A stretch of 64,000 nt of DNA from Geothrix sp. 21YS21S-2. Its GTDB lineage: Bacteria > Acidobacteriota > Holophagae > Holophagales > Holophagaceae. Shown here piece by piece: positions 1 through 64,000 of the stretch (positions are counted from its first letter, which is position 1; the number at the start of each line of letters is the position of its first letter). Under the pieces are notes generated by a model that saw only the letters and a program-made list of their open reading frames with translations, was not told the DNA's origin and did not search any database. The DNA lies in assembly GCF_030846775.1 (NCBI RefSeq), contig NZ_CP132910.1, positions 2,948,001 through 3,012,000 of the forward strand. Reading direction: 5' to 3'. The translations under genes and the position numbers were made by a program.

Positions 1-602
1 TCCTGGAACGGGTGGATCTCCAGGAAGACCACCACCCAGATGGCGATGACGAGCAGGGGATGGATCCGGCGACTCTCCAGCTCCTCCCGGACCCACCCGG
101 TCAGCTCCCCCATCAACCGGGAGGTGTCGTACGGCGCGGCGGTTTCGAAGACCACCCCCACCTGGTTCCCTTCCGCATCAAAGGCCGCCACGGAGTTGGA
201 AGTGGTCTTGTAGTCGCCCCGGTGCCAAGCGTCCTTGTCGCTGTGGACCAGCAGGTCCCGGTGGAGCTGGCGGACATGATTCTCGGTGAAGGCGATGTCC
301 TGCCATGAGGCGAAAATCAGCTCCATCACCCCCGCGTAGCCAGCGACCTCCTGCTCGTCCCGGGTTGCGAATTCCCGGATCTCCAGGGCACCCAGAAGGC
401 GTTCCACCTCCCTGTCGGTGAGCCGGCTGCCCTCGATGCGGGTGGAGGATCCAATGCTTTCCACCGTAGCCACCCGGCGCAGGGTCGCCAGCCGGTCCGG
501 GGCCAGAACGCCCAGGGTGCGCCAGATTCCCTTGAATTCCTCGATCCTCGCGATGAGGTTCAGGAATTCCTGGGTGATCTGGAGGGATTCAGTGCGGAAC
601 AT
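1..602 (-). CDS. Fic family protein (3' part cut by window edge)
   Basis: Reading the minus strand from the ATG at 602 gives 200 open codons running off the left edge. The visible end is HPFQ followed by a GA-starting codon, the first half of the Fic core HPFx(D/E)GNGR motif, so the catalytic loop and C-terminus lie outside the window. Residues 53-58 (S-T-R-I-E-G) fit the inhibitory (S/T)xxxE(G/N) helix placed N-terminally, as in class II Fic proteins. Such proteins usually transfer AMP from ATP to hydroxyl side chains of target proteins, and the Glu of this helix holds them inactive. Family membership is well supported; target and exact activity are unknown. No clear Shine-Dalgarno precedes the ATG, and alternative GTG/TTG codons exist upstream before an in-frame stop at 666-668. 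The gene is transcribed away from the window. Confidence 0.88.
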   Translation of the reverse strand, partial: MFRTESLQITQEFLNLIARIEEFKGIWRTLGVLAPDRLATLRRVATVESIGSSTRIEGSRLTDREVERLLGALEIREFATRDEQEVAGYAGVMELIFASWQDIAFTENHVRQLHRDLLVHSDKDAWHRGDYKTTSNSVAAFDAEGNQVGVVFETAAPYDTSRLMGELTGWVREELESRRIHPLLVIAIWVVVFLEIHPFQ

Positions 603-621
603 GCACCCAAAACTACACCCA

Positions 622-677
622 ATTTCACCCAATTCAAGCACCGACACCCACAATGACACCCCATTTCACCCAATTCA
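622..677. repeat. Direct repeats in the Fic gene upstream region
   Basis: The 15-base string atttcacccaattca occurs exactly at 622-636 and again at 663-677, with a 41-bp period. Shorter cacccaa copies lie at 604, 616, 626 and 667. The repeats sit between the Fic ATG (602) and the end of the metallo-hydrolase gene (760), so they may be operator sites or a slippage product. The rest of the 603-759 gap shows no gene. Confidence 0.6.
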
Positions 678-759
678 CGCTGGGGAATGAACGGCCTATC
701 CAAACCGTTTCAAAGTCCGGTTTTCAATCGGTTCAATTCCTGAGGACATGAGCGTTGCC

Positions 760-1521
760 CTACCACTGGAATCGTGAGTCCTGATCCAGAAGCTTCAACC
801 GCTTATCCTTCAGTGCCTTCAGTTCGGGCAGCATCACCGCCCGGTCCCCCGGCGTCAGGTGGTAGATGCCCACCGGCACGTCCACCTTGAGCTTCTTCAG
901 TTCCTTCCCCAGCTTCTCCGGGGTCAGGTGCTTCGAGGCGTCCGCCAGCCAGCCCTGGGCATTGGGGAAGCTGGCTTCGGTGATGAAGAGCCGCAGGTTC
1001 GGCGTGGCGTTGGCCACCTCGTAGACCTTGTCGGTGGCGGCGGTGTCGGAGCTGAAGATGAAGGCGGAGTGGTCGTCCTCCACGCAGTAGCCCACGCAGG
1101 GCACCAGGTGGTTCACGGGGATGGGCGTGATGCGCAGGCCCTCCACCTCGTAGGTGCGGCCGGGCTCGATCTCGGTGAAGCGGATGATGGGGTTGTCGGG
1201 GCTGGGGATCACCGAGAAGTCGGGCCACAGTTCGTCGTTGAAGAGGTGCCGGCGCAGGGCGTCCAGGGTCTCGGGCAGGGCGTGGATCTCCACGGGCACG
1301 TCGGTGTGCCCGAAGATGTTCTTGGTGAAGAAGGGCAGCGTGCAGATGTGGTCCAGGTGCGAGTGGCTGATGAAGATCTGCCGGATCTCCACCTGCTCCT
1401 CGAGCGAGAGGGCCTGGGTGAGGCTCCCCGCGTCGATGGCGACGGTGCCGTTCACGAGGAGCCCCGTCAGGCGGTTGCCCTCGGCCTCGCCTCCCGAACA
1501 TCCTAGAACGCGCAGTTCCAT
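760..1521 (-). CDS. Metallo-beta-lactamase-fold phosphodiesterase (class II cyclic-nucleotide PDE-like)
   Basis: The 253-residue protein opens with the MBL beta-strand pattern and carries the metal-binding H-S-H-L-D-H signature at residues 53-58. Further conserved pieces are a VNH around 137, an SSDTAATD segment near 157 and YHLTPGD near the C-terminus. This arrangement resembles class II 3',5'-cyclic-nucleotide phosphodiesterases and tRNase Z relatives. Two metal ions would hydrolyse a phosphodiester. The ATG at 1521 has an AGGGG ribosome site and lies 7 bp after the stop of the outer-membrane gene, so the two are probably co-transcribed. No signal peptide is seen, implying a cytoplasmic enzyme. 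Fold is certain; the cyclic-nucleotide substrate is an inference. Confidence 0.8.
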   Translation of the reverse strand: MELRVLGCSGGEAEGNRLTGLLVNGTVAIDAGSLTQALSLEEQVEIRQIFISHSHLDHICTLPFFTKNIFGHTDVPVEIHALPETLDALRRHLFNDELWPDFSVIPSPDNPIIRFTEIEPGRTYEVEGLRITPIPVNHLVPCVGYCVEDDHSAFIFSSDTAATDKVYEVANATPNLRLFITEASFPNAQGWLADASKHLTPEKLGKELKKLKVDVPVGIYHLTPGDRAVMLPELKALKDKRLKLLDQDSRFQW

Positions 1522-1528
1522 TCGGCCC

Positions 1529-2143
1529 CTAGAAGCGGATGCCCCCGTACAGGGCGACCTGGAAGGAAGGCGCCATGGCCTTGCGGAATTCCTCGTTGCC
1601 GTCGCCCTTGGCAGGGGTGCTGAGCGGCGCCGCCACTTCCAGGCGCACGAAGGGACTCACCACCGGCAGGGGGGCGGAGAACCCCAGCCCCGCGCGCACC
1701 CAGGGGCGGCCGAGGTTCGTGGTCTCGGTCGGCAGGCCGGGCCCGGAGGTGGTCAGCTTCTCGAACCGGTAATCGATGCCGGCGTTCAGGTTGATGATGA
1801 ATTTCCAATCCGCTTGCAGGCCCACGGCGGAATATTCGCTTCCGTACTTGCCCAGGGTGGCCGAACCCAGCTTCAGGTCGCCCTCGGCCTTGGGGTGGTA
1901 GGTCACGGCCGCGCCCAGGCCCGCGATCTTCAGGTCCAGGAAGGTGTAGGCCGCGCGGAAGCCCAGGCCGGTGGGGCCCACCGAATCGTAGTTGCCCGCC
2001 TTCAGGCCGTTGGAGGGCGCCGTGAGCGCCTGGGCCTTGCCCACCTGCTTGTCCAGCAGCAATCCCAGTTCAAGGCCCCCCGCATGCGCCGTCGCGGGTG
2101 CCAAGGCGATAAGCGCGCAACCGACGACGGACAGGATTTTCAT
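1529..2143 (-). CDS. Small outer-membrane beta-barrel protein
   Basis: The 204-residue product starts at ATG 2143, behind an AGGGAG ribosome site. Residues 1-21 form a signal peptide with an AHA cleavage site. The rest alternates polar and hydrophobic residues with many Gly and aromatic positions and ends in GGIRF, the C-terminal aromatic expected of barrels inserted by the Bam machinery. It resembles OmpW/OprF-type or generic outer-membrane beta-barrel domain proteins; no specific ligand can be named. It is the first gene of a two-gene unit with the downstream MBL hydrolase. The open frame extends much further upstream, but the signal peptide, ribosome site and a promoter at 2173-2202 fix this start. 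Confidence 0.78.
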   Translation of the reverse strand: MKILSVVGCALIALAPATAHAGGLELGLLLDKQVGKAQALTAPSNGLKAGNYDSVGPTGLGFRAAYTFLDLKIAGLGAAVTYHPKAEGDLKLGSATLGKYGSEYSAVGLQADWKFIINLNAGIDYRFEKLTTSGPGLPTETTNLGRPWVRAGLGFSAPLPVVSPFVRLEVAAPLSTPAKGDGNEEFRKAMAPSFQVALYGGIRF

Positions 2144-2172
2144 GGCGGCTCCCTGCAACTCTGGAACATCCC

Positions 2173-2202
2173 AATATTCATGGCTAAAGGACTCGCGGTC
2201 AA
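2173..2202 (-). promoter_or_regulatory. Candidate sigma-70 promoter for the barrel/MBL operon
   Basis: On the minus strand TTGACC (2197-2202) and AATATT (2173-2178) are separated by 18 bp. Transcription would start near 2166, leaving a leader of about 23 nt with the ribosome site. Assigned by eye only. Confidence 0.5.
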
Positions 2203-2224
2203 CTACCTTTGCTAATCTCTTGGT

Positions 2225-3277
2225 ATGCGGGCCCACCTCCAGTACCTCCTCCTCGACGGCTTCGACCCGGACACGGGCGAACTCGCACTGCGGGTGCGGG
2301 TCGAGACCGATCCCCCCGCCGAGCTGCGCTTCCTGCGCCTGAAGCTCCACCTGGGCCGCACGGGGGACCCCCTCCAGCCCCTGCGCCGCGAGCTTCAGAC
2401 CCATGTGCAGATGCCGGTGCCGCCCCTGTGGGACCGCGGCCTGAAGACCGTCATCCGGGCGATCGAGGACGAACTGGGCGCTCCGGGCGGGCGGGACCCC
2501 GGCCGCTACACCTGGGTCTGCACGCAGCTGCTGCACCCCTCCGACGAGCGCCGGGGCACCCTCAGCCACCCCGTGGCGCGCCAGGCCGAGGTCCTCTGGG
2601 ACTGGGCCCAGCGCGCCGAACAGGAGCAGGACGACGCCCACGCCATCGAGCTCCTGGAGCGGCTCCTCCTCCTCACCCCCAACCACCGCTCGGCCCTGGA
2701 CAACCTCGCAGCCCTCCTGCGCAAGGCCGGCATGGTGGAGGAACTCCTGGAGATCACCGACCGCATCCTCGCCCAGGACCCCCGGAACGCCGAATCCCTG
2801 CTGCACAGGGGTGAATGTCTCATCAATCTGGGGCGTGCCCTGGAAGCCGGGGAGGCCTTCGCCAAGCTCCTCAAGGCCAACCCCGTTCACCCGCTGGCCC
2901 ACCTGGGCGCCGCCCAGGCCCGGAGCCTGGGTGGCCAGGACCCCTTCCCCCACCTGGACGCGGCCCTGGAGCTGAACCGGGAGGCCACCCTTTCGGTGCT
3001 CCGGGAGACCTTCGACTTCCGGATCCTCGCCCCGGCCTTCAACGAGAACACCTACCCCTTCGAGGTCCTGCCCGCCCTTCTGGGCGTCACCGGCGCCGAG
3101 GTCCAGGCCTTCTGCGCCGAGCGCGGCCTGCCCGTCACCGGGCCGGGAACCACCGTGCGGGAAACCGAACTATCCCGGTGGGTGAACATCCAGAACCGCT
3201 ACCAGCTCCTGCCCATGGCCCTCCATTGGCTGGCCCCCACCCCCCGGCACATCCCGGAACTGCCTTCCACCCCCTGA
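2225..3277 (+). CDS. Tetratricopeptide-repeat protein of unknown function
   Basis: The 350-residue protein has no signal peptide. Residues 1-110 form an unassigned charged N-terminal domain. About 115-235 hold TPR-like helical pairs (for example HAIELLERLLLLTPNHRSAL). A C-terminal region of roughly 100 residues is unassigned. TPRs mediate protein-protein contacts, so an adaptor role is the only supportable guess. It is transcribed divergently from the barrel operon and stops 11 bp before purC, so purC may be in the same transcript. No Shine-Dalgarno precedes the ATG, and a GCTAAT element lies only 8 bp upstream, so the message may be leaderless. Confidence 0.72.
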   Translation: MRAHLQYLLLDGFDPDTGELALRVRVETDPPAELRFLRLKLHLGRTGDPLQPLRRELQTHVQMPVPPLWDRGLKTVIRAIEDELGAPGGRDPGRYTWVCTQLLHPSDERRGTLSHPVARQAEVLWDWAQRAEQEQDDAHAIELLERLLLLTPNHRSALDNLAALLRKAGMVEELLEITDRILAQDPRNAESLLHRGECLINLGRALEAGEAFAKLLKANPVHPLAHLGAAQARSLGGQDPFPHLDAALELNREATLSVLRETFDFRILAPAFNENTYPFEVLPALLGVTGAEVQAFCAERGLPVTGPGTTVRETELSRWVNIQNRYQLLPMALHWLAPTPRHIPELPSTP

Positions 3278-3288
3278 ACGAGGACGCC

Positions 3289-4176
3289 ATGGACGCACTC
3301 CTGAAAACCGACCTGCCCCTCCCCGCCTTCCGGCGCGGCAAGGTGCGGGATGTCTACGACCTCGGGCGCAGCCTCCTCATCGTGGCCACCGACCGCATCT
3401 CCGCCTTCGACTGCATCATGCCCGAAGGCATCCCCGGCAAGGGCCGGATCCTCACCCAGGTGGCCAACTTCTGGTTCGGCGCCACCGCGGACCTCCTTCC
3501 CAACCACCTGGAGGCCACGGCGGTGGAGGCCTACCCCGAGGCCCTCCGGCCCCATGCCGACCTGCTCCGGGGCCGTTCCATCCTGGTGCGCAAGACCGCG
3601 CCCCTGCCCGTGGAGTGCGTGGTGCGCGGCTACCTGGCCGGTTCCGGGCTCAAGGAATACGGAAAGAGCGGCACGGTCTGCGGCATCGCCCTTCCCCCCG
3701 GCCTGCGGAATGCCGACCGCCTGCCCGAACCCATCTTCACCCCTTCCACCAAGGCCGAGGAGGGCCACGACGAGAACATCGACTTCGCCACCATGGCCGG
3801 ACTCATCGGCCAGGAGCTGGCGACCCGGGTGCGTACGGCCAGCCTGGCCCTGTACCGACGCGGCTGCGAGCTGGCCCTGGAACGGGGCATCATCCTGGCC
3901 GACACCAAGTTCGAGTTCGGCCTCCTGGAGGACGGCAGCCTGATGCTCATCGACGAGGTGCTCACGCCCGACTCCAGCCGGTACTGGCTGGCCGACGCGT
4001 GGCGGCCCGGCTCCAACCCCCCCAGCCTCGACAAGCAGTTCCTGCGGGACTACCTGGAGACCCTCCCGGACTGGGACAAGCGGCCCCCGGCGCCCCACCT
4101 GCCTCCGCAGGTCATCCGGGGGATCCAGGAGCGCTATCTGGACCTCGCGGCCCGTTTCGGGGTCCAGGTCAGTTGA
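3289..4176 (+). CDS. purC: Phosphoribosylaminoimidazole-succinocarboxamide synthase
   Basis: PurC (SAICAR synthetase) condenses CAIR with aspartate using ATP, the eighth step of inosine monophosphate synthesis. The 295-residue protein shows the family landmarks GKVRDVYDLG near the N-terminus, ATDRISAFDCI, a Lys-rich STKAEEGHDENI segment and the C-terminal DEVLTPDSSRYW. ATG 3289 is chosen because the conserved sequence begins there and a GAGG site lies 6 bp upstream; the open frame itself extends further back. Length suits the longer (about 300-residue) PurC subfamily. It overlaps the convergent M16 gene by 8 bp. purA, the other branch of this pathway, is in the same window at 14.4 kb. Confidence 0.95.
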   Translation: MDALLKTDLPLPAFRRGKVRDVYDLGRSLLIVATDRISAFDCIMPEGIPGKGRILTQVANFWFGATADLLPNHLEATAVEAYPEALRPHADLLRGRSILVRKTAPLPVECVVRGYLAGSGLKEYGKSGTVCGIALPPGLRNADRLPEPIFTPSTKAEEGHDENIDFATMAGLIGQELATRVRTASLALYRRGCELALERGIILADTKFEFGLLEDGSLMLIDEVLTPDSSRYWLADAWRPGSNPPSLDKQFLRDYLETLPDWDKRPPAPHLPPQVIRGIQERYLDLAARFGVQVS

Positions 4177-5410
4177 TCGCCACCGCGGGCCCCAGGCCCG
4201 CCGCTTCGGCCTTCTGAACCAGGGCGGCATCCCCGCCCAGCAGGAGGTACCGCAGGTCCGCCGGGGCCAGCAGGGCGGCCAGGGCCTCGTTGACCTCCTT
4301 CAGCCGCACGGCCTCCACGCGGGCGGCGAAGGCGGGGTCCAGGACCCCCTCCTGCAGGCGGCGGACCAGGTCCTGGGGATGCAGGGGCAGGGCCGCGACG
4401 CGGGCCTTCCACCGGGCCCGGGCCCGGTCCAGGTCCTGCTCCGTGAAGCCCTGCGTCCGCATCCCCTCAAGGGTCCGCAGGAAGGCCGCCACCAGGCCGT
4501 CCCGCGCGCCGGCGCCCGCCTTGACCTTGAGGAGGAGCGGCCGGCCGGGACCGACGCCCCATTCGCCGACGAGGCCCGGGGACAGGACCCGGGGCAGCTG
4601 CTGCAGCAGGTCCTCCAGCAGTTCCCGCACGGCGGGATCGCACCCGGCCGCGGACCGTCCGGCCCACAGCTCGGCCTCGCCGCCGTCCAGCACCTCCAGG
4701 AGCCTGGGTTCGGCGGCGGCCTGGGGGGTTGTCCCCGGGGGGGCTGTCCGGGGACCCGGCCCCCAAAGCCCGAAATGAAGGAAGACGAGCTCCTTGGCCT
4801 GGACCAGGCTCAGGTCGCCGTGGAGGACGAGGGAGGCGTTCTCGGGGCGCACCACCCGGCGGCGGAACGCCTGCAGTTCCGTGAAGTCCATCGCGTCCAC
4901 GGCCCCGGCGACCAGGGGCAGCTCCACGGACGGGTCCCCCAGGGCCCACAGGAAGCGGGCCCGGCCGCGGTCCTGGGCGCCGGCGGCGGTGAACTGCCGG
5001 CCCACGGCCAGGCGCTGGGCCCCCAGGGTCCCCATGTCGAAGGCCGGCCGGAAGACCGCGTCCGCCAGCAGCTCCATGGCGGGCTCCTGGCTGCGGCTGT
5101 CCGTGGCCAGGGTCCACCGGTAGAGGCCGGGCCCGCTCTCGAACCCGAAGGTGATGCCCAGGTCGTCCAGGGCCCGGTTGAACTCGGGGCGGGTGTACGT
5201 CCCGGCCCCCCCGGCCCGCATGAGCTGGGCCAGGAAGCCGCCCAGGCCGGGCCGTGGCTCGCCGTCCCATCGCACGGCCAGTTCCGCCCGGATGAGGGGC
5301 TGGTCATGGTTTTCCAGCAGCTGGCACCGCAACCCGGAGGGGAGGGTGAAGGTCTGGGGCCCCGGGGCGGCCGCGAGCGCCGCGCAGGCCAGGAACAGGC
5401 AGGCCCTCAT
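4169..5410 (-). CDS. M16-family peptidase homologue, zinc motif lost (second of pair)
   Basis: The 413-residue product has an N-terminal signal peptide (about residues 1-15) and two M16 half-domains. Where active M16 enzymes carry HxxEH in a GLAHFLEHLM-like helix, this protein reads GLGGFLAQLM at residues 55-64: His58, Glu61 and His62 positions are Gly, Ala and Gln. It is therefore expected to be non-catalytic. In M16B heterodimers (as in mitochondrial processing peptidase) one subunit is naturally inactive, but its upstream partner here is degenerate too. The start ATG overlaps the stop of that partner as ATGA, which indicates translational coupling. Likely periplasmic, possibly a scaffold or chaperone; function unknown. 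Confidence 0.8.
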   Translation of the reverse strand: MRACLFLACAALAAAPGPQTFTLPSGLRCQLLENHDQPLIRAELAVRWDGEPRPGLGGFLAQLMRAGGAGTYTRPEFNRALDDLGITFGFESGPGLYRWTLATDSRSQEPAMELLADAVFRPAFDMGTLGAQRLAVGRQFTAAGAQDRGRARFLWALGDPSVELPLVAGAVDAMDFTELQAFRRRVVRPENASLVLHGDLSLVQAKELVFLHFGLWGPGPRTAPPGTTPQAAAEPRLLEVLDGGEAELWAGRSAAGCDPAVRELLEDLLQQLPRVLSPGLVGEWGVGPGRPLLLKVKAGAGARDGLVAAFLRTLEGMRTQGFTEQDLDRARARWKARVAALPLHPQDLVRRLQEGVLDPAFAARVEAVRLKEVNEALAALLAPADLRYLLLGGDAALVQKAEAAGLGPAVAIN

Positions 5411-7089
5411 GGCGCCACCTGGGCTTCCAGGAGCTTGAGGGTCTGCAGGCGCTCGCCGGGGCTCAGCATGCGCAGCTGCCTGAGGGCCTCCCGCAGCACG
5501 CCCTGGGCCTCGACGGGATCGGACATGCGGCGCTGCACCAGGGCATTGAGGACCTGGAGCAGGCGGCTCTCGGTCTGATCCAGGGGCAGGAGGAGCGGAT
5601 CCGGACCGAACTGCGCCACGGTCATGCGGGAGGGCACCAGGTAGGTGCGGGCCGCGGCCTGGATGTCGGAGGGCCGGAGGTCCCGGGCGGCGGAGAGGGC
5701 CCGGAAGGCCAGGCGCCAGTCGCCCCCCTGGCAGTGGGCCTTCCCCAGGGCGCCGGCCAGGGCGGCCGCGTCCTCCTGCACCTGGATCTGGAGCACCTCC
5801 AGCTGGACCTGGGCCCGGCGCACCTCCGCCTCGGGCAGGGGTTCGCGCTGCAGGCGCAGCACCTCGCCCATGATGGCCTGCTCCAGCTCGGCCAGGGAGT
5901 GGTCCGCGGCGGGTTCGGCGTCCACCACCAAAAGGTTCAGGTCCCGTTGCCCGGGCACCCCGATGCTGAGGGCGAGGGTGCCGGCGACGCCCTTGGTGGT
6001 GAGGAGCGCCTGGTTCAGGCGGGAGCTGGGGCTGCCGGCCATGACCTGGGCGAGGGCGCGCAGGGCGGGGCCGTCGGGGTGGTTGGCCGGGGGGATCCGC
6101 CAGCCCACGATGATCCGGGTCTCCCCGGTGGTGCTCACCAGCATCTTCCGCCCCGCGGGCGACTCCAGGGCGTTCATGGGGTCGTCGTCCTTGAAGGGCG
6201 CGGGCGCCGGGGCGGCCTCCCCCTTCCCCAGGACACCGAAGGCGCGCTCCAGGGCCGGCAGGAGGGCATCGGAGCGGAAATCGCCCACCAGGACCAGGGT
6301 GATGCGCCCGGGGGCCAGGAGGTGCCTTCCCAGGGCCTTCAGGTCGGCCAGGGTGATGGACTCCACGTCGGAGCGATGGAACTCGGAAGCCTGGGCATAG
6401 GGGCGCCCCGCCAGGGCCATGGAAAGCAGCACGGAAAGGGAGGACGGACAGGGGGGCTTCCCGCTGTCCACCTCCAGCAGGAGCCGCTCCCGCTCCAGGG
6501 GGAAGCGGCCCAGGGGCGGGTGGGCGAGGCGGGCGGCCTCCAGCCGGCACCAGGCCTCCACCTGGCCGGCGGGCAGGTCCAAGCCATGGGCGATGTAGTC
6601 CGCCGTCACGTCCCAGCTGCGGCGGGTGCCCCCCAGGGCATCCACCTCGTCCCAGGCGTCCGAGGGGCGCATGTGGTCCTGGATGGCCGCCAGGGCGGCC
6701 CGGTGCATGGCCTGGAGGGCCGGGAGCTCGGGCGAGGGAGCCCGGTCCGGGCGTCGGGCCTGGCGGAGCCGCTCCAGCCGGAGGGTCTCGAAGGCGGTGC
6801 CCTCCTGGCGCAGGGTCATGTCCAGGTCCTTCTCCACCTGGGCGGGGGGCTGGCGGCGGAAGAGGCTCCGGGCCAGGAGGTCGGCGGCCGCGGGGGCGAG
6901 GCCCCCGGCGGCGGCCCGTCCCCCCTGGATGAACACCTCGGCCCGCACGGCACCGATGCCGGGGCGCTCCACCATCAGCACCTTGATCCCGTTGGACAGG
7001 GTCCGGTCCGTCACGTCGGGCGGCTGGATGATCTGGGCGGCGCAGGCCGCGCCCAGGAGGGCCAGGAGGAACGGTCTCGGGTCGAACAT
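5407..7089 (-). CDS. M16-family peptidase homologue, zinc motif lost (first of pair)
   Basis: The 560-residue protein has a signal peptide (about residues 1-19) followed by the usual LSNGIKVLMVERPG opening of M16 domains and two half-domains linked around residue 300. The helix that should carry HxxEH reads GLAPAAADLL at residues 63-72, so His66, Glu69 and His70 positions are Pro, Ala and Asp, and the downstream zinc Glu has no obvious counterpart. It begins 9 bp after the DUF4097 gene and overlaps the second M16 homologue by 4 bp, forming a three-gene operon. A structural or inhibitory role in the periplasm is more likely than proteolysis. Family assignment is firm; function is not. Confidence 0.8.
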   Translation of the reverse strand: MFDPRPFLLALLGAACAAQIIQPPDVTDRTLSNGIKVLMVERPGIGAVRAEVFIQGGRAAAGGLAPAAADLLARSLFRRQPPAQVEKDLDMTLRQEGTAFETLRLERLRQARRPDRAPSPELPALQAMHRAALAAIQDHMRPSDAWDEVDALGGTRRSWDVTADYIAHGLDLPAGQVEAWCRLEAARLAHPPLGRFPLERERLLLEVDSGKPPCPSSLSVLLSMALAGRPYAQASEFHRSDVESITLADLKALGRHLLAPGRITLVLVGDFRSDALLPALERAFGVLGKGEAAPAPAPFKDDDPMNALESPAGRKMLVSTTGETRIIVGWRIPPANHPDGPALRALAQVMAGSPSSRLNQALLTTKGVAGTLALSIGVPGQRDLNLLVVDAEPAADHSLAELEQAIMGEVLRLQREPLPEAEVRRAQVQLEVLQIQVQEDAAALAGALGKAHCQGGDWRLAFRALSAARDLRPSDIQAAARTYLVPSRMTVAQFGPDPLLLPLDQTESRLLQVLNALVQRRMSDPVEAQGVLREALRQLRMLSPGERLQTLKLLEAQVAP

Positions 7090-7098
7090 GACTCCAGA

Positions 7099-7947
7099 TT
7101 AGCGGACCGTGATCCCGCCGTTGGTGGTTTCCAGCGTGATCTTCTGCTCCCGGCCCGGAACCTTCACCCGTGCCGAGTGCTTGGCCGATTCCACCACCGT
7201 GGCGCCCGCGACCTTGATGTCGATGCCGCCGTTGGAGTTCTCGGCCCGGATATCGCCGGTGGCCTTGCCCAGCACCACCTCGATGCCGCCGTTGGTGCTT
7301 TCCAGGCGGATCCCCTCGCCCCAGCCGTCCAGGTTCCTGGCGACGATGCCGCCGTTGGTGGTCTCCAGCTGGATGCCTCCCTCCACGTCCTCGAGGCGGA
7401 TCCGGCCGTTGGTGGTGCCGCCCTTGATGCGGGCCTTGAGGTTGTAGGCCTCCAGGGCGCCGTTGGTGGTCTCGGCCAGGCATTCGCCCTTGAGGTCCCG
7501 GATCACCACGTCGCCGTTGGTGGTCTCGCACCGGGCGTAGCCCTCCAGGCTGGCCACGGAGACCGGGCCGTTGGTGGTGCGGAAGTGCCCCATGACCCTG
7601 CGGGGCACGCTGAGGGTCATCTCGCAGCGCGGGCTGGGGGCGAAGCCGAAGCTGAACACCACCACCGGCTGCTGGAACTGGGCTTCGATGTCCAGGTCGG
7701 CGCCCACGTGCTGGACCACCAGGTCGATCTTGCGCTTGGAGGTGTCCCGGATCTGGGCGACGAGGGAAACCTCCTCCTTGTCCCAGCCCACGACCCGGAT
7801 GGCCCCGTTGCGGTTCTTCACCCAGAGCTTGGACCCGAAGGCCAGCTTCTCGGAGCGGGTCTCGGTGCGGTTGCCGGAGCCGGGCCCTTCCGCCGCCACC
7901 AGGCCGGCGCAAACCGTCAACGTCGCCAAAGCGATCCCGATCCTCAT
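7099..7947 (-). CDS. DUF4097-type secreted repeat protein
   Basis: Starting at ATG 7947 (GGAGGT site 5 bp upstream, better than the ATG at 7965), the 282-residue protein has a signal peptide of about 20 residues. From residue 123 on it shows eight (T/S)NG turns in a row (RTTNG 123, ETTNG 141, ETTNG 159, GTTNG 177, ETTNG 195, ESTNG 216, ENSNG 236, ETTNG 273), mostly 18-21 residues apart. This is the regular ladder of the putative-adhesin/DUF4097 beta-solenoid family. The cellular role of the family is not established. It heads the operon with the two degenerate M16 proteins, so a periplasmic or surface complex of the three is possible. Confidence 0.82.
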   Translation of the reverse strand: MRIGIALATLTVCAGLVAAEGPGSGNRTETRSEKLAFGSKLWVKNRNGAIRVVGWDKEEVSLVAQIRDTSKRKIDLVVQHVGADLDIEAQFQQPVVVFSFGFAPSPRCEMTLSVPRRVMGHFRTTNGPVSVASLEGYARCETTNGDVVIRDLKGECLAETTNGALEAYNLKARIKGGTTNGRIRLEDVEGGIQLETTNGGIVARNLDGWGEGIRLESTNGGIEVVLGKATGDIRAENSNGGIDIKVAGATVVESAKHSARVKVPGREQKITLETTNGGITVR

Positions 7948-8034
7948 GGTGACCTCCGCATTCATGAAAGGTAACGCAGAAGAGGTCCCGCCGGGTTAGG
8001 GTCGCGTTAAGGTGGAGGGCACGGCGGAGTGTCC

Positions 8035-8496
8035 ATGATCCAGGTCCCCATCAGCTTCCTGCCCCACGGCGAGGGCCTTCCCCTGCCCGAAAGGGCCACG
8101 CCCCACGCGGCCGGCCTCGATCTGCGGGCCGCCATCGCCGAGGGGGAGACGTGGACCCTGGCCCCCGGCGAGCGCCGCCTGGTGCCCACCGGCCTGGTGA
8201 TGGCCATCCCCGAGGGCTTCGAGGGCCAGGTCCGGCCCCGGTCCGGCCTCGCCTTCAAGCACGGCGTCACCGTGCTCAACGCCCCCGGCACCATCGACGC
8301 GGACTACCGGGGCGAAGTGGCCGTGGTGCTGGTCAACCACGGGACGGCCCCCTTCTCCCTGGCCCGGGGCGAGCGCATCGCCCAGTTCCTCCTGGCCCCC
8401 GTGCCGGCCTGGGAATGGCGCCCCGAACGCGACGCCGCCGCCCTGGGGGACACCCAGCGCGGCGGGGGCGGCTACGGCTCTACGGGCCGGGACTAG
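8035..8496 (+). CDS. dut: Deoxyuridine 5'-triphosphate nucleotidohydrolase
   Basis: Dut hydrolyses dUTP to dUMP and pyrophosphate, keeping uracil out of DNA and feeding dTMP synthesis. All five trimeric-dUTPase motifs are present in order: [37 protein letters not shown] and the C-terminal GGGGYGSTG that closes over the substrate. The protein has 153 residues from ATG 8035 (GGAG 5 bp upstream); a GTG at 8029 with GGAGGG 10 bp upstream would add two residues. Cytoplasmic homotrimer. Its stop codon abuts the stop of the convergent ompH gene with no spacing. Confidence 0.95.
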
Positions 8497-9087
8497 CTAC
8501 TTCTTGGGGGTGGCGGGCTTGGCGGCAGGCTTGGCGGCGGGGGCGGAAGCGGCCGGCTTGGCAGGCTGACCGGTGGCGGGCGTCTTGGCGTCGAAGCGCT
8601 TGGCCACCTCGTTGGTGAACGCCAGCATCCAGCTCTCCTCGCCGTAGGCGATGAGGCCCTGCTGGTACTGCAGCACCAGCTGGATCTTCTGTTCCTTGGC
8701 CACCGCGTCGACGATGGGGCCGACCTCCTGCTGGAACTGGCCGAAGACCTTCTGCTGGGTCTTCTGGAACTCGGCCTGGCTGTCCTCCTGGAGCTTCTTG
8801 AACTCGTAGTCGGCATCGCGCAGCTGCTTGGTGATCTGCTCCTTGCCGGCGTCGCTGATGCTCGGGGACTGGAGCTGGGCCTGGAGGCGCGCGCCCTCCT
8901 CGCCCTTGGCCTTGAGCTTCTCCTCGAGGTTCTTCTTGGTGACCTCGAGCTCGGCGAAGAGCTGGCGGCCCCTCACGGTGTTGGCGATGAGCCGGTCGGG
9001 GACGAACACGGCGATCTTGGGGGTGATGTCCTGGGCGGAAAGGCTCACGACGGCCGCCAGGGGCAGCAGGGCGTTCAGGATGCGCAT
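8497..9087 (-). CDS. OmpH/Skp-family periplasmic chaperone
   Basis: The 196-residue protein has a signal peptide ending in LSAQ, then the Skp opening (KIAVFVPDRLIANTVRG) and a long charged coiled-coil region (about residues 45-115) that forms the tentacles of the trimeric chaperone. A low-complexity Pro/Ala/Lys tail occupies about residues 170-196. Skp holds unfolded outer-membrane proteins in the periplasm and hands them to the BAM complex. The gene follows bamA by 34 bp on the same strand, the usual pairing. The Pro/Ala/Lys tail is longer than in E. coli Skp. Substrate range is inferred from the family. Confidence 0.87.
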   Translation of the reverse strand: MRILNALLPLAAVVSLSAQDITPKIAVFVPDRLIANTVRGRQLFAELEVTKKNLEEKLKAKGEEGARLQAQLQSPSISDAGKEQITKQLRDADYEFKKLQEDSQAEFQKTQQKVFGQFQQEVGPIVDAVAKEQKIQLVLQYQQGLIAYGEESWMLAFTNEVAKRFDAKTPATGQPAKPAASAPAAKPAAKPATPKK

Positions 9088-9121
9088 GGGTGGCTCCGGG
9101 TTGACGGGGGGTGGTTTGGGA

Positions 9122-11668
9122 TCAGAAGGTGGTGCCGATGCTGAACTGGAACTGCGTCTTCCCTTCGGTGTCGAACTCGTAGGGATTGAGCTTGCGGGCC
9201 CAGATGAGCCGCAGCGGGGCCGGGCTGATGGGCAGGAAGAACCGGAACTCGAGACCGGCGCTGCGCCGCAGGGACTCGTGGAAGATCTTGACGCCCTGGG
9301 CCCACGCGTTGCCCGCGTCGTAGAAGGCCACGATCCGGAACTGGTCGGCGATCTTGAACTGGTATTCGGCGTTGGCGATGAACTGCTTGTTGCCGCCCAC
9401 GACCACGAACGTGTTGTTGTTGTCCCTGGCCGCCGTGCCCACCTGGCCGTAGGTGTAGCCGCGGATGGAGTTCTCGCCGCCGGGCCGATACAGCTCCCAG
9501 ATGGCCAGGCTGTCGTTGGTCAGGTTGCGCACATAGCCGTAGCTGGAGTTGAACCCGAAGATGTGCCGCTCGCCGATGTTCGTCCACTTGGCGAATTCCA
9601 GCGTCGTGCGGTAGAAGGGCCGGTCCCCGCCGAACTGCCAGCCTCCGTACTCGAAGCCCAGGGACAGCTTGGTGCCGTGGGTGGGCTTGAAGGGATGGTT
9701 GACGGTGCTGTAGGTGATGAAGTTGTTGATCGTCGAGGTGAGCTGGGAGCTGGTGTCCCGGTAGTAGTAGTTCCGGCCGCCCTCGATCTTGAGGATGCGG
9801 AAGGTGTAGCCCACCTGGTACGTGGTGAACCAGGCCCAGGTCTTGCCGGGGATGAACGTGGACAGACGCGTGCCCATGGAGACGCCCAGGGCCCGGGAGA
9901 GCTGCTTGTAGGCGTAGGCCGCGCCCACGCGGGAGGCGTCGTAGTCCGTCGTCCCGTCCGAGATGCTGGTGGTCAGGGAGTACGGCAGGTCGAAGATGTA
10001 GGGCTCGGTGAAGGAGATGGAGGCCATGCGCTGGTACTTGCCGCCGTTGTAGCTCAGGCTCAGCGTCTCGCCGCCGCCCCCCAGGTTGCGCGTGGAGAAG
10101 CTCATGCCCAGGGAGAAGCCCAGCACCGAGCCGTAGCCGCCCTGGAAGAGCACCTCGTTGACGCCGGCCTCCTCGCCCTTGATGGTGATGTCCACCTGGG
10201 GCTTGTCGGGGACGATGTCGACCTTGGGTTCCGAGCTCTTGACGTCGAAGAAGCCCAGCTGGCCCAGGCCCGTGAAGGAGTCCTTGAACAGCTCGGTCTG
10301 GAAGGGGTCGCCTTCCTTGAGGATCATGGCCCGGCGCAGGACCTTGTCCTTGGTGACGCTGTTGCCTTCGAAGTTCAGGTGGCGCACGGTGTAGAGCTCG
10401 CCCTCGTCCACCTTCAGGGTGACGTCGACCTTCTTGACCCCGTTCACCTCCCGGACATCCATCTTCTTCTCGGCCCGGAACATGATGTAGCCCATGTTGC
10501 TGTACTGTTCCTTGACCTTGTCGATGCCCGCGTTGAGCGAATCCAGGTCGAAGGGCCGCTTCTCGGTCTCCTTGGGGTCCTGGATGTCGGGCTTGATGCT
10601 GAGCAGCTTGGCCAGCCAGGAGTGGTTGTCCCGCTTGGCCTCGGCGATCTTCGTGCGGTAGAACTTCTCGCCGGCCTCGCCCTTCATGACGTTGTCGTTG
10701 CCCTCGAGCTTGAAGGTGCCCTCGGAATAGGCCTCGCCCTCCAGGATGGGGATCATCAGCTCCGCGCGCAGATCGTACTTGGGGGACTTGCCTTCCTTGA
10801 CCCGCTTCTCGTTCTTCTTCTTGTTCTTCTCGGCGGTGACGTCCCTCACCTCGATGGTGGGCTTGCCCACGAAGACGTCCTTGTAGCCCAGGCGCCAGTA
10901 GGCCTTCTTGATGGCCATCAGGTCCTCGTCCATGTTCTTCTCCACCAGGAGGTCATGGGAGGTGAGCCAGCTGAACATCCAGTGCTTGCGGGTCTTGGCC
11001 ATGACCTTGGCGAGGGCCTTGCTGCTGATGGCCTTGTTGCCGCGGAAGGCGACCTTGTAGATCTTGACCTTGCCGCCTTCCTTGATGTCGAAGACCAGCC
11101 GCGAGACGGTCGGCCCCATGCTCTCCAGGGACACCTCGATGACCGGGTTCCGGAAGCCCTTCTCGGCGCACTGGTCGACGATGAGGTCCTTGACCTTGCG
11201 GGCCGCCTCCGGATCGTAGACGGTATCGGGGTTGATGGTGAGCTTCTTCTCCTTGATCTTGTCCTTCAGGGAGCTGAGGCCCACTTCCGTGCCGCCGCGG
11301 AAATCCACTTCCTTGATGAGGGGCCGCTCCTTGACGATGATGATGAGCTTCTTGCCGTTCTCCTCGTCATCGGCCTGGAACTTGATGTCGTCGAAGGCAT
11401 TGGTGGCCCAGAGCTTGTCCAGGATCGCGGTGAGGTCCACGTTGCGCAGGTCGTCGCCCGGCTTCAGGCCGGTCTTGAAGATGATGGTCTCCGCCGTCTG
11501 CTTCTGCGCCCCGATGACCTCGATCTTCGTGATGACCTCGGAGTCCTGGGCCAGGGCCGGCAGGGCCTGGAGGCTGGCCGCCAGCACCAGGGGGGACAGG
11601 CCCCGTGCCCACTGGCTAAGAAGCGGGCGACGAGGGGTCTGGCGCTGGGGTTCGGCGAGCAATCTCAT
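9122..11668 (-). CDS. bamA: Outer-membrane protein assembly factor BamA (Omp85)
   Basis: BamA is the central outer-membrane insertase for beta-barrel proteins. The 848-residue product has a signal peptide with cleavage near ALAQ (about residue 41). POTRA domains follow (for example VITKIEVIGAQKQT and YTVRHLNFEGNSVTKDKVLRR). The C-terminal 16-strand barrel carries the surface-antigen motif GGENSIRGY and ends in FSIGTTF with a terminal Phe. Lys-rich insertions are visible in the third POTRA region (around residues 280-295). It is transcribed with ompH downstream; clpC lies upstream on the same strand. The 111-bp gap before it contains two GC-rich hairpins (one with a TTCG loop) and no U-tract. 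Confidence 0.95.
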   Translation of the reverse strand: MRLLAEPQRQTPRRPLLSQWARGLSPLVLAASLQALPALAQDSEVITKIEVIGAQKQTAETIIFKTGLKPGDDLRNVDLTAILDKLWATNAFDDIKFQADDEENGKKLIIIVKERPLIKEVDFRGGTEVGLSSLKDKIKEKKLTINPDTVYDPEAARKVKDLIVDQCAEKGFRNPVIEVSLESMGPTVSRLVFDIKEGGKVKIYKVAFRGNKAISSKALAKVMAKTRKHWMFSWLTSHDLLVEKNMDEDLMAIKKAYWRLGYKDVFVGKPTIEVRDVTAEKNKKKNEKRVKEGKSPKYDLRAELMIPILEGEAYSEGTFKLEGNDNVMKGEAGEKFYRTKIAEAKRDNHSWLAKLLSIKPDIQDPKETEKRPFDLDSLNAGIDKVKEQYSNMGYIMFRAEKKMDVREVNGVKKVDVTLKVDEGELYTVRHLNFEGNSVTKDKVLRRAMILKEGDPFQTELFKDSFTGLGQLGFFDVKSSEPKVDIVPDKPQVDITIKGEEAGVNEVLFQGGYGSVLGFSLGMSFSTRNLGGGGETLSLSYNGGKYQRMASISFTEPYIFDLPYSLTTSISDGTTDYDASRVGAAYAYKQLSRALGVSMGTRLSTFIPGKTWAWFTTYQVGYTFRILKIEGGRNYYYRDTSSQLTSTINNFITYSTVNHPFKPTHGTKLSLGFEYGGWQFGGDRPFYRTTLEFAKWTNIGERHIFGFNSSYGYVRNLTNDSLAIWELYRPGGENSIRGYTYGQVGTAARDNNNTFVVVGGNKQFIANAEYQFKIADQFRIVAFYDAGNAWAQGVKIFHESLRRSAGLEFRFFLPISPAPLRLIWARKLNPYEFDTEGKTQFQFSIGTTF

Positions 11669-11779
11669 TCATGATCCATTACATAAGGTCGAGCATTGAA
11701 TTCCCAAGGCCGAAAGGGCCGTCGGTCTCTCTGGAAGGTCCCCCGGCGAACCGGGCCGCCCGCAAGGCGGATTTCTAAA

Positions 11780-14239
<2,460 letters not shown>

Positions 14240-14393
14240 GCGGCCCCCCCGGAATATTCTGAACCCCGCCTCCCCACTGAAGACAGGACCGGACACTAAA
14301 GGGTAGCCTCATCCGGTCCTGGTGTCCCCATTTGCTTCCGGTACCTAGGAGACCGGACCCCGGCGCGGTAATCTGGAGGATGGGGGTAAATGC

Positions 14394-15701
14394 ATGAGTG
14401 TTCTTGCGGAGAATCTGGCCATCCTCGGCCTGCAGTGGGGCGACGAGGGCAAGGGCAAGCTGGTGGACCTTCTGAGCTCGCGGTTCCAGAACGTGGTGCG
14501 GTTCCAGGGCGGCAACAACGCCGGCCACACCGTCGTGGTGGACGGCGTCAGCATCGCCCTGCACCAGGTTCCCAGCGGGGCGCTCCATGAGGGCTGCTTC
14601 CTGGTGGTGGGCTCCGGCGTCGTGCTCAACCTGGAGGTCTTCCTGCAGGAACTGGACCGGCTCGCCAAGCGCGGGTTCGACCTGACCGATCGTCTCCTGA
14701 TTTCCGATAAGGCGCACATCATCCTGCCCCACCACATCGCCCTGGACAAGTGGCGCGAAGGCGGGCTCCACAAGATCGGCACCACCGGCCGGGGCATCGG
14801 CCCCGCCTACGAGATGAAGGCCGCTCGCATGGGTGTTCGCATGGGGGATCTCCTCCACGCCGCCACGCTTCCCGAGCGCATCAGCCACGGGCACGCCGAG
14901 GTGAGCCAGCTCCTGGGCGCCGAAGCCGGCCTGGCGTCCGTCGCGGACACCGCCCGGGACATCCTGGCCATCGCCCAGCCCCTCCTGCCCATGATCGGCG
15001 ATATCCAGGACTTCCTGTGGAGCGCCTGGCGCAAGGGCGAATCCATCCTCTTCGAGGGGGCCCAGGCCACCCTGCTGGACATCGACCACGGCACCTATCC
15101 CTACGTCACCAGCTCCAACTGCAGCATCGGAGGCCTCTTCACCGGCACCGGCCTGCCCCCCAAGGCCCTCTCCCACGTGCTGGGGGTCGCCAAGGCCTAC
15201 ACCACCCGGGTGGGCGCAGGGCCCATGCCCAGCGAGCTGCTCGACGCCACCGGGGACCGCATCCGGGAACTGGGCCGGGAGTTCGGCACCACCACCGGCC
15301 GGCCGCGGCGCTGCGGCTGGTTCGATTCCGTCATCACCGGCCACGCCTGCCGGGTGAACGGGGTGGACGGCCTGGGCCTCATGAAGCTGGATGTGCTGGA
15401 CGGCTTCGACCAGGTGGGACTGGTGGTGGGCTACCGGGACGGCGAAGGCCGCGTGGGCACCCGCATCCCCTCCTGCATCCAGGACTGGAACGAAATCCAG
15501 CCCGAGATCAAATACTTCAAGGGCTGGAGCACCCCCACCCGGGGCATCCAGGACCCCGCGAAGCTCCCCGCCGAGGCCCGGGTCTACCTGGAGGCCCTCA
15601 CCGCCAGCGTGGAGACCCCCATCGCCTACCTGAGCACCGGGCCCGACCGGGTGGAGGGCTACGTGGCCCCCGGCAGTTTCCTGGCAGGCCTCCTGGCCTG
15701 A
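14394..15701 (+). CDS. purA: Adenylosuccinate synthetase
   Basis: PurA makes adenylosuccinate from IMP, aspartate and GTP, the first committed step to AMP. The 435-residue protein has the N-terminal GLQWGDEGKGK phosphate loop, GGNNAGHTV, the IMP-binding TTGRGIGPAYEMKAARMGVR region, the GATGDR-like and TTTGRPRRCGW segments and a C-terminal STGPDR nucleotide site. Length is normal. The start has GGAGG and GGGGG ribosome-site candidates 8-19 bp upstream. It is divergent from clpC and shares the roughly 150-bp intergenic region with it; no riboswitch is recognised there. Confidence 0.95.
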   Translation: MSVLAENLAILGLQWGDEGKGKLVDLLSSRFQNVVRFQGGNNAGHTVVVDGVSIALHQVPSGALHEGCFLVVGSGVVLNLEVFLQELDRLAKRGFDLTDRLLISDKAHIILPHHIALDKWREGGLHKIGTTGRGIGPAYEMKAARMGVRMGDLLHAATLPERISHGHAEVSQLLGAEAGLASVADTARDILAIAQPLLPMIGDIQDFLWSAWRKGESILFEGAQATLLDIDHGTYPYVTSSNCSIGGLFTGTGLPPKALSHVLGVAKAYTTRVGAGPMPSELLDATGDRIRELGREFGTTTGRPRRCGWFDSVITGHACRVNGVDGLGLMKLDVLDGFDQVGLVVGYRDGEGRVGTRIPSCIQDWNEIQPEIKYFKGWSTPTRGIQDPAKLPAEARVYLEALTASVETPIAYLSTGPDRVEGYVAPGSFLAGLLA

Positions 15702-15720
15702 CCCCGGACCCTTCCGGCCC

Positions 15721-15748
15721 TTGCCTTGATCCATTAATATTTTATTAT
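15721..15748 (+). promoter_or_regulatory. Candidate promoter upstream of the secreted hypothetical gene
   Basis: TTGCCT (15721-15726), a 16-bp spacer and TATTAT (15743-15748) lie in a short AT-rich stretch between purA and the next ATG at 15770. A start near 15755 would leave a very short leader. Confidence 0.3.
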
Positions 15749-15769
15749 TGGAGGCGAGGTAGCCCAGCC

Positions 15770-16873
15770 ATGTCCCGATCCGCCCGCCCCGTCCCCGCGA
15801 CGCGCGTCCTCCTTTCCGCCGTCTGCCTGGTCGCGGCCCCTCTGGCGGCCAACCGGAACGTGCACGTCGAAAACCTGTCCAGATCCCGCTGGTCCCTGAT
15901 CCTGGACTCCAGGGAGGCGAACCTGCTCGTGTATCCCGGAGGGCCTTCGGGGGAGCGCCGCCTTCCCGCCCGGGTCAGGGAGGTCCGCCTCGACCCGGGC
16001 CAGCGCCTCACCCTCACCCGCCCCACCGGGAAGGGACCCGAGCACGTCACCTGCGGCCTGTTCGACGCCGGCCCCCTGGGCGGCCTCGGCAGGAGCCGGG
16101 CCCTGTATCTGCGCTTCCCGAAGGAGGAGGCCAAGGAGGGCCGTTCCCCCGTCGTGACCCTCGAGTTCCGGCACGGCGTCCCGGGCTGGAATCCCTGCGT
16201 CGTCGAGGGGGATACGGTTCGCATCCTGGGGGACGGCTGGGATCCGCCCGCCAAGGCGTCCGCCACCGTCCCCCCGCAGGCGGCCCGCGGCGTGAAGCGC
16301 ACCTCGGCCGAGGCGATCGACGCCCCCAGGCCCTTGTCCCGCCCCCGCCTCGCGGAGGGCAAGGATCCCCAGGAATCCAAGGAACCCGGGCAAGGCCCGG
16401 CCCCCCTGGCCGTGCCCGGCGCCCCCGCCTCCCAGGCCCTTCGGCTCCTGACCCTCACCAACCGGTCGGACGCCACCTGGACCGTCGGCTTCACCCAGGA
16501 GCCTGGGCCGGGCAGGCAGGGTCTATGGCGGTACAAGGCGGGCCGGGCCGTCCAGGTGAGGCCGCGCATCGAGGTGGTGCTGCCGGTCGCCCAGTCGTAC
16601 CGCCTGCCGCCTCACGCCGTCCGGTTCCTGCCCATGGCCGCCGGGGAAGCGCCCCTCGCCTTGCGCCTCTGGGACGCCTCCAGCCGGACTCCCCGGGGGT
16701 TCGTCCTCACGGCCGACCCGGACGCGGGTTTCACCCTGCGCCATGGCGCAGGCGCCGCCGAGGAGACCCTCATCCGGCGGACCCTTCGCATCGAGCCAGG
16801 AGGCGCCACCCTCGCCACGGCCGCCTGGGACCCGGACCTCGGGGATGCGCTCGAGGCCCCGCCGCAGCACTGA
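15770..16873 (+). CDS. Secreted protein of unknown function with two similar halves
   Basis: The 367-residue product begins at ATG 15770 after a purine-rich GAGGCGAGG. Residues 1-27 look like a signal peptide (RVLLSAVCLVAAPLAA). Two regions, roughly 28-150 and 225-350, share a pattern (VENLSRSRWSLIL against LTNRSDATWTVGF, each followed by a basic strand-rich stretch), suggesting an internal duplication. They are joined by a Pro/Ala-rich linker of about 70 residues. No family is recognised. It lies between purA and the convergent ribosomal block, whose terminator begins 13 bp beyond the stop codon. Confidence 0.62.
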   Translation: MSRSARPVPATRVLLSAVCLVAAPLAANRNVHVENLSRSRWSLILDSREANLLVYPGGPSGERRLPARVREVRLDPGQRLTLTRPTGKGPEHVTCGLFDAGPLGGLGRSRALYLRFPKEEAKEGRSPVVTLEFRHGVPGWNPCVVEGDTVRILGDGWDPPAKASATVPPQAARGVKRTSAEAIDAPRPLSRPRLAEGKDPQESKEPGQGPAPLAVPGAPASQALRLLTLTNRSDATWTVGFTQEPGPGRQGLWRYKAGRAVQVRPRIEVVLPVAQSYRLPPHAVRFLPMAAGEAPLALRLWDASSRTPRGFVLTADPDAGFTLRHGAGAAEETLIRRTLRIEPGGATLATAAWDPDLGDALEAPPQH

Positions 16874-16885
16874 CCCGCCCCAACG

Positions 16886-16911
16886 AAAAAGGCGCCCGGG
16901 AGGGCGCCTTT
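16886..16911 (-). terminator. Intrinsic terminator of the ribosomal operon
   Basis: A perfect 7-bp stem (ggcgccc/gggcgcc, 16891-16908, 4-nt loop) is followed on the minus strand by five T. It lies 19 bp after rplQ, closing the whole rpsL-to-rplQ block. Three T on the plus strand could give weak termination for the convergent secreted-protein gene. Confidence 0.85.
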
Positions 16912-16929
16912 CGTGAAGCGGTTGTCGCC

Positions 16930-17328
16930 TTATTCGGCGGTGGCTTCGGCTTCCTTGGGCTCGGGCAGGACGTAGTCCACGAGCTCGATGATCGCCATGT
17001 CCGCCGCGTCGCCCAGACGGTGGTCCGTCTTGAGGATGCGGGTGAAACCACCGGGACGGCCGACGAAGCGGGCAGAGAATTCCTCGGAGAAGAGCTTCTC
17101 CACGGCCTTCTTGCTGCCGAGCCGGGCCATGGCCAGGCGGCGGTTCGCGACGGTGTCCTTGCGGCCGAGGGTGATGAAGGGCTCCACGAACTTGCGGAGC
17201 TCCTTGGCCTTCACGAGGGTGGTCTGGAGGCGCTCATGCTCGATGATCGAGATGGCGAGACCCTTCATGAGGGCTTTGCGCTGGTTGGTGGTGCGGCCAA
17301 GGCGCTTGCCGGTGACATTGTGACGCAT
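16930..17328 (-). CDS. rplQ: 50S ribosomal protein L17
   Basis: L17 binds 23S rRNA near the exit tunnel. The 132-residue protein starts with the conserved MRHNVTGKRLGRTTNQRKAL and contains the LRKFVEPFITLGRKDTVANRR block and a GGFTRILKTDHRLGDAADMAIIEL core. A short acidic tail (PKEAEATAE) ends it. It is the last gene of the block, 11 bp after rpoA, and is followed directly by an intrinsic terminator. Confidence 0.97.
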   Translation of the reverse strand: MRHNVTGKRLGRTTNQRKALMKGLAISIIEHERLQTTLVKAKELRKFVEPFITLGRKDTVANRRLAMARLGSKKAVEKLFSEEFSARFVGRPGGFTRILKTDHRLGDAADMAIIELVDYVLPEPKEAEATAE

Positions 17329-17339
17329 GGGTAAGCTCC

Positions 17340-18311
17340 TTAGACTTCTTGTTCGATGCGCATGCCGAGGGAGAGGCCGATGCGGGCGAGCTCGTCCTTG
17401 ATCTCCTGGAGCGACTTCTTACCAAAGTTCTTGGTCTTCATCAGCTCCGCTTCCGTGCGCTGCACCAGCTCACCGATGGTGGTGATGTTGGCGTTGCGCA
17501 GGCAGTTGTTGGCCCGGACGGACAGCTCGAGCTCCTCGACCGACTTGCCCAGCATGCCGTTCACGCCCTCGGTGGTGAGGATCGTGGCGCCCTGCTCGGT
17601 TTCGACGGCATCCTCGTCCTGGCGGGCGAAGATGAGGAAGTGCTCGCGGAGGATGAGGGCGGAATCGCTCACCGCGTCCTTGGGGTCGACCGTGCCGTTG
17701 GTCCACACCTGGAGGGTCAGCTTCTCGTAGTCCGTGCTGTGGCCCACGCGGGCGGGCTCGACGATGTAGTTCACGCGGATGATGGGGCTGTGGTTGGAAT
17801 CCAGGGGGATGAACCCGAGGCCCAGCTTCTCGTCCAGGTTCCGGTCGGCCGTGACGAAACCGCGGCCCATGGAGACCTGGATCTCCATCTCAAGTTCCCC
17901 GTCCTCGCCCAGGGTGGCGATGTGCACATCGGGGTTCATCACTTCCACATTCTGGTTGCAGCGGATGGACCCGGAGGTCACCACGCCTTCGCCCTTGTGG
18001 CTGATGGTCACGATCTGGGGCTGGGAGGAATGGAGCTTGAAAGGGATTTCCTTGAGGTTCAGGAGGATGTGGGTGATGTCCTCCCACACGCCGGGCATGG
18101 CCGTGAACTCGTGCTGCACGCCCTTGATCCGTACGTTGGTGACGGCCGCGCCCTGGATGCTGCTGAGCAGCACCCGGCGAAGGGAGTGGCCGCAGGTGGT
18201 GGCGAAACCGCGTTCGAAGGGATAGGCGACAAACTCGCCGTACGAGCCGGTCTTCGAGCTCGCACTGACCTCCGCGAAACGCGGCCTCTGGAAATCGCTG
18301 ATGTTCAGCAT
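17340..18311 (-). CDS. rpoA: DNA-directed RNA polymerase alpha subunit
   Basis: The 323-residue subunit nucleates RNA polymerase assembly and contacts upstream promoter DNA and activators. The N-terminal dimerisation domain shows [21 protein letters not shown]. The C-terminal domain carries [20 protein letters not shown] and the helix-hairpin-helix [24 protein letters not shown]. Length and domain order are typical. It lies between rpsD and rplQ with 10-11 bp spacers, the standard alpha-operon position. Confidence 0.97.
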
Positions 18312-18321
18312 TCCTGTCCCC

Positions 18322-18954
18322 TTACTTGCTGTAGAGTTCGACGATCAGCTGCTCGTTGATGTCTAGAGGAACATCTTCCCGCTTGGGAACCGCGATGACG
18401 GAGCCCTTGAAGGCGCCGGCGTCGAGGGTGAGCCACTGGGGAATTCCGCGGCCAGCCGCGGTTTCCAGGGAGGACTTAACGAAGTCGTTGGCCTGGGCCT
18501 TGACCGAGATCTCGATGCTCTGGCCGCTCTTGGTCTGGTAGCTGGGAATGTCGCAGCGCTTGCCGTTGACCAGGATGTGGCCGTGCATCACCATCTGGCG
18601 GGCTGCGGCGCGGCTGGGGGCGAACCCGAGCCGGAAAACGACGTTGTCGAGACGGCTTTCCAGGAAGGAGAGCAGGTTGTGACCCGTCACGCCCTTCTTG
18701 GAGTCGGCGCGCTCGAAGTAGAGGCGGAACTGCTTTTCCAGCACGCCATAGATGCGCTTGACCTTCTGCTTCTCGCGAAGCTGGAGGGCGTAGCCGGTGG
18801 GCTTCTTCGCCTTGGCGGCCCCGTGCTGTCCGGGGATCTTGCCCTTGCGGGTCTCGAAGGAGCACTTCTCCTTGAAACAGCGCTCACCCTTGAGGTAGAG
18901 CTTCATGCCCTCGCGTCGGCAGAGGCGGCAAACGGCGTCTTGATATCGAGCCAT
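18322..18954 (-). CDS. rpsD: 30S ribosomal protein S4 (zinc-type)
   Basis: S4 is a primary 16S rRNA binder that starts 30S assembly and in many bacteria represses its own alpha operon. The 210-residue protein has four N-terminal cysteines (CRLC and the C-x4-C of ERCFKEKC) that should bind zinc, so this is the C-plus form. The S4 RNA-binding domain follows ([33 protein letters not shown]). It is 15 bp after rpsK and 10 bp before rpoA. Autoregulation is known for the family but no site was recognised here. Confidence 0.97.
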
Positions 18955-18969
18955 GGTTCTCCTCCTCTC

Positions 18970-19377
18970 TTAAACCCGGCGCCGCTTGGGAGGGCGGCAG
19001 CCATTGTGGGGGATGGGGGTGACGTCGCGGATGCTGGTCACGGAAATGCCGGCGGCGTTCAGGGCGCGGATGGCGCTTTCGCGGCCAGCCCCGGGTCCCT
19101 TCACGCGGACATCCACACTGCGGATGCCCTGTTCCTTGGCGGCCTCGGCGGCGACGCCCGCCGCGATCTGCGCGGCGAAGGGCGTGCCCTTCCGGGTGCC
19201 CCGGAAGTTCTGGTTGCCGGAGGACGCCCAGCTGAGCATGTTCCCCATGGGGTCAGAGATGGAAATGATGGTGTTGTTGAACGAGGCCTGGATGTGCGCC
19301 ACGCCGTGGGGGACGTTCTTCTTTTCTTTTTTCTTGACCACCTTCTTGCCGGCGGTCTTTGACTGAGTCTTTGCCAT
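18970..19377 (-). CDS. rpsK: 30S ribosomal protein S11
   Basis: S11 lines the mRNA exit site on the 30S platform. The 135-residue protein has a Lys-rich N-terminal tail, the [18 protein letters not shown] block, [15 protein letters not shown] and the C-terminal [16 protein letters not shown] typical of the family. It follows rpsM by 16 bp in the alpha-operon order. Confidence 0.97.
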
Positions 19378-19393
19378 ATCAGTTCCTCAACCT

Positions 19394-19762
19394 TTACTTC
19401 TTCTTGCCGGCCACGGTCTTGCGCTTGCCCTTGCGGGTCCGCGCGTTGGTGTGAGTGCGCTGTCCACGGACGGGGAGGCCCTTCCGGTGGCGAAGGCCCC
19501 GGTAGCAGCCGATGTCCATGAGGCGCTTGATGTCCATGCCAATGTTCTTGCGCAGATCGCCTTCCACGGTCTCTTCGGCCGTGATGACGCGACGGATGCG
19601 CCCGACCTCGTCCTCGGTGAGATCCCGCACCTTGGTGCTGAAGTCCACCTTGGCCCGGGTCAGAATGCTCTGAGCCTTGGGGCGACCGATGCCATAGATG
19701 TACGTAAGCGCGATCTCGATGCGCTTGGCAATTGGCAGATCGATGCCTGCGATGCGTGCCAT
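19394..19762 (-). CDS. rpsM: 30S ribosomal protein S13
   Basis: S13 forms part of the head of the 30S subunit and bridges to L5. The 122-residue protein begins [26 protein letters not shown], contains [28 protein letters not shown] and ends in a basic tail that reaches the P-site tRNA. It is 9 bp downstream of rpmJ. Confidence 0.97.
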
Positions 19763-19771
19763 GTTGACTCC

Positions 19772-19888
19772 TTAGCCTTGGCGCTGCTTGTGCTTGGGAT
19801 TCTTCTTGCAGATGATCCGATTGATGCCTTCGCGGCGGACCACCTTGCAGTGCTCGCACAGCTTCTTGATAGAGGGCCTGACTTTCAT
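19772..19888 (-). CDS. rpmJ: 50S ribosomal protein L36 (zinc-type)
   Basis: This 38-residue gene is easily missed because of its size. It begins [17 protein letters not shown] and ends in [11 protein letters not shown]. The C-x2-C-x12-C-x4-H arrangement is the zinc-binding set of the C-plus L36 form, so it will need zinc. It sits between infA (29 bp upstream) and rpsM (9 bp downstream), its usual place. Confidence 0.96.
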
Positions 19889-19917
19889 GGGTTTCCCCCA
19901 GGGATTAATGTGTGAGG

Positions 19918-20136
19918 TTACTTGAATCGGTAGATGATCCGGCCACGGCTGAGATCGTAAGGGGTGACTTCAACCAGGACCCTGTCGCCAGGGAGGATGC
20001 GGATGAAGTTCTTCCGCATCTTGCCGCTGATGTGAGCCAGGACCTGGTGCTTGTTTTCCAACTCGACCCGGAACACGGCATTGGGCAAGGACTCCACCAC
20101 TGTGGCTTCGAGCTCAATGGCTTCTTCTTTGCTCAA
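19918..20136 (-). CDS. infA: Translation initiation factor IF-1
   Basis: IF-1 occupies the 30S A site during initiation. The 72-residue protein is a single OB fold beginning [26 protein letters not shown] and ending [12 protein letters not shown], full-length for the family. Its start overlaps the adk stop by 4 bp. The map gene that often lies between adk and infA is absent. Confidence 0.97.
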
Positions 20137-20786
20137 GCTTGCTCCTGGAAAAGTTCAAGGATGGTGGCGTGGATCGCATCGGGCGCGAGGTTGCCGTCGA
20201 CGGTGCGATAGTTCGGCCTCTCCTTGTAGAAGGCCTGGAGAGGCTGGAAGGTCTTGTTGAATTCAACCATCCGGCTTCTGAAGGCCTCGGAGCAGTCGTC
20301 GGCGCGGTGCTTCAGCGGACTGTGGCACAGATCGCAGACGTTCTCCTGGTGGGGCCGCTTTGTGACGAGGTGGTAGATGGCGCCGCAATCGTTGTTGCTG
20401 CACACCATGCGATCCACCACACGGGCTTCCAAGACACTCTCGGGGACGAAGATGTCGATCACGAATCCGAGGCCGATTCCCTGGGAGGAGAGGAAAGTCT
20501 CCAAGGATTCAGCCTGTTGCAGGGTCCGGGGATATCCATCAAACAACACATCTCCGCTCTCGTTCTGCAGCCGCGCGAAAACAAGACCGTTAACCGTGTC
20601 GTCATCCACAAGCTTGCCACTGGCCATGAGGGCCTTGGCCCGAAGGCCAATCTCCGTCCCTTTCGAGACGGCATCTCTCAGAATATCACCTGTAGACAGG
20701 TGTATCAAAGACCTTTTTTGAACCAGGCGCTTGGCCTGGGTTCCCTTTCCGCTGCCAGGGGCCCCGAGAAGGATATGGATTTTCAT
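20133..20786 (-). CDS. adk: Adenylate kinase (long, zinc-lid form)
   Basis: Adk interconverts ATP plus AMP with two ADP. The 217-residue protein has the P-loop [14 protein letters not shown], the AMP-binding [17 protein letters not shown], the [15 protein letters not shown] signature and a long LID domain carrying [11 protein letters not shown] and CDLC, which form a structural zinc site. It overlaps secY and infA by 4 bp each, so translation across the three genes is coupled. Confidence 0.96.
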
Positions 20787-22138
20787 GGCGTCTTCGCTCC
20801 CGAGCGTGCCAGCCGGCCACCCCGGATGCGACCCTTCTCCAGGAACCCGTCGTAGCGGCGCATCACCTGATAGCTCTCAAGCTGGGCCACGGTATCCATG
20901 GCCACGCCCACGACGATGAGGAGGGAGGTTCCGCCGAAGTAGAAATTCAGTCCCGGCATGGAATTGGTGATCACGAGGGGAACGATGGAAACCAGGGCCA
21001 GGTAGACGGCGCCCGCGAAGGTCAGCTTCGAGAGGATGCTGTCCATGTAGACCGAGGTCTCCTTGCCGGGCCGGATGCCGGGGATGTAGCCCCCGGACCG
21101 CTTCATGTTGTCGGCGGTCTCGTCCGGATTGAAGACGATGCTGGTGTAGAAGAAGGCGAAGAAGATGACCACGCCCACGAAGATCGGGGTGTAGGTCCAG
21201 AAGTGGGACTGCGGGCTGATGTAGCTGGAGGCCTTGCTCAGCCACTCCCACCGCGTGAACTGGGCGATGGTGGCGGGGAAGAAGATCACCGAGCTGGCGA
21301 AGATCACCGGCATGACGCCCGCGGTGTTCACCTTGAGGGGCAGGTAGGAACTGCGCTGGCTGGCCATCCGGGAGGAATCCACCCGGCGGGCGTAGTGGAT
21401 GGGGATGTTCCGGTAGGCGTTCTCCACGAGGACGACGGCCAGGAGGACGACGGTCATGGAAGCCAGCAGGAGGAGGAAGACGCCCGGAGGGGCCACGTTG
21501 CCGGCGCCCTTGAGGGACGCCATGAACATGGTGCCGATGGTCTCCATCGCCTTGGGCAGGCCCGAGACGATGCCGGCGAAGATCAGGAGCGAGATGCCGT
21601 TGCCGACCCCCCGGTCCGTGATCTGCTCGCCGATCCACATCACGAAGATGGTGCCGGTGGATAAGGTAAAGGCGCACAGGATCTTGAAGCCGAGGCCGGG
21701 ATTGATGACCACGTCGGGCCCCAGGCTCTGGGCCAGGGACGCGATGCCGAAACCCTGCACGAAGGCCAGGCCCACGGTGAGGAACCGGGTCCACTGGTTG
21801 ATCTTCTGGCGGCCGGCCTCGCCCTCCTTCTTCTGGAGGTTCTCGAGGGCCGGGACCACCGCGCCCATGAGCTGGAGCACGATGCTGGCCGTGATGTACG
21901 GGGTGATGCCCAGGGCGAACACCGAGAACTTCTTGAAGGCGCCGCCCGAGAACAGGTCAACCACGTTCAACAGATCCCCCGCCTTGCCCAGGTTCTTGGC
22001 CAGGGCTTCGGCGTTGACGCCGGGCACCGACACGTGCACGCCGAGCCGGTAGATCACCAGCATCGTCAGCGTGAACAGCAGGCGCTTGCGAAGTTCGGGG
22101 TTGGAGAACAACTGCCGGAGCTTTTCCATGCGTTTCAA
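20783..22138 (-). CDS. secY: Protein translocase channel subunit SecY
   Basis: SecY forms the protein-conducting pore of the inner membrane with SecE and SecG. The 451-residue protein shows the expected ten membrane segments, the first after RKRLLFTLTMLVIYRLGVHVSVPG, the SGGAFKKFSVFALGITPYITASI plug-region block and the PDETADNMKRSGGYIPGIRPG cytoplasmic loop that docks SecA and ribosomes. It follows rplO by 16 bp and overlaps adk by 4 bp. Confidence 0.97.
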   Translation of the reverse strand: MKRMEKLRQLFSNPELRKRLLFTLTMLVIYRLGVHVSVPGVNAEALAKNLGKAGDLLNVVDLFSGGAFKKFSVFALGITPYITASIVLQLMGAVVPALENLQKKEGEAGRQKINQWTRFLTVGLAFVQGFGIASLAQSLGPDVVINPGLGFKILCAFTLSTGTIFVMWIGEQITDRGVGNGISLLIFAGIVSGLPKAMETIGTMFMASLKGAGNVAPPGVFLLLLASMTVVLLAVVLVENAYRNIPIHYARRVDSSRMASQRSSYLPLKVNTAGVMPVIFASSVIFFPATIAQFTRWEWLSKASSYISPQSHFWTYTPIFVGVVIFFAFFYTSIVFNPDETADNMKRSGGYIPGIRPGKETSVYMDSILSKLTFAGAVYLALVSIVPLVITNSMPGLNFYFGGTSLLIVVGVAMDTVAQLESYQVMRRYDGFLEKGRIRGGRLARSGAKTP

Positions 22139-22154
22139 ATCCTAACGGGAAGGA

Positions 22155-22622
22155 CTACTTGGACGCCTGCTTGGAGCAGGGGGGCTCCTGGATGGTGCCG
22201 CCGACGGCCAGGATGGCCTCGCGGGCGCCCTTGGTGACGCGGTCTGCCACCACGGTGATCTTGTGGGTCAGTTCGCCGCGCTTGAGGACCACGATCCCGC
22301 CCATCTTGGGGTCAAGCAGGTTCTTGTCCTTCATGGCTTCCAGGCACACGGTCTCGCCTTCGGCGAAATGGGTGCTGATGAAGTCCAGGCCCAGCTCCTG
22401 GAGCTGGATGGCATGGATGTTGGTGAAGCCGCGCTTGGGGAGGCGGCGGTGGAGGGGCATCTGGCCACCCTCGAAGCCGCGCTGAGAGCTGTAGCCCCGG
22501 CGGGACTTCTGGCCCTTTTCGCCGGCTCCGGCGGTCTTGCCGTTGCCGGAGCCCTTGCCCCGGCCGATGCGCTTGCGGTTCTTCGTGGCGCCCTCTGCGG
22601 GCCTGAGTTCGTTGAGCTTCAT
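22155..22622 (-). CDS. rplO: 50S ribosomal protein L15
   Basis: L15 is a late-assembling 23S rRNA binder. The 155-residue protein opens MKLNELRPAEGATKNRKRIGRGKGSGNGKT, contains the Gly/Arg-rich GQKSRRGYSSQRGFEGGQMPLHRRLPKRGF and ends in the globular domain with a short extra tail holding a cysteine (PPCSKQASK). It lies 3 bp after rpmD and 16 bp before secY. Confidence 0.97.
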   Translation of the reverse strand: MKLNELRPAEGATKNRKRIGRGKGSGNGKTAGAGEKGQKSRRGYSSQRGFEGGQMPLHRRLPKRGFTNIHAIQLQELGLDFISTHFAEGETVCLEAMKDKNLLDPKMGGIVVLKRGELTHKITVVADRVTKGAREAILAVGGTIQEPPCSKQASK

Positions 22623-22625
22623 GTC

Positions 22626-22823
22626 TTACCCCTTCACCGTGACGTCGATGAGGTAGGGAATGCGCTTGACCATGCCATGCACATTCGGCGTGTACTCGCA
22701 CTCCCGCTTGTCTCCGACCTTCTTGAGACCGAGGGTCTGGAGGAACGCACGATGCTTGGGCACGGTGCAGATGCTGGAGCGCCTGAGGGTGATGACGACC
22801 TGCTTGCCGAGGAGCTGGGACAT
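22626..22823 (-). CDS. rpmD: 50S ribosomal protein L30
   Basis: The 65-residue protein (MSQLLGKQVVITLRRSSICTVPKHRAFLQTLGL) is the short bacterial L30, a 23S rRNA binder. The VVITLRRS strand and the KHRAFLQTLGLKKVG helix are diagnostic. It starts immediately after rpsE and is 3 bp from rplO. L30 is lost in some phyla, so its presence is a small taxonomic marker. Confidence 0.95.
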   Translation of the reverse strand: MSQLLGKQVVITLRRSSICTVPKHRAFLQTLGLKKVGDKRECEYTPNVHGMVKRIPYLIDVTVKG

Positions 22824-23351
22824 TTAGGCCTCCGCCTGATCCAGGCCACGGTTGGTCATGACCGTGTAGGGATCCATGAGGTTCTTGAAACCCTCGAAGG
22901 TGGCGCGAACCACGTTGTGGGGGTTGGAGGAACCGAGGCTCTTGGTGAGCACGTTGTTGATGCCGGCGGCTTCCATGATGGCGCGGACGGCGGCGCCGGC
23001 GATGATGCCGGTGCCCTCGGGAGCGGGCTTCATGAGGACCGAACCGGAGCCGAAGCGGCCGGTGATGGGATGGGGCAGGCTGCGGTTGGGCGACACGGGA
23101 ACGTGGATCATGTTCCGCTTGGCGCTCTCGATGCCCTTCTTGATGGCGGAAGGCACTTCCAGCGCCTTGCCGAGGCCGAAGCCCACCTTGCCGTTGCCGT
23201 CGCCCACGACCACCAGCGCGCTGAAGGAGAAGTTCTTGCCCCCCTTCACGACCTTGGTGACGCGGCCCACGTAGATGACCTGGTCCTTCATTTCGCCTTG
23301 CTGGTCGCCGCTCTGGGAGTTGGGCTTGGTGTCTGGTGCATTGTATGCCAT
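22824..23351 (-). CDS. rpsE: 30S ribosomal protein S5
   Basis: S5 helps fidelity and mRNA unwinding at the entry site. The 175-residue protein has an N-terminal polar extension ([20 protein letters not shown]), the double-stranded-RNA-binding-like domain ([29 protein letters not shown]) and the C-terminal RNA-binding block [24 protein letters not shown] 23351 is selected because a GGAGG site precedes it; the open frame continues upstream without family similarity. Confidence 0.96.
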
Positions 23352-23364
23352 GTTCCTCACCCTC

Positions 23365-23727
23365 CTAGAACTGGAGCCCGGCAGCCCGGGCGCTGTCAGC
23401 CAGCGCCTTGACGCGGCCGTGATAGACATAACCGTTGCGGTCGAACACCACGGACGTGATGCCCTTTTCCTTCAGGCGAGCGGCGATGCTCTCCCCGACG
23501 GCCTTGGCGGCTGCGATGTTGGAGCCGGAGGCCAGGGTTTCCCGCAGGCCCTTTTCGAGGGACGAGCTGGCGGCGATGGTGACACCCTGGGTGTCATCCA
23601 CGGCCTGCACGTAGATCCTCTTGAGGCTCTTGTAGATGGTGAGACGCGGACGCTCGGGGGTGCCGGAAATGCGGCCCCGGATGCGATTCTTGGTCTTCTG
23701 ACGGCGGATCGAGATGTCGTTAGCCAT
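23365..23727 (-). CDS. rplR: 50S ribosomal protein L18
   Basis: L18 carries 5S rRNA into the large subunit with L5. The 120-residue protein shows [38 protein letters not shown] and ends in [25 protein letters not shown], both conserved. It lies 9 bp after rplF and 13 bp before rpsE. Confidence 0.97.
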
Positions 23728-23736
23728 GGTTGCTCC

Positions 23737-24273
23737 CTACTTCCCGGTCTTGCCGGCCTTGCGGCGGATGACTTCACCCGTGTACTGGACGCCCTTGCCC
23801 TTGTAGGGCTCCGGCTTCCGGTACTTGCGGATGTCCGCTGCGACCTGGCCGACCAACTGGCGGTCGATCCCGGTCACGACGAGGTGAGTGTTCTTTTCCA
23901 CGGCGATCGTGATGCCCTGGGGAGCGGCATAGTTGATCGGGTGGCTGTAGCCCAGGTCGAGGCGGAGGTTTTCGCCGTCCATGGCAGCCTTGTAGCCGAC
24001 GCCGACGATGTCCAGTTCCTTCTTCCAGCCCGTGGTCACGCCGACGACGGCGTTGTTGATCAGGGCGCGGGTGAGGCCGTGGAAGGCCCGGTTCTGGGCT
24101 TCGTCATTGACGCGGGTAAGGTTGATGGAATCGGCCGCGACTTCGACGGTGATCCCCTGGGGGATCGGGCAGGTCAGCTTGCCCTTGGAGCCTTCGACGA
24201 CGGCCTCAGCCCCGTGGATGGTCACTTTGACGCCTGACGGCAGTGCCACTGGCTTTTTTCCGATGCGAGACAT
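23737..24273 (-). CDS. rplF: 50S ribosomal protein L6
   Basis: L6 sits near the factor-binding site of the 50S. The 178-residue protein starts at ATG 24273 (MSRIGKKPVALPSGVKV, the universal opening) and has two similar domains, with the signature GVGYKAAMDGENLRLDLGYSHPI and the C-terminal GKGVQYTGEVIRRKAGKTGK. A longer open frame upstream is not conserved. Confidence 0.97.
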   Translation of the reverse strand: MSRIGKKPVALPSGVKVTIHGAEAVVEGSKGKLTCPIPQGITVEVAADSINLTRVNDEAQNRAFHGLTRALINNAVVGVTTGWKKELDIVGVGYKAAMDGENLRLDLGYSHPINYAAPQGITIAVEKNTHLVVTGIDRQLVGQVAADIRKYRKPEPYKGKGVQYTGEVIRRKAGKTGK

Positions 24274-24307
24274 GATGGTTTCCTTGGAAAGGGTTGGAGA
24301 GCGGTTT

Positions 24308-24703
24308 CTACCAGACGTGGGCCAGGACCTCGCCACCGAGGTTCTGCTTGCGGGCGTCCTTGCCCGTCAGCAGGCCCTTGGGCGTGGTGAGGATGGAGAT
24401 GCCCAGGCCACCCTGGACCTCGGTGATCTCCTTGACGCCGGCGTAGACGCGGAGGCCGGGGCTGGAGATGCGCTTGAGGCCGTGGATGACCGACTCTCCG
24501 GTCTTCACGTACTTGACCTGGATGATGAGGTAGTCGCGGCCCTCGTGCTCGACGGCCTTGTAGCCGTGGATGTAGCCTTCCTGCTTCAGGATGGCGGAGA
24601 GACGCTCCTTCATCTTGCTGGCGGGCACGACCACGGCGTCGTGGCCGGCCATGATGCCATTGCGGAGGCGGGTGAGGTAATCGGCGATCGGATCAGTGTT
24701 CAT
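24308..24703 (-). CDS. rpsH: 30S ribosomal protein S8
   Basis: S8 is a primary binder of the 16S central domain and in enterobacteria represses the spc operon by binding its mRNA at rplE. The 131-residue protein opens [32 protein letters not shown] and ends with the [30 protein letters not shown] signature. It follows rpsN by 12 bp. Confidence 0.97.
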
Positions 24704-24715
24704 GGATGCCTCTCC

Positions 24716-24901
24716 TTACCAGCTGGACTTCTGGACGCCCGGGAGCTCGCCGGCGAGGGCGTGCTTGCGGAAACAAAGGCGGCAGAGTTCGAACTTGCGC
24801 ATGTAGCCCCGGGGACGGCCGCACACCTTGCAGCGGTTCCGGTGCTGAGTGGAAAACTTGGGCTTGACGCTGTCCTTGTAGATCTTGTTGGTGCTAGCCA
24901 T
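24716..24901 (-). CDS. rpsN: 30S ribosomal protein S14, type Z
   Basis: The 61-residue protein is the short zinc form of S14, with [23 protein letters not shown] supplying the two CxxC pairs. It helps shape the 30S head around the A site. It lies 9 bp after rplE and 12 bp before rpsH. The long zinc-free paralogue used under zinc starvation is not in this window. Confidence 0.97.
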
Positions 24902-24910
24902 GTGGGCTCC

Positions 24911-25465
24911 CTATTTCCGGAAAGGCATGCCCAGGTGGGCAAGCAGGGCACGGGCCTCGGGGTCCGTGGGCGCTGAAGTCACGAAGGTGATGTTCATCCC
25001 CTTCATCTTTTCAACCTTGGAGTAGTCGATCTCCTGGAAGATCAGCTGGTCCTTGAGGCCGAGCGTGTAGTTGCCGCGTCCGTCGAAGGACTTGGTGGGG
25101 ACGCCGCGGAAGTCGCGGACGCGGGGGAGCGACAGGCTCACCAGGCGGTCCAGGAATTCCCACATGCGGTTGCCACGCAGGGTCACCATGCAGGCGATGG
25201 GCATGCCCTCGCGCAGCTTGAACTGGGCGACGCTCTTCTTGGCCTTCCGGACGACGGCCTTCTGGCCGGCGATCGCGGTGAGCTCTTCCACGGCGACGTC
25301 CAGGACCTTGATGTTCTGGATGGCGTCGCCGACGCCCATGTTGATGACGATCTTGTTCAAACGGGGCACTTGCATCGCAGAGGTGTACCCGAATTCCGAT
25401 TGAAGCTTCCCGGCCACTTCGGCGTGGTAACGGGCCTTGATGCGGGGTTCCGCACTAGTAGGCAT
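24911..25465 (-). CDS. rplE: 50S ribosomal protein L5
   Basis: L5 binds 5S rRNA and contacts S13 and the P-site tRNA. The 184-residue protein contains [18 protein letters not shown], the [25 protein letters not shown] block and [33 protein letters not shown] 25465 has GGAGG 5 bp upstream. An unusual 179-bp gap holding a strong hairpin separates it from rplX, breaking the otherwise tight operon. Confidence 0.96.
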
Positions 25466-25573
25466 TCTTTCCTCCATTTCCGGGGGACGACTACATCCCC
25501 AGGGTTCGGGAGGGCGAAAGGGCTTGGTACCGGCGGTCCGGCCCGTTTCCTTCCAACCTCGGTTGTCAAAGTG

Positions 25574-25601
25574 TTCCGCCGACGGACATCCATCGGCGGA
25601 A
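25574..25601 (-). other. Hairpin in the rplX-rplE intergenic gap
   Basis: Between rplX and rplE (25466-25644) lies a 28-nt inverted repeat: ttccgccga (25574-25582) pairs perfectly with tcggcggaa (25593-25601), with part of the inner loop also pairable. No U-tract follows, so it is not a standard terminator. A perfect TTGACA lies just downstream on the minus strand (25564-25569) without a convincing -10. It could be a ribosomal-protein binding or processing site. Confidence 0.6.
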
Positions 25602-25644
25602 TGGCCATTCTCTCACAGATGTGAAGGAACGGGATGGAAAATTC

Positions 25645-25920
25645 TTACTCGGCCCGCTTGCGGGTGGGCTTCTGGGTGGTGGGGTCGATCAGCATCACGT
25701 TGGAGGCGTGGATGGGAGCCTCCTTGGAGATGATGCCGCCGCCTTCACCGGTCTGCTGGTTGGGCTTGGTGGCCTTCTTGATCATGTTCAGGCCGCCGAC
25801 GATCACCTTGTTGGTGGCGGGCTGGACCTTGGCGATCTGGCCGCGCTTGCCCTTTTCCTTGCCCGCGATGACGACCACTTCGTCGCCCTTCTTGAGCTTC
25901 ATCTTGGTCGGTTTGTCCAT
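25645..25920 (-). CDS. rplX: 50S ribosomal protein L24
   Basis: L24 initiates 50S assembly by binding the 5' end of 23S rRNA. The 91-residue protein shows the KOW motif [23 protein letters not shown] and the [14 protein letters not shown] segment. Its start codon shares one base with the rplN stop. It is short for the family (usually about 100-110 residues), ending [11 protein letters not shown]. Confidence 0.96.
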
Positions 25921-26288
25921 TAGAGCACCTCAGGGGCGAGGGAAACGATCTTCATGTACTTCCGCTCGCGCAGCTCGCGGGCCACGGGTCCGAAGACGCG
26001 GGTTCCGACCGGTTCGCCATCCTTCTTGATGATGACGGCGGCGTTCTCGTCGAAGCGGATGTAGGACCCGTCCTTGCGGCGGAAGGCCTTCCGCTGGCGG
26101 ACGATGACGGCCTGGACGACGGCCTTCTTCTTGACCGTGCCGCCCGGGATGGCTTCCTTGACGGAAGCGGTGATGACGTCGCCCAGCTGGGCGATCCTGC
26201 CCACACCGCCGCCCAGGGGCAGGATGCAGCAGATCTTCTTTGCGCCGGAGTTGTCGGCGACGGTTAGCATGGATCCCATCTGAATCAT
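25920..26288 (-). CDS. rplN: 50S ribosomal protein L14
   Basis: L14 lies at the subunit interface and contacts EF-G and L19. The 122-residue protein begins [22 protein letters not shown] and carries the family signature [28 protein letters not shown] and the C-terminal [18 protein letters not shown]. Length is exactly typical. It overlaps rplX by one base. Confidence 0.97.
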
Positions 26289-26297
26289 ATCGGCTCC

Positions 26298-26555
26298 TTA
26301 CTCGCCAGCTTTCTGGGTGATCTCGAGGACCATCCAGCGCTTGCGCTTGGAAAGGGGACGGGACTCCACGATCTTGACCACGTCGCCGATCTGGCAGGCA
26401 TTGGTCTCGTCATGGGCCATGAATTTCGCGGTCTGCTTCACGGTCCGGGAGTACAGGGGGTGCTGGAACTTGCGCTCCACCTTCACCACCACCGTCTTGT
26501 CGGCCTTGTTGGAGACCACTACGCCACTGCGAATCATCTTATGTTCTAGGCTCAT
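26298..26555 (-). CDS. rpsQ: 30S ribosomal protein S17
   Basis: S17 is an early 16S rRNA binder with an OB fold. The 85-residue protein from ATG 26555 (GAGG 5 bp upstream) shows [23 protein letters not shown] and [23 protein letters not shown]. The open frame extends upstream through rpmC without family similarity. It lies 7 bp after rpmC. Confidence 0.96.
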
Positions 26556-26562
26556 GGTTTCC

Positions 26563-26766
26563 TCACACAGCCAGTTTGGACTTGAGGGCGGTCTTGACGC
26601 GGGCCAGTTCGCGACGCGTCTTGCGGATCTCGGCAGTGTTCTCCACCTGTCCCACGGCATGCTGGAAGCGGAGGGTGAACCGCTTGGCGGCCAGGTCGGC
26701 CTCCAGCTGCGCCAGCTCCTCGATGCTCTTGCCAGCCAGTTCGCTGAATGGATTCTTCTTGTTCAT
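26563..26766 (-). CDS. rpmC: 50S ribosomal protein L29
   Basis: L29 lies by the peptide exit tunnel and helps dock trigger factor and SRP. The 67-residue two-helix protein shows [43 protein letters not shown], the diagnostic block. It is 10 bp after rplP. Confidence 0.95.
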
Positions 26767-26776
26767 CTCGTGCCTC

Positions 26777-27196
26777 TCACTCTTCCGGGGGGGTTCGGGA
26801 GATGAACTCGGTGGCCACGGAGAGCTTCATCTGCGCGAGGCGCAGGGCCTCCTTCGCAGTGGCTTCGTCCACACCTTCCATCTCGAACAGGATGCGGCCG
26901 GGACGGATCACGGCAACCCAGCCATCGGGCGCGCCCTTGCCGGAACCCATGCGGGTCTCGGCCGGCTTGCTGGTGGTGGGCCGGTCGGGGAAGATCCGGA
27001 TCCAGATGCGCCCGCCGCGCTTGATGTGGCGGGTCATGGCGATACGGGCGGCCTCGATCTGCCGGTTGGTGAGCCAGCAGTGCTCGAGGGCCTTGAGTCC
27101 ATAGTCGCCGAAGGAAATTTCGTTGCCGCGGGTCGAGACGCCGCAGGTGCGGCCCTTCTGGACTTTGCGGTGCTTGACCTTATTAGGCATCAACAT
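26777..27196 (-). CDS. rplP: 50S ribosomal protein L16
   Basis: L16 organises the A-site region and 23S rRNA. The 139-residue protein contains GYDYGLK-like [45 protein letters not shown] and the [25 protein letters not shown] block, both family-specific. ATG 27196 is favoured by a GAGG 8 bp upstream; ATG 27190 would remove two residues. Confidence 0.96.
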
Positions 27197-27206
27197 GGCT
27201 GTTACC

Positions 27207-27854
27207 TCAGCGCTTCACGGTTTCGACGGCGGCTTCGGCGAGGTTGACCCACACCTTGACGCCGATGATGCCGTAGGTGGTGTTGGCCTCGGCAAAGCCG
27301 TAGTCAACGTTGGCCCGGATCGTCTGGAGGGGCATCTGGCCGGAGAGATAGTCCTCGGTGCGGGCGATCTCGGCACCGTTCAGACGACCGGAAACCTTGA
27401 TCTTGAAACCCTTGGCGCCGAAGCGGATGGCGGCTTCCTCGGCCTTGCGCATGGCACGGCGGAAGGCGATGCGGCGCTCGAGCTGCTGGGCGACGCCCTC
27501 GGCCACGAGCTGCGCGTCGATCTCGGGCTTCTTGATCTCCTGGATGTCGACGCTCACGGGGCGCTTGAGCTTGGCCTGGAGCTCCTCGCGGAGCTTGTCG
27601 ATCTCCGCGCCCTTGCGGCCGATGACGATGCCGGGGCGGGCGGTGAAGATGCGCACGGTCACCTTGTCGGCGGCGCGCTCGATGTCGATCTTGGACACCA
27701 TGGCGTTCAGGCCGTGGAGCTGCTTCTTCAGTTCGCGGCGGAGCTTGAGATCCTCGTGGAGGAGGGTCGCGTACTCACGCTTGGAAAACCACTTGGAGTG
27801 CCAGTTCTTGTTGTGGACAAGACGGAATCCGTACGGATGAACTTTCTGACCCAT
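27207..27854 (-). CDS. rpsC: 30S ribosomal protein S3
   Basis: S3 forms the mRNA entry site and, with S4 and S5, the ribosomal helicase. The 215-residue protein starts [23 protein letters not shown], holds a KH domain with the [14 protein letters not shown] loop and ends in the GVKVWVNL strand. Spacing is 3 bp from rplV and 10 bp to rplP. Confidence 0.97.
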
Positions 27855-27857
27855 GGT

Positions 27858-28205
27858 TTATTCCTCCCGGCCGAGTTGGAGCGTGATGTGGCAGGTGCGC
27901 TTCTGCACGCGGTAGGCCCGGCCCATGGGGGCGGGGCGGACACGCTTCATGCGGAAGCCCTCGTCCACGAAGGCGCTCTTGACGAAGAGCTCGTCGGGGT
28001 TGACGGCGGCATCCTTGTCGATGGCGTTGGCCACCGCGGAGTCCAGGATCTTCTTGATGTGGCCGGCGGCGTACTTCTTGGTGGAGGCCAGGATCCACTG
28101 GGCCTCGCCCACCTTCTTGCCGCGGATGAGATCGATCACGAGCCGGGCCTTCTGGGCGGAGCCGCGAAGGTGCCGGAGCGTGGCGGTGCTTACGATGGTC
28201 GTCAT
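27858..28205 (-). CDS. rplV: 50S ribosomal protein L22
   Basis: L22 lines the exit tunnel, and its beta-hairpin tip is a macrolide-resistance site. The 115-residue protein shows GSAQKARLVIDLIRGKKVGEAQWIL and ends with MKRVRPAPMGRAYRVQKRTCHITLQL, the tunnel hairpin. It follows rpsS by one base. Confidence 0.96.
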   Translation of the reverse strand: MTTIVSTATLRHLRGSAQKARLVIDLIRGKKVGEAQWILASTKKYAAGHIKKILDSAVANAIDKDAAVNPDELFVKSAFVDEGFRMKRVRPAPMGRAYRVQKRTCHITLQLGREE

Positions 28206-28206
28206 C

Positions 28207-28491
28207 TTACTTCCCCTTGGCCTTGGCGTCGGACTTGCCGGCGTGGCCCCTGAAGGTGCGGGTCAGGGAGAACTCCCCCAGCTTGTGGCCCACCATGTTG
28301 TCGGTGACGTAGACAGGGATGAACTTGTTGCCGTTGTGCACGGCGATGGTGAGGCCGATCATCGTGGGGACCACCGTGGAGCGCCGCGACCAGGTCTTGA
28401 TGACCCGCTTGTCGTTGAGCTGCTGGGCGGTGTCCACCTTCTTCTGGAGGTGGGCATCGATGAACGGACCTTTTTTAAGCGAACGAGCCAT
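28207..28491 (-). CDS. rpsS: 30S ribosomal protein S19
   Basis: S19 pairs with S13 in the head of the 30S. The 94-residue protein opens [20 protein letters not shown] and contains [45 protein letters not shown]. It is 12 bp after rplB. Confidence 0.97.
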
Positions 28492-28503
28492 TGACTACCC
28501 CTC

Positions 28504-29325
28504 CTAGTTGATCCGCTTGACGATGAATTTGGTGGTGCGCTTGTTGGAGCGCGTCTTGTAGCCGCGAGTCGGCTGGCCCCAGGGCGTCACGGGGTGACGG
28601 CCGCCGGAGGTGCGGCCTTCGCCGCCGCCGTGGGGGTGATCCACCGGGTTCATGACCACGCCGCGGACCGTCGGGCGAACGCCCAGCCAGATGCGACGGC
28701 CGGCCTTGCCCAGGGCGACGTTCTCGTGCTGCAGGTTGCCGACCTTGCCGATGGTGGCGTAGCACTCGAGGTGGATCTTGCGGATCTCGCCGGAGGGCAT
28801 GCGCAGCTGGGCGTAGTCGACGTCCTTGGCCACCACCTGGGCGAAGGTGCCGGCGGCGCGGGCGATCTGCCCGCCCTTGCCGGGCTTCAGCTCGATGTTG
28901 TGGACTTCGGTGCCGAGCGGGATGTTCTTGATGGGCAGGGAATTGCCAACCAGGATGTCCGCGTTCTTGCCGGACAGGACGGTGCGGCCCACTTCCAGGC
29001 CGTCGGGGGCCAGGATGTAGCGCTTCTCGCCGTCGGCGTAGATCAGGAGCGCGATGCGGGCGGAGCGGTTGGGGTCGTACTCGATGGTGGCGACCCGGGC
29101 CGGAACGTCAGCCTTGTTGCGCTTGAAGTCGATGATGCGGTAGCGGCGCTTGTGGCCGCCGCCGATGTGGCGGGTGGTGATGCGGCCCGTGTTGGACCGG
29201 CCACCCGAACGGGTGCGGGTGCCGAGGAGGGTGCGCTCGGGGCGATCGGTGGTGATCTCCTCGAAGCCCTGCTTGGACATGCCCCGCTGACCGGGGGTCG
29301 TGGGTTTGAGCAGCTTGATGCTCAT
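28504..29325 (-). CDS. rplB: 50S ribosomal protein L2
   Basis: L2 is needed for subunit association and supports peptidyl transfer. The 273-residue protein from ATG 29325 (GAGG 6 bp upstream; another ATG lies 12 bp earlier) shows [22 protein letters not shown] and the C-terminal [19 protein letters not shown] with the conserved His of the peptidyl-transferase region. The gap to rplW upstream (about 74 bp) is the largest in the S10 part of the block. Confidence 0.97.
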
Positions 29326-29399
29326 GATTATCCTCATGCCTCAAAGTGGCCGGGCGATAGTGGCATTTCTTGTCCGCCCGGCGAATGGATGAACGGTCG

Positions 29400-29675
29400 C
29401 TACTGCGCGGCCTCGGTGGCCTCGACCAGTTCGATATAGGCCTTCTTCTTGTTTCCGGTCGTGCCCATCCAACGGCCGAGACGCTTGCTCTTGCTGGGCA
29501 TCTTGACGGTGCGGATGGACTTGACCTTCGCCTGGAGAAGGAGTTCGGCGGCTTCCTTGATCTGGTGCTTGGAGGCCCAGACGGCGACCTCGAAGACCTG
29601 GATGTTGGCCTCGCGCAGGAGCTGTCCCTTCTCGGTGAGGAGGGGCTTGCGGATCACTTCGAAAATCTTGGTCAT
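29400..29675 (-). CDS. rplW: 50S ribosomal protein L23
   Basis: L23 is the docking site for trigger factor and SRP at the tunnel exit. The 91-residue protein shows EVIRKPLLTEKGQLLREANIQVFEVAVWASKHQIKEAAELLLQAKV and ends with a YIEL strand. Its start overlaps the rplD stop by 4 bp. Confidence 0.95.
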   Translation of the reverse strand: MTKIFEVIRKPLLTEKGQLLREANIQVFEVAVWASKHQIKEAAELLLQAKVKSIRTVKMPSKSKRLGRWMGTTGNKKKAYIELVEATEAAQ

Positions 29676-30301
29676 GGCTTCACCACTTCCTGGAGGGCCA
29701 GAATGGCTTCCTTGGAGAAGACAACCTGGTCGAACTTCAGAAGGTCATAGACGTTGACGCCCAGGCTCTCGATGGTGTGGAGCTTGGGGTTGTTGCCCGC
29801 GGCAAGGGTCGCCTTGTCGGAGGTGCCGACCAGGAGGGCCGAACCGTCCACGCCCAGCTTGGTCAGGGTCGCGATGAGGGACTTGGTCTTGTGGGAATCC
29901 ACAGCCCAGTTCTCGACGACCACCACCTGCCCGGAGGCGAACTTGGCGGAGAGGGCGTTCCGCAGGGCGGAACGGCGGGCCCGCTTGGGGAACGCGTAGT
30001 CGAAGCAGCGGGGGTTCGGACCGTGGGCCGTGCCGCCGCCCTTCCAGATGATGGAGCGGATGGAACCGACGCGGGCGCGACCGGTGCCCTTCTGCTTCCA
30101 AAGCTTGCGACCCGAACCGGAGACCTCGGACTTGTCCTTGGTCTTGGCGGTGCCGGCCCGGCGCCTGGCCAGGTGGTGCCGCACGGATTCCCAGATCAGG
30201 TGGTTGTTGATCTCTTCAAGCTTGAACACCTCGGCCATGAGCTCGACGGTGTCGACCTGCTTGTTTTCCAGGTTCAGAACGGGATGAGAGAAGACCGCCA
30301 T
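29672..30301 (-). CDS. rplD: 50S ribosomal protein L4
   Basis: L4 lines the exit tunnel and in enterobacteria also represses the S10 operon through its leader RNA. The 209-residue protein carries the extended loop WKQKGTGRARVGSIRSIIWKGGGTAHGPNPR and the KRARRSALRNALSAKF block. It lies 1 bp after rplC. Whether it regulates this operon is unknown. Confidence 0.96.
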   Translation of the reverse strand: MAVFSHPVLNLENKQVDTVELMAEVFKLEEINNHLIWESVRHHLARRRAGTAKTKDKSEVSGSGRKLWKQKGTGRARVGSIRSIIWKGGGTAHGPNPRCFDYAFPKRARRSALRNALSAKFASGQVVVVENWAVDSHKTKSLIATLTKLGVDGSALLVGTSDKATLAAGNNPKLHTIESLGVNVYDLLKFDQVVFSKEAILALQEVVKP

Positions 30302-30302
30302 G

Positions 30303-30929
30303 TTACGCCTCCTGCTTGATCACGACGTAGCCGCCCTTGGGGCCGGGAACGGCGCCTTTGATGAGCAGCAGGTTGTTCTCGGCGTCGACGCGGGCCACTT
30401 CCAGATTGCGGACGGTGACCTGCTCGGCGCCCATGTGGCCGCCCATGCGCATACCGGGCCACACACGGGAGGGGTAGGACGAGCCGCCGATGGAGCCGGG
30501 GGCGCGGTGGAACATGGAGCCGTGGGTCGCGCGGCCGCCCTTGAAGTGGTGGCGCTTCATGACGCCGGCGAAGCCCTTGCCCTTGCTGATGCCGGTGACG
30601 TGCACCTTCGCGCCGCCCTCGAACTCGCCAGCCAGGATGGAGTCGCCTTCCTTGAGCGTGTCGGTGGCGTCCACCTTCAGCTCGCGGAGCACCCGGACGG
30701 GGGCCACGCCGTGCTTCTCGCAGTGGCCCTTCTCGGGCTTGGAGGCGCGCTTGCCGCCGGCGGGATCCACAAACCCCACCTGCACGGCCTCGTAGCCGTC
30801 GCGGGCCACGGTCTTGCGCATCACGACCACGCACGGGCCGGCCTGGATTACGGTTACCGGGACAACCTGTCCCTTTTCATTGAAGATCTGGGTCATGCCC
30901 AGCTTCTTGCCGATGATTCCCTTGGTCAT
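30303..30929 (-). CDS. rplC: 50S ribosomal protein L3
   Basis: L3 starts 50S assembly and reaches towards the peptidyl-transferase centre. The 208-residue protein begins [33 protein letters not shown] and has the central [46 protein letters not shown] extension. It follows rpsJ by 15 bp. Confidence 0.97.
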
Positions 30930-30944
30930 TATCGTCGCCTCCCT

Positions 30945-31271
30945 TTACCTGTTGCCCTGCCGGCTGAACACCTTGATCTCGACATCCACACCCGCCGGGA
31001 GGTCCAGGCGCATGAGGGTGTCCACGGTGTTCTGCGTGGGGTTCAGGATGTCGAGGAGCCGCTTGTGGGTGCGGATCTCGAACTGGTCGCGGCTCTTCTT
31101 GTCGACGTGGGGAGAGCGGTTGACGGTGTACTTCGACGTGCGCGTGGGAAGGGGGATGGGCCCCGCAACCTGCGCCCCGGTGCGCTTGGCAGTCTCCACG
31201 ATTTCGCGGGTGGACTGGTCCAGCAGACGGTGGTCGAAGGCTCGCAGACGGATGCGAATATTGTCTTTCAT
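30945..31271 (-). CDS. rpsJ: 30S ribosomal protein S10
   Basis: S10 is both a head protein of the 30S and the NusE antitermination partner of NusB. The 108-residue product from ATG 31271 (GGAG 5 bp upstream; a GTG six bases earlier is the alternative) shows [39 protein letters not shown] and the [35 protein letters not shown] block. It heads the S10 block without the usual tuf gene before it. Confidence 0.97.
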
Positions 31272-31336
31272 CTTCACTCCAGTGGGACGGGTGTACCGTC
31301 CATAGACGTGGGGCGCTGACCGCCCATGGGTTTTGT

Positions 31337-31355
31337 TGTCCCGATAGCAGGGACA
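31337..31355 (-). promoter_or_regulatory. Hairpin at the 5' end of the S10 leader
   Basis: A 6-bp stem TGTCCC/GGGACA with a 7-nt loop lies just after the predicted start of the rpsJ transcript and about 65 nt before rpsJ. Position recalls the L4-sensing leader of enterobacterial S10 operons, but no sequence similarity to it can be shown. Confidence 0.35.
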
Positions 31356-31364
31356 GGGCTAGTC

Positions 31365-31392
31365 AGAATAGCAAAAGCCATCGATTTCGCAA
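31365..31392 (-). promoter_or_regulatory. Candidate promoter of the S10 block
   Basis: On the minus strand TTGCGA (31387-31392), a 16-bp spacer and TATTCT (31365-31370). It overlaps the fusA-distal terminator hairpin, so termination and initiation signals share bases. Assigned by eye. Confidence 0.4.
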
Positions 31393-31403
31393 TGGCTTTT
31401 TTT
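31373..31403. terminator. Bidirectional intrinsic terminator between fusA and rpsJ
   Basis: aaaagccat (31373-31381) pairs with atggctttt (31392-31400) around a 10-nt loop. Seven T follow on the plus strand and four on the minus strand. It would separate the str transcript (rpsL-rpsG-fusA) from the S10 transcript. Confidence 0.65.
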
Positions 31404-31540
31404 GATTTTCAAGGCTGCAGGGGAGGTTTCCCCCCCCGGCGAGCTTCGTATTTGGAGGTCTCGATCCATGGGATCTCGGGCGACCTCACCCCCGGATGGG
31501 GGCTGTGACTGCGTCCGGCGCCTAGACGCCCGGAATTCTG

Positions 31541-33649
<2,109 letters not shown>

Positions 33650-33709
33650 GGGGGCCTCCTTCAGAGTTCAGAAATCAAATATCAGACGCGGGATCAACGT
33701 TCACTGTGC

Positions 33710-33742
33710 AAAAACGGGGGCCGATCCGTCATGATCGGCCCC
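33710..33742 (-). terminator. Intrinsic terminator or attenuator between rpsG and fusA
   Basis: A perfect 10-bp stem (ggggccgatc/gatcggcccc, 33717-33742, 6-nt loop) is followed on the minus strand by CG and five T. It stands 19 bp after rpsG and about 60 bp before fusA. It would cut or reduce str-operon readthrough into fusA. Confidence 0.75.
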
Positions 33743-33761
33743 GGTCATGCAGGTCCTGTAC

Positions 33762-34232
33762 CTACCAGCGGAAGTGGGCGAAGGCCTTGTTGGCCTCGGC
33801 CATCTTGTGGACGTCGTCCTTCTTCTTCACGGAGGAACCGCGGAAGTTCATGGCGTCCAGGATCTCGCCGGCGAGCTTGTCGCGCATGGTGCGCTCGCCG
33901 CGGCCGGCGGAATAGGTCTTCAGCCAGCGCATCGCCAGGGACTGGCGGCGGCCCTGGGGGACCTCCACGGGAACCTGGTAGGTGGCGCCGCCGACGCGGC
34001 GGGACTTCACCTCGACGGAGGGCTTGATGTTGTTGAGGGCCTTCTGGAAGGCCTCGAGGGCCTCCTCGCCGGACTTCTTGGCCACGATCTCAAGCGCACC
34101 GTAGAGGATGCGCTCGGCGGTGGACTTCTTCCCGCGCTCCATCAGGACGTTGATGAACTTGGAGACGGTGAGGCTGTTGTAGACGGGATCCGGCAGGATT
34201 TCGCGCTTGGCGGGGCTGGAACGGCGGCTCAT
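33762..34232 (-). CDS. rpsG: 30S ribosomal protein S7
   Basis: S7 nucleates assembly of the 30S head and contacts the E-site tRNA. The 156-residue protein from ATG 34232 begins [42 protein letters not shown] and contains [25 protein letters not shown]. It is 7 bp after rpsL. The longer open frame upstream is not conserved. Confidence 0.97.
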
Positions 34233-34239
34233 GTCTACC

Positions 34240-34638
34240 TCACTTCTTCTTGGCGGCGACGGCACCCGCCTTGGGGCGCTTGGCGCCGTACTTGGAACGG
34301 GACTGGTTGCGGCCGGCGACGCCGGTGGCATCCAGGGTGCCGCGGACCACGTGGTAGCGCACGCCCGGGAGATCCTTCACGCGACCGCCGCGGATGAGCA
34401 CGATGCTGTGCTCCTGCAGGTTGTGGCCCACGCCGGGGATGTAGGTGGTGCACTCGATGCCGTTGGTGAGGCGCACGCGGGCCACCTTGCGGAGGGCCGA
34501 GTTCGGCTTCTTGGGCGTCGTGGTGAAGACCCGGGTGCACACGCCGCGCTTCTGCGGGCAGGCGTCCAGCGCCGGGCTCTTGGTCTTGTTCTCAAAGGTG
34601 CTCCGCCCCTGGCGGATCAGCTGATTGATGGTTGGCAC
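34240..34638 (-). CDS. rpsL: 30S ribosomal protein S12
   Basis: S12 monitors decoding and is the classical streptomycin-resistance locus. The 132-residue protein starts at a GTG (GGAGG 5 bp upstream) with [34 protein letters not shown]. The [19 protein letters not shown] and [29 protein letters not shown] loops keep the wild-type lysines at the streptomycin sites. It is the first gene of the ribosomal block. Confidence 0.97.
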
Positions 34639-34757
34639 ACCATCCTCCTATGTTTTGGGCATGCAGCAAGGTATTCGCCGCTTGCCGGCGCCGAAGAGGT
34701 CATGCGGGATGACGTCGGGCGAAAATTCCACGGGCCCATGGGACCCGGGAATCTGAA

Positions 34758-34785
34758 ATGTTACCGAAATTCAGGGAAATGTCCA
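34758..34785 (-). promoter_or_regulatory. Candidate promoter of the str operon
   Basis: On the minus strand TGGACA (34780-34785), a 16-bp spacer and TAACAT (34758-34763). Predicted start near 34751, giving a leader of about 113 nt to rpsL. No ribosomal-protein binding element was recognised in the leader. Confidence 0.45.
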
Positions 34786-34801
34786 GCCACAATCCCGATT
34801 T

Positions 34802-35086
34802 TCAGTTGTCCTTGGCCGGGGAATGGCAGGCGCAGCCTCCGGAGCAGCCCCCCTTGGGGGCGGCCGGGGCCTCCGAAGCGGCCTCCTTCTTCTCGGGGGC
34901 GGACCCGGAATAGCCCTGGGCATGCCACCCTCCGCCGGACAGGTTGAAGGCCGTCCGGGAGATCTGGCGCTTCATGCCCATGCCGGCCCCGCAGTGCTCG
35001 CAGGCGTGCTCGGTGGGGGCGGAAAACCCCTCCAGTTTTTCTTCCTTTTCGCCGCAGGTTTCGCAGCGGTATTCATACAGCGGCAT
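34802..35086 (-). CDS. FmdB-type zinc-ribbon protein
   Basis: The 94-residue protein begins [16 protein letters not shown] and has a second pair CEHCG, giving the CxxC...CxxC zinc ribbon of the FmdB/CxxC_CXXC_SSSS regulatory family. A linker follows (Gly/Ala/Glu-rich) and the C-terminus adds [10 protein letters not shown], three more Cys and a His that could bind a further metal. FmdB was named as a putative regulator of formamidase genes; a general function is unknown. ATG 35086 is chosen at the conserved MPxYEY opening. It is divergent from the heptose adenylyltransferase gene and downstream of nothing on its strand. Confidence 0.82.
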
Positions 35087-35142
35087 GGCATCCTCTTGAA
35101 ACCGGCCGTCGGCCGGAACTACCAGCTTACCCCAGGAATCCC

Positions 35143-35631
35143 ATGACTTCACCCGCCCGCTACTTCACCGACGCCCAGTCCTTCCTCAGCGCCCACCCCA
35201 ACCGGAACGGGAAACTCTGTTTTACCAACGGTTGCTTCGACCTGATCCACCCCGGCCACGTGCAGTACCTGGAGGACGCCCGGGCCCTGGGGGACTTCCT
35301 GGTGGTCGGCCTGAACTCCGACGCCTCCGTGGCCCGGCTCAAGGGGCCCTCCCGCCCCCTCCAGGACGAGGCCGCCCGGGCCCGGGTCCTCCTGGGCCTG
35401 CGCAGCGTGGACGCGGTGGTGCGCTTCGAGGAGGACACCCCCCTCGAGCTCATCACGGCCCTGCAGCCCGACATCCTCACCAAGGGCGGGGACTACACGC
35501 CCGAGACCGTGGTGGGGCGGGACGTGGTGGAGGCGCGGGGGGGGACCCTGGTCCTCATCCCGTTCCTGCCGGGGCACAGCACCAGCACCATCGTGGAGCG
35601 GATCAAGTCGGGGCGTGGGGTCCTGGCCTAG
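35143..35631 (+). CDS. rfaE2: D-glycero-beta-D-manno-heptose 1-phosphate adenylyltransferase
   Basis: This enzyme makes ADP-heptose precursor for the LPS inner core from heptose 1-phosphate and ATP. The 162-residue protein matches the stand-alone C-terminal half of Hld[17 protein letters not shown] with the HxGH nucleotidyl-transfer motif at residues 36-39, [17 protein letters not shown], the TKGGDY turn and the [11 protein letters not shown] end. AGGAA precedes the ATG. The kinase half (rfaE1) and other heptose genes are not in the window, but a GT9 heptosyltransferase-like gene occurs at 56 kb. Confidence 0.92.
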
Positions 35632-35927
35632 CTGAAGCGGCGGGCCGGAAGTGGCGGCACCGTCCCGTCCGGAGGGCATACCCCCAGGGCGTAGTGCCAG
35701 TAATGCCAGGACCGCTCGTTGAACCAGCCGGGTTCAGCGATTTCAAGCACCACCCGGAAGGAAGCTTCACCGATGGCTGCGAGGAGGGCCCGGGAATCGT
35801 CAAAATCTCCCATGTTCATGACCTGCGCGATAACCCGGTCGGGGCGGAGCATCGCCTCGGCGGGTGTCTCCCACCAGATGTAGCGACGGGCATCCTCGAA
35901 GAGCATTCGGCTCGCGGTCTGGTCCAT
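35628..35927 (-). CDS. Small protein paired with AbiEii-like nucleotidyltransferase
   Basis: The 99-residue protein starts at ATG 35927, sharing one base with the stop of the upstream nucleotidyltransferase gene (TGATG), with GGAG 7 bp before it. It shows a pattern W-W-E...[17 protein letters not shown]...[18 protein letters not shown], which resembles the small DUF6922-type proteins I recall beside AbiEii genes. It is not the winged-helix AbiEi antitoxin. A role as partner or antidote of the toxin-like gene is inferred from the operon only. Its end overlaps the convergent heptose gene by 4 bp. Confidence 0.6.
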
Positions 35928-36667
35928 CAGGCTTCTCCAGGTCCGAGCCGGGACGAGAGGATGGTCAGCGCCGGGATATCGATGACGGAGGCGGACTTCC
36001 TGACCAGGGATTCGCGCACATCAGCTGGCAGTCCACCCAGGTCCCCGTCGCCGAAGTAGGCCAGTGCCTTCAGCGCCTCGGAGGGCTGGAAGGTCTTGCC
36101 GTAAAGCGCCTTCCCAGCCGCGAGGCCTTCGTCGAGGCCCACACCCCGCCCGAGCATGGCATGGATGTCGAGATAGTCCTTCTTCTCCGCCCTCTGCTGA
36201 ATGACCTTGAGCTTCGTCCCCATCAGATCCAGAAGCGAGGCCGCGACCACGACACCGTCGCTGGTCACGTCCGGAGTCCCCACCCGGCCCATGCTCCTTC
36301 CCCCGAAGAAGGAGACCTTCACGCCTTCTCCCGAACCCTCCTCCACAGCCACCAGCAGGGTGAGGGTATTGGGCGCCTCCTGGAGGACCTGGGACCTGCC
36401 GCCGAATGGGAGTGCCGCGATGACACCGGCATGCTCCAGCTTACGATCCGTGAAGAAGTCAAAATCCACGGATACCCGGTGCCCCAGGCGAAGGGAAATG
36501 GCCGTCCCTCCGTAGAGGACGAACCCCTGGTCCCGGAGCACCCGGAGGGCCGGCCACAGGGCACGTTGGTTGACGGGAAGGATCTGCAGCTCCGGCACGA
36601 AGGACCCGGCCTCGGGTCCGGCCGCCTTGTAGAGCTCCCCTTCACGCTTTGGACCACCGAACGTCAT
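35927..36667 (-). CDS. AbiEii/AbiGii-like nucleotidyltransferase
   Basis: The 246-residue protein from ATG 36667 (GAGG 7 bp upstream) carries the polymerase-beta-type core YGGTAISLRLGHRVSVDFDFF: GGT at residues 53-55 and the Asp-x-Asp pair at 68 and 70. It also has the C-terminal KLKVIQQRAEKKDYLDIHAML segment typical of AbiEii toxins. In phage-defence and toxin-antitoxin systems such enzymes transfer nucleotides to target RNA and stop growth. Here the partner gene is downstream and unlike AbiEi. It lies between LPS-type genes, suggesting insertion of a mobile defence cassette. Active-site residues look intact. Confidence 0.8.
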   Translation of the reverse strand: MTFGGPKREGELYKAAGPEAGSFVPELQILPVNQRALWPALRVLRDQGFVLYGGTAISLRLGHRVSVDFDFFTDRKLEHAGVIAALPFGGRSQVLQEAPNTLTLLVAVEEGSGEGVKVSFFGGRSMGRVGTPDVTSDGVVVAASLLDLMGTKLKVIQQRAEKKDYLDIHAMLGRGVGLDEGLAAGKALYGKTFQPSEALKALAYFGDGDLGGLPADVRESLVRKSASVIDIPALTILSSRLGPGEA

Positions 36668-36736
36668 TCTCCGCCCTCTCGGGGTGCCGGCTGGACGCAA
36701 CTCCCTTCAAGTATAGCCCCCCCTTCGGGATGGGCG

Positions 36737-37828
36737 TTAGCGCTCCACCTTTCCGCCCTTCATCCCCTGGATCCCCTCGATCTTGCTGTTGTAGCGCTCC
36801 TGCTCCGAGGGATCGGCGTACTTCTTCGCATCCTGCAGGCTCCGGATGGCCCCCTCCAGGTCACCCGCCGCCAGGCGCACCCGCGCGGCCAGCAGGAGGA
36901 AGTCCGGGTCCTTGGGCAGGATCCTGAGAGCGGACCGCATGCGGTTCTGGGCCTCGGCCACGTCCCCTTCCAGCAGCGCCTCCTCGGCGAGGTAGGCGTG
37001 GAAGTAGGGGTCCTTCTTGCGCACCGTCTCCCCCAGGGCGCGGAAGCGCTGGGCCTCCTCCACCCGCCCCGCGTTGCGCAGCAGGGCCTCCATGTTCCCG
37101 ATGGGCGCCCCGTCGCGCTTGTCCAGCTCCATGGCGCGGCGGTAGGCCTCCTCGGCCTTGGCGGGATTGTCCATGGCGGCGTACACGACCCCAAGGATGT
37201 TCCAGCCGACGCTTGACTTGGGATCGGAATCCAGGGAGAGCTGGGCCTGCTCCCGGGCGGCGTCCAGGTCCCCGTCGGTGAGGCACTCCACGGCCCGGTT
37301 GCTGTAGAAGAGGGCCCGGAACCGGGTCTCGGGAAGGACGACGACCTTGTAGGTGCCGTAGCGCTTGCGCAGTTCCGGCACGAAGTCGGCGATGAGGTCG
37401 TTGTGGGGCGGGGCGGGGGTCAGGGCGACCACGTGCCGCTCGAAGCGGATGATCCCCCCGGCCTTGCGCCAGTGGTTCGTGTTCAGGGCCTCCGCGTATT
37501 CCTCGTGGATCCCCATGGCGCGGCAGGCCACCACGAAGAAGGCGGTCAGGGACAGGCAGTTGGCCCTGCCGTCGGTCCACACCTCGGCCACCGTGCGGGT
37601 GCGGGAGTTGTCGTAGACCAGGCCGATGCCGCCATCGGCGCGCTTCAGGAATAGCGTCTGGAGGAGGTCCTGCAGCTTGGTCTGGGTGGTGGGGGCGGAG
37701 CCCGTGGCCTTGAGGATGTAGGCCCTGGCCTCCGAGGGGAGGAAGAAGGGATCCGCCTGGGCGGGCGCCGTCTGGGCCTGGGAAACGATCCCCAGGAGGC
37801 CGGCGGCCAAGAACGTCCGAATGTCCAT
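36737..37828 (-). CDS. Transglutaminase-like and TPR periplasmic protein
   Basis: The 363-residue protein from ATG 37828 has a signal peptide (DIRTFLAAGLLGIVSQAQT). Around residues 85-130 lies a transglutaminase-like core with the nucleophile in GRANCLSLTAFFVVACRAMG and a downstream His. Several TPRs follow (about 190-350: SVGWNILGVVYAAMDNPAKAEEAYRRAMEL, PYFHAYLAEEALLEGDVAEAQNRM). Related transglutaminase-TPR proteins occur widely in Gram-negative bacteria with unknown substrates. It is divergent from the formyltransferase gene, about 108 bp apart. Confidence 0.75.
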   Translation of the reverse strand: MDIRTFLAAGLLGIVSQAQTAPAQADPFFLPSEARAYILKATGSAPTTQTKLQDLLQTLFLKRADGGIGLVYDNSRTRTVAEVWTDGRANCLSLTAFFVVACRAMGIHEEYAEALNTNHWRKAGGIIRFERHVVALTPAPPHNDLIADFVPELRKRYGTYKVVVLPETRFRALFYSNRAVECLTDGDLDAAREQAQLSLDSDPKSSVGWNILGVVYAAMDNPAKAEEAYRRAMELDKRDGAPIGNMEALLRNAGRVEEAQRFRALGETVRKKDPYFHAYLAEEALLEGDVAEAQNRMRSALRILPKDPDFLLLAARVRLAAGDLEGAIRSLQDAKKYADPSEQERYNSKIEGIQGMKGGKVER

Positions 37829-37936
37829 CAAACCCAAGCCCTCCGCCAACGACTTTACAGGAACGGAACCTCCTGGTTCAGAATACGGCAGGGAACGGTC
37901 CGGAGGTTAGAATGGACCGCCCCGGGAGGACAGCCC

Positions 37937-38854
37937 ATGACCACAGCCATCGTTTGCGCCTATTCCTCCGTCGGCCACGAGGCCCTGGCCGGACTCCTGG
38001 AGGCCGGGATCAACGTACAGGCCCTCTTCACCTACCCCCAGCGCCCCGACGAGGCCTGGTTCACCCCGCCCGCGGCCCTGGCCCAGAAGCACGGCATCGC
38101 CGTGCACATGGAAAAGGACTTCAACAGCGACAAGGTTTACAAGACCGTGGCCGCCATGGCGCCGGACTTCCTCTTCAGCTTCTATTTCCGGGAGATGATC
38201 CACCAGCGGTACCTGGACCTGCCCAAGAAGGGCGCCTACAACCTCCACGGCTCCCTCCTGCCCGCCTACCGGGGCCGTGCCCCCATCAACTGGGTCCTGG
38301 TGAAGGGCGAGACGGCCACCGGCATCACGCTCCACTCCATGACCTCCCGGCCCGACGACGGCGACATCATCGGCCAGACCCCCCTGCCCATCGCCTGGGA
38401 CGAGACGGCCCTCAGCCTCACCCTGCGCTCCGCCGCGGCCGCCAGGACCCTGGTCAAGGCCCTCGTCCCCGGCCTGGTGGACGGCACCGCCAAGCGGATC
38501 CCCCAGAAGGGCCTGGGCGCCTCCAGCTACTTCGGGGGCAGGGCCCCCGAGGACGGCCAGCTCGACCTCACCCATCCCCTCCACGAGGCCTTCAACCTCA
38601 TCCGGGCCGTGGCCGATCCCTGGCCCAACGCCTTCCTGGAGACCCCCCGGGGGCTCCTGAAGGTGGCCTGGGCCCTTCCCTCGGCCTCCCCCTGCCCCCA
38701 GGGCCACTTCCGGGAAGGCCGGGAGGGGATCCTCCTGGGCTTCCGGGACGGCGCCCTGCGCCTCCACACCCTCCGCCGGGAGGGGGTCCGCAGCGAGCGC
38801 CCCTCGGTCCATGCCGCCTGGCTCAGGGAGCTGGGCATCCCCGAAGCCAAGTGA
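37937..38854 (+). CDS. ArnA-N-type sugar-nucleotide formyltransferase
   Basis: The 305-residue protein aligns with the N-terminal formyltransferase half of ArnA. The catalytic trio falls at the same numbers as in E. coli ArnA, Asn102, His104 and Asp140, within NLHGSLLPAYRGRAPINW and TSRPDDGD. Such enzymes transfer formyl from N10-formyltetrahydrofolate to a UDP-4-amino sugar, on the way to aminoarabinose-modified lipid A or a formylated surface sugar. The ArnA dehydrogenase half is absent and no other arn gene is in the window, so the true substrate may be another 4-amino sugar. The downstream small gene overlaps its stop as GTGA. Confidence 0.83.
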   Translation: MTTAIVCAYSSVGHEALAGLLEAGINVQALFTYPQRPDEAWFTPPAALAQKHGIAVHMEKDFNSDKVYKTVAAMAPDFLFSFYFREMIHQRYLDLPKKGAYNLHGSLLPAYRGRAPINWVLVKGETATGITLHSMTSRPDDGDIIGQTPLPIAWDETALSLTLRSAAAARTLVKALVPGLVDGTAKRIPQKGLGASSYFGGRAPEDGQLDLTHPLHEAFNLIRAVADPWPNAFLETPRGLLKVAWALPSASPCPQGHFREGREGILLGFRDGALRLHTLRREGVRSERPSVHAAWLRELGIPEAK

Positions 38855-39138
38855 GGCCCCTCCTCGCCGCCCTCCTCCTCCTGGGGTCCGCGGCCCTGGC
38901 CCGCCCCGTGGGCACCGCCCGGGAGGCCCGGGCCATCGCCGAGCACGAGACCAGCGGCATCGCCGTCAGCGCCCGGAGGGTGCACCTGAACGGCGCCACC
39001 GGGGGGTGGGAGGTGGACCTGCGCATGCCGGGGGAGAGCCGCGGGTGGCGGTGCGTGGTGGACAGCGATACGCGCGCGGTGTTCACGAAGACGCGGATTC
39101 CCAATCCAGAGGTGCCGAGGGGGCGGAAAAAGCAGTGA
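38851..39138 (+). CDS. Small secreted PepSY-like protein
   Basis: This 95-residue gene starts at a GTG overlapping the formyltransferase stop (GTGA), so it is translationally coupled. The first 19 residues are a signal peptide (LLAALLLLGSAALA). The rest (EARAIAEHETSGIAVSARRV...GGWEVDLRMP...WRCVVDSDTRAVF) has the strand-helix pattern of a PepSY-like domain, often found in inhibitors or periplasmic sensors. The match is by pattern only and the function is unknown. Confidence 0.6.
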   Translation: MRPLLAALLLLGSAALARPVGTAREARAIAEHETSGIAVSARRVHLNGATGGWEVDLRMPGESRGWRCVVDSDTRAVFTKTRIPNPEVPRGRKKQ

Positions 39139-39254
39139 AGGGATATTGACGCCCCTGAAAGGTTCTATAACCCGTCAGCAGGGTTGCGGCGAATCCGCCA
39201 AGGGGTCCCCGCTGACGATGCGGATCGGCAGGCCATCACCGGTTTGACCGGGAG

Positions 39255-39386
39255 ATGCTGGAGCATCCCCAGGATTTCAACCCGGCTCCCATCCGCAACC
39301 CGATCCGAACGGCACGCCTCAAGGCAGGAATAAGCCAGGAGGACCTGGCTTCAGCCCATGGCATCAGCCAACCGGCACTTGCCTAG
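39255..39386 (+). pseudogene. Truncated XRE-type helix-turn-helix regulator remnant
   Basis: A 43-codon frame contains IRTARLKAGISQEDLASAHGISQPALA, the first three helices of an XRE/HTH_3 domain, and stops at TAG 39384 before helix four. Open codons continue upstream of the ATG back to a TGA. Complete XRE domains need about 20 more residues, so this is probably a broken gene. The rest of the 39139-39476 gap shows no other gene. It lies at the junction between the formyltransferase region and the polysaccharide locus. Confidence 0.55.
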
Positions 39387-39476
39387 GGCCGAAAGCCCTG
39401 AAGGTGCGACCGGGAACAAAAGAGAGGCCCGGTATTCTTCTGTCCTGGGTTGCGGTGATGGGTGGGCCACCCGCCT

Positions 39477-40490
39477 TCAGCCCTCGGTCCTGATTTCGGT
39501 CCTTGCCAGTTCCAGGTCCGCCTCGACCATCATCTCGACCAGCGATGCGAAATCCATGGTCGGCTTCCAACCCAGAAGGTCCCGGGCCTTGGATGCGTCG
39601 CCCTCGATGTCGTCTACCTCTGAGGGCCGGAGGAAGCGAGGATCGGTATCGACGAATTCATGCCAATCCAGCCCAACCGTTGCAAAGGCCAGATCCAGAA
39701 ACCCGCGGATTGAATTGGAGACCCCGGTGGCGATGACATAATCGTCAGGCTCCTCCTGCTGCAACATGCGCCACATGGCCTCAACATAATCCCCGGCGAA
39801 ACCCCAGTCCCGCCTTGGCTCCAGGTTTCCAAGAGTCAAGCGATGTTCCAGGCCCAGCTTGATTCTAGCTGCCGCCCGGGTGATCTTTCGGGTCACGAAG
39901 TTCTCGCCCCGCCTGGGGCTCTCGTGATTGAAAAGGATCCCGTTGCATAGAAACAGCCCATAACTCTCCCGGTAGTTCACGACTTCGTGGTGCGCAGCTA
40001 CTTTCGCGACGGCGTACGGCGAGCGCGGCTCGAACCTTGTTCCCTCGTTCTGGGGCGGTTTCGCCCTCCCGAACATCTCGCTGGAACCCGCCTGGTAGAA
40101 CCGGGCAGCCTTCCCCCCATGCTTCAGGTGGAATCGGAGCGCCTCCAGGAATCTCAGGACGGCAGTTCCGTTCACCTCCATTGTGTATTCGGGCTGATCG
40201 AAGCTCACCCGCACATGGCTCTGCCCTCCGAGGTTGTAGATTTCATCCGGCTGTGCAAGATCAAGGATGTCCCGCAGGGACCCTGCGTCAGCAAGATCGC
40301 CGTAATGGAGGAAAAAATTCGGATTCGCCTTCCCACCCATGTGGAGGTGATCAATCCGGCTGGTGTTGAACGCCGAGGACCGCCGGACCATGCCGTGGAC
40401 CTGATAGCCCTTCGAGAGGAGCAACTCCGCCAGGTAGCTTCCATCCTGGCCCGTGACGCCGGTGATCATCGCGGATCGTGAAGTGGGCAT
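39477..40490 (-). CDS. gmd: GDP-mannose 4,6-dehydratase (first copy)
   Basis: The 337-residue SDR-type enzyme converts GDP-D-mannose to GDP-4-keto-6-deoxymannose, precursor of fucose, rhamnose, perosamine or colitose. It shows the NADP loop [24 protein letters not shown], the [14 protein letters not shown] block, catalytic GSSEMFG and YAVAK, and [19 protein letters not shown]. Length is normal. It stands alone on the minus strand without a reductase next to it. A clearly diverged second copy at 52 kb is paired with GDP-fucose synthase, so this copy may serve a different 6-deoxy sugar. Confidence 0.93.
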
Positions 40491-40503
40491 TCCTGCTCCT
40501 AGA

Positions 40504-40528
40504 GTTTGCTAGATGATAGTTGGCAAAC
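40504..40528. repeat. Inverted repeat upstream of the first gmd
   Basis: GTTTGC (40504-40509) and GCAAAC (40523-40528) are perfect arms 13 bp apart, 14 bp upstream of the gmd start. Possible operator or leader hairpin. Confidence 0.35.
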
Positions 40529-40611
40529 GCTTCAATCCGGCCAAAAGAACCGCTTGGAGGGAAACCAGGGCGCCCCTCTCTCTACGCCCCAGAGTTCTTC
40601 TCCGCTCCTGG

Positions 40612-40617
40612 TATAAT
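40612..40617 (+). promoter_or_regulatory. Consensus -10 element before the SPFH gene
   Basis: A perfect TATAAT lies 32 bp before the ATG at 40650, with only weak -35 candidates around 40589-40595. Transcription would begin near 40624, leaving a leader of about 26 nt with GAGGAGG as ribosome site. Confidence 0.5.
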
Positions 40618-40649
40618 CCCTCGGCACCAAATGCCGCGAGGAGGCCTTT

Positions 40650-41684
40650 ATGGCTTTTATGGACTGGGGCAAGGCCCAATTCATTGAAATCATCGAGTGG
40701 CTGGACGATTCAAATGACGTGCTGGCCTGGCGTTTCCCCGTGCGGAACCAGGAGATCAAGAACAACGCCCAGCTGGTGGTGCGGGAGAGCCAGGAGGCCA
40801 CCTTCGTCCACGAGGGGCAGTTCGCCGACACCTTCACCCCCGGCACCCACACCCTCTCCACGAAGAACATGCCCATCCTGGCCGACCTCAAGGGCTGGAA
40901 GTACGGCTTCGAGAGCCCCTTCAAGTCGGAGGTCTACTTCACCAACACCCGGCTCTACAACGACCTGGGCTGGGGCACCTCCAACCCGATCATGATGCGG
41001 GACGCCGACTTCGGCATGCTGCGCATCCGCGCTTTCGGCATCTATTCCATCCGGGTGAAGGACTCCAAGAAGTTCCTCAAGGAGCTGGTGGGCACCAACG
41101 GCGTCTACACCAAGGACGACATCACCGAGCAGCTGCGCAAGAGCCTCATCAGCAAGTTCACCGACGCCCTGGGCGAGGCCAAGGTCCCCGCCCTGGACCT
41201 GGCAGCCCACTACGACGACCTCTCGGACCTGCTTCGCCAGAAGATGGACCCCGAATTCCAGACCATGGGCCTGGAGTGCTCCAAGCTCTTCATCGAGAAC
41301 ATCAGCCTCCCCGAGGAAGTCGAGGCCATGATGGACAAGCGAACCTCGGTGGGCATGATGGCCCCCGTGATGGGCGCCTACACCCAGATGCAGGTGGCCG
41401 ATTCCGTGCCCCTGGCCGCACAGAACCCGGGCGGCATCGCCGGCATGGGCATGGGCCTGGGCATGGGCGTGGGCATGGGCAACATGATGGGCCAGCAGAT
41501 GGGCGGCGCCATGGGCCAGATGGCCCAGGCCCCCTACCCCGCCGGCCAGGCCGCCCCGGCCCCGGCCAAGGGCATCAAGGAGGAGCTCACCGAACTCAAG
41601 GATCTCTTCGACAGCCAGCTCATCACCCAGGCCGAGTTTGATAAGCAGCGCAGCGCCATTCTTTCCAAGCACGGAATGGCCTGA
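40650..41684 (+). CDS. SPFH-domain protein with C-terminal SHOCT motif
   Basis: The 344-residue protein matches the YdjI/virion-core-like SPFH group. It opens MAFMDWGKAQFIEIIEWLDDSNDVLAWRFP and contains the SPFH strand set (GQFADTFTPGTHTLSTKNMPILADLKGW). A Met/Gly-rich low-complexity stretch spans about residues 265-300, and the protein ends in a SHOCT helix pair (IKEELTELKDLFDSQLITQAEFDKQRSAIL). SPFH proteins form oligomeric membrane-associated scaffolds; no signal peptide or membrane segment is evident here. Its position between gmd and a riboswitch-controlled kinase gives no clear functional link. Confidence 0.8.
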   Translation: MAFMDWGKAQFIEIIEWLDDSNDVLAWRFPVRNQEIKNNAQLVVRESQEATFVHEGQFADTFTPGTHTLSTKNMPILADLKGWKYGFESPFKSEVYFTNTRLYNDLGWGTSNPIMMRDADFGMLRIRAFGIYSIRVKDSKKFLKELVGTNGVYTKDDITEQLRKSLISKFTDALGEAKVPALDLAAHYDDLSDLLRQKMDPEFQTMGLECSKLFIENISLPEEVEAMMDKRTSVGMMAPVMGAYTQMQVADSVPLAAQNPGGIAGMGMGLGMGVGMGNMMGQQMGGAMGQMAQAPYPAGQAAPAPAKGIKEELTELKDLFDSQLITQAEFDKQRSAILSKHGMA

Positions 41685-41739
41685 CCGCCCTGGAATGGCG
41701 TTGCCCCTCAAGGGATCGGCAAGGTAGGATCTAATGTCA

Positions 41740-41812
41740 CCGAGGAGCGTTGCGAGCCGTCCCGTCCGGACGGCCTAGGCTCGGCGGCCTCCGTCCCGTC
41801 CAACGACGCTCA
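41740..41812 (+). ncRNA. S-adenosylhomocysteine (SAH) riboswitch
   Basis: The segment matches the SAH riboswitch architecture. Helix P1 is CCGAG (41740-41744) with CTCGG (41780-41784). The conserved GAGCG-T-TGC follows immediately. P2 is a 7-bp stem gccgtcc/ggacggc (41756-41774) with a 5-nt loop, followed by the conserved CTAGGCTCGG. The pseudoknot P4 is GAGCGT (41745-41750) with ACGCTC (41806-41811), preceded by AACG as in the consensus. Known members sense SAH and turn on genes of the methylation cycle (ahcY, metH, metF). This one lies 67 bp upstream of a PfkB-family kinase, making SAH-responsive expression of that gene likely. Confidence 0.88.
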
Positions 41813-41840
41813 CCCCGCGATCCCGCAAGGGCGCAGGGTG
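41811..41840 (+). promoter_or_regulatory. Hairpin following the SAH aptamer (possible expression platform)
   Basis: CACCC...GGGTG encloses GCG/CGC and CCC/GGG with a GCAA loop. Its first base is shared with the P4 pseudoknot, so aptamer folding could compete with it. No U-tract follows; the ribosome site (GGAG near 41869) is 30 bp away. Confidence 0.4.
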
Positions 41841-41878
41841 GGCATCCATCTCCATTCCACCACGTCCGGAGAACCCCC

Positions 41879-42784
41879 ATGAGCCTTCTCGCCGTTGGAA
41901 GCGTAGCGTTCGATGACCTCGAGACCCCCTCGGGCCGCCGGGACAACATCCTGGGCGGTTCGGCCAGCCACTTCTCCCTCAGCGCGAGCCGGTTTCATCC
42001 CGTGCAGGTGGTGGCGATCGTCGGCGAGGATTTCGGTCCGGACCATTTCAAGGTTTTCGAAGGCCGCCCCATCGACCTCTCGGGCCTGATCAAGACCCCC
42101 GGCCTCAGCTTCCACTGGAAGGGGCAGTACGGCAGCGACCTCAATGAAGCCAGGACCCTGGAGACCCACCTGAACGTCTTTGCGGGCTTCAAGCCGGACC
42201 TTCCCGCGGCCTTCCGCAGCTCCCAGTACCTCTTCCTGGGCAACATCGATCCCACCCTCCAGCTGGACGTGGTCAGGCAGATGTCCCCCCGCCCCAAGTG
42301 GATCGCCCTGGACACCATGAACTTCTGGATCGACGGCGCCCGCGGGGCCCTGCTCGAGGTCCTCAAGGAGATCGACATCCTCCTCGTGAACGAGGCCGAG
42401 GCCCGCTCCCTCACGGGCGAGCGGAACCTCGTGAAGGTCTACGCAGCGATCCGCAAGCTCGGCCCGCAGATCCTCGTCGTCAAGCGCGGCGAGTACGGCA
42501 TGCTCCTGTTCACCCCCGAGGGGCACTTTGCCGCTCCCGCCTTCCCCCTGGAGGAGGTCCACGATCCCACCGGAGCGGGCGACACCTTCGCAGGCGGGTT
42601 CCTCGGCTACCTCGCGGCCGCCGGGACGCTGGACCTGGCCACCATGAAGCGCGCGGCCCTGGCCGGAACGGTCATGGCCAGCTTCGCGGTGCAGGATTTC
42701 GGGACGGAGCGGGTGCAGGCTCTGGGCACCGAGGAGTACGAGAGCCGGATTGGAGCATTCAGGGAAATGATCCATATCGGTTGA
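41879..42784 (+). CDS. PfkB-family kinase under SAH riboswitch (adenosine kinase candidate)
   Basis: The 301-residue protein is a ribokinase-fold small-molecule kinase. It has the N-terminal GGSASHFSLSASR substrate and lid region, the NEAEARSLTG segment and the ATP/anion-hole motif DPTGAGDTFAGG at residues 229-240, with Asp235 as catalytic base. Annotation pipelines would call it a sugar kinase. The SAH riboswitch in its leader suggests a different substrate: adenosine, released with homocysteine by SAH hydrolase, whose removal pulls that reaction forward. This is inference from the riboswitch. Start at ATG 41879 with GGAG about 8 bp upstream; the frame upstream overlaps the aptamer and is not coding. 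Confidence 0.85.
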   Translation: MSLLAVGSVAFDDLETPSGRRDNILGGSASHFSLSASRFHPVQVVAIVGEDFGPDHFKVFEGRPIDLSGLIKTPGLSFHWKGQYGSDLNEARTLETHLNVFAGFKPDLPAAFRSSQYLFLGNIDPTLQLDVVRQMSPRPKWIALDTMNFWIDGARGALLEVLKEIDILLVNEAEARSLTGERNLVKVYAAIRKLGPQILVVKRGEYGMLLFTPEGHFAAPAFPLEEVHDPTGAGDTFAGGFLGYLAAAGTLDLATMKRAALAGTVMASFAVQDFGTERVQALGTEEYESRIGAFREMIHIG

Positions 42785-42895
42785 GGAGGGCAGGTTCCAC
42801 AGCGGACCGCAAGGTTGACGCCGACGAAGCGAGCGCCTACCTATTAGGGCGTGTTCCCTGCTGGTGCTAGGATTGGAAAATTAAAAGGTGATTTC

Positions 42896-45778
42896 ATGCT
42901 TCGTCCCCGCTATGTAGGCGTCTTGTTCACGGCCCTCTCCCTCGTGGCCCAGGAACCGGGCCTCCCGGATCTCCAGAGCCTCCGGCAGGCTGCAACAGCG
43001 GCCCAACTGGGCGGGGCCGCAGCCACGGATGCCGTCCCACGGGGTACCGCGGCCACGGCTCGAACCCTGCAGGCACAGGAAGGCGCGCGCCAGGCTCCGT
43101 CCGAGCAGGACTCCATCCAGGCCGAGATCAAGGCCGCCAAGGCGAAAGAGCGAGGACCGAAGCGCTTCGCCGAGGACCTCTTCACGACGCGGCAGAGCTC
43201 TCCTTCCGGAACCGAGGGCGGCATCTCCGAGGACTACGTCCTGGGCGCCGGCGACCAGATCCAGATCAGCGCCTTCGGCAGTGCAAACTTCGAGCTCCCC
43301 GCCCAGGTGGACGGACGCGGCGAACTCGTGGTCCCCAAGGTGGGTTCGGTCAAGGTGGCCGGCATGAGCCTGGCCAGGGCCCGCTCCGCCGTCCAGGCGA
43401 AGGTGGCCCAGCAGTTCAGCCGGACCACGGTCGACCTCTCCGTCGTGAAGCTGCGGGAGGTGCGCGTCTTCGTCCTGGGTGAAGTCTACCGCCCCGGCGG
43501 CTACCTGGTCCCCAGCCTCAGCAGCCTTGTCAATGTGCTGAGCCTCGCGGGCGGCCCCACCGCCGCCGGCAGCTACCGCCAGATCCGGGTGATGCGCGGC
43601 GGCAAGGCCGTCCACCAGGTGGACCTCTACCCCCTGCGGGCCGAAGGCCTGGGCAACATGAATTTCGGCCTTCAGAGCGGCGACACCGTCTTCGTGCCGC
43701 TGGCCTTCAACCAGGTCACCCTGGAGGGCGCCTTCACCCGCGTGGTGGCCGCCACCGGCGACCTGCAGCCCAGGAAGGTGAAGACCCGCCTGGACAAGGA
43801 GATCGCCAAACTGAAGGAGCAGATCGCCGCGGAGGAATACCGCCTTGGCCCCAAGGGGTCCCCCAACCGCATGCATGCCGAGGCCCTGCTCGGGGAGCGG
43901 GAAGGGACCGAAGACATCGACCCGGACCGGGAACAGGACAAGGCCACCTCCAAGAACAAGGACAAGAAGCCGGACCTGGAACTGGAGCAGGAACGCTCCC
44001 AGGGTCAGGGACTGGATCAGTCTCTGGCGGCGGGCCCCATCCAGGGGCAGACAGCCTCCTACCAGGAGCCCACGCTAGCCGAACGGACCCTCATCGAGGA
44101 GCGCCTCGTCCTCCTGCGCAAGCGCCTTGACCGCATCAGCGTCCAGGCCCGTGGCGACCAGCGCACGACGAACATCCCAGAGCAGGAGGCCAAGGCCGAA
44201 AGCATCTCCATGGAGAACAGCGGACTCCCTGGCTGGCTCGCCCGTTGGAACTCCGACGGCGTGGCGCCTTCCATGCAGTTCGAGATGCTGCCTGGCGAGA
44301 CGGTCGACCAGGCCCTGCGTTTCGCGGGGGGCCTCGCTCTGCAGGCCTTCGAGGACAGTCTCGTCCTGCGCCGCCTGGCCAAGGGCGGCGTCCTGGACGC
44401 CGCCGACGTCCCCCTGGCCAAGGCCGGCCAGGTCGAGCTCCGGCGGGGCGACGTCCTCTCGGCCCTCACCAGCCGCGAGCGCAGGGAAAGGCTCGTCACG
44501 GTATCCGGCTGGGCCCGGGTTCCCGGGAGCTTCTCCCGGCCCGAGGGGCTCCGGGTCGGCGACCTCCTTCGCAGGGAGTCCCAGCTTCTTCCCGACACCT
44601 ACCTTCACCGGGGCGAGATCGTCCGCACCCTACCCGACCAGAGCACCAGCTACCTCGCCTTCGACGTGGCCCAGGCCCTCTCCGGCGAGCCGGCGCATAA
44701 CCTCCTGCTCCAGGACCGTGACCAGATCGAGCTGTACCGGGTCTCCGACCTGCGCCTTCCCCAGACCGTCCAGGTCAGGGGCCCCGTCTCCCGTCCCGGC
44801 ACCTTCCCCTTCCACGAGGGCATGCGCGCCTCGGACCTCCTTTTCCAGACCGGCGTCCTCCTGAACGAAGCCGACCGGCTCGTGGCGGAACTGGCGCATA
44901 CACGCGAGGGAAAGCCCAGCGAGATCAGAAAGCTGGACCTCACGAAACTGCTCTCGAGCGAGACCTCCAGCCCGGTCGCCCTCAATGACGAGGCCGTCAA
45001 CCCCCTCCTCAAGCCCCAGGACCAGATCAGCGTCTACGCGAAACCCGACTATCGCCCCCACCGGAGCGTGACCCTCCTCGGGCAGGTGGTGCGGCCCGGC
45101 GTGTACGTGCTGGATTCCCCCCGAACCGGCCTTCGGGAAGTTCTCGCCCGGGCCGGTGGCCTCACCGCCGAGGCCATGCCCCAGGGTTCCATCTTCCTTC
45201 GCCCCATGGCCACACCGAATCCCGACTCGTTCAACGTCGAGTCGCAGCGCGCCAACACCCAGGCCCCCGCCCTGAACGGCATCAACAACATCCTGGAAAG
45301 GCTCAACGAGACCAAGCGGCAGCCCACCACGGGCACCCTTCTCAAGACCCCCATCCTCCACGGACTGGGCACGGGAAGCCTGGACCGCCTTGTGGTGAAC
45401 ATCCCCGCCATCCTTGCCGGAAACGACAAACTGGATGTGGATCTCCAGGATGGGGACGAGATCATCATTCCCCGCAGGACGGAGACAGCTTATGTGATCG
45501 GGGAAACCGCGAGCCCCTTCATGTCCTACCACGTCGTGCCCGGCTTCAAGGTACGTGACATGGTGAAGGTTGCCGGAGGTCTCACCCGGAATGCTGATGA
45601 CTCCAATATCCGCCTCCTGAAGGCCGATGGCCGGATTCTCGACCGCAGCATTCTCGGGATGGAGGTGGAACCCGGGGACGCTGTGCTTGTGCCCCAGCGG
45701 GTGCGGCGTGACACGACCTGGCAGGAGAACTTGCAGGCGATCACTCCCCTTGCCCTCATCCTGAACGCGATCAAATAA
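42896..45778 (+). CDS. SLBB-domain polysaccharide export outer-membrane protein
   Basis: The 960-residue protein has a signal peptide ending LSLVAQ, then a polysaccharide-export (Wza-type) domain (YVLGAGDQIQISAFG...ELVVPKVGSVKVAGMSLARA). At least five SLBB-like units follow, each starting with a v-x-G-x-v-x-x-PG-x-y pattern: VLGEVYRPGGY, VSGWARVPGSF, VRGPVSRPGTF, LLGQVVRPGVY, VIGETASPFMS. A charged coiled linker (about residues 300-420) splits the first and second SLBB units. Wza homologues form the outer-membrane exit for capsule or exopolysaccharide; this is about 2.5 times the length of Wza. AAGGTGA precedes ATG 42896. No Wzc-type copolymerase is in the window. Confidence 0.88.
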   Translation: MLRPRYVGVLFTALSLVAQEPGLPDLQSLRQAATAAQLGGAAATDAVPRGTAATARTLQAQEGARQAPSEQDSIQAEIKAAKAKERGPKRFAEDLFTTRQSSPSGTEGGISEDYVLGAGDQIQISAFGSANFELPAQVDGRGELVVPKVGSVKVAGMSLARARSAVQAKVAQQFSRTTVDLSVVKLREVRVFVLGEVYRPGGYLVPSLSSLVNVLSLAGGPTAAGSYRQIRVMRGGKAVHQVDLYPLRAEGLGNMNFGLQSGDTVFVPLAFNQVTLEGAFTRVVAATGDLQPRKVKTRLDKEIAKLKEQIAAEEYRLGPKGSPNRMHAEALLGEREGTEDIDPDREQDKATSKNKDKKPDLELEQERSQGQGLDQSLAAGPIQGQTASYQEPTLAERTLIEERLVLLRKRLDRISVQARGDQRTTNIPEQEAKAESISMENSGLPGWLARWNSDGVAPSMQFEMLPGETVDQALRFAGGLALQAFEDSLVLRRLAKGGVLDAADVPLAKAGQVELRRGDVLSALTSRERRERLVTVSGWARVPGSFSRPEGLRVGDLLRRESQLLPDTYLHRGEIVRTLPDQSTSYLAFDVAQALSGEPAHNLLLQDRDQIELYRVSDLRLPQTVQVRGPVSRPGTFPFHEGMRASDLLFQTGVLLNEADRLVAELAHTREGKPSEIRKLDLTKLLSSETSSPVALNDEAVNPLLKPQDQISVYAKPDYRPHRSVTLLGQVVRPGVYVLDSPRTGLREVLARAGGLTAEAMPQGSIFLRPMATPNPDSFNVESQRANTQAPALNGINNILERLNETKRQPTTGTLLKTPILHGLGTGSLDRLVVNIPAILAGNDKLDVDLQDGDEIIIPRRTETAYVIGETASPFMSYHVVPGFKVRDMVKVAGGLTRNADDSNIRLLKADGRILDRSILGMEVEPGDAVLVPQRVRRDTTWQENLQAITPLALILNAIK

Positions 45779-46169
45779 AAGGATAAAAAAACTTCTCACA
45801 TAAATACAATTGAAATTATTCATTTAATTATGACCGATTCGATTTTCGTTAAAGGGGACCTCCGGGATCTCAGGAAGGATGTGCCTTCGGGTCAAAGACT
45901 TAAAATCTCCAAAATGGCCGTCAGCTATCAAGTCGGTCCCGATAAAAACAGTAGGATTTGATCGATATCACGATCGATTTATATTCGCCAAAGATAATAA
46001 CCAACGAAGGATAAGCCATTTTTTTCAAAGTCGATCCCAAGTAAGGTATGCTGAATCAGCGAGCAATTTCCGTATTGACTCCAGTCGTTTTTCCAGCGAC
46101 TCCGCTAAAACCCCGAAGCCGCCCCGGCGCAGGCCCGGATGGTTCTGACAATCCAACCAAGGGGACCTC
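45779..46169 (+). other. AT-rich intergenic region before the polysaccharide genes
   Basis: This 391-bp gap is visibly AT-rich for its first 280 bp against a GC-rich background. No convincing gene was seen; short open frames lack coding features. It contains a promoter candidate, an ATCGAT...ATCGAT palindrome (45961-45978) and late homopolymer runs. No JUMPstart/ops element was recognised. Confidence 0.6.
45958..45985 (+). promoter_or_regulatory. Candidate promoter in the AT-rich gap
   Basis: TTGATC (45958-45963), a 16-bp spacer and TATATT (45980-45985). The spacer contains an ATCGAT inverted pair that could be an operator. A transcript would have a leader of about 180 nt before the epimerase gene. 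Confidence 0.45.
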
Positions 46170-47120
46170 GTGAAGCGCATTCTAGTCACCGGTGGCGCCG
46201 GATTTATCGGTAGCCATGTAGTTGACGCCCTCGTCGAGCAGGGCCGGGATGTCCTTGTCATTGATGATCTTTCCTCCGGGTCTGAGAGCAACCTCAACCC
46301 AGGCGCCCGGTTCGAACAAGGAGCCATCGAGTCAGAGCGCTCCGCGGACCTGATCCGAAGCTTCCGTCCCGAAGCGATCCTCCATTACGCGGCCCAGATC
46401 GACGTCCGCGTAAGCGCCGCCAATCCCGTCCTCGATGCCCAGCAGAACATCATCAATACCCTGAAGCTCTTGGAACTTGGCATGCAGAACGGACTGGCTT
46501 ACTTCGCGTTCGCCTCCTCCGGCGGCGCGATCTACGGGGAGCCGCAGGCCGGGGCCCAGGATGAGAATCACCCCGAACGGCCGTGCTCCCCCTACGGTGT
46601 CGCCAAGTTGAGCGTAGATAAGTACCTAGCTACATTCCACCACTATCGGGGACTCCCCTCGTGCTCGATGCGGTTCTCCAACGTCTATGGCCCCCGGCAG
46701 GGCGGCCGGGGCGAGGCCGGCGTGGTCGCCGTCCTTATCCGCCAGGGACTGAGGGCCAACCCCCTCAGGATCAATGGAGACGGACGACAGACCCGGGATT
46801 TCGTTTATGTGAAGGACCTCGCCCGGGCCGCTACCCTCATTCTCCACCACCGCCCCCAGGGCGTGCTGAACCTTGGGACCGGCATCGAGACCTCCATATT
46901 CCAATTGGCCGATCGGGTCCGGGGCATCCTCCCCACGGACCCAGGGATTTCCCACTTTCCCCCAATCCAGGGAGAGCAGGTCAGGTCCATCCTTGATCCC
47001 TCTCTCGCAAAAAGGGTAATAGACTGGGAACCGGCCATCGATCTTCAGCATGGTCTGGAGGAGACAGTCGAGTGGTTTTCCGTGCGTGAATCCTCCACAC
47101 CTTCGATCGGCCAAGCATAA
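46170..47120 (+). CDS. UDP-glucose 4-epimerase-like NAD-dependent epimerase
   Basis: The 316-residue extended SDR protein starts at a GTG with MKRILVTGGAGFIGSHVVDALVEQG, the NAD-binding loop. Active-site elements are SSGGAIYGE and the YGVAK tyrosine-lysine pair. The RFSNVYGPRQ and RDFVYVKDLARA blocks are typical of GalE and related UDP-sugar epimerases. It probably supplies a UDP-hexose to the polysaccharide repeat. GGGGACC precedes the start. The sugar transferase gene follows 11 bp later, so both are likely one operon. Confidence 0.86.
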   Translation: MKRILVTGGAGFIGSHVVDALVEQGRDVLVIDDLSSGSESNLNPGARFEQGAIESERSADLIRSFRPEAILHYAAQIDVRVSAANPVLDAQQNIINTLKLLELGMQNGLAYFAFASSGGAIYGEPQAGAQDENHPERPCSPYGVAKLSVDKYLATFHHYRGLPSCSMRFSNVYGPRQGGRGEAGVVAVLIRQGLRANPLRINGDGRQTRDFVYVKDLARAATLILHHRPQGVLNLGTGIETSIFQLADRVRGILPTDPGISHFPPIQGEQVRSILDPSLAKRVIDWEPAIDLQHGLEETVEWFSVRESSTPSIGQA

Positions 47121-47131
47121 CGAGTTTCCTG

Positions 47132-47818
47132 ATGACACCTTCCGATGAAAACAAACTGGCCCTGGCCCTTGAATACCCTAGGCTGAGCGGCGGTACTGCC
47201 CCTTCCCTCCCCGAGGAACAGGCGGGCCCCGTCAAGAGCCAGCTGGACCTGATCTACGCCATCGACTGGCTCTCGACACTGGTCCTGTTCATCCTCACCA
47301 TGCCCGTCCTCCTTGTGAGCCTGCTCTATGTCATGGTGGTGGACCGGGGCAACCCCATCTTCAGCCAGATTCGAATCGGAATGGGTGGAAAGCCCTATCG
47401 AATTTTCAAGATCCGTTCCATGCACCACGACCATCACGGCCATGCCCGATTCTGCGCCCACGAGGACGACCGAATCCTGCCAGGAGGTCAATTCCTGCGG
47501 AGAACCCGGATCGATGAACTCCCTCAGTTCTGGAACGTGCTCATGGGTAACATGGCCCTGGTAGGCCCCCGGCCCGAGCAGTCAGCCTTCGTCGAGTCCT
47601 TCCTCCAGGAGATACCCCGCTATGGTGAGAGGTTCCATGTAAAGCCCGGCATAACGGGCCTTGCCCAGGTTTCCCAGGGCTACGTGGATTCGGTGAACGG
47701 CACCAGGATCAAGCTCTCCTACGACCTGATGTTCATCGAGAACCGGACGTTGAGAATGTGGGCCTTCATCGTCCTCAAGACGGTAAAGGTCGTCATCTTT
47801 GGTCAGGGCGCCCGCTAG
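47132..47818 (+). CDS. Priming polyprenyl-phosphate sugar transferase
   Basis: The 228-residue protein has an N-terminal hydrophobic segment (about residues 43-70, LSTLVLFILTMPVLLVSLLYVMVV) and the catalytic domain of bacterial sugar transferases: KIRSM, RRTRIDELPQFWNVLMGNMALVGPRPE with the Asp-Glu dyad, and KPGITGLAQV. It corresponds to the monotopic PglC-like core that moves a sugar phosphate onto undecaprenyl phosphate, the first step of O-antigen or capsule repeat assembly. The specific sugar is unknown. Its stop codon abuts that of the convergent pyrC. Confidence 0.9.
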   Translation: MTPSDENKLALALEYPRLSGGTAPSLPEEQAGPVKSQLDLIYAIDWLSTLVLFILTMPVLLVSLLYVMVVDRGNPIFSQIRIGMGGKPYRIFKIRSMHHDHHGHARFCAHEDDRILPGGQFLRRTRIDELPQFWNVLMGNMALVGPRPEQSAFVESFLQEIPRYGERFHVKPGITGLAQVSQGYVDSVNGTRIKLSYDLMFIENRTLRMWAFIVLKTVKVVIFGQGAR

Positions 47819-49108
47819 CTAGCCCCATACCTTCGCGCCGCCGACCCAGGTCCCCACGACCTTTCCGGGCAGCGTCCACCCCTTGAAGGGTGTATTGAAG
47901 CTCCGGCTCTGCACGAAGGCGCGGTCCACCGTGATCCTGGCTTCCAGGTCAACGAGCGCGAAGTCCGCCGCCGAGCCCGGCCTGAGGCTGCCGAGGCCCT
48001 GGCGGTCCAGGTGGAAGGCCGAAGCCGGGCCGCAGGAGAGCAACTCCACGGCGCGCGAGAGCGTGATGACCTTCCTGTCGACGAGGAGCGCCAGCGTGAG
48101 CGGAAGCGCGGTCTCCAGGCCGATGATCCCGAACGACGCGTCGCGCAGTTCGCACTCTTTGTCATCCCAGGTGTGGGGCGCATGGTCCGTGGCGATGGCG
48201 TCCACCGTGCCATCGGCAAGGGCCTCGAGGATGGCGTCGAGATCGGCCTGGCTGCGCAGGGGCGGGTTCATCTTGAAGTCGGAATCGAAACGCGTCAGCT
48301 CGCGGTCCGTGAGCGCGAAATGGTGGGGCGTCACTTCGCAGGTGACCTTCAGCCCGCGGGCCTTGGCCTCGCGCACCAGCCGCAGGGAACCTTTGGTGCT
48401 CAGATGGGCCAGGTGGAGATGCCCCCCGGTGTGCTCGGCCAGGACGATGTCCCGGGCGACCATGGCCTCCTCGGCCGCAGCCGGGATGCCCAGGCAGCCC
48501 AGGTAGGCGCTCACGGCGCCCTCGTTGATGTAGCCCTTGGCCGCGAGGTTCGTGTCCTCCTCGTGGGCGACGATAGGCATGTCGAGCCAGCCCGTGTACT
48601 CCAGTGCCCGCCGCATGATGGCTGCGTTCATCACCGGCAGGCCATCATCGCTGAAGGCGATGCACCCGGACGCCTTGAGGGTCCCGTAGTCCGTGAGTTC
48701 CTCGCCCGCAGCGCCCTTGGTGACCGTACCCAGGGGGAAGTACCGGCACAAGCCAGCTTTTCGGGCCCGGGACAGCATCATCTCCGTGATGGCCACCGAG
48801 TCGTTCACGGGTTTGGTGTTCGCCATGGCGCACACGGAGGTGAACCCTCCGGCCACGGCCGCCCTGCAGCCGGTCTCGATGTTCTCCTTGGCGGTCTGCC
48901 CAGGCTCCCGGAAGTGCACGTGAAGATCCACGAGGCCGGGGACCAGGAGTTGGCCCTTGGCGTCCACCACCTCGGCCCCCTCGATCCGGGGGTCCGCGAG
49001 GTTTTCGCCCACAGCCGCCACCTGCCCGTCCACTACCAGCATGGAGGCAGGACCATCCCAATTCTGGGAGGGATCGATAAGACGCGCGTTCTTGACTAGC
49101 AGGGACAT
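47819..49108 (-). CDS. pyrC: Dihydroorotase (class I)
   Basis: The enzyme closes carbamoyl-aspartate to dihydroorotate in pyrimidine synthesis. The 429-residue protein from ATG 49108 (GGAG 6 bp upstream) shows DLHVHFREPG with two zinc histidines, AMANTKPVND, TPHHFALTD, MNPPLRSQADLDAIL and IATDHAPHTWDDKE, all amidohydrolase class I DHOase signatures. The usual partner pyrB is not adjacent; instead a small biotinyl/lipoyl-like gene lies 64 bp upstream on the same strand. Confidence 0.95.
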   Translation of the reverse strand: MSLLVKNARLIDPSQNWDGPASMLVVDGQVAAVGENLADPRIEGAEVVDAKGQLLVPGLVDLHVHFREPGQTAKENIETGCRAAVAGGFTSVCAMANTKPVNDSVAITEMMLSRARKAGLCRYFPLGTVTKGAAGEELTDYGTLKASGCIAFSDDGLPVMNAAIMRRALEYTGWLDMPIVAHEEDTNLAAKGYINEGAVSAYLGCLGIPAAAEEAMVARDIVLAEHTGGHLHLAHLSTKGSLRLVREAKARGLKVTCEVTPHHFALTDRELTRFDSDFKMNPPLRSQADLDAILEALADGTVDAIATDHAPHTWDDKECELRDASFGIIGLETALPLTLALLVDRKVITLSRAVELLSCGPASAFHLDRQGLGSLRPGSAADFALVDLEARITVDRAFVQSRSFNTPFKGWTLPGKVVGTWVGGAKVWG

Positions 49109-49172
49109 GGGCGGCTCCAGGAACCCTTCCATCTTACAGGATCGGATCCCCGGGCAAGCTCCGCACCGGTCT

Positions 49173-49400
49173 TCAGTCCATGTCGGCCAACTCCACCAGT
49201 TCGTCATCCTCCTCGGCGAAATCGCCTTCCTCGAGGAGAATGCGCTTGATCTTCCCGGACTCGGGAGCACTTACGTAGAAGGGGGTGTGGCCCGTATCTG
49301 TTCCTTCCAGAAGCATTAGTGACTCATCCTCCTCCACTTCCTGGCCTGGGGTGACGAGCACCCCCACGACATAGCCCGGCCACTCCGCCCGGATAATCAT
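49173..49400 (-). CDS. Biotinyl/lipoyl-like domain protein lacking the acceptor lysine
   Basis: The 75-residue protein is a single hammerhead-like domain: two similar halves, WPGYVVGVLVTPGQEVEEDESLMLLE and SAPESGKIKRILLEEGDFAEEDDELVEL, as in biotin carboxyl carrier and lipoyl domains. At the hairpin turn, where EAMKM or ETDKA should give the modified lysine, it reads LEGTDTGH (residues 31-38), so no biotin or lipoate can be attached there. It is very acidic. ATG 49400 has GGAGG 5 bp upstream. It lies upstream of pyrC and divergent from pnp. Function unknown. Confidence 0.72.
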   Translation of the reverse strand: MIIRAEWPGYVVGVLVTPGQEVEEDESLMLLEGTDTGHTPFYVSAPESGKIKRILLEEGDFAEEDDELVELADMD

Positions 49401-49424
49401 GCATGCCTCCGTGGTTCTTCGTGG

Positions 49425-49453
49425 AAAGTATGGTAATCCCACGGTTCGCGCAA
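49425..49453 (-). promoter_or_regulatory. Candidate promoter of the biotinyl-like gene and pyrC
   Basis: On the minus strand TTGCGC (49448-49453), a 17-bp spacer and TACTTT (49425-49430), about 25 bp before the ATG at 49400. Confidence 0.35.
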
Positions 49454-49533
49454 GATTGAGAAGAGAAAAATACTTGAGAAAATTGTCGGCGGGTCTGGGG
49501 GTCCCGGCGCGAGCGAGCCCCAGGCAAGCTGTT

Positions 49534-49563
49534 TTTTCATGCAACCATCTTTAATGGTATTAT
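49534..49563 (+). promoter_or_regulatory. Candidate promoter of pnp
   Basis: TTTTCA (49534-49539), an 18-bp spacer and TATTAT (49558-49563). This gives a pnp leader of about 130 nt containing the 49569-49594 hairpin. Confidence 0.4.
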
Positions 49564-49700
49564 TGCAATGCCGATCCGTTCGCTCCCGTCGGCAGCGACC
49601 TCTGCAGGAAGCCCACCTCCCCCCATCAGTTCCGGCGGAGGGTTTCATGGAGGGATCGCAATCAGGGAGCCACTTTGGGGCCGAGGTCCCAGGAGAATCC

Positions 49701-51794
49701 ATGAACGCCCTTAAATTCAACCCCACCACCGTCAGCATCGACCTGGGCGGCACCCCCATCAGCATCGAGACGGGACGCATCGCCAAGCAGGCCGCTGGCT
49801 CCGTCATCGTCCGCCAGGGCGACACGATGGTCCTCGTGGCCGTCTGCGTGGCCGAACCCCGGGAAGGCATCGACTTCTTCCCCTTGACTGTTGACTACCG
49901 CGAGCCCGTCTTCTCCGCCGGAAAGATCCCCGGCGGCTTCTTCAAGCGCGAAGGCAAGCAGACCACCAAGGAAACCCTGGTTTCCCGCCTCATCGACCGC
50001 CCCCTGCGCCCCCTCTTCGAGGAAGGCTACAACGGCGACACCGTCATCACCGCCCAGGTCATCAGCTTCGACGGCGACCACCAGCCCGACGTCCTGGCCA
50101 TGGTGGGCGCCTCCGCGGCCCTGATCATCTCCGAGATCCCCTTTGTGAACCCCGTGGGCGGCGTCCGGGTGGGCCGCATCGACGGCGAGTTCATCATCAA
50201 CCCCACCGTCAGCCAGCGCCCCGACTCCGACCTGGACCTCCTGGTCGCCGGCACCGAGGACGCCCTCGTGATGGTCGAGTGCGGCGCCAAGAGCTTCCAG
50301 GAGGCCGAGATGGTCAAGGCCCTGGAGTTCGGGCACGCCGCCATCAAGACCCTCGTGAAGCTCCAGCGCGACCTGCGCGCCAAGGTCGGCAAGACCAAGA
50401 TGGTTGCCGTCAAGCCCGAGCGCAACGAGGAGGTCTACAAGCTCGTGGCCGCCAAGTTCGCCGAGAAGCTGCTGGCCGCCCTGACCATGAAGGTCAAGAT
50501 CGAGAGCTACAAGGCCATCGACGCCCTGAAGAAGGAGGCCGTGGCCGAGTTCGCCAAGGAGAAGCCCGAGCTCAAGAAGGACGTCGTCGAGAGCTTCGAC
50601 ACCCTCAAGGAGACCCTCTTCCGCAACGCCATCCTCAAGCAGGGTCTGCGCCTCGACGGCCGCAAGTTCGACCAGATCCGCCCCCTGAACATCGAGGTGG
50701 GCGTCCTGCCGGCGGCCCACGGCTCCTGCCTGTTCACCCGCGGCGAGACCCAGGCCCTGGTCACCGCCACCCTGGGCACCGCCGATGACATCCAGCACAT
50801 CGACGGCATCGAGGAGGAGTACGACAAGCGCTTCTACCTCCACTACAACTTCCCCGGCTACTCCGTGGGCGAGTGCAAGCCCAACCGCGGCCCCGGCCGC
50901 CGCGAAATCGGCCACGGCATGCTCGCCGAGCGCTCGATCTTCCAGGTGCTGCCCTCCAAGGAAGAGAACCCCTACACCCTGCGCGTCGTCTCCGAGATCA
51001 CCGAGAGCAACGGCTCCAGCTCCATGGCGACCATCTGTGGCGGCACCCTGGCGCTCATGGACGCCGGCATCAAGCTCGCGTCCCCCGTTGCGGGCGTCGC
51101 CATGGGCCTGGTGAGCGACGGCGAGAAGTTCGTGGTCCTCACCGACATCGCCGGCCAGGAAGACCATTACGGCGACATGGACTTCAAGGTCGCCGGCACC
51201 GTCCACGGCATCACCGCCCTCCAGATGGACATCAAGATCGGCGGCATCACCACCGAGATCCTCACCAAGGCCCTCGACCAGGCCAAGCAGGGCCGTCTTG
51301 AGCTCCTCAAGTCCATGGGCACCGTCCTGGCCGCCCCCCGCACCGAGTATGCAGGCAACGCGCCCCAGATGCACACGATCCAGCTCCCCAAGGAGAAGAT
51401 CCGCGACGTCATCGGCAAGGGCGGCGCCGTCATCCGCAACATCATCGAGGTGAGCGGCTGCCAGGTGAACATCGACGACGACGGCTCCTGCCAGGTCGCC
51501 GGTCCCACCAAGGAGAAGCTGGCCGTGGCCCTGAAGATGATCGGAGACCTCATCCAGACCGCAGAAGTGGGCCAGACCTACCTAGGCCGAGTGGCCAAGG
51601 TGGTCGAATTCGGCGCCTTCGTGACGATCCTCCCCGGTCTCGACGGCCTTCTCCACGTTTCCGAGATGGCGCCCCACCGGGTGAAGAACCCCGCCGACGA
51701 GGTCAGCGAGGGCCAGGAAATCATGGTCAAGTGCATCGCGGTCGACGCCAATGGCAAGATCAAGCTGAGCAGGAAGGCACTCCTGAGCGAGTAG
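49701..51794 (+). CDS. pnp: Polyribonucleotide nucleotidyltransferase (PNPase)
   Basis: PNPase degrades RNA 3' to 5' by phosphorolysis and can add tails. The 697-residue protein from ATG 49701 (AGGAGA upstream) has two RNase PH domains (first with GDTMVLVAVC, second with the FTRGETQALVTATLGT and GHGMLAERS core), a KH domain with IRDVIGKGGAVIRNI, and an S1 domain with GRVAKVVEFGAFVTILPGLDGLLHVSEM at the end. No C-terminal tail follows S1. rpsO, its common upstream neighbour, is absent. E. coli pnp is autoregulated through a leader hairpin; one is present here too. Confidence 0.96.
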   Translation: MNALKFNPTTVSIDLGGTPISIETGRIAKQAAGSVIVRQGDTMVLVAVCVAEPREGIDFFPLTVDYREPVFSAGKIPGGFFKREGKQTTKETLVSRLIDRPLRPLFEEGYNGDTVITAQVISFDGDHQPDVLAMVGASAALIISEIPFVNPVGGVRVGRIDGEFIINPTVSQRPDSDLDLLVAGTEDALVMVECGAKSFQEAEMVKALEFGHAAIKTLVKLQRDLRAKVGKTKMVAVKPERNEEVYKLVAAKFAEKLLAALTMKVKIESYKAIDALKKEAVAEFAKEKPELKKDVVESFDTLKETLFRNAILKQGLRLDGRKFDQIRPLNIEVGVLPAAHGSCLFTRGETQALVTATLGTADDIQHIDGIEEEYDKRFYLHYNFPGYSVGECKPNRGPGRREIGHGMLAERSIFQVLPSKEENPYTLRVVSEITESNGSSSMATICGGTLALMDAGIKLASPVAGVAMGLVSDGEKFVVLTDIAGQEDHYGDMDFKVAGTVHGITALQMDIKIGGITTEILTKALDQAKQGRLELLKSMGTVLAAPRTEYAGNAPQMHTIQLPKEKIRDVIGKGGAVIRNIIEVSGCQVNIDDDGSCQVAGPTKEKLAVALKMIGDLIQTAEVGQTYLGRVAKVVEFGAFVTILPGLDGLLHVSEMAPHRVKNPADEVSEGQEIMVKCIAVDANGKIKLSRKALLSE

Positions 51795-52040
51795 CCCCCG
51801 ACCATGGGCAGGAAGATCCTCATAACCTGCGTCCCTGAAGTTGAAGGTCGCCGACGGGTCCGGCTTCCGTGGGACGTCGGTCGTGAGGTCTTCCGTTCCT
51901 GGGAGGGGCTTGGCCGGCAAAACCGGTGCGCGGGGCAAACGCTGTCGTCGACCGATAATCTAGAATAGAAACCAAGGAAACCGGGATGGCTCCCAGTCAA
52001 ACGGAGCCGGGTTCCGGAGCCCGCTTGAAATGGAGGATGC

Positions 52041-53078
52041 ATGCCGACTGCCCTGATAACAGGCCTCACTGGCCAGGACGGAAGCTACCTTGCCGAACTG
52101 CTGCTCGCCAAGGGCTATGAAGTCCATGGGATCATTCGCCGATCCTCGTCCTTTAATACGGGGCGCATCGATCACCTCTACGTCGACCCGCACCAGAACC
52201 CCCGGCTCCACCTCCATTACGGGGACCTGTGCGACGGAGGCGGGCTCAGAAAGATCCTGGACCTAGTTCAGCCCGACGAAGTGTACAACCTTGGCGCCCA
52301 GAGCCATGTGAAGGTCAGTTTCGACCAGCCCGAGTATACGGTCGACACCGTCGCCCTGGGGACCCTCCGCCTCCTGGAGGCAATCCGGTGCCACCAGGAT
52401 TCCAACGGTCGCAAGGTCAAGATCTACCAGGCCGGCTCGAGCGAGATGTTCGGCAGCGCCAAACCCCGGCAGAGCGAAGACACGCCCTTCCAGCCACGGT
52501 CCCCCTATTCCTGTGCCAAGGCATACTCGCATTACCAGATGATCAACCACCGGGAAAGCTATGGGATGTTCTGCACCAACGGCATCCTGTTCAATCACGA
52601 AAGCCCCCGGCGGGGCGAAACCTTCGTGACCCGCAAGATCACGCGCGCGGCCACCCGCATCAAACTGGGGCTGCAGGACAAGCTGTTCCTGGGCAACCTG
52701 GAAGCGAAGCGCGACTGGGGATTCGCAGGCGACTATGTCGAGGCCATGTGGAAGATGCTCCAGCTCGACGAGCCCGGCGACTTCGTCATCGCCACCGGGA
52801 CCTCCATTTCCATCCGCGACTTCCTCCTGCTGGTGTTCGAGCACCTCGAACTTGACTGGAGGCAATATGTGGAAATCGACCCCCGCTATTTCCGGCCGGC
52901 GGAGGTGGACCACCTCGAGGGCGATTCGACCCGGGCCCGGCAGGCCCTCGCCTGGGAACCCCGGACGGACGTAAAGACCCTCGCGGTCATGATGGTGGAA
53001 TCCGACCTCAAGCTGGCACAGGCAGAACTCATCCTGAACCATGCCGGCCATGGATCAACCTCGCGCGGGAGTTTTTGA
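52041..53078 (+). CDS. gmd: GDP-mannose 4,6-dehydratase (second copy)
   Basis: The 345-residue enzyme has [54 protein letters not shown] and [19 protein letters not shown]. It makes GDP-4-keto-6-deoxymannose. The fcl gene starts at the base after its stop codon, so the pair gives GDP-L-fucose. It differs from the 39.5-kb copy throughout (for example YSCAK against YAVAK), so the copies are old paralogues or separately acquired. The 246-bp gap after pnp holds a GATAAT element (51954-51959) without a good -35. Confidence 0.94.
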
Positions 53079-54026
53079 ATGATCCACCCCGAAACCTTTC
53101 CTCTGACTGGCAAGCGCATCTGGGTTACCGGGAGCCACGGCTTCCTGGGCAGACACCTCATGGAGGAGCTGGCCGCCCGCGGAGCGACTCTGCTGGCTCC
53201 CACCGAGAAGGAACTGGACCTATTGGACCCTGGCGCCGCCCGGAAGTACCTCAAGGCCCACAAGCCCGACGGGGTGATCCATCTGGCCGCCCTGGTCGGC
53301 GGCATCGGGGCCAACCGCGAACATCCCGGCTCCTTCTTCTACGCGAACATGATGATGGGTCTGCATCTGATCGAGGCCTGCCGTCTGGAGCAGGTCGCCA
53401 AGACCCTCGTTCTCGGCACCGTCTGCGCCTATCCCAAGTTCTGCCCGACGCCATTCCGGGAGGACGACATCTGGAACGGCTACCCGGAGGAGACCAATGC
53501 CCCTTACGGTCTGGCCAAGAAGGCCCTGCTGGTGCAACTCCAGGCCTACCGCCAGGAATACGGAACCCGCGGGATCTACCTGATTCCCGTGAATCTCTAC
53601 GGACCCGGAGACCACCTGGACCTGGCAAACAACCACGTCATCCCAGCCCTCATCCGAAAATTTCTGGAGGCCAAGGCCGCCCTTTCGCCGACCGTGGGCC
53701 TCTGGGGCACGGGATCCGCCAGCCGCGAGTTCCTGTACGTGAAGGATGCCGCCACGGCCATCTGTGAAGCCATGACCAGGTACGAGGACGCCGATCCCGT
53801 CAATCTCGGCACCGGGGAGGAGATCACCATCCGGGACCTGGCCCTTAAGATCAAGGGCGCAACAGGCTTTCAGGGCGAACTGGTCTTCGACCCGAGCTAC
53901 CCCGATGGGCAACCCAAGCGCAAGCTGGATACATCGAGGGCCACCGAGCGCTTCGGCTGGCAGGCCAGGACGACCCTGGATGAAGGGTTGGCTGAGACCA
54001 TCGCATGGATGAAAAAGGTTCTATGA
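53079..54026 (+). CDS. fcl: GDP-L-fucose synthase
   Basis: Fcl epimerises and reduces GDP-4-keto-6-deoxymannose to GDP-L-fucose. The 315-residue SDR protein shows VTGSHGFLGRHL, VHLAALVGGIGANREHPGSFFYANMMM, LGTVCAYPKFCPTPF, the catalytic YGLAK and GSASREFLYVKDAA. It starts directly after gmd and overlaps the next glycosyltransferase as ATGA, so the three genes are one operon. It indicates fucose in the surface polysaccharide. Confidence 0.94.
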   Translation: MIHPETFPLTGKRIWVTGSHGFLGRHLMEELAARGATLLAPTEKELDLLDPGAARKYLKAHKPDGVIHLAALVGGIGANREHPGSFFYANMMMGLHLIEACRLEQVAKTLVLGTVCAYPKFCPTPFREDDIWNGYPEETNAPYGLAKKALLVQLQAYRQEYGTRGIYLIPVNLYGPGDHLDLANNHVIPALIRKFLEAKAALSPTVGLWGTGSASREFLYVKDAATAICEAMTRYEDADPVNLGTGEEITIRDLALKIKGATGFQGELVFDPSYPDGQPKRKLDTSRATERFGWQARTTLDEGLAETIAWMKKVL

Positions 54027-54784
54027 AGATTTCCATAGTCACGGTGGTCTACAACAACCCCCAGGTACACGAGGCGCTGGACTCGATCCTCAACCAGAAG
54101 TTCGAAGGCGACCTGGAGAGCATCGTGGTGGATGGCGGCTCCCGGGCCGAGACCCTCGATGCCCTCAAGCCCTACCTTCCCAGGCTAGGCCACTTCGTCA
54201 GCGAACGGGACAAGGGCATCTACGATGCCATGAACAAGGGAATCGCCCTGGCTACGGGCGACATCGTGGGGACCCTCAACTCCGATGACCTCTATGCGGA
54301 CGATCAGGTCCTCCAGAAGGTTCTGGAGGCCTTCCGGGATCCTTCGATCGACATCGTGTATGGCGATCTCGAGTACGTGTCCGCGTCGGACACCAGCCGG
54401 GTCATCCGTTACTGGCGATCCAAGCCGTACCGGCCTGGCCTGTTTGAAAAGGGATGGATGCCTCCGCACCCGACCTTCTTCGTGCGCCGGCAGGTCTTCG
54501 AACGATGCGGCAGCTTCAACCTGGACTACCGGATCGCTGCGGACTTCGAACTCATGCTGAGGTTCATGGCCCGCCATAACACACCTTCTGTCCACCTCCC
54601 CGAGGTGCTGGTCAAGTTCAGGATGGGAGGCGCCTCGAACCAGAGTCTCCGGAACATTCTGAAGGCGAACCTGGAATCCCACCGGGCATGCATGGAGAAT
54701 GGCCTGAAAATCGCTCCCTGGTTCATCATCCAGAAGATAGGGTCGCGGATCCCCCAGTTCTTTCGCCGCAAGGGATCGTCCTGA
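54023..54784 (+). CDS. Family 2 glycosyltransferase (WcaA-like)
   Basis: The 253-residue GT-A enzyme begins MKISIVTVVYNNPQVHEALDSIL and has VVDGGSRAETLDAL, YDAMNKGIALATGDIVGTLNSDD with the Asp-x-Asp-type metal site, and GWMPPHPTFFVRR. The profile is that of GT2 enzymes in colanic-acid-type clusters. The ATG overlaps the fcl stop. Lacking a signal peptide or membrane span, it should act at the cytoplasmic face, probably on the fucose-containing repeat. Its exact donor is unknown. Confidence 0.85.
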   Translation: MKISIVTVVYNNPQVHEALDSILNQKFEGDLESIVVDGGSRAETLDALKPYLPRLGHFVSERDKGIYDAMNKGIALATGDIVGTLNSDDLYADDQVLQKVLEAFRDPSIDIVYGDLEYVSASDTSRVIRYWRSKPYRPGLFEKGWMPPHPTFFVRRQVFERCGSFNLDYRIAADFELMLRFMARHNTPSVHLPEVLVKFRMGGASNQSLRNILKANLESHRACMENGLKIAPWFIIQKIGSRIPQFFRRKGSS

Positions 54785-54787
54785 CGA

Positions 54788-55840
54788 TTATTTGAAACCC
54801 AGGGCATTAAGCAAGGCAGTGGAATGGAAGACGATCAACTCCCCTGAGATGGAAGTGAACAGCAGCTGGATCACGAAAAAGCCGAATCCGAAGAAATAAA
54901 GCAGTTCTGCGCGTCGCTTCGACCACAGTCCAGCCAGGATCATGATCAGGTCCACCTGGATCTGGAAGACCCTGGAAAAGACTTCCACCTCGCCCATCGC
55001 CATTTTCATTATCAGGACCAGGACCACCAGGGTAATGAAATTCGCCACATCCTTTTTCGGCAGGATGACCTTGCAGATCATGGCAAGCACTGCCATTTCA
55101 AAGATGGTGAAAAGGGAATAGCCTCCGGGTGGCCCATTGCCGTCCAGGTAGCGCGAGTAGTCGTAGCCCAGGAATTGAAAGCCACTAAAAAACATGATAT
55201 AAATATAGCCAATCCCAAGGAAAAGGCCGCCGGTCATCAGCTTGCGCATGGAAAAGGTGCCGCGAAGCCAGACAAGAGAGGGCAGAATCGTTAAAGTGGA
55301 AAAATGGAGCAGAAGACCTGGCATGGCCTCTTTCCAGGACAAGCCTTTCCGGGTCGTGGAACGGATCACCAGAGCGGTAACCCAGAGCTCGGCGAAGAAG
55401 AACCGCTGTGCAAAAAACCCGATATAGAAAGCCTTGGTAAGGATGCAGGCGTACAACATCATTCCGCTCGCACCGGACCTTTCCCGTTTGTCCGCACTCC
55501 AGACGAGGAGGAACGGGGGCAGGGTCAGGATCACGAATTGCAATGGGAAACGCAGGCTCTCGCCAATGAACATGTTCAGCAGGTAGGCCAGCGCTGTGAA
55601 GCCAGGTTCGAAGAAGAACGGAAACGGCTGGTTCAGGAAGCCGATGTAATTTTCATGATCAAAGGCCGTGAACGGCCCACCGAAAAACATGCAGAGGTAG
55701 AGGTAGCCGTAGATCACCAGGACGTAGATGGTCCAGATGCGGCGGCTGGACCCATCCCAGGAGCGGACGGCACCCAACCCCGCCGTCTGCGGAGGGCGAG
55801 GACCCTCCGGGGCCGCCCCGGCCAAGGCGTCGCTATTCAT
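54788..55840 (-). CDS. EpsG/Wzy-like polysaccharide polymerase candidate
   Basis: The 350-residue protein is mostly hydrophobic with about ten membrane segments (for example IWTIYVLVIYGYLYLCMFFGG, FPLQFVILTLPPFLLVW, ELLYFFGFGFFVIQLLF). The early D-H-E-N-Y-I-G-F and FEPGF motifs recall the EpsG family. It is the best candidate for the Wzy polymerase that joins lipid-linked repeats in the periplasm. It overlaps the upstream GT9 gene by 4 bp. These proteins diverge fast, so the assignment rests on topology and context. Confidence 0.68.
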   Translation of the reverse strand: MNSDALAGAAPEGPRPPQTAGLGAVRSWDGSSRRIWTIYVLVIYGYLYLCMFFGGPFTAFDHENYIGFLNQPFPFFFEPGFTALAYLLNMFIGESLRFPLQFVILTLPPFLLVWSADKRERSGASGMMLYACILTKAFYIGFFAQRFFFAELWVTALVIRSTTRKGLSWKEAMPGLLLHFSTLTILPSLVWLRGTFSMRKLMTGGLFLGIGYIYIMFFSGFQFLGYDYSRYLDGNGPPGGYSLFTIFEMAVLAMICKVILPKKDVANFITLVVLVLIMKMAMGEVEVFSRVFQIQVDLIMILAGLWSKRRAELLYFFGFGFFVIQLLFTSISGELIVFHSTALLNALGFK

Positions 55841-56964
55841 TTCCCTGGCACTTCCGGCAGAACGGCATGAATTCCCTTAATGCTCTCGATCAGCACCGGG
55901 AACCGCTTGAGGTTCCGGGCCTGCCAATCAAGCCCGAACTCTGGGTCCATCAACAACTTGTATGCCAGCTCGGCGCCTTCCTCCAAGTCCAGGGTCTCCA
56001 TGCACTGGATGGCCCCGCAGCCGGACCTGTAACCCTCCTGGTAGCAAGGGCCACAGGCCAAGCGGTGCCGGAGGTCCGCCCCCCGCCGTGTATAGGGCCC
56101 TGATTCGAAGGGTTCCGTCACGCCAGCCACCACAAGCATTGGCAGGCCGGCCACCGCCATGATGTGACCTTGACCCGTCGTTCCGCTGATCCCGAGATCG
56201 CAGGTCTGGAGCTCACGGAACAGGTCTTCGAGGGGCAGTCCGATGACCTTCTCGACATGCTCGGGATGGTCCATTTCCGCCATGAAGGCCTCGATGAGGG
56301 GCAGGTCCGAGGGAATCCCGATTAGCACTGTGTGGACCGGAATGCGCTTCTCAATTGCGTTGATCAACTTGGCAAAGGTCCCCGCGGTGGGGACCTTGTG
56401 CCTTTCCAGCCCCCCGCAGCTGATACCCAGCGCGACCCGGAACCTCCGGGGGAGTGCGTGGTCGACGGGCGGGACCGGTTCGGGCCGGGGAAGGGATAGC
56501 TCCCCCGGATCGACGGGTGCCGCATCCACCCTCGGATCCTGTTCCGCGAGGAACTGGACGAAGAAATTCACCTGGTGGCCGGGGAACGTCTCGAGCGAGG
56601 CCCTTGATCTGACCAGCCCCAGCAGGTTCCGGCCCAGGAAGCCCCTGGGCACGACCACTTTCTTGCCCATCAGCAGGAAGAACAGAAGGTGCATGGGCTT
56701 GCGAGACAGCATCGGCGCGTAGATGACCTTGGCCCGGGAGAACAGGAGCTTCAGGAAGAGGCGGACGTGCGGGAACGGTTTACCGTCGTACCGCTCGATG
56801 GTCCGGATCTTCTCCCCCACGAACTTCGTCAGGAGAGGCCGGTGCAGCTTCGAACTGATGACCACGGTCAGAGCATTCGCCCCCTCGACCGCGGCCAGCC
56901 TTCGAAGCGCTGGAATCGCCATCAGGGTGTCCCCGATACCATTGGGCAGAAAGAAAGCGATCAT
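55837..56964 (-). CDS. Family 9 glycosyltransferase (heptosyltransferase-like)
   Basis: The 375-residue protein opens MIAFFLPNGIGDTLMAIPALRRLA, the GT9/heptosyltransferase hallmark. Its second Rossmann domain carries ALGISCGGLERHKVP and CDLGISGTTGQGHIMAVAGLPMLVV in the donor-binding region. A Cys-rich CGPCYQEGYRSGCGAIQCM segment near the C-terminus is typical of the family. GT9 enzymes add ADP-heptose to LPS core, consistent with the rfaE2 gene at 35 kb, but sugar specificity cannot be read from sequence. It heads a two-gene unit with the EpsG-like gene. Confidence 0.85.
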   Translation of the reverse strand: MIAFFLPNGIGDTLMAIPALRRLAAVEGANALTVVISSKLHRPLLTKFVGEKIRTIERYDGKPFPHVRLFLKLLFSRAKVIYAPMLSRKPMHLLFFLLMGKKVVVPRGFLGRNLLGLVRSRASLETFPGHQVNFFVQFLAEQDPRVDAAPVDPGELSLPRPEPVPPVDHALPRRFRVALGISCGGLERHKVPTAGTFAKLINAIEKRIPVHTVLIGIPSDLPLIEAFMAEMDHPEHVEKVIGLPLEDLFRELQTCDLGISGTTGQGHIMAVAGLPMLVVAGVTEPFESGPYTRRGADLRHRLACGPCYQEGYRSGCGAIQCMETLDLEEGAELAYKLLMDPEFGLDWQARNLKRFPVLIESIKGIHAVLPEVPGK

Positions 56965-57303
56965 GACTCACGAAAAGGGGCAAGGGCCCGTCGAAAGAGG
57001 GGATAGTGACAAGATTTAAAGGACCGCTCGGACGCGAAGGGCCGGTCTGGCTAGAGCGCGGATCCTTCGCTACATACGGGATAATGCTAACATCAGTTCC
57101 GTTCGCCATCGGTCAATACGGTCCAATGGGCCGCGCGATGCGGCGTCCGGCGGATCGGGCTTTGCGGTACCAGGCCCTCCCAGCTGGGAGGGAACCGGAT
57201 AGGACCTGGTGCTGCAATATCCAGCCAAATCAGCACTATAATTGAACAATCAGAAACCAACGTTCCACTTGGTCCAGCCACCTGCGGGAGAAGGGATATA
57301 TTG
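56965..57303. other. Intergenic region between divergent polysaccharide units
   Basis: No gene is supported in these 339 bp. A perfect TATAAT at 57237-57242 faces the acetyltransferase gene with only weak -35 candidates (around 57212-57219). The left part is GC-rich and featureless. Confidence 0.5.
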
Positions 57304-57936
57304 ATGTTGTCCATAATCAAGGTCATCCTTGGGACTCTTCACCAGCGGTTCCTGGATGCCGCCCAGGCCGGGAAGCTGCTTCTCCTGATCAGGAAAGGTC
57401 ACGTGGTATGGGGCCGTCATTCCTATGGAACACCTGTGGTCCACACCTGGCCGAACGGATCCCAGCTACGAGTGGGGAATTATTCCTCCATTGCGGACGA
57501 GGTCCATGTTCTTCTGGGCGGCAACCACCCCACCACCTGGGTTTCCACCTATCCATTGCGCATCAGACTGGGCCTGCCCGGTGCCTGGGAGGATGGCATG
57601 CCGTCCTCCAAGGGGGATGTGGTCATTGGCTCCGACGTCTGGATAGGTCATGGCGTGACGCTCCTTTCGGGAGTCACGGTCGGCAACGGCGCGATTGTCA
57701 CGGCCAGGAGTCTGATCACCCGAGATGTTCCTCCCTATGCGATCGTCGGCGGCGCACCCGGCCGGATCCTGAAGATGCGCTTCCCGGACGAGGTCATCGC
57801 CAGGTTGGAGGACCTCCGCTGGTGGGACTGGCCGGAAGAGCGGATCCGTGAAGCGGTCCCCCTCCTCTCGAGCGAGGATGTGGCCGCCTTCCTGGACGCC
57901 AACGCCCCCGTCGCCAAGTCAAGGGAGAACGAGTGA
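57304..57936 (+). CDS. CatB-type hexapeptide-repeat acyltransferase
   Basis: The 210-residue protein has the left-handed beta-helix pattern of xenobiotic or CatB-like acetyltransferases: GNYSSIADEVHVLLGGNHPTTWVSTYP, then DVVIGSDVWIGHGVTLLSGVTVGNGAIVTARSLITRDVPPYAIVGGAPGRILKMRF. The catalytic His is in GGNHPTTW. In a polysaccharide cluster it most likely O-acetylates a sugar of the repeat. ATG 57304 is preferred over the TTG one codon earlier. Its stop overlaps the next GTG start. Confidence 0.88.
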   Translation: MLSIIKVILGTLHQRFLDAAQAGKLLLLIRKGHVVWGRHSYGTPVVHTWPNGSQLRVGNYSSIADEVHVLLGGNHPTTWVSTYPLRIRLGLPGAWEDGMPSSKGDVVIGSDVWIGHGVTLLSGVTVGNGAIVTARSLITRDVPPYAIVGGAPGRILKMRFPDEVIARLEDLRWWDWPEERIREAVPLLSSEDVAAFLDANAPVAKSRENE

Positions 57937-58802
57937 AGGTCGGCATTGTCGTTCTGAACTACAAGAACTACCCGATGACCATCAGGTGCCTCGACTCCCT
58001 GAAGGCCCTGGCCCACGCGAACTGGGAGGCCGTGGTAGTGGACAATGCGTCCGGAGACGGGAGCGTTGAGTTCATCCGGGCCGCCCACCCTTGGGTCACG
58101 GTCCTCGAATCGGGGGGGAACCTCGGCTTCGCCAAAGGGAACGAGGTTGGCTACCTCCATTTCAAGGCACGGAAGGTCACCTACCTGTGGGTTCTGAACA
58201 ACGATGCCGAGGTGGATCCCCAGGCCCTGGACCTGATGCTGGAACGCATCACCTCCGACCCCCAGATCGGGGCCGTTGGCTGCAAAATCCTGGACGGGGA
58301 CCAGCCCGGACGGGTGCTTACGTATGGGGGAGGCCGGTTTTCCCATTTCGTTGGCCGTTCCTGGCACGTCACGCATCCCTGCGCGGCGGAATCCCTGGAT
58401 TTCCTTACGGGCGCATCGCTCCTCATCCCCATGGCAGTGATCGAAGAAATCGGTTTCATCGACGATGGCTATTTCCTTTATTTCGAGGATGCGGACTTTT
58501 GCGCGGAATTGAAGCGGCGGAACTTCCGTCTGGCGGTAGCGCGGGAGGCCGTGGTCTATCACCATGAGAGCGCGACCATCGGCAGACGGTCCCTCCGGCA
58601 GCACTACTACCTCAACCGGTCCTTCGCCCGGTTTTGCTACAGGCGCGCCCCCTTCCCGCTCCTGCCGCTTGTGGTGGGGACCTCCCTCCGGGTCGTCAAG
58701 CGGGCCCTGGTCGGCGATTGGGCCGAGATCCGGGTGATCCTGAGGGGCATCCGGGATGGATGGCGGCTCCGGAAGGAGAAGCTGGCGGAATGGACCCCCT
58801 AG
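57933..58802 (+). CDS. Family 2 glycosyltransferase (rhamnosyltransferase-like)
   Basis: The 289-residue protein starts at a GTG overlapping the acetyltransferase stop (GTGA). It shows VGIVVLNYKNYPMTIRCLDSL, VVDNASGDGSVEF, GNLGFAKGNEVG, WVLNNDAEVDPQAL with the metal-binding Asp pair, and LTGASLLIPMAVIEEIGFIDDGYFLYFEDADFC, a set common to WbbL-type rhamnosyl and related GT2 enzymes. A C-terminal amphipathic region may bind the membrane. Acceptor and donor are unknown. Confidence 0.87.
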   Translation: MKVGIVVLNYKNYPMTIRCLDSLKALAHANWEAVVVDNASGDGSVEFIRAAHPWVTVLESGGNLGFAKGNEVGYLHFKARKVTYLWVLNNDAEVDPQALDLMLERITSDPQIGAVGCKILDGDQPGRVLTYGGGRFSHFVGRSWHVTHPCAAESLDFLTGASLLIPMAVIEEIGFIDDGYFLYFEDADFCAELKRRNFRLAVAREAVVYHHESATIGRRSLRQHYYLNRSFARFCYRRAPFPLLPLVVGTSLRVVKRALVGDWAEIRVILRGIRDGWRLRKEKLAEWTP

Positions 58803-58882
58803 AGGAGGATCCGTCCTCGATCTCGAATAGTTCTTTACACGTTCCACCGGAAGTCAATACTTCCCGTACAAGGAAGGAACCC

Positions 58883-60331
58883 ATGGGTTTGACGCGGAAG
58901 ACGTTCTCGTCTTGTACGATCACATTTGAAGTCTTACTGGCATTGGCGGGACTCTATTCCATCTCCTGCACCCACGAAGGCGGCTCCCGACCGGCCATGC
59001 CCATCCGCCTGGTTCCGGAGATCTCAGAATCGGTGGCTTCCTATGCCCTTGTGGAGGCATCGTTGGGCATGCCCATGGCGATCTCCCTTCCCGACCTCCA
59101 CCTCCCGGAGGGGTATACGGATGCCGAAATTCTTGGGCACGGCAGCACCATCCAGTTGAACGATCTCGCGGGCCAGGAGGCTTTCACCATCAGGATCTGG
59201 GGCGAGTCCGGAGCGGAGCGTCTCCTGTCCGTCTCCACGCACCCGCCCGATTTCCCGGGTTTCACCAGGTCCACTTCGGGGCCGGTAGCCCCGGGCCAAA
59301 TTTATACGACGACCTTCGATTCGAGTGTCAGAGTCAACCCGCCTGGATATAATCTCATTCTCTCTGAGACAGGCGATCCGGTATATTTTCATCGTTTAAT
59401 TGGCTATCCTTTCAATTTCCAAAAATTCAGTTATGCCAATGGCGTCCAGCGGTATGCCTTCGCCCAGACCATCACGGATGACCTTGTCCTCCTCGATGCA
59501 AATTTCAGGGAGTTGCGCAGGCATAAGGGGCTGCAGAATACTTGGCACGGAACCGTTCCCGCCGATGTTCATGATTTCATATTCTATGCCGACGACCACT
59601 ATGTTTTGGCGTCGACGAGCGAGCGAATAATGGACTTGACCGCATTCGGGGGGAAGAGCGACAGCCATGTCAAAGGCACCATCATCCAGGAGATCCAGGA
59701 TGGACAAGTGCTCTGGGAGTGGGATTCTACTGATTATCCGCAATTCTTTAGCACCAGCACGGATTCAAATGACTATACCAATACAAACCCCGCCTCCAAG
59801 CCTGCGGCCGACTATATGCATTTCAATTCGATGGCCCTTGACCCTAAAGACAACGGCTACATCCTCTCCTTCCGTCATCAGGACGCGATAATCAAGATTC
59901 TCCCCTTCGCGCCCAGGGACTCCCATTCCCTGATCCAGATCAAATGGGTGCTTGGCGGTGGCGGGAACATGTTCACGAAATCCTCCCCTTGGAATTTTTT
60001 CCACCAGCACATGGCGCGGATCGTTTCCCGATCGGGCCAATCCCTCGCCCTTTCCCTCTTCGACAACAACAATGGACATTATGATTTGAGCCACAGCAGC
60101 GGCAAGGTTCTTAGTCTTGACGAGGACCGGATGACGGCTGACCTGATCGACCAGTACCCCGGCAGCGCGAACACGGTCGCCATGGGTTCCTTCCAGTATT
60201 TCGGCCCCGGGGAATGTTTCTTCGGCTGGGGCACGACTCCCAGGATTACTGAAATCTCCGGCGGCCAGACCACCTTCTCCCTGGAGTTCGCCAAGGGAAT
60301 CGCGTGCTATCGAGCCTTTAAGATTCGGTAG
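58883..60331 (+). CDS. Arylsulfotransferase (ASST)-like protein
   Basis: The 482-residue protein resembles the ASST family of bacterial arylsulfate sulfotransferases, six-bladed propellers with a catalytic histidine. Conserved pieces are WHGTVPADVHDFIFYADDHYVLAS (about 221-244), DYMHFNSMALDPKDNGYILSFRHQDAI (His313, Arg331, His332) and FHQHMARIV (His376). Residues 1-29 form an N-terminal export signal ending in SISC, a weak lipobox, so it may be a lipoprotein. Family members move sulfate between phenolic compounds in the periplasm. Its place among polysaccharide genes raises the possibility of a modified surface glycan. ATG 58883 has AAGGA upstream. Confidence 0.78.
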   Translation: MGLTRKTFSSCTITFEVLLALAGLYSISCTHEGGSRPAMPIRLVPEISESVASYALVEASLGMPMAISLPDLHLPEGYTDAEILGHGSTIQLNDLAGQEAFTIRIWGESGAERLLSVSTHPPDFPGFTRSTSGPVAPGQIYTTTFDSSVRVNPPGYNLILSETGDPVYFHRLIGYPFNFQKFSYANGVQRYAFAQTITDDLVLLDANFRELRRHKGLQNTWHGTVPADVHDFIFYADDHYVLASTSERIMDLTAFGGKSDSHVKGTIIQEIQDGQVLWEWDSTDYPQFFSTSTDSNDYTNTNPASKPAADYMHFNSMALDPKDNGYILSFRHQDAIIKILPFAPRDSHSLIQIKWVLGGGGNMFTKSSPWNFFHQHMARIVSRSGQSLALSLFDNNNGHYDLSHSSGKVLSLDEDRMTADLIDQYPGSANTVAMGSFQYFGPGECFFGWGTTPRITEISGGQTTFSLEFAKGIACYRAFKIR

Positions 60332-60361
60332 GGCCTCAGGGCCCCCGGTATCCTGAACCAT

Positions 60362-61447
60362 TCAGGCCTTTGGAGGGCCATCCGGAACCACCCGGGTAAC
60401 CGCCCCGGTCGCAAGGGAACGCTTGAGCGCCTCGCCTTGGCGCCACAGTTTGAGCAATCGCACTAACCCGCAGACCCGGAAGTAGACCCGGGCGAGGGGC
60501 GGCCAGAGGCACATGACCGGTTTCAGGTAGAGGGTATAGGACCATTCGCCTGCGAATTCATCTTCCAGGATCTTCTTGCAGTCGGCTTCCGCCTTGAAGT
60601 CGCTCCCCGTACCGGTCCGGATTTCCACCAGGAAATTCTGGTAGAAAAAGAGATGCATATTGGTCCTCACCCAGTGCGTCAACACTGGGTAGTCGACGAA
60701 ATACCGATTCCAGATCCTCCAGAAATGGGTGACGAAGACGGTGGAGAAACCGTATCCACCCGTGTTCCCTACCTCGGCTCCGATGATCATCTTGCCAATG
60801 ACGCCGAACCGGTCTGCCCTCAAGATCTGGGGGAAGACCCACCCCAACTGCTGTATGCGTGAACCACGGCACTCCTCGAAGCCCTGGCGGGCAGTCCGGA
60901 GGGCCTCCTTGGGGAAGATCATGCAGGAGATGAAGGTGAGGTGGTGGTTCACATATTTGACGAAGGCCTCCCGGTCGAGAAGGAAGGTTGAGCCATGGCT
61001 TACGAATTGCTCATGCCTCGGGCGGCATTCTAGGAATACCGCACCCAGGGGTGAGGAGGATGACAGGAGGTCGAGGATCCTGGCGAGCCCCCCGGGCATG
61101 ATCCAGTCGTCGTCTCCCAGGAGCATCCAGTAGTGGGTATCGCCCATGGTCTCCAGGATCTTCATGAAATTGCCGTCCGCGCCCAGGTTCTCGGCATGCC
61201 GCATGTAAACCACCTCGATTCCACGCTGGCAGTACTCCGCCACCACGCCCTCCGTCCCGTCGGGTGACGCGTTGTCACCGACGAGGATTCGGACCAGGGG
61301 CGCCATTGCCGGCGTCACCTGATCGAAAATGTGGTCCAAACATCTTTTGAGGAAACCTGCTCGGTTGTAGGTCGGGATTCCGATGGTGAGCAAGGGGACC
61401 TGGGGCACCTGGGCAGGGGGCTCCTGGAATTTTATTGAATCACTCAT
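60362..61447 (-). CDS. Family 2 glycosyltransferase
   Basis: The 361-residue protein from ATG 61447 (GAGG 5 bp upstream; an earlier GTG exists) shows LTIGIPTYNRAGFLKRCLDHIF, ILVGDNASPDGTEGVVAEY, ENLGADGNFMKIL and YWMLLGDDDWIMPGGL, with the DDD metal-binding triad. The C-terminal third contains a long aromatic-rich region that may hold one membrane-associated helix. It is downstream of the flippase on the same strand. Sugar specificity is unknown. It converges with the arylsulfotransferase gene 30 bp away. Confidence 0.86.
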   Translation of the reverse strand: MSDSIKFQEPPAQVPQVPLLTIGIPTYNRAGFLKRCLDHIFDQVTPAMAPLVRILVGDNASPDGTEGVVAEYCQRGIEVVYMRHAENLGADGNFMKILETMGDTHYWMLLGDDDWIMPGGLARILDLLSSSSPLGAVFLECRPRHEQFVSHGSTFLLDREAFVKYVNHHLTFISCMIFPKEALRTARQGFEECRGSRIQQLGWVFPQILRADRFGVIGKMIIGAEVGNTGGYGFSTVFVTHFWRIWNRYFVDYPVLTHWVRTNMHLFFYQNFLVEIRTGTGSDFKAEADCKKILEDEFAGEWSYTLYLKPVMCLWPPLARVYFRVCGLVRLLKLWRQGEALKRSLATGAVTRVVPDGPPKA

Positions 61448-61527
61448 CGAATCCTCTTCCACTCAGGCCCCAGGGGGGCACATGCAATGTTGAACTCACT
61501 TTCATCAAGGCAAGATCCCGGCAAGGC

Positions 61528-62859
61528 CTAGGCCTGGTTCAGGCGGCGCCAACGGTGGAACACCCAGCCACCCCCGGTTAACCCGACCAGGATGGTCATG
61601 GCGCAGTACCACCAGGCCAGAACGAAGGGTTCCTGATGCCGGAGCAGCGTGCAGCCGATGGCAATGGAAGCCGCCATAAGCAGGGAGGGGATGAGGAACG
61701 GTTCCACCCGGAAGGACCGCAGGTAGGTGGCCATGGCGTTGGTCCACTGGTTCAGGCAAATGGCAATGCACAAAGGCAAAAGCACCGATCCGGAAGGGAC
61801 CCGGGTTCCATAACCCACGCGGCCAGCGAAATGGAAGATCAGAACGAGGCAACCGCAGCCGAGAATGGCCAGCGTGGTAGTCACGGTCCCGACCTTGCGG
61901 AAGTCCGAGTCCAGGAACGTCCAATCGCGCCGGGCCGCGCCTTGGGCCCAAGGGGCCTGCCGGACCTGGAGCCACGCACCCGCGATCGCCCCGACCCCCG
62001 TCGTCGCCTGGACAGCCATGCCGAACCGGCCGGCCGCCACCGCGCCGTTGAACGCGAACACTGTTGGGGTGAGGAGCTGGAAGATGGCGTAGCCGGCCAT
62101 CCAGCTAACGGCAATCCGCCACTGGAAGGGCAGCAGGTCCTTGGCCCAATCGATCCGCGCCCCCACGGGGCTGTGAAGGGCGTTAACCATGCGGGGGCCA
62201 CACTTGAGGTAGAGCAGGCTGGCGTTGACCACCACCCCGGAGCCGACCATGACCGAGGCGGACCAGAGCCCCGCCCCCAGCTTCAGGGCCAGGGAGAACG
62301 AGACGATGGCAACCGTGGACTGGAACAGACGCGTCAGCGCCAATTCCCGCACGGCCCCCATGCCCTCGGCCATGGCGTTCATCCCCACCATGAACACGGA
62401 TGCGGCGGTGGCAAGGCCCAGACCGATCCACGGCCCCAGCCAGACCACGCCGGTGTCCGCAGGGTGGGTGCGGCTGAAGAAGACCACGCCGAAGGGGACG
62501 ATGATGAAGACCACCGCGAGCCCCGCGATCCCATACCACTTCATGGCTAGGCGCATCAGCGACCCCAGACGCTGGATGTGGAAATCCTCCCCGCGCCAGA
62601 ATTCGCCACTCCAGGCTAGTAGGGCCACTTCGTGCCCGGCCGTCGTCAGGATCACGGTGGACATGCCCATTTCCATCAGGATCTGGAGCGCAATGAGGCT
62701 CTGGAAGGCGTAATGGAACCCCTGCTGTGCCGGACTGAGATTGGCAACCACCATGGCCATGGCGACCAGCCACCCCCCCGCGGCCACAAACCGGGCAGAC
62801 ATGGCCAGCAAGGCCGTACCGTGGCCCGCCGTCAGCCTTCCCACTCGCTGTATCGTCAT
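61528..62859 (-). CDS. Wzx-like polysaccharide flippase
   Basis: The 443-residue protein has about twelve hydrophobic segments spaced along its length (for example GIAGLAVVFIIVPFGVVFF, TTTLAILGCGCLVLIFHFAG, LAWWYCAMTILVGLTGGGW) and few charged residues within them, the topology of MOP-superfamily oligosaccharide flippases. It would move lipid-linked repeats to the periplasm. It precedes the GT2 gene and follows the epimerase gene on the same strand. ATG 62859 has GGGGAG 7 bp upstream; a TTG five codons earlier is possible. Sequence signatures are weak, so context carries much of the call. Confidence 0.75.
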   Translation of the reverse strand: MTIQRVGRLTAGHGTALLAMSARFVAAGGWLVAMAMVVANLSPAQQGFHYAFQSLIALQILMEMGMSTVILTTAGHEVALLAWSGEFWRGEDFHIQRLGSLMRLAMKWYGIAGLAVVFIIVPFGVVFFSRTHPADTGVVWLGPWIGLGLATAASVFMVGMNAMAEGMGAVRELALTRLFQSTVAIVSFSLALKLGAGLWSASVMVGSGVVVNASLLYLKCGPRMVNALHSPVGARIDWAKDLLPFQWRIAVSWMAGYAIFQLLTPTVFAFNGAVAAGRFGMAVQATTGVGAIAGAWLQVRQAPWAQGAARRDWTFLDSDFRKVGTVTTTLAILGCGCLVLIFHFAGRVGYGTRVPSGSVLLPLCIAICLNQWTNAMATYLRSFRVEPFLIPSLLMAASIAIGCTLLRHQEPFVLAWWYCAMTILVGLTGGGWVFHRWRRLNQA

Positions 62860-62917
62860 CCGGAAGCTCCCCAATGGCAGTATGAAGGCGCCCCCATACC
62901 CTTTTCGTCCAAACGTA

Positions 62918-64000
62918 TCATGTGGCCTGATTCGAAGGATTTAAAAAGGAATTCACAGTCCGCGTGAAGCCATCCACCAGGCCTGTCGTGGGGTTCCAGC
63001 CTAGTGCCCGCAGTTTCCTGATATCCGGAGAGTTGCGGACGATCGGACTTTCGAGATAGCCATGGGAGTGCGGTTGGACCGATACAACAACTCGCTTTTG
63101 GGGTTCAGGGAAAACCCGGACCAAGAGGGCCGCGAGGTCCCGAATGCTGATCTCAGTGTCGGGGTTGCCCACATTGTATGCGGCCCCGGTCGATCCTTTC
63201 AGGAGTACCGTGAAGAAGCCCACCGTGGCATCCGCCAAGTAGCAGAACGGACGAACGGCCAAACCTTCACTCTTCAGCACAAGGTCCTGACCCAGGACGA
63301 TGTTGGAGACGAAATCCGCGAAGACCCGCCCATCGTCCAAGGCCATACCCGGCCCATAGGTATGGAATGGCCTTGCGATCCGGGCGGGGATGCCGAACTG
63401 GTGGGCATAGGCCACACAAAGGGCTTCGCCGGCCCGTTTGCCTTCTCCATAGCAGGCCCGAACGTTCGTGGGGTCCAGATACCCGTAGGCATCCTCGAGG
63501 ATGGGGATCCTGGCGGGGTCCACCTGACCATAAACTTCCCCGGAACTGAAGTAGAGGAAGCCTTCGGTTCTGTCCTCCCTGGCACGCAGCAGCGCGCGGC
63601 GGGTTCCCAGGAGGTTCGCCTCCAGGGTGCCCACCGGGTCACTGCCAAAGAACTTCGGACTGGCTTGGCTGGCGGCATGGATGATGAAATCCATGCGTCC
63701 TTCCAAATTCCAGGGTTCGATGACGTCCTGGCACACCAAGTCCAGGTCGCTCCGTCCGGCGTGATGCCGGAAACGCTCCTGGGCTTTCTTCAGGTTGCGA
63801 ACCAGGCCCACCACACGGACCTTCGCCAGGGTGCGGGTCTCATTAAGCCGCAGAAGCGTTTCCACCAGGTAGGCAGGCAGGAAGCCTCCAGCCCCCGTGA
63901 CAAGGACCGTCTTGCCTGCGAACTGCTCCCAGGGCAGGGAGTTAGCCAGGATCCGGTCCAGGTCCCCCTCCAGGATGGGGTGGCGTGAACCCCGGTTCGG
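62918..64000 (-). CDS. NAD-dependent sugar-nucleotide epimerase/dehydratase (5' end cut)
   Basis: The frame is open from 62918 to the right edge, so the start lies outside; 360 residues are visible. The partial N-terminus reads HPILEGDLDRILANSLPWEQFAGK before the NAD loop TVLVTGAGGFLPAYLVETLLRLNE, an extension seen in some dTDP-glucose-4,6-dehydratase-like proteins. Active-site elements are FSSGEVYGQ and the YGEGKRAGE tyrosine-lysine pair. RPFHTYGPGM and RPFCYLADATVGF follow. It probably makes or modifies a nucleotide sugar for the locus and leads an operon with the flippase and GT2 genes. Confidence 0.85.
   Translation of the reverse strand, partial: PNRGSRHPILEGDLDRILANSLPWEQFAGKTVLVTGAGGFLPAYLVETLLRLNETRTLAKVRVVGLVRNLKKAQERFRHHAGRSDLDLVCQDVIEPWNLEGRMDFIIHAASQASPKFFGSDPVGTLEANLLGTRRALLRAREDRTEGFLYFSSGEVYGQVDPARIPILEDAYGYLDPTNVRACYGEGKRAGEALCVAYAHQFGIPARIARPFHTYGPGMALDDGRVFADFVSNIVLGQDLVLKSEGLAVRPFCYLADATVGFFTVLLKGSTGAAYNVGNPDTEISIRDLAALLVRVFPEPQKRVVVSVQPHSHGYLESPIVRNSPDIRKLRALGWNPTTGLVDGFTRTVNSFLNPSNQAT

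Follow-up and report, generated by a model that had tools for sequence, protein, structure and literature searches.

The SAH-riboswitch regulon described for Proteobacteria consists of a core of ahcY and metF, with metH, COG1189, PF04020 and COG1385 included in some taxa (PMC4239095), and metK was reported by Leyn et al. 2014 not to be under SAH riboswitches in Proteobacteria (PMC4239095). A second survey added PF04993 to the SAH regulon (PMC3766115). A kinase is absent from the SAH regulons of both PMC4239095 and PMC3766115, and a search of the open-access literature for an SAH riboswitch together with adenosine kinase or with Geothrix gave nothing relevant. The SAM-Chlorobi, SAM/SAH and SAM-I riboswitches that precede metK or ahcY serve the same metabolic cycle but belong to other aptamer classes.

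We analysed a 64-kb stretch of DNA of Geothrix sp. 21YS21S-2 (herein the window), in which a leader with the same aptamer, conserved core and P4 as the ahcY, metF and metH riboswitches of Leyn et al. 2014 was identified. One copy of this aptamer in the genome lies before ahcY, but the copy in the window precedes a gene for a PfkB-family kinase, and its counterparts in relatives precede kinase-metK, while the proteobacterial regulon (PMC4239095) contains neither a kinase nor metK. The features of the locus are as follows.

40650..41684, + strand: SPFH/Band 7 protein with SHOCT-like tail, the upstream neighbour (Pfam); a synteny anchor that lies outside the switch
41736..41818, + strand: SAH riboswitch aptamer, RF01057 (cmscan, 51.2 bits; covariation in 29 relatives)
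41737..41743, + strand: P1 5′ strand, pairing with 41781-41787 (Rfam alignment, sequence, pair counts)
41745..41750, + strand: P4 pseudoknot 5′ strand, GAGCGT (sequence; pair counts over 29 sequences)
41756..41774, + strand: P2 hairpin of 7 bp, 41756-41762 with 41768-41774 (sequence, Rfam alignment, pair counts)
41781..41787, + strand: P1 3′ strand (Rfam alignment, sequence, pair counts)
41806..41811, + strand: P4 pseudoknot 3′ strand, ACGCTC (sequence; pair counts over 29 sequences)
41808..41843, + strand: candidate expression platform, the anti-P4 hairpin GCTCACCC...GGGTGGGC, its 5′ arm sharing bases with the P4 3′ strand (leader folds)
41868..41871, + strand: likely Shine-Dalgarno sequence GGAG, 7 nt before the ATG (sequence)
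41879..42784, + strand: PfkB/ribokinase-fold kinase of 301 aa, a probable adenosine (nucleoside) kinase (Pfam PF00294, 3kd6 homology, DPTGAGD)

The covariance-model search (cmscan, Rfam 15) matched RF01057 to positions 41736-41818 of the + strand with 51.2 bits and an E value of 1.6e-6 over the full model (1-78), well above the gathering score of 37 bits, and this was the sole Rfam match above any gathering score in the whole 64-kb window. The initial annotation had recognized P1 (CCGAG/CTCGG), a conserved segment, a 7-bp P2, AACG and a 6-bp P4 as elements of an SAH riboswitch, and had proposed the covariance model as a check. All of these elements are indeed present and the score agrees with the assignment, although the start given there, 41740, falls about 4 nt inside the aptamer. 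P1 carries one A-C mismatch and has CCGAG/CTCGG as its core; the conserved segments GAGCGTTGC and CTAGGCTCGG are found together with AACG, and the aptamer agrees with RF01057 at its strongly conserved positions.

P1, P2 and the P4 pseudoknot were then scored for covariation over 29 aligned aptamers from relatives. Bases were paired in 91.9% of the cells, both sides had changed in 12 of the 19 pairs, and the covariation score of 0.307 was reached by none of 500 shuffles (0.153 in shuffles), while structures slid along the alignment scored far below the true one. P4 is paired in 100% of the cells and intact in all 29 aptamers, its pair 41750-41806 varying among C-G, U-G and U-A, the last being the version of the window. 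All three helices of RF01057 are thus conserved with compensatory changes, and in the window's genus three species have an intact aptamer with an intact P4. Judged on sequence and covariation, the leader 41736-41878 is a genuine SAH riboswitch and an ordinary member of its class, predicted to bind SAH.

The ATG of the kinase (41879) is located 60 nt downstream of the aptamer. Within this interval the anti-P4 hairpin shares the P4 3′ strand, so that P4 and the hairpin are alternatives. Folding of 46 leaders gave, in 45, a predicted probability above 0.5 that the last bases of P4 pair downstream, and the mean downstream-pairing probability was 0.86, as against 0.53 with shuffled tails. The position of this hairpin right after the aptamer, in the window as in other leaders, makes it a candidate expression platform for the SAH riboswitches of Holophagaceae in general. 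In the leader of G051 (genus Geothrix) its 3′ arm takes in the likely Shine-Dalgarno bases, and occlusion of these bases would result in translational control; in the window, unlike G051, GGAG lies about 25 nt beyond the hairpin. The sequence ACGTCCGGAG at the Shine-Dalgarno position is invariant across three species of the window's genus. Scans of the leader found neither an intrinsic terminator nor a sigma-70 promoter, and since no terminator was found, control at translation is the most likely mode. Another candidate, an anti-Shine-Dalgarno in the P2 loop (TCCGGACG with CGTCCGGA), was rejected, since G073 does not conserve the P2 side of this pairing.

In this riboswitch class the binding of SAH raises expression (ON), and by analogy we infer the same direction for the window. 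Upon build-up of SAH the aptamer would fold around its ligand and the P4 pseudoknot would form, leaving the P4 3′ strand unavailable to the downstream hairpin that uses the same bases; with the hairpin blocked, expression of the kinase would rise, most likely at translation.

SAH elements were collected from 93 genomes of the class and their targets were assigned by the coordinates of ahcY and kinase matches. The genome under study, 5.25 Mb in size, carries exactly two SAH riboswitches, the second directly before ahcY, whereas none was found in 14 control genomes. A total of 81 elements were identified in the class: 66 before ahcY, 11 directly before the kinase (with a gap of 33-144 nt), 2 before ahcY-kinase and 2 at contig ends. 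As one of the latter shows the start of ahcY, the number before ahcY becomes 67 of 81, with a single element cut by a contig end. Altogether 80 of the 81 precede ahcY and/or the kinase, the SAM-cycle placement expected for RF01057, and therefore no assignable SAH element of the class is located elsewhere. The 11 loci answer the proposal of the initial annotation that orthologues be checked for the same aptamer. The kinase-linked aptamers and those of the operons in sister genus g8 carry GCGTTGC, as against GCGCTGC in the aligned ahcY-only aptamers.

Among 396 Acidobacteriota genomes, RF01057 was detected above the cut-off in Holophagaceae only. A custom covariance model (R1) detected no SAH element at E values up to 1 in 98 kinase-bearing loci (0.99 Mb) outside the SAH-linked set, nor did Rfam scans in 36 cross-phylum kinase loci, and direct SAH-kinase linkage thus appears confined to Holophagaceae.

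The kinase itself belongs to the PfkB/ribokinase superfamily (PF00294, PfkB carbohydrate kinase; 84.8 bits against a cut-off of 25.8), and its DPTGAGD motif is invariant in 12 relatives. Among solved structures 3kd6 is the closest (phmmer, 321 bits). It was deposited under the title 'Crystal Structure of Nucleoside Kinase from Chlorobium tepidum in Complex with AMP', and the open-access literature yielded no published study that characterises it. The predicted structure of the kinase (mean pLDDT 88) superimposes on 3kd6 with Z 44.3 and rmsd 1.5 over 297 residues at 51% identity, and in full-length sequence, fold and catalytic motif the kinase is of the C. tepidum nucleoside kinase type, though the AMP of 3kd6 could sit in the nucleotide-donor site. 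The next structure matches, at Z around 32, are nucleoside kinases of M. jannaschii and Burkholderia and the adenosine kinase of M. tuberculosis, mixed with ribokinases (ribokinase Z 31.8, tied with them), and fold alone therefore does not pick the substrate. The M. tuberculosis adenosine kinase (2pkm, 6c9p and others) has the ribokinase fold in common with the kinase of the window (Z 31-32) but only 18-19% identity, and is of a different subfamily. The protein stays below every curated NCBIfam equivalog cut-off, and by a wide margin in all matches: none of the adenosine-kinase models gives a match at all, and the ribose-1-phosphate kinase model NF053626 gives 46.3 bits against a cut-off of 330. 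For this reason, our claim is that the protein works like an adenosine kinase, not that it belongs to the curated family. Taken together, it is most likely a ribokinase-fold nucleoside kinase, with adenosine as the putative substrate (adenosine + ATP to AMP + ADP).

The gene neighbourhoods in relatives connect the kinase with the SAM cycle. In sister genus g8 the order SPFH-SAH-ahcY-kinase-metK was found in two genomes, and ahcY-kinase-metK in a third on a contig that ends within ahcY; ahcY and kinase are thus under one SAH element with metK there, while in the genome of the window they form two loci, each with its own copy of the sensor. The SPFH gene upstream of the window riboswitch also precedes SAH-ahcY-kinase-metK in g8 (tblastn synteny: L033, L034, L081 and L176). 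Since the same SPFH gene lies upstream, the SAH-kinase unit of the window is probably either a remnant of such an operon or the precursor of one. Two further genomes of the window's genus encode the SPFH/Band 7 protein with 90-99% identity.

In genus g3 (Geothrix) all 8 SAH-kinase loci run on into metK. At these loci (L070 and L162-L168) the kinase is an extra copy, an unlinked one being also kept, and metK is likewise an extra copy where the assembly is complete enough, as in G021; the g3 unit looks like a duplicated or transferred module. In the kinase tree, the SAH- or ahcY-linked kinases stand apart from 26 unlinked family members (branches 99/99 and 96/95), the linked ones comprising those of the window's own genus and the Geothrix second copies together with g8 (99/99); the operon kinase of G069 and two unlinked rows are not firmly placed.

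Outside the family, 76 kinase loci from many phyla (L086-L161) were compared. The gene for MTA phosphorylase, mtnP, is directly upstream of the kinase in 43 of the 76, as in all seven genomes of family f2, a pairing for which no description was found in the literature searched; ahcY is near the kinase in only one. This one is in SAR202 (Chloroflexi; L127:3347-9581), where a SAM-I riboswitch (77.6 bits) is followed in order by probable mtnA, mtnP, a rhodanese-like gene, the kinase, ahcY and metK, so that the same kinase family occurs inside a SAM-I-headed cluster. Apart from the rhodanese-like gene, the partners all act on SAM or on SAM-derived nucleosides. Much of the pathway for recycling of SAM by-products is assembled in this one cluster. 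The initial annotation had asked whether orthologues elsewhere sit beside ahcY, as they do in the g8 operons and in L127. In several Bacteroidota (L119, L131, L146, L150, L153, L158 and L160) the kinase gene adjoins a tRNA gene. Since mtnP is a commoner neighbour than ahcY in the wider family, the substrate could be broader than adenosine, and the ancestral role of the kinase may have involved several SAM-derived nucleosides. On the other hand, the kinase is present in every high-quality genome of the class and is kept where mtnP was not found, in the complete genome G073 of the window's genus, in the 1.2-Mb genomes G008 and G009, which also keep ahcY, and in genera g2 and g8-g11; this favours SAH-derived adenosine over the MtnP product as the common substrate.

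These observations bear on what the riboswitch and the kinase do together. The reaction of SAH hydrolase (AhcY) runs in both directions, with SAH synthesis favoured, and removal of adenosine therefore pulls SAH hydrolysis forward. In support of the initial annotation, which proposed adenosine from SAH hydrolysis as a possible substrate, we consider it probable that SAH turns the kinase on and that the kinase clears adenosine as AMP, returning it to the nucleotide pool and drawing the hydrolysis of SAH. The kinase would then be one of several exits for adenosine, since the genome also encodes three adenosine-deaminase-family proteins, a PNP and an MTAP; a role as the only route is unsupported, as adenosine-deaminase-family and PNP-family genes occur throughout the class. 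The frequent mtnP neighbour, the probable mtnA at the head of the L127 operon and the weak likeness to ribose-1-phosphate kinase models (46 bits) would fit a different role, salvage of MTA or 5′-deoxyadenosine, in which the kinase acts on the MtnP product (a ribose-1-phosphate-type sugar) or on many nucleosides and SAH control is secondary. This we regard as unlikely, because the kinase persists in genomes without detected mtnP, the score is far below the curated cut-off, the closest structure is on record as an AMP-bound nucleoside kinase, and such a role gives no evident reason for the SAH sensor and the linkage to ahcY and metK.

The SPFH gene common to the window and the g8 operon raises a further question, whether the riboswitch is a mere passenger, left when ahcY departed from an older SAH-ahcY-kinase operon, of a general sugar or ribose kinase as the Pfam name (carbohydrate kinase) might indicate. 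Loss of ahcY is a possible history, but aptamer and P4 have stayed intact in three species of the genus, eight genomes of a different genus also have SAH-kinase, there joined to metK and with a second copy of the kinase that falls in its own clade, and 3kd6 is an AMP-bound relative, all of which make this account very improbable. Lower still we place a variant RNA sensing another ligand, such as SAM or adenosine: ligand specificity is not readable from a covariance score and our assignment is based on sequence and structure, but the RNA retains the strongly conserved positions of RF01057 and a twin SAH element in the same genome precedes ahcY.

Compared with the published regulons, the putative adenosine-clearing kinase is a new kind of target gene for a known riboswitch class, and metK, through its linkage in Geothrix, is another. 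The initial annotation expected a new gene class to join the SAH regulon, which fits the two surveys (PMC4239095, PMC3766115), neither of which names a kinase. The SAH-kinase-metK operons of Geothrix further suggest that SAH riboswitches can control metK. We lean towards the wider view that the 3kd6-type 'sugar kinase' family serves the SAM cycle in bacteria as a dedicated adenosine kinase, with a sequence that sets it apart from the M. tuberculosis type, and that its control by the SAH riboswitch was gained in Holophagaceae, together with metK in Geothrix. The SAH sensor thus points to a testable function for a family that is labelled as generic carbohydrate kinase in many phyla. Hydrolysis of SAH needs the removal of adenosine, yet the enzymes that remove it are missing from the published SAH-riboswitch regulons examined. 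If our reading is true, accumulation of SAH would switch on its own hydrolysis, the removal of adenosine and the resynthesis of SAM as one feed-forward circuit.
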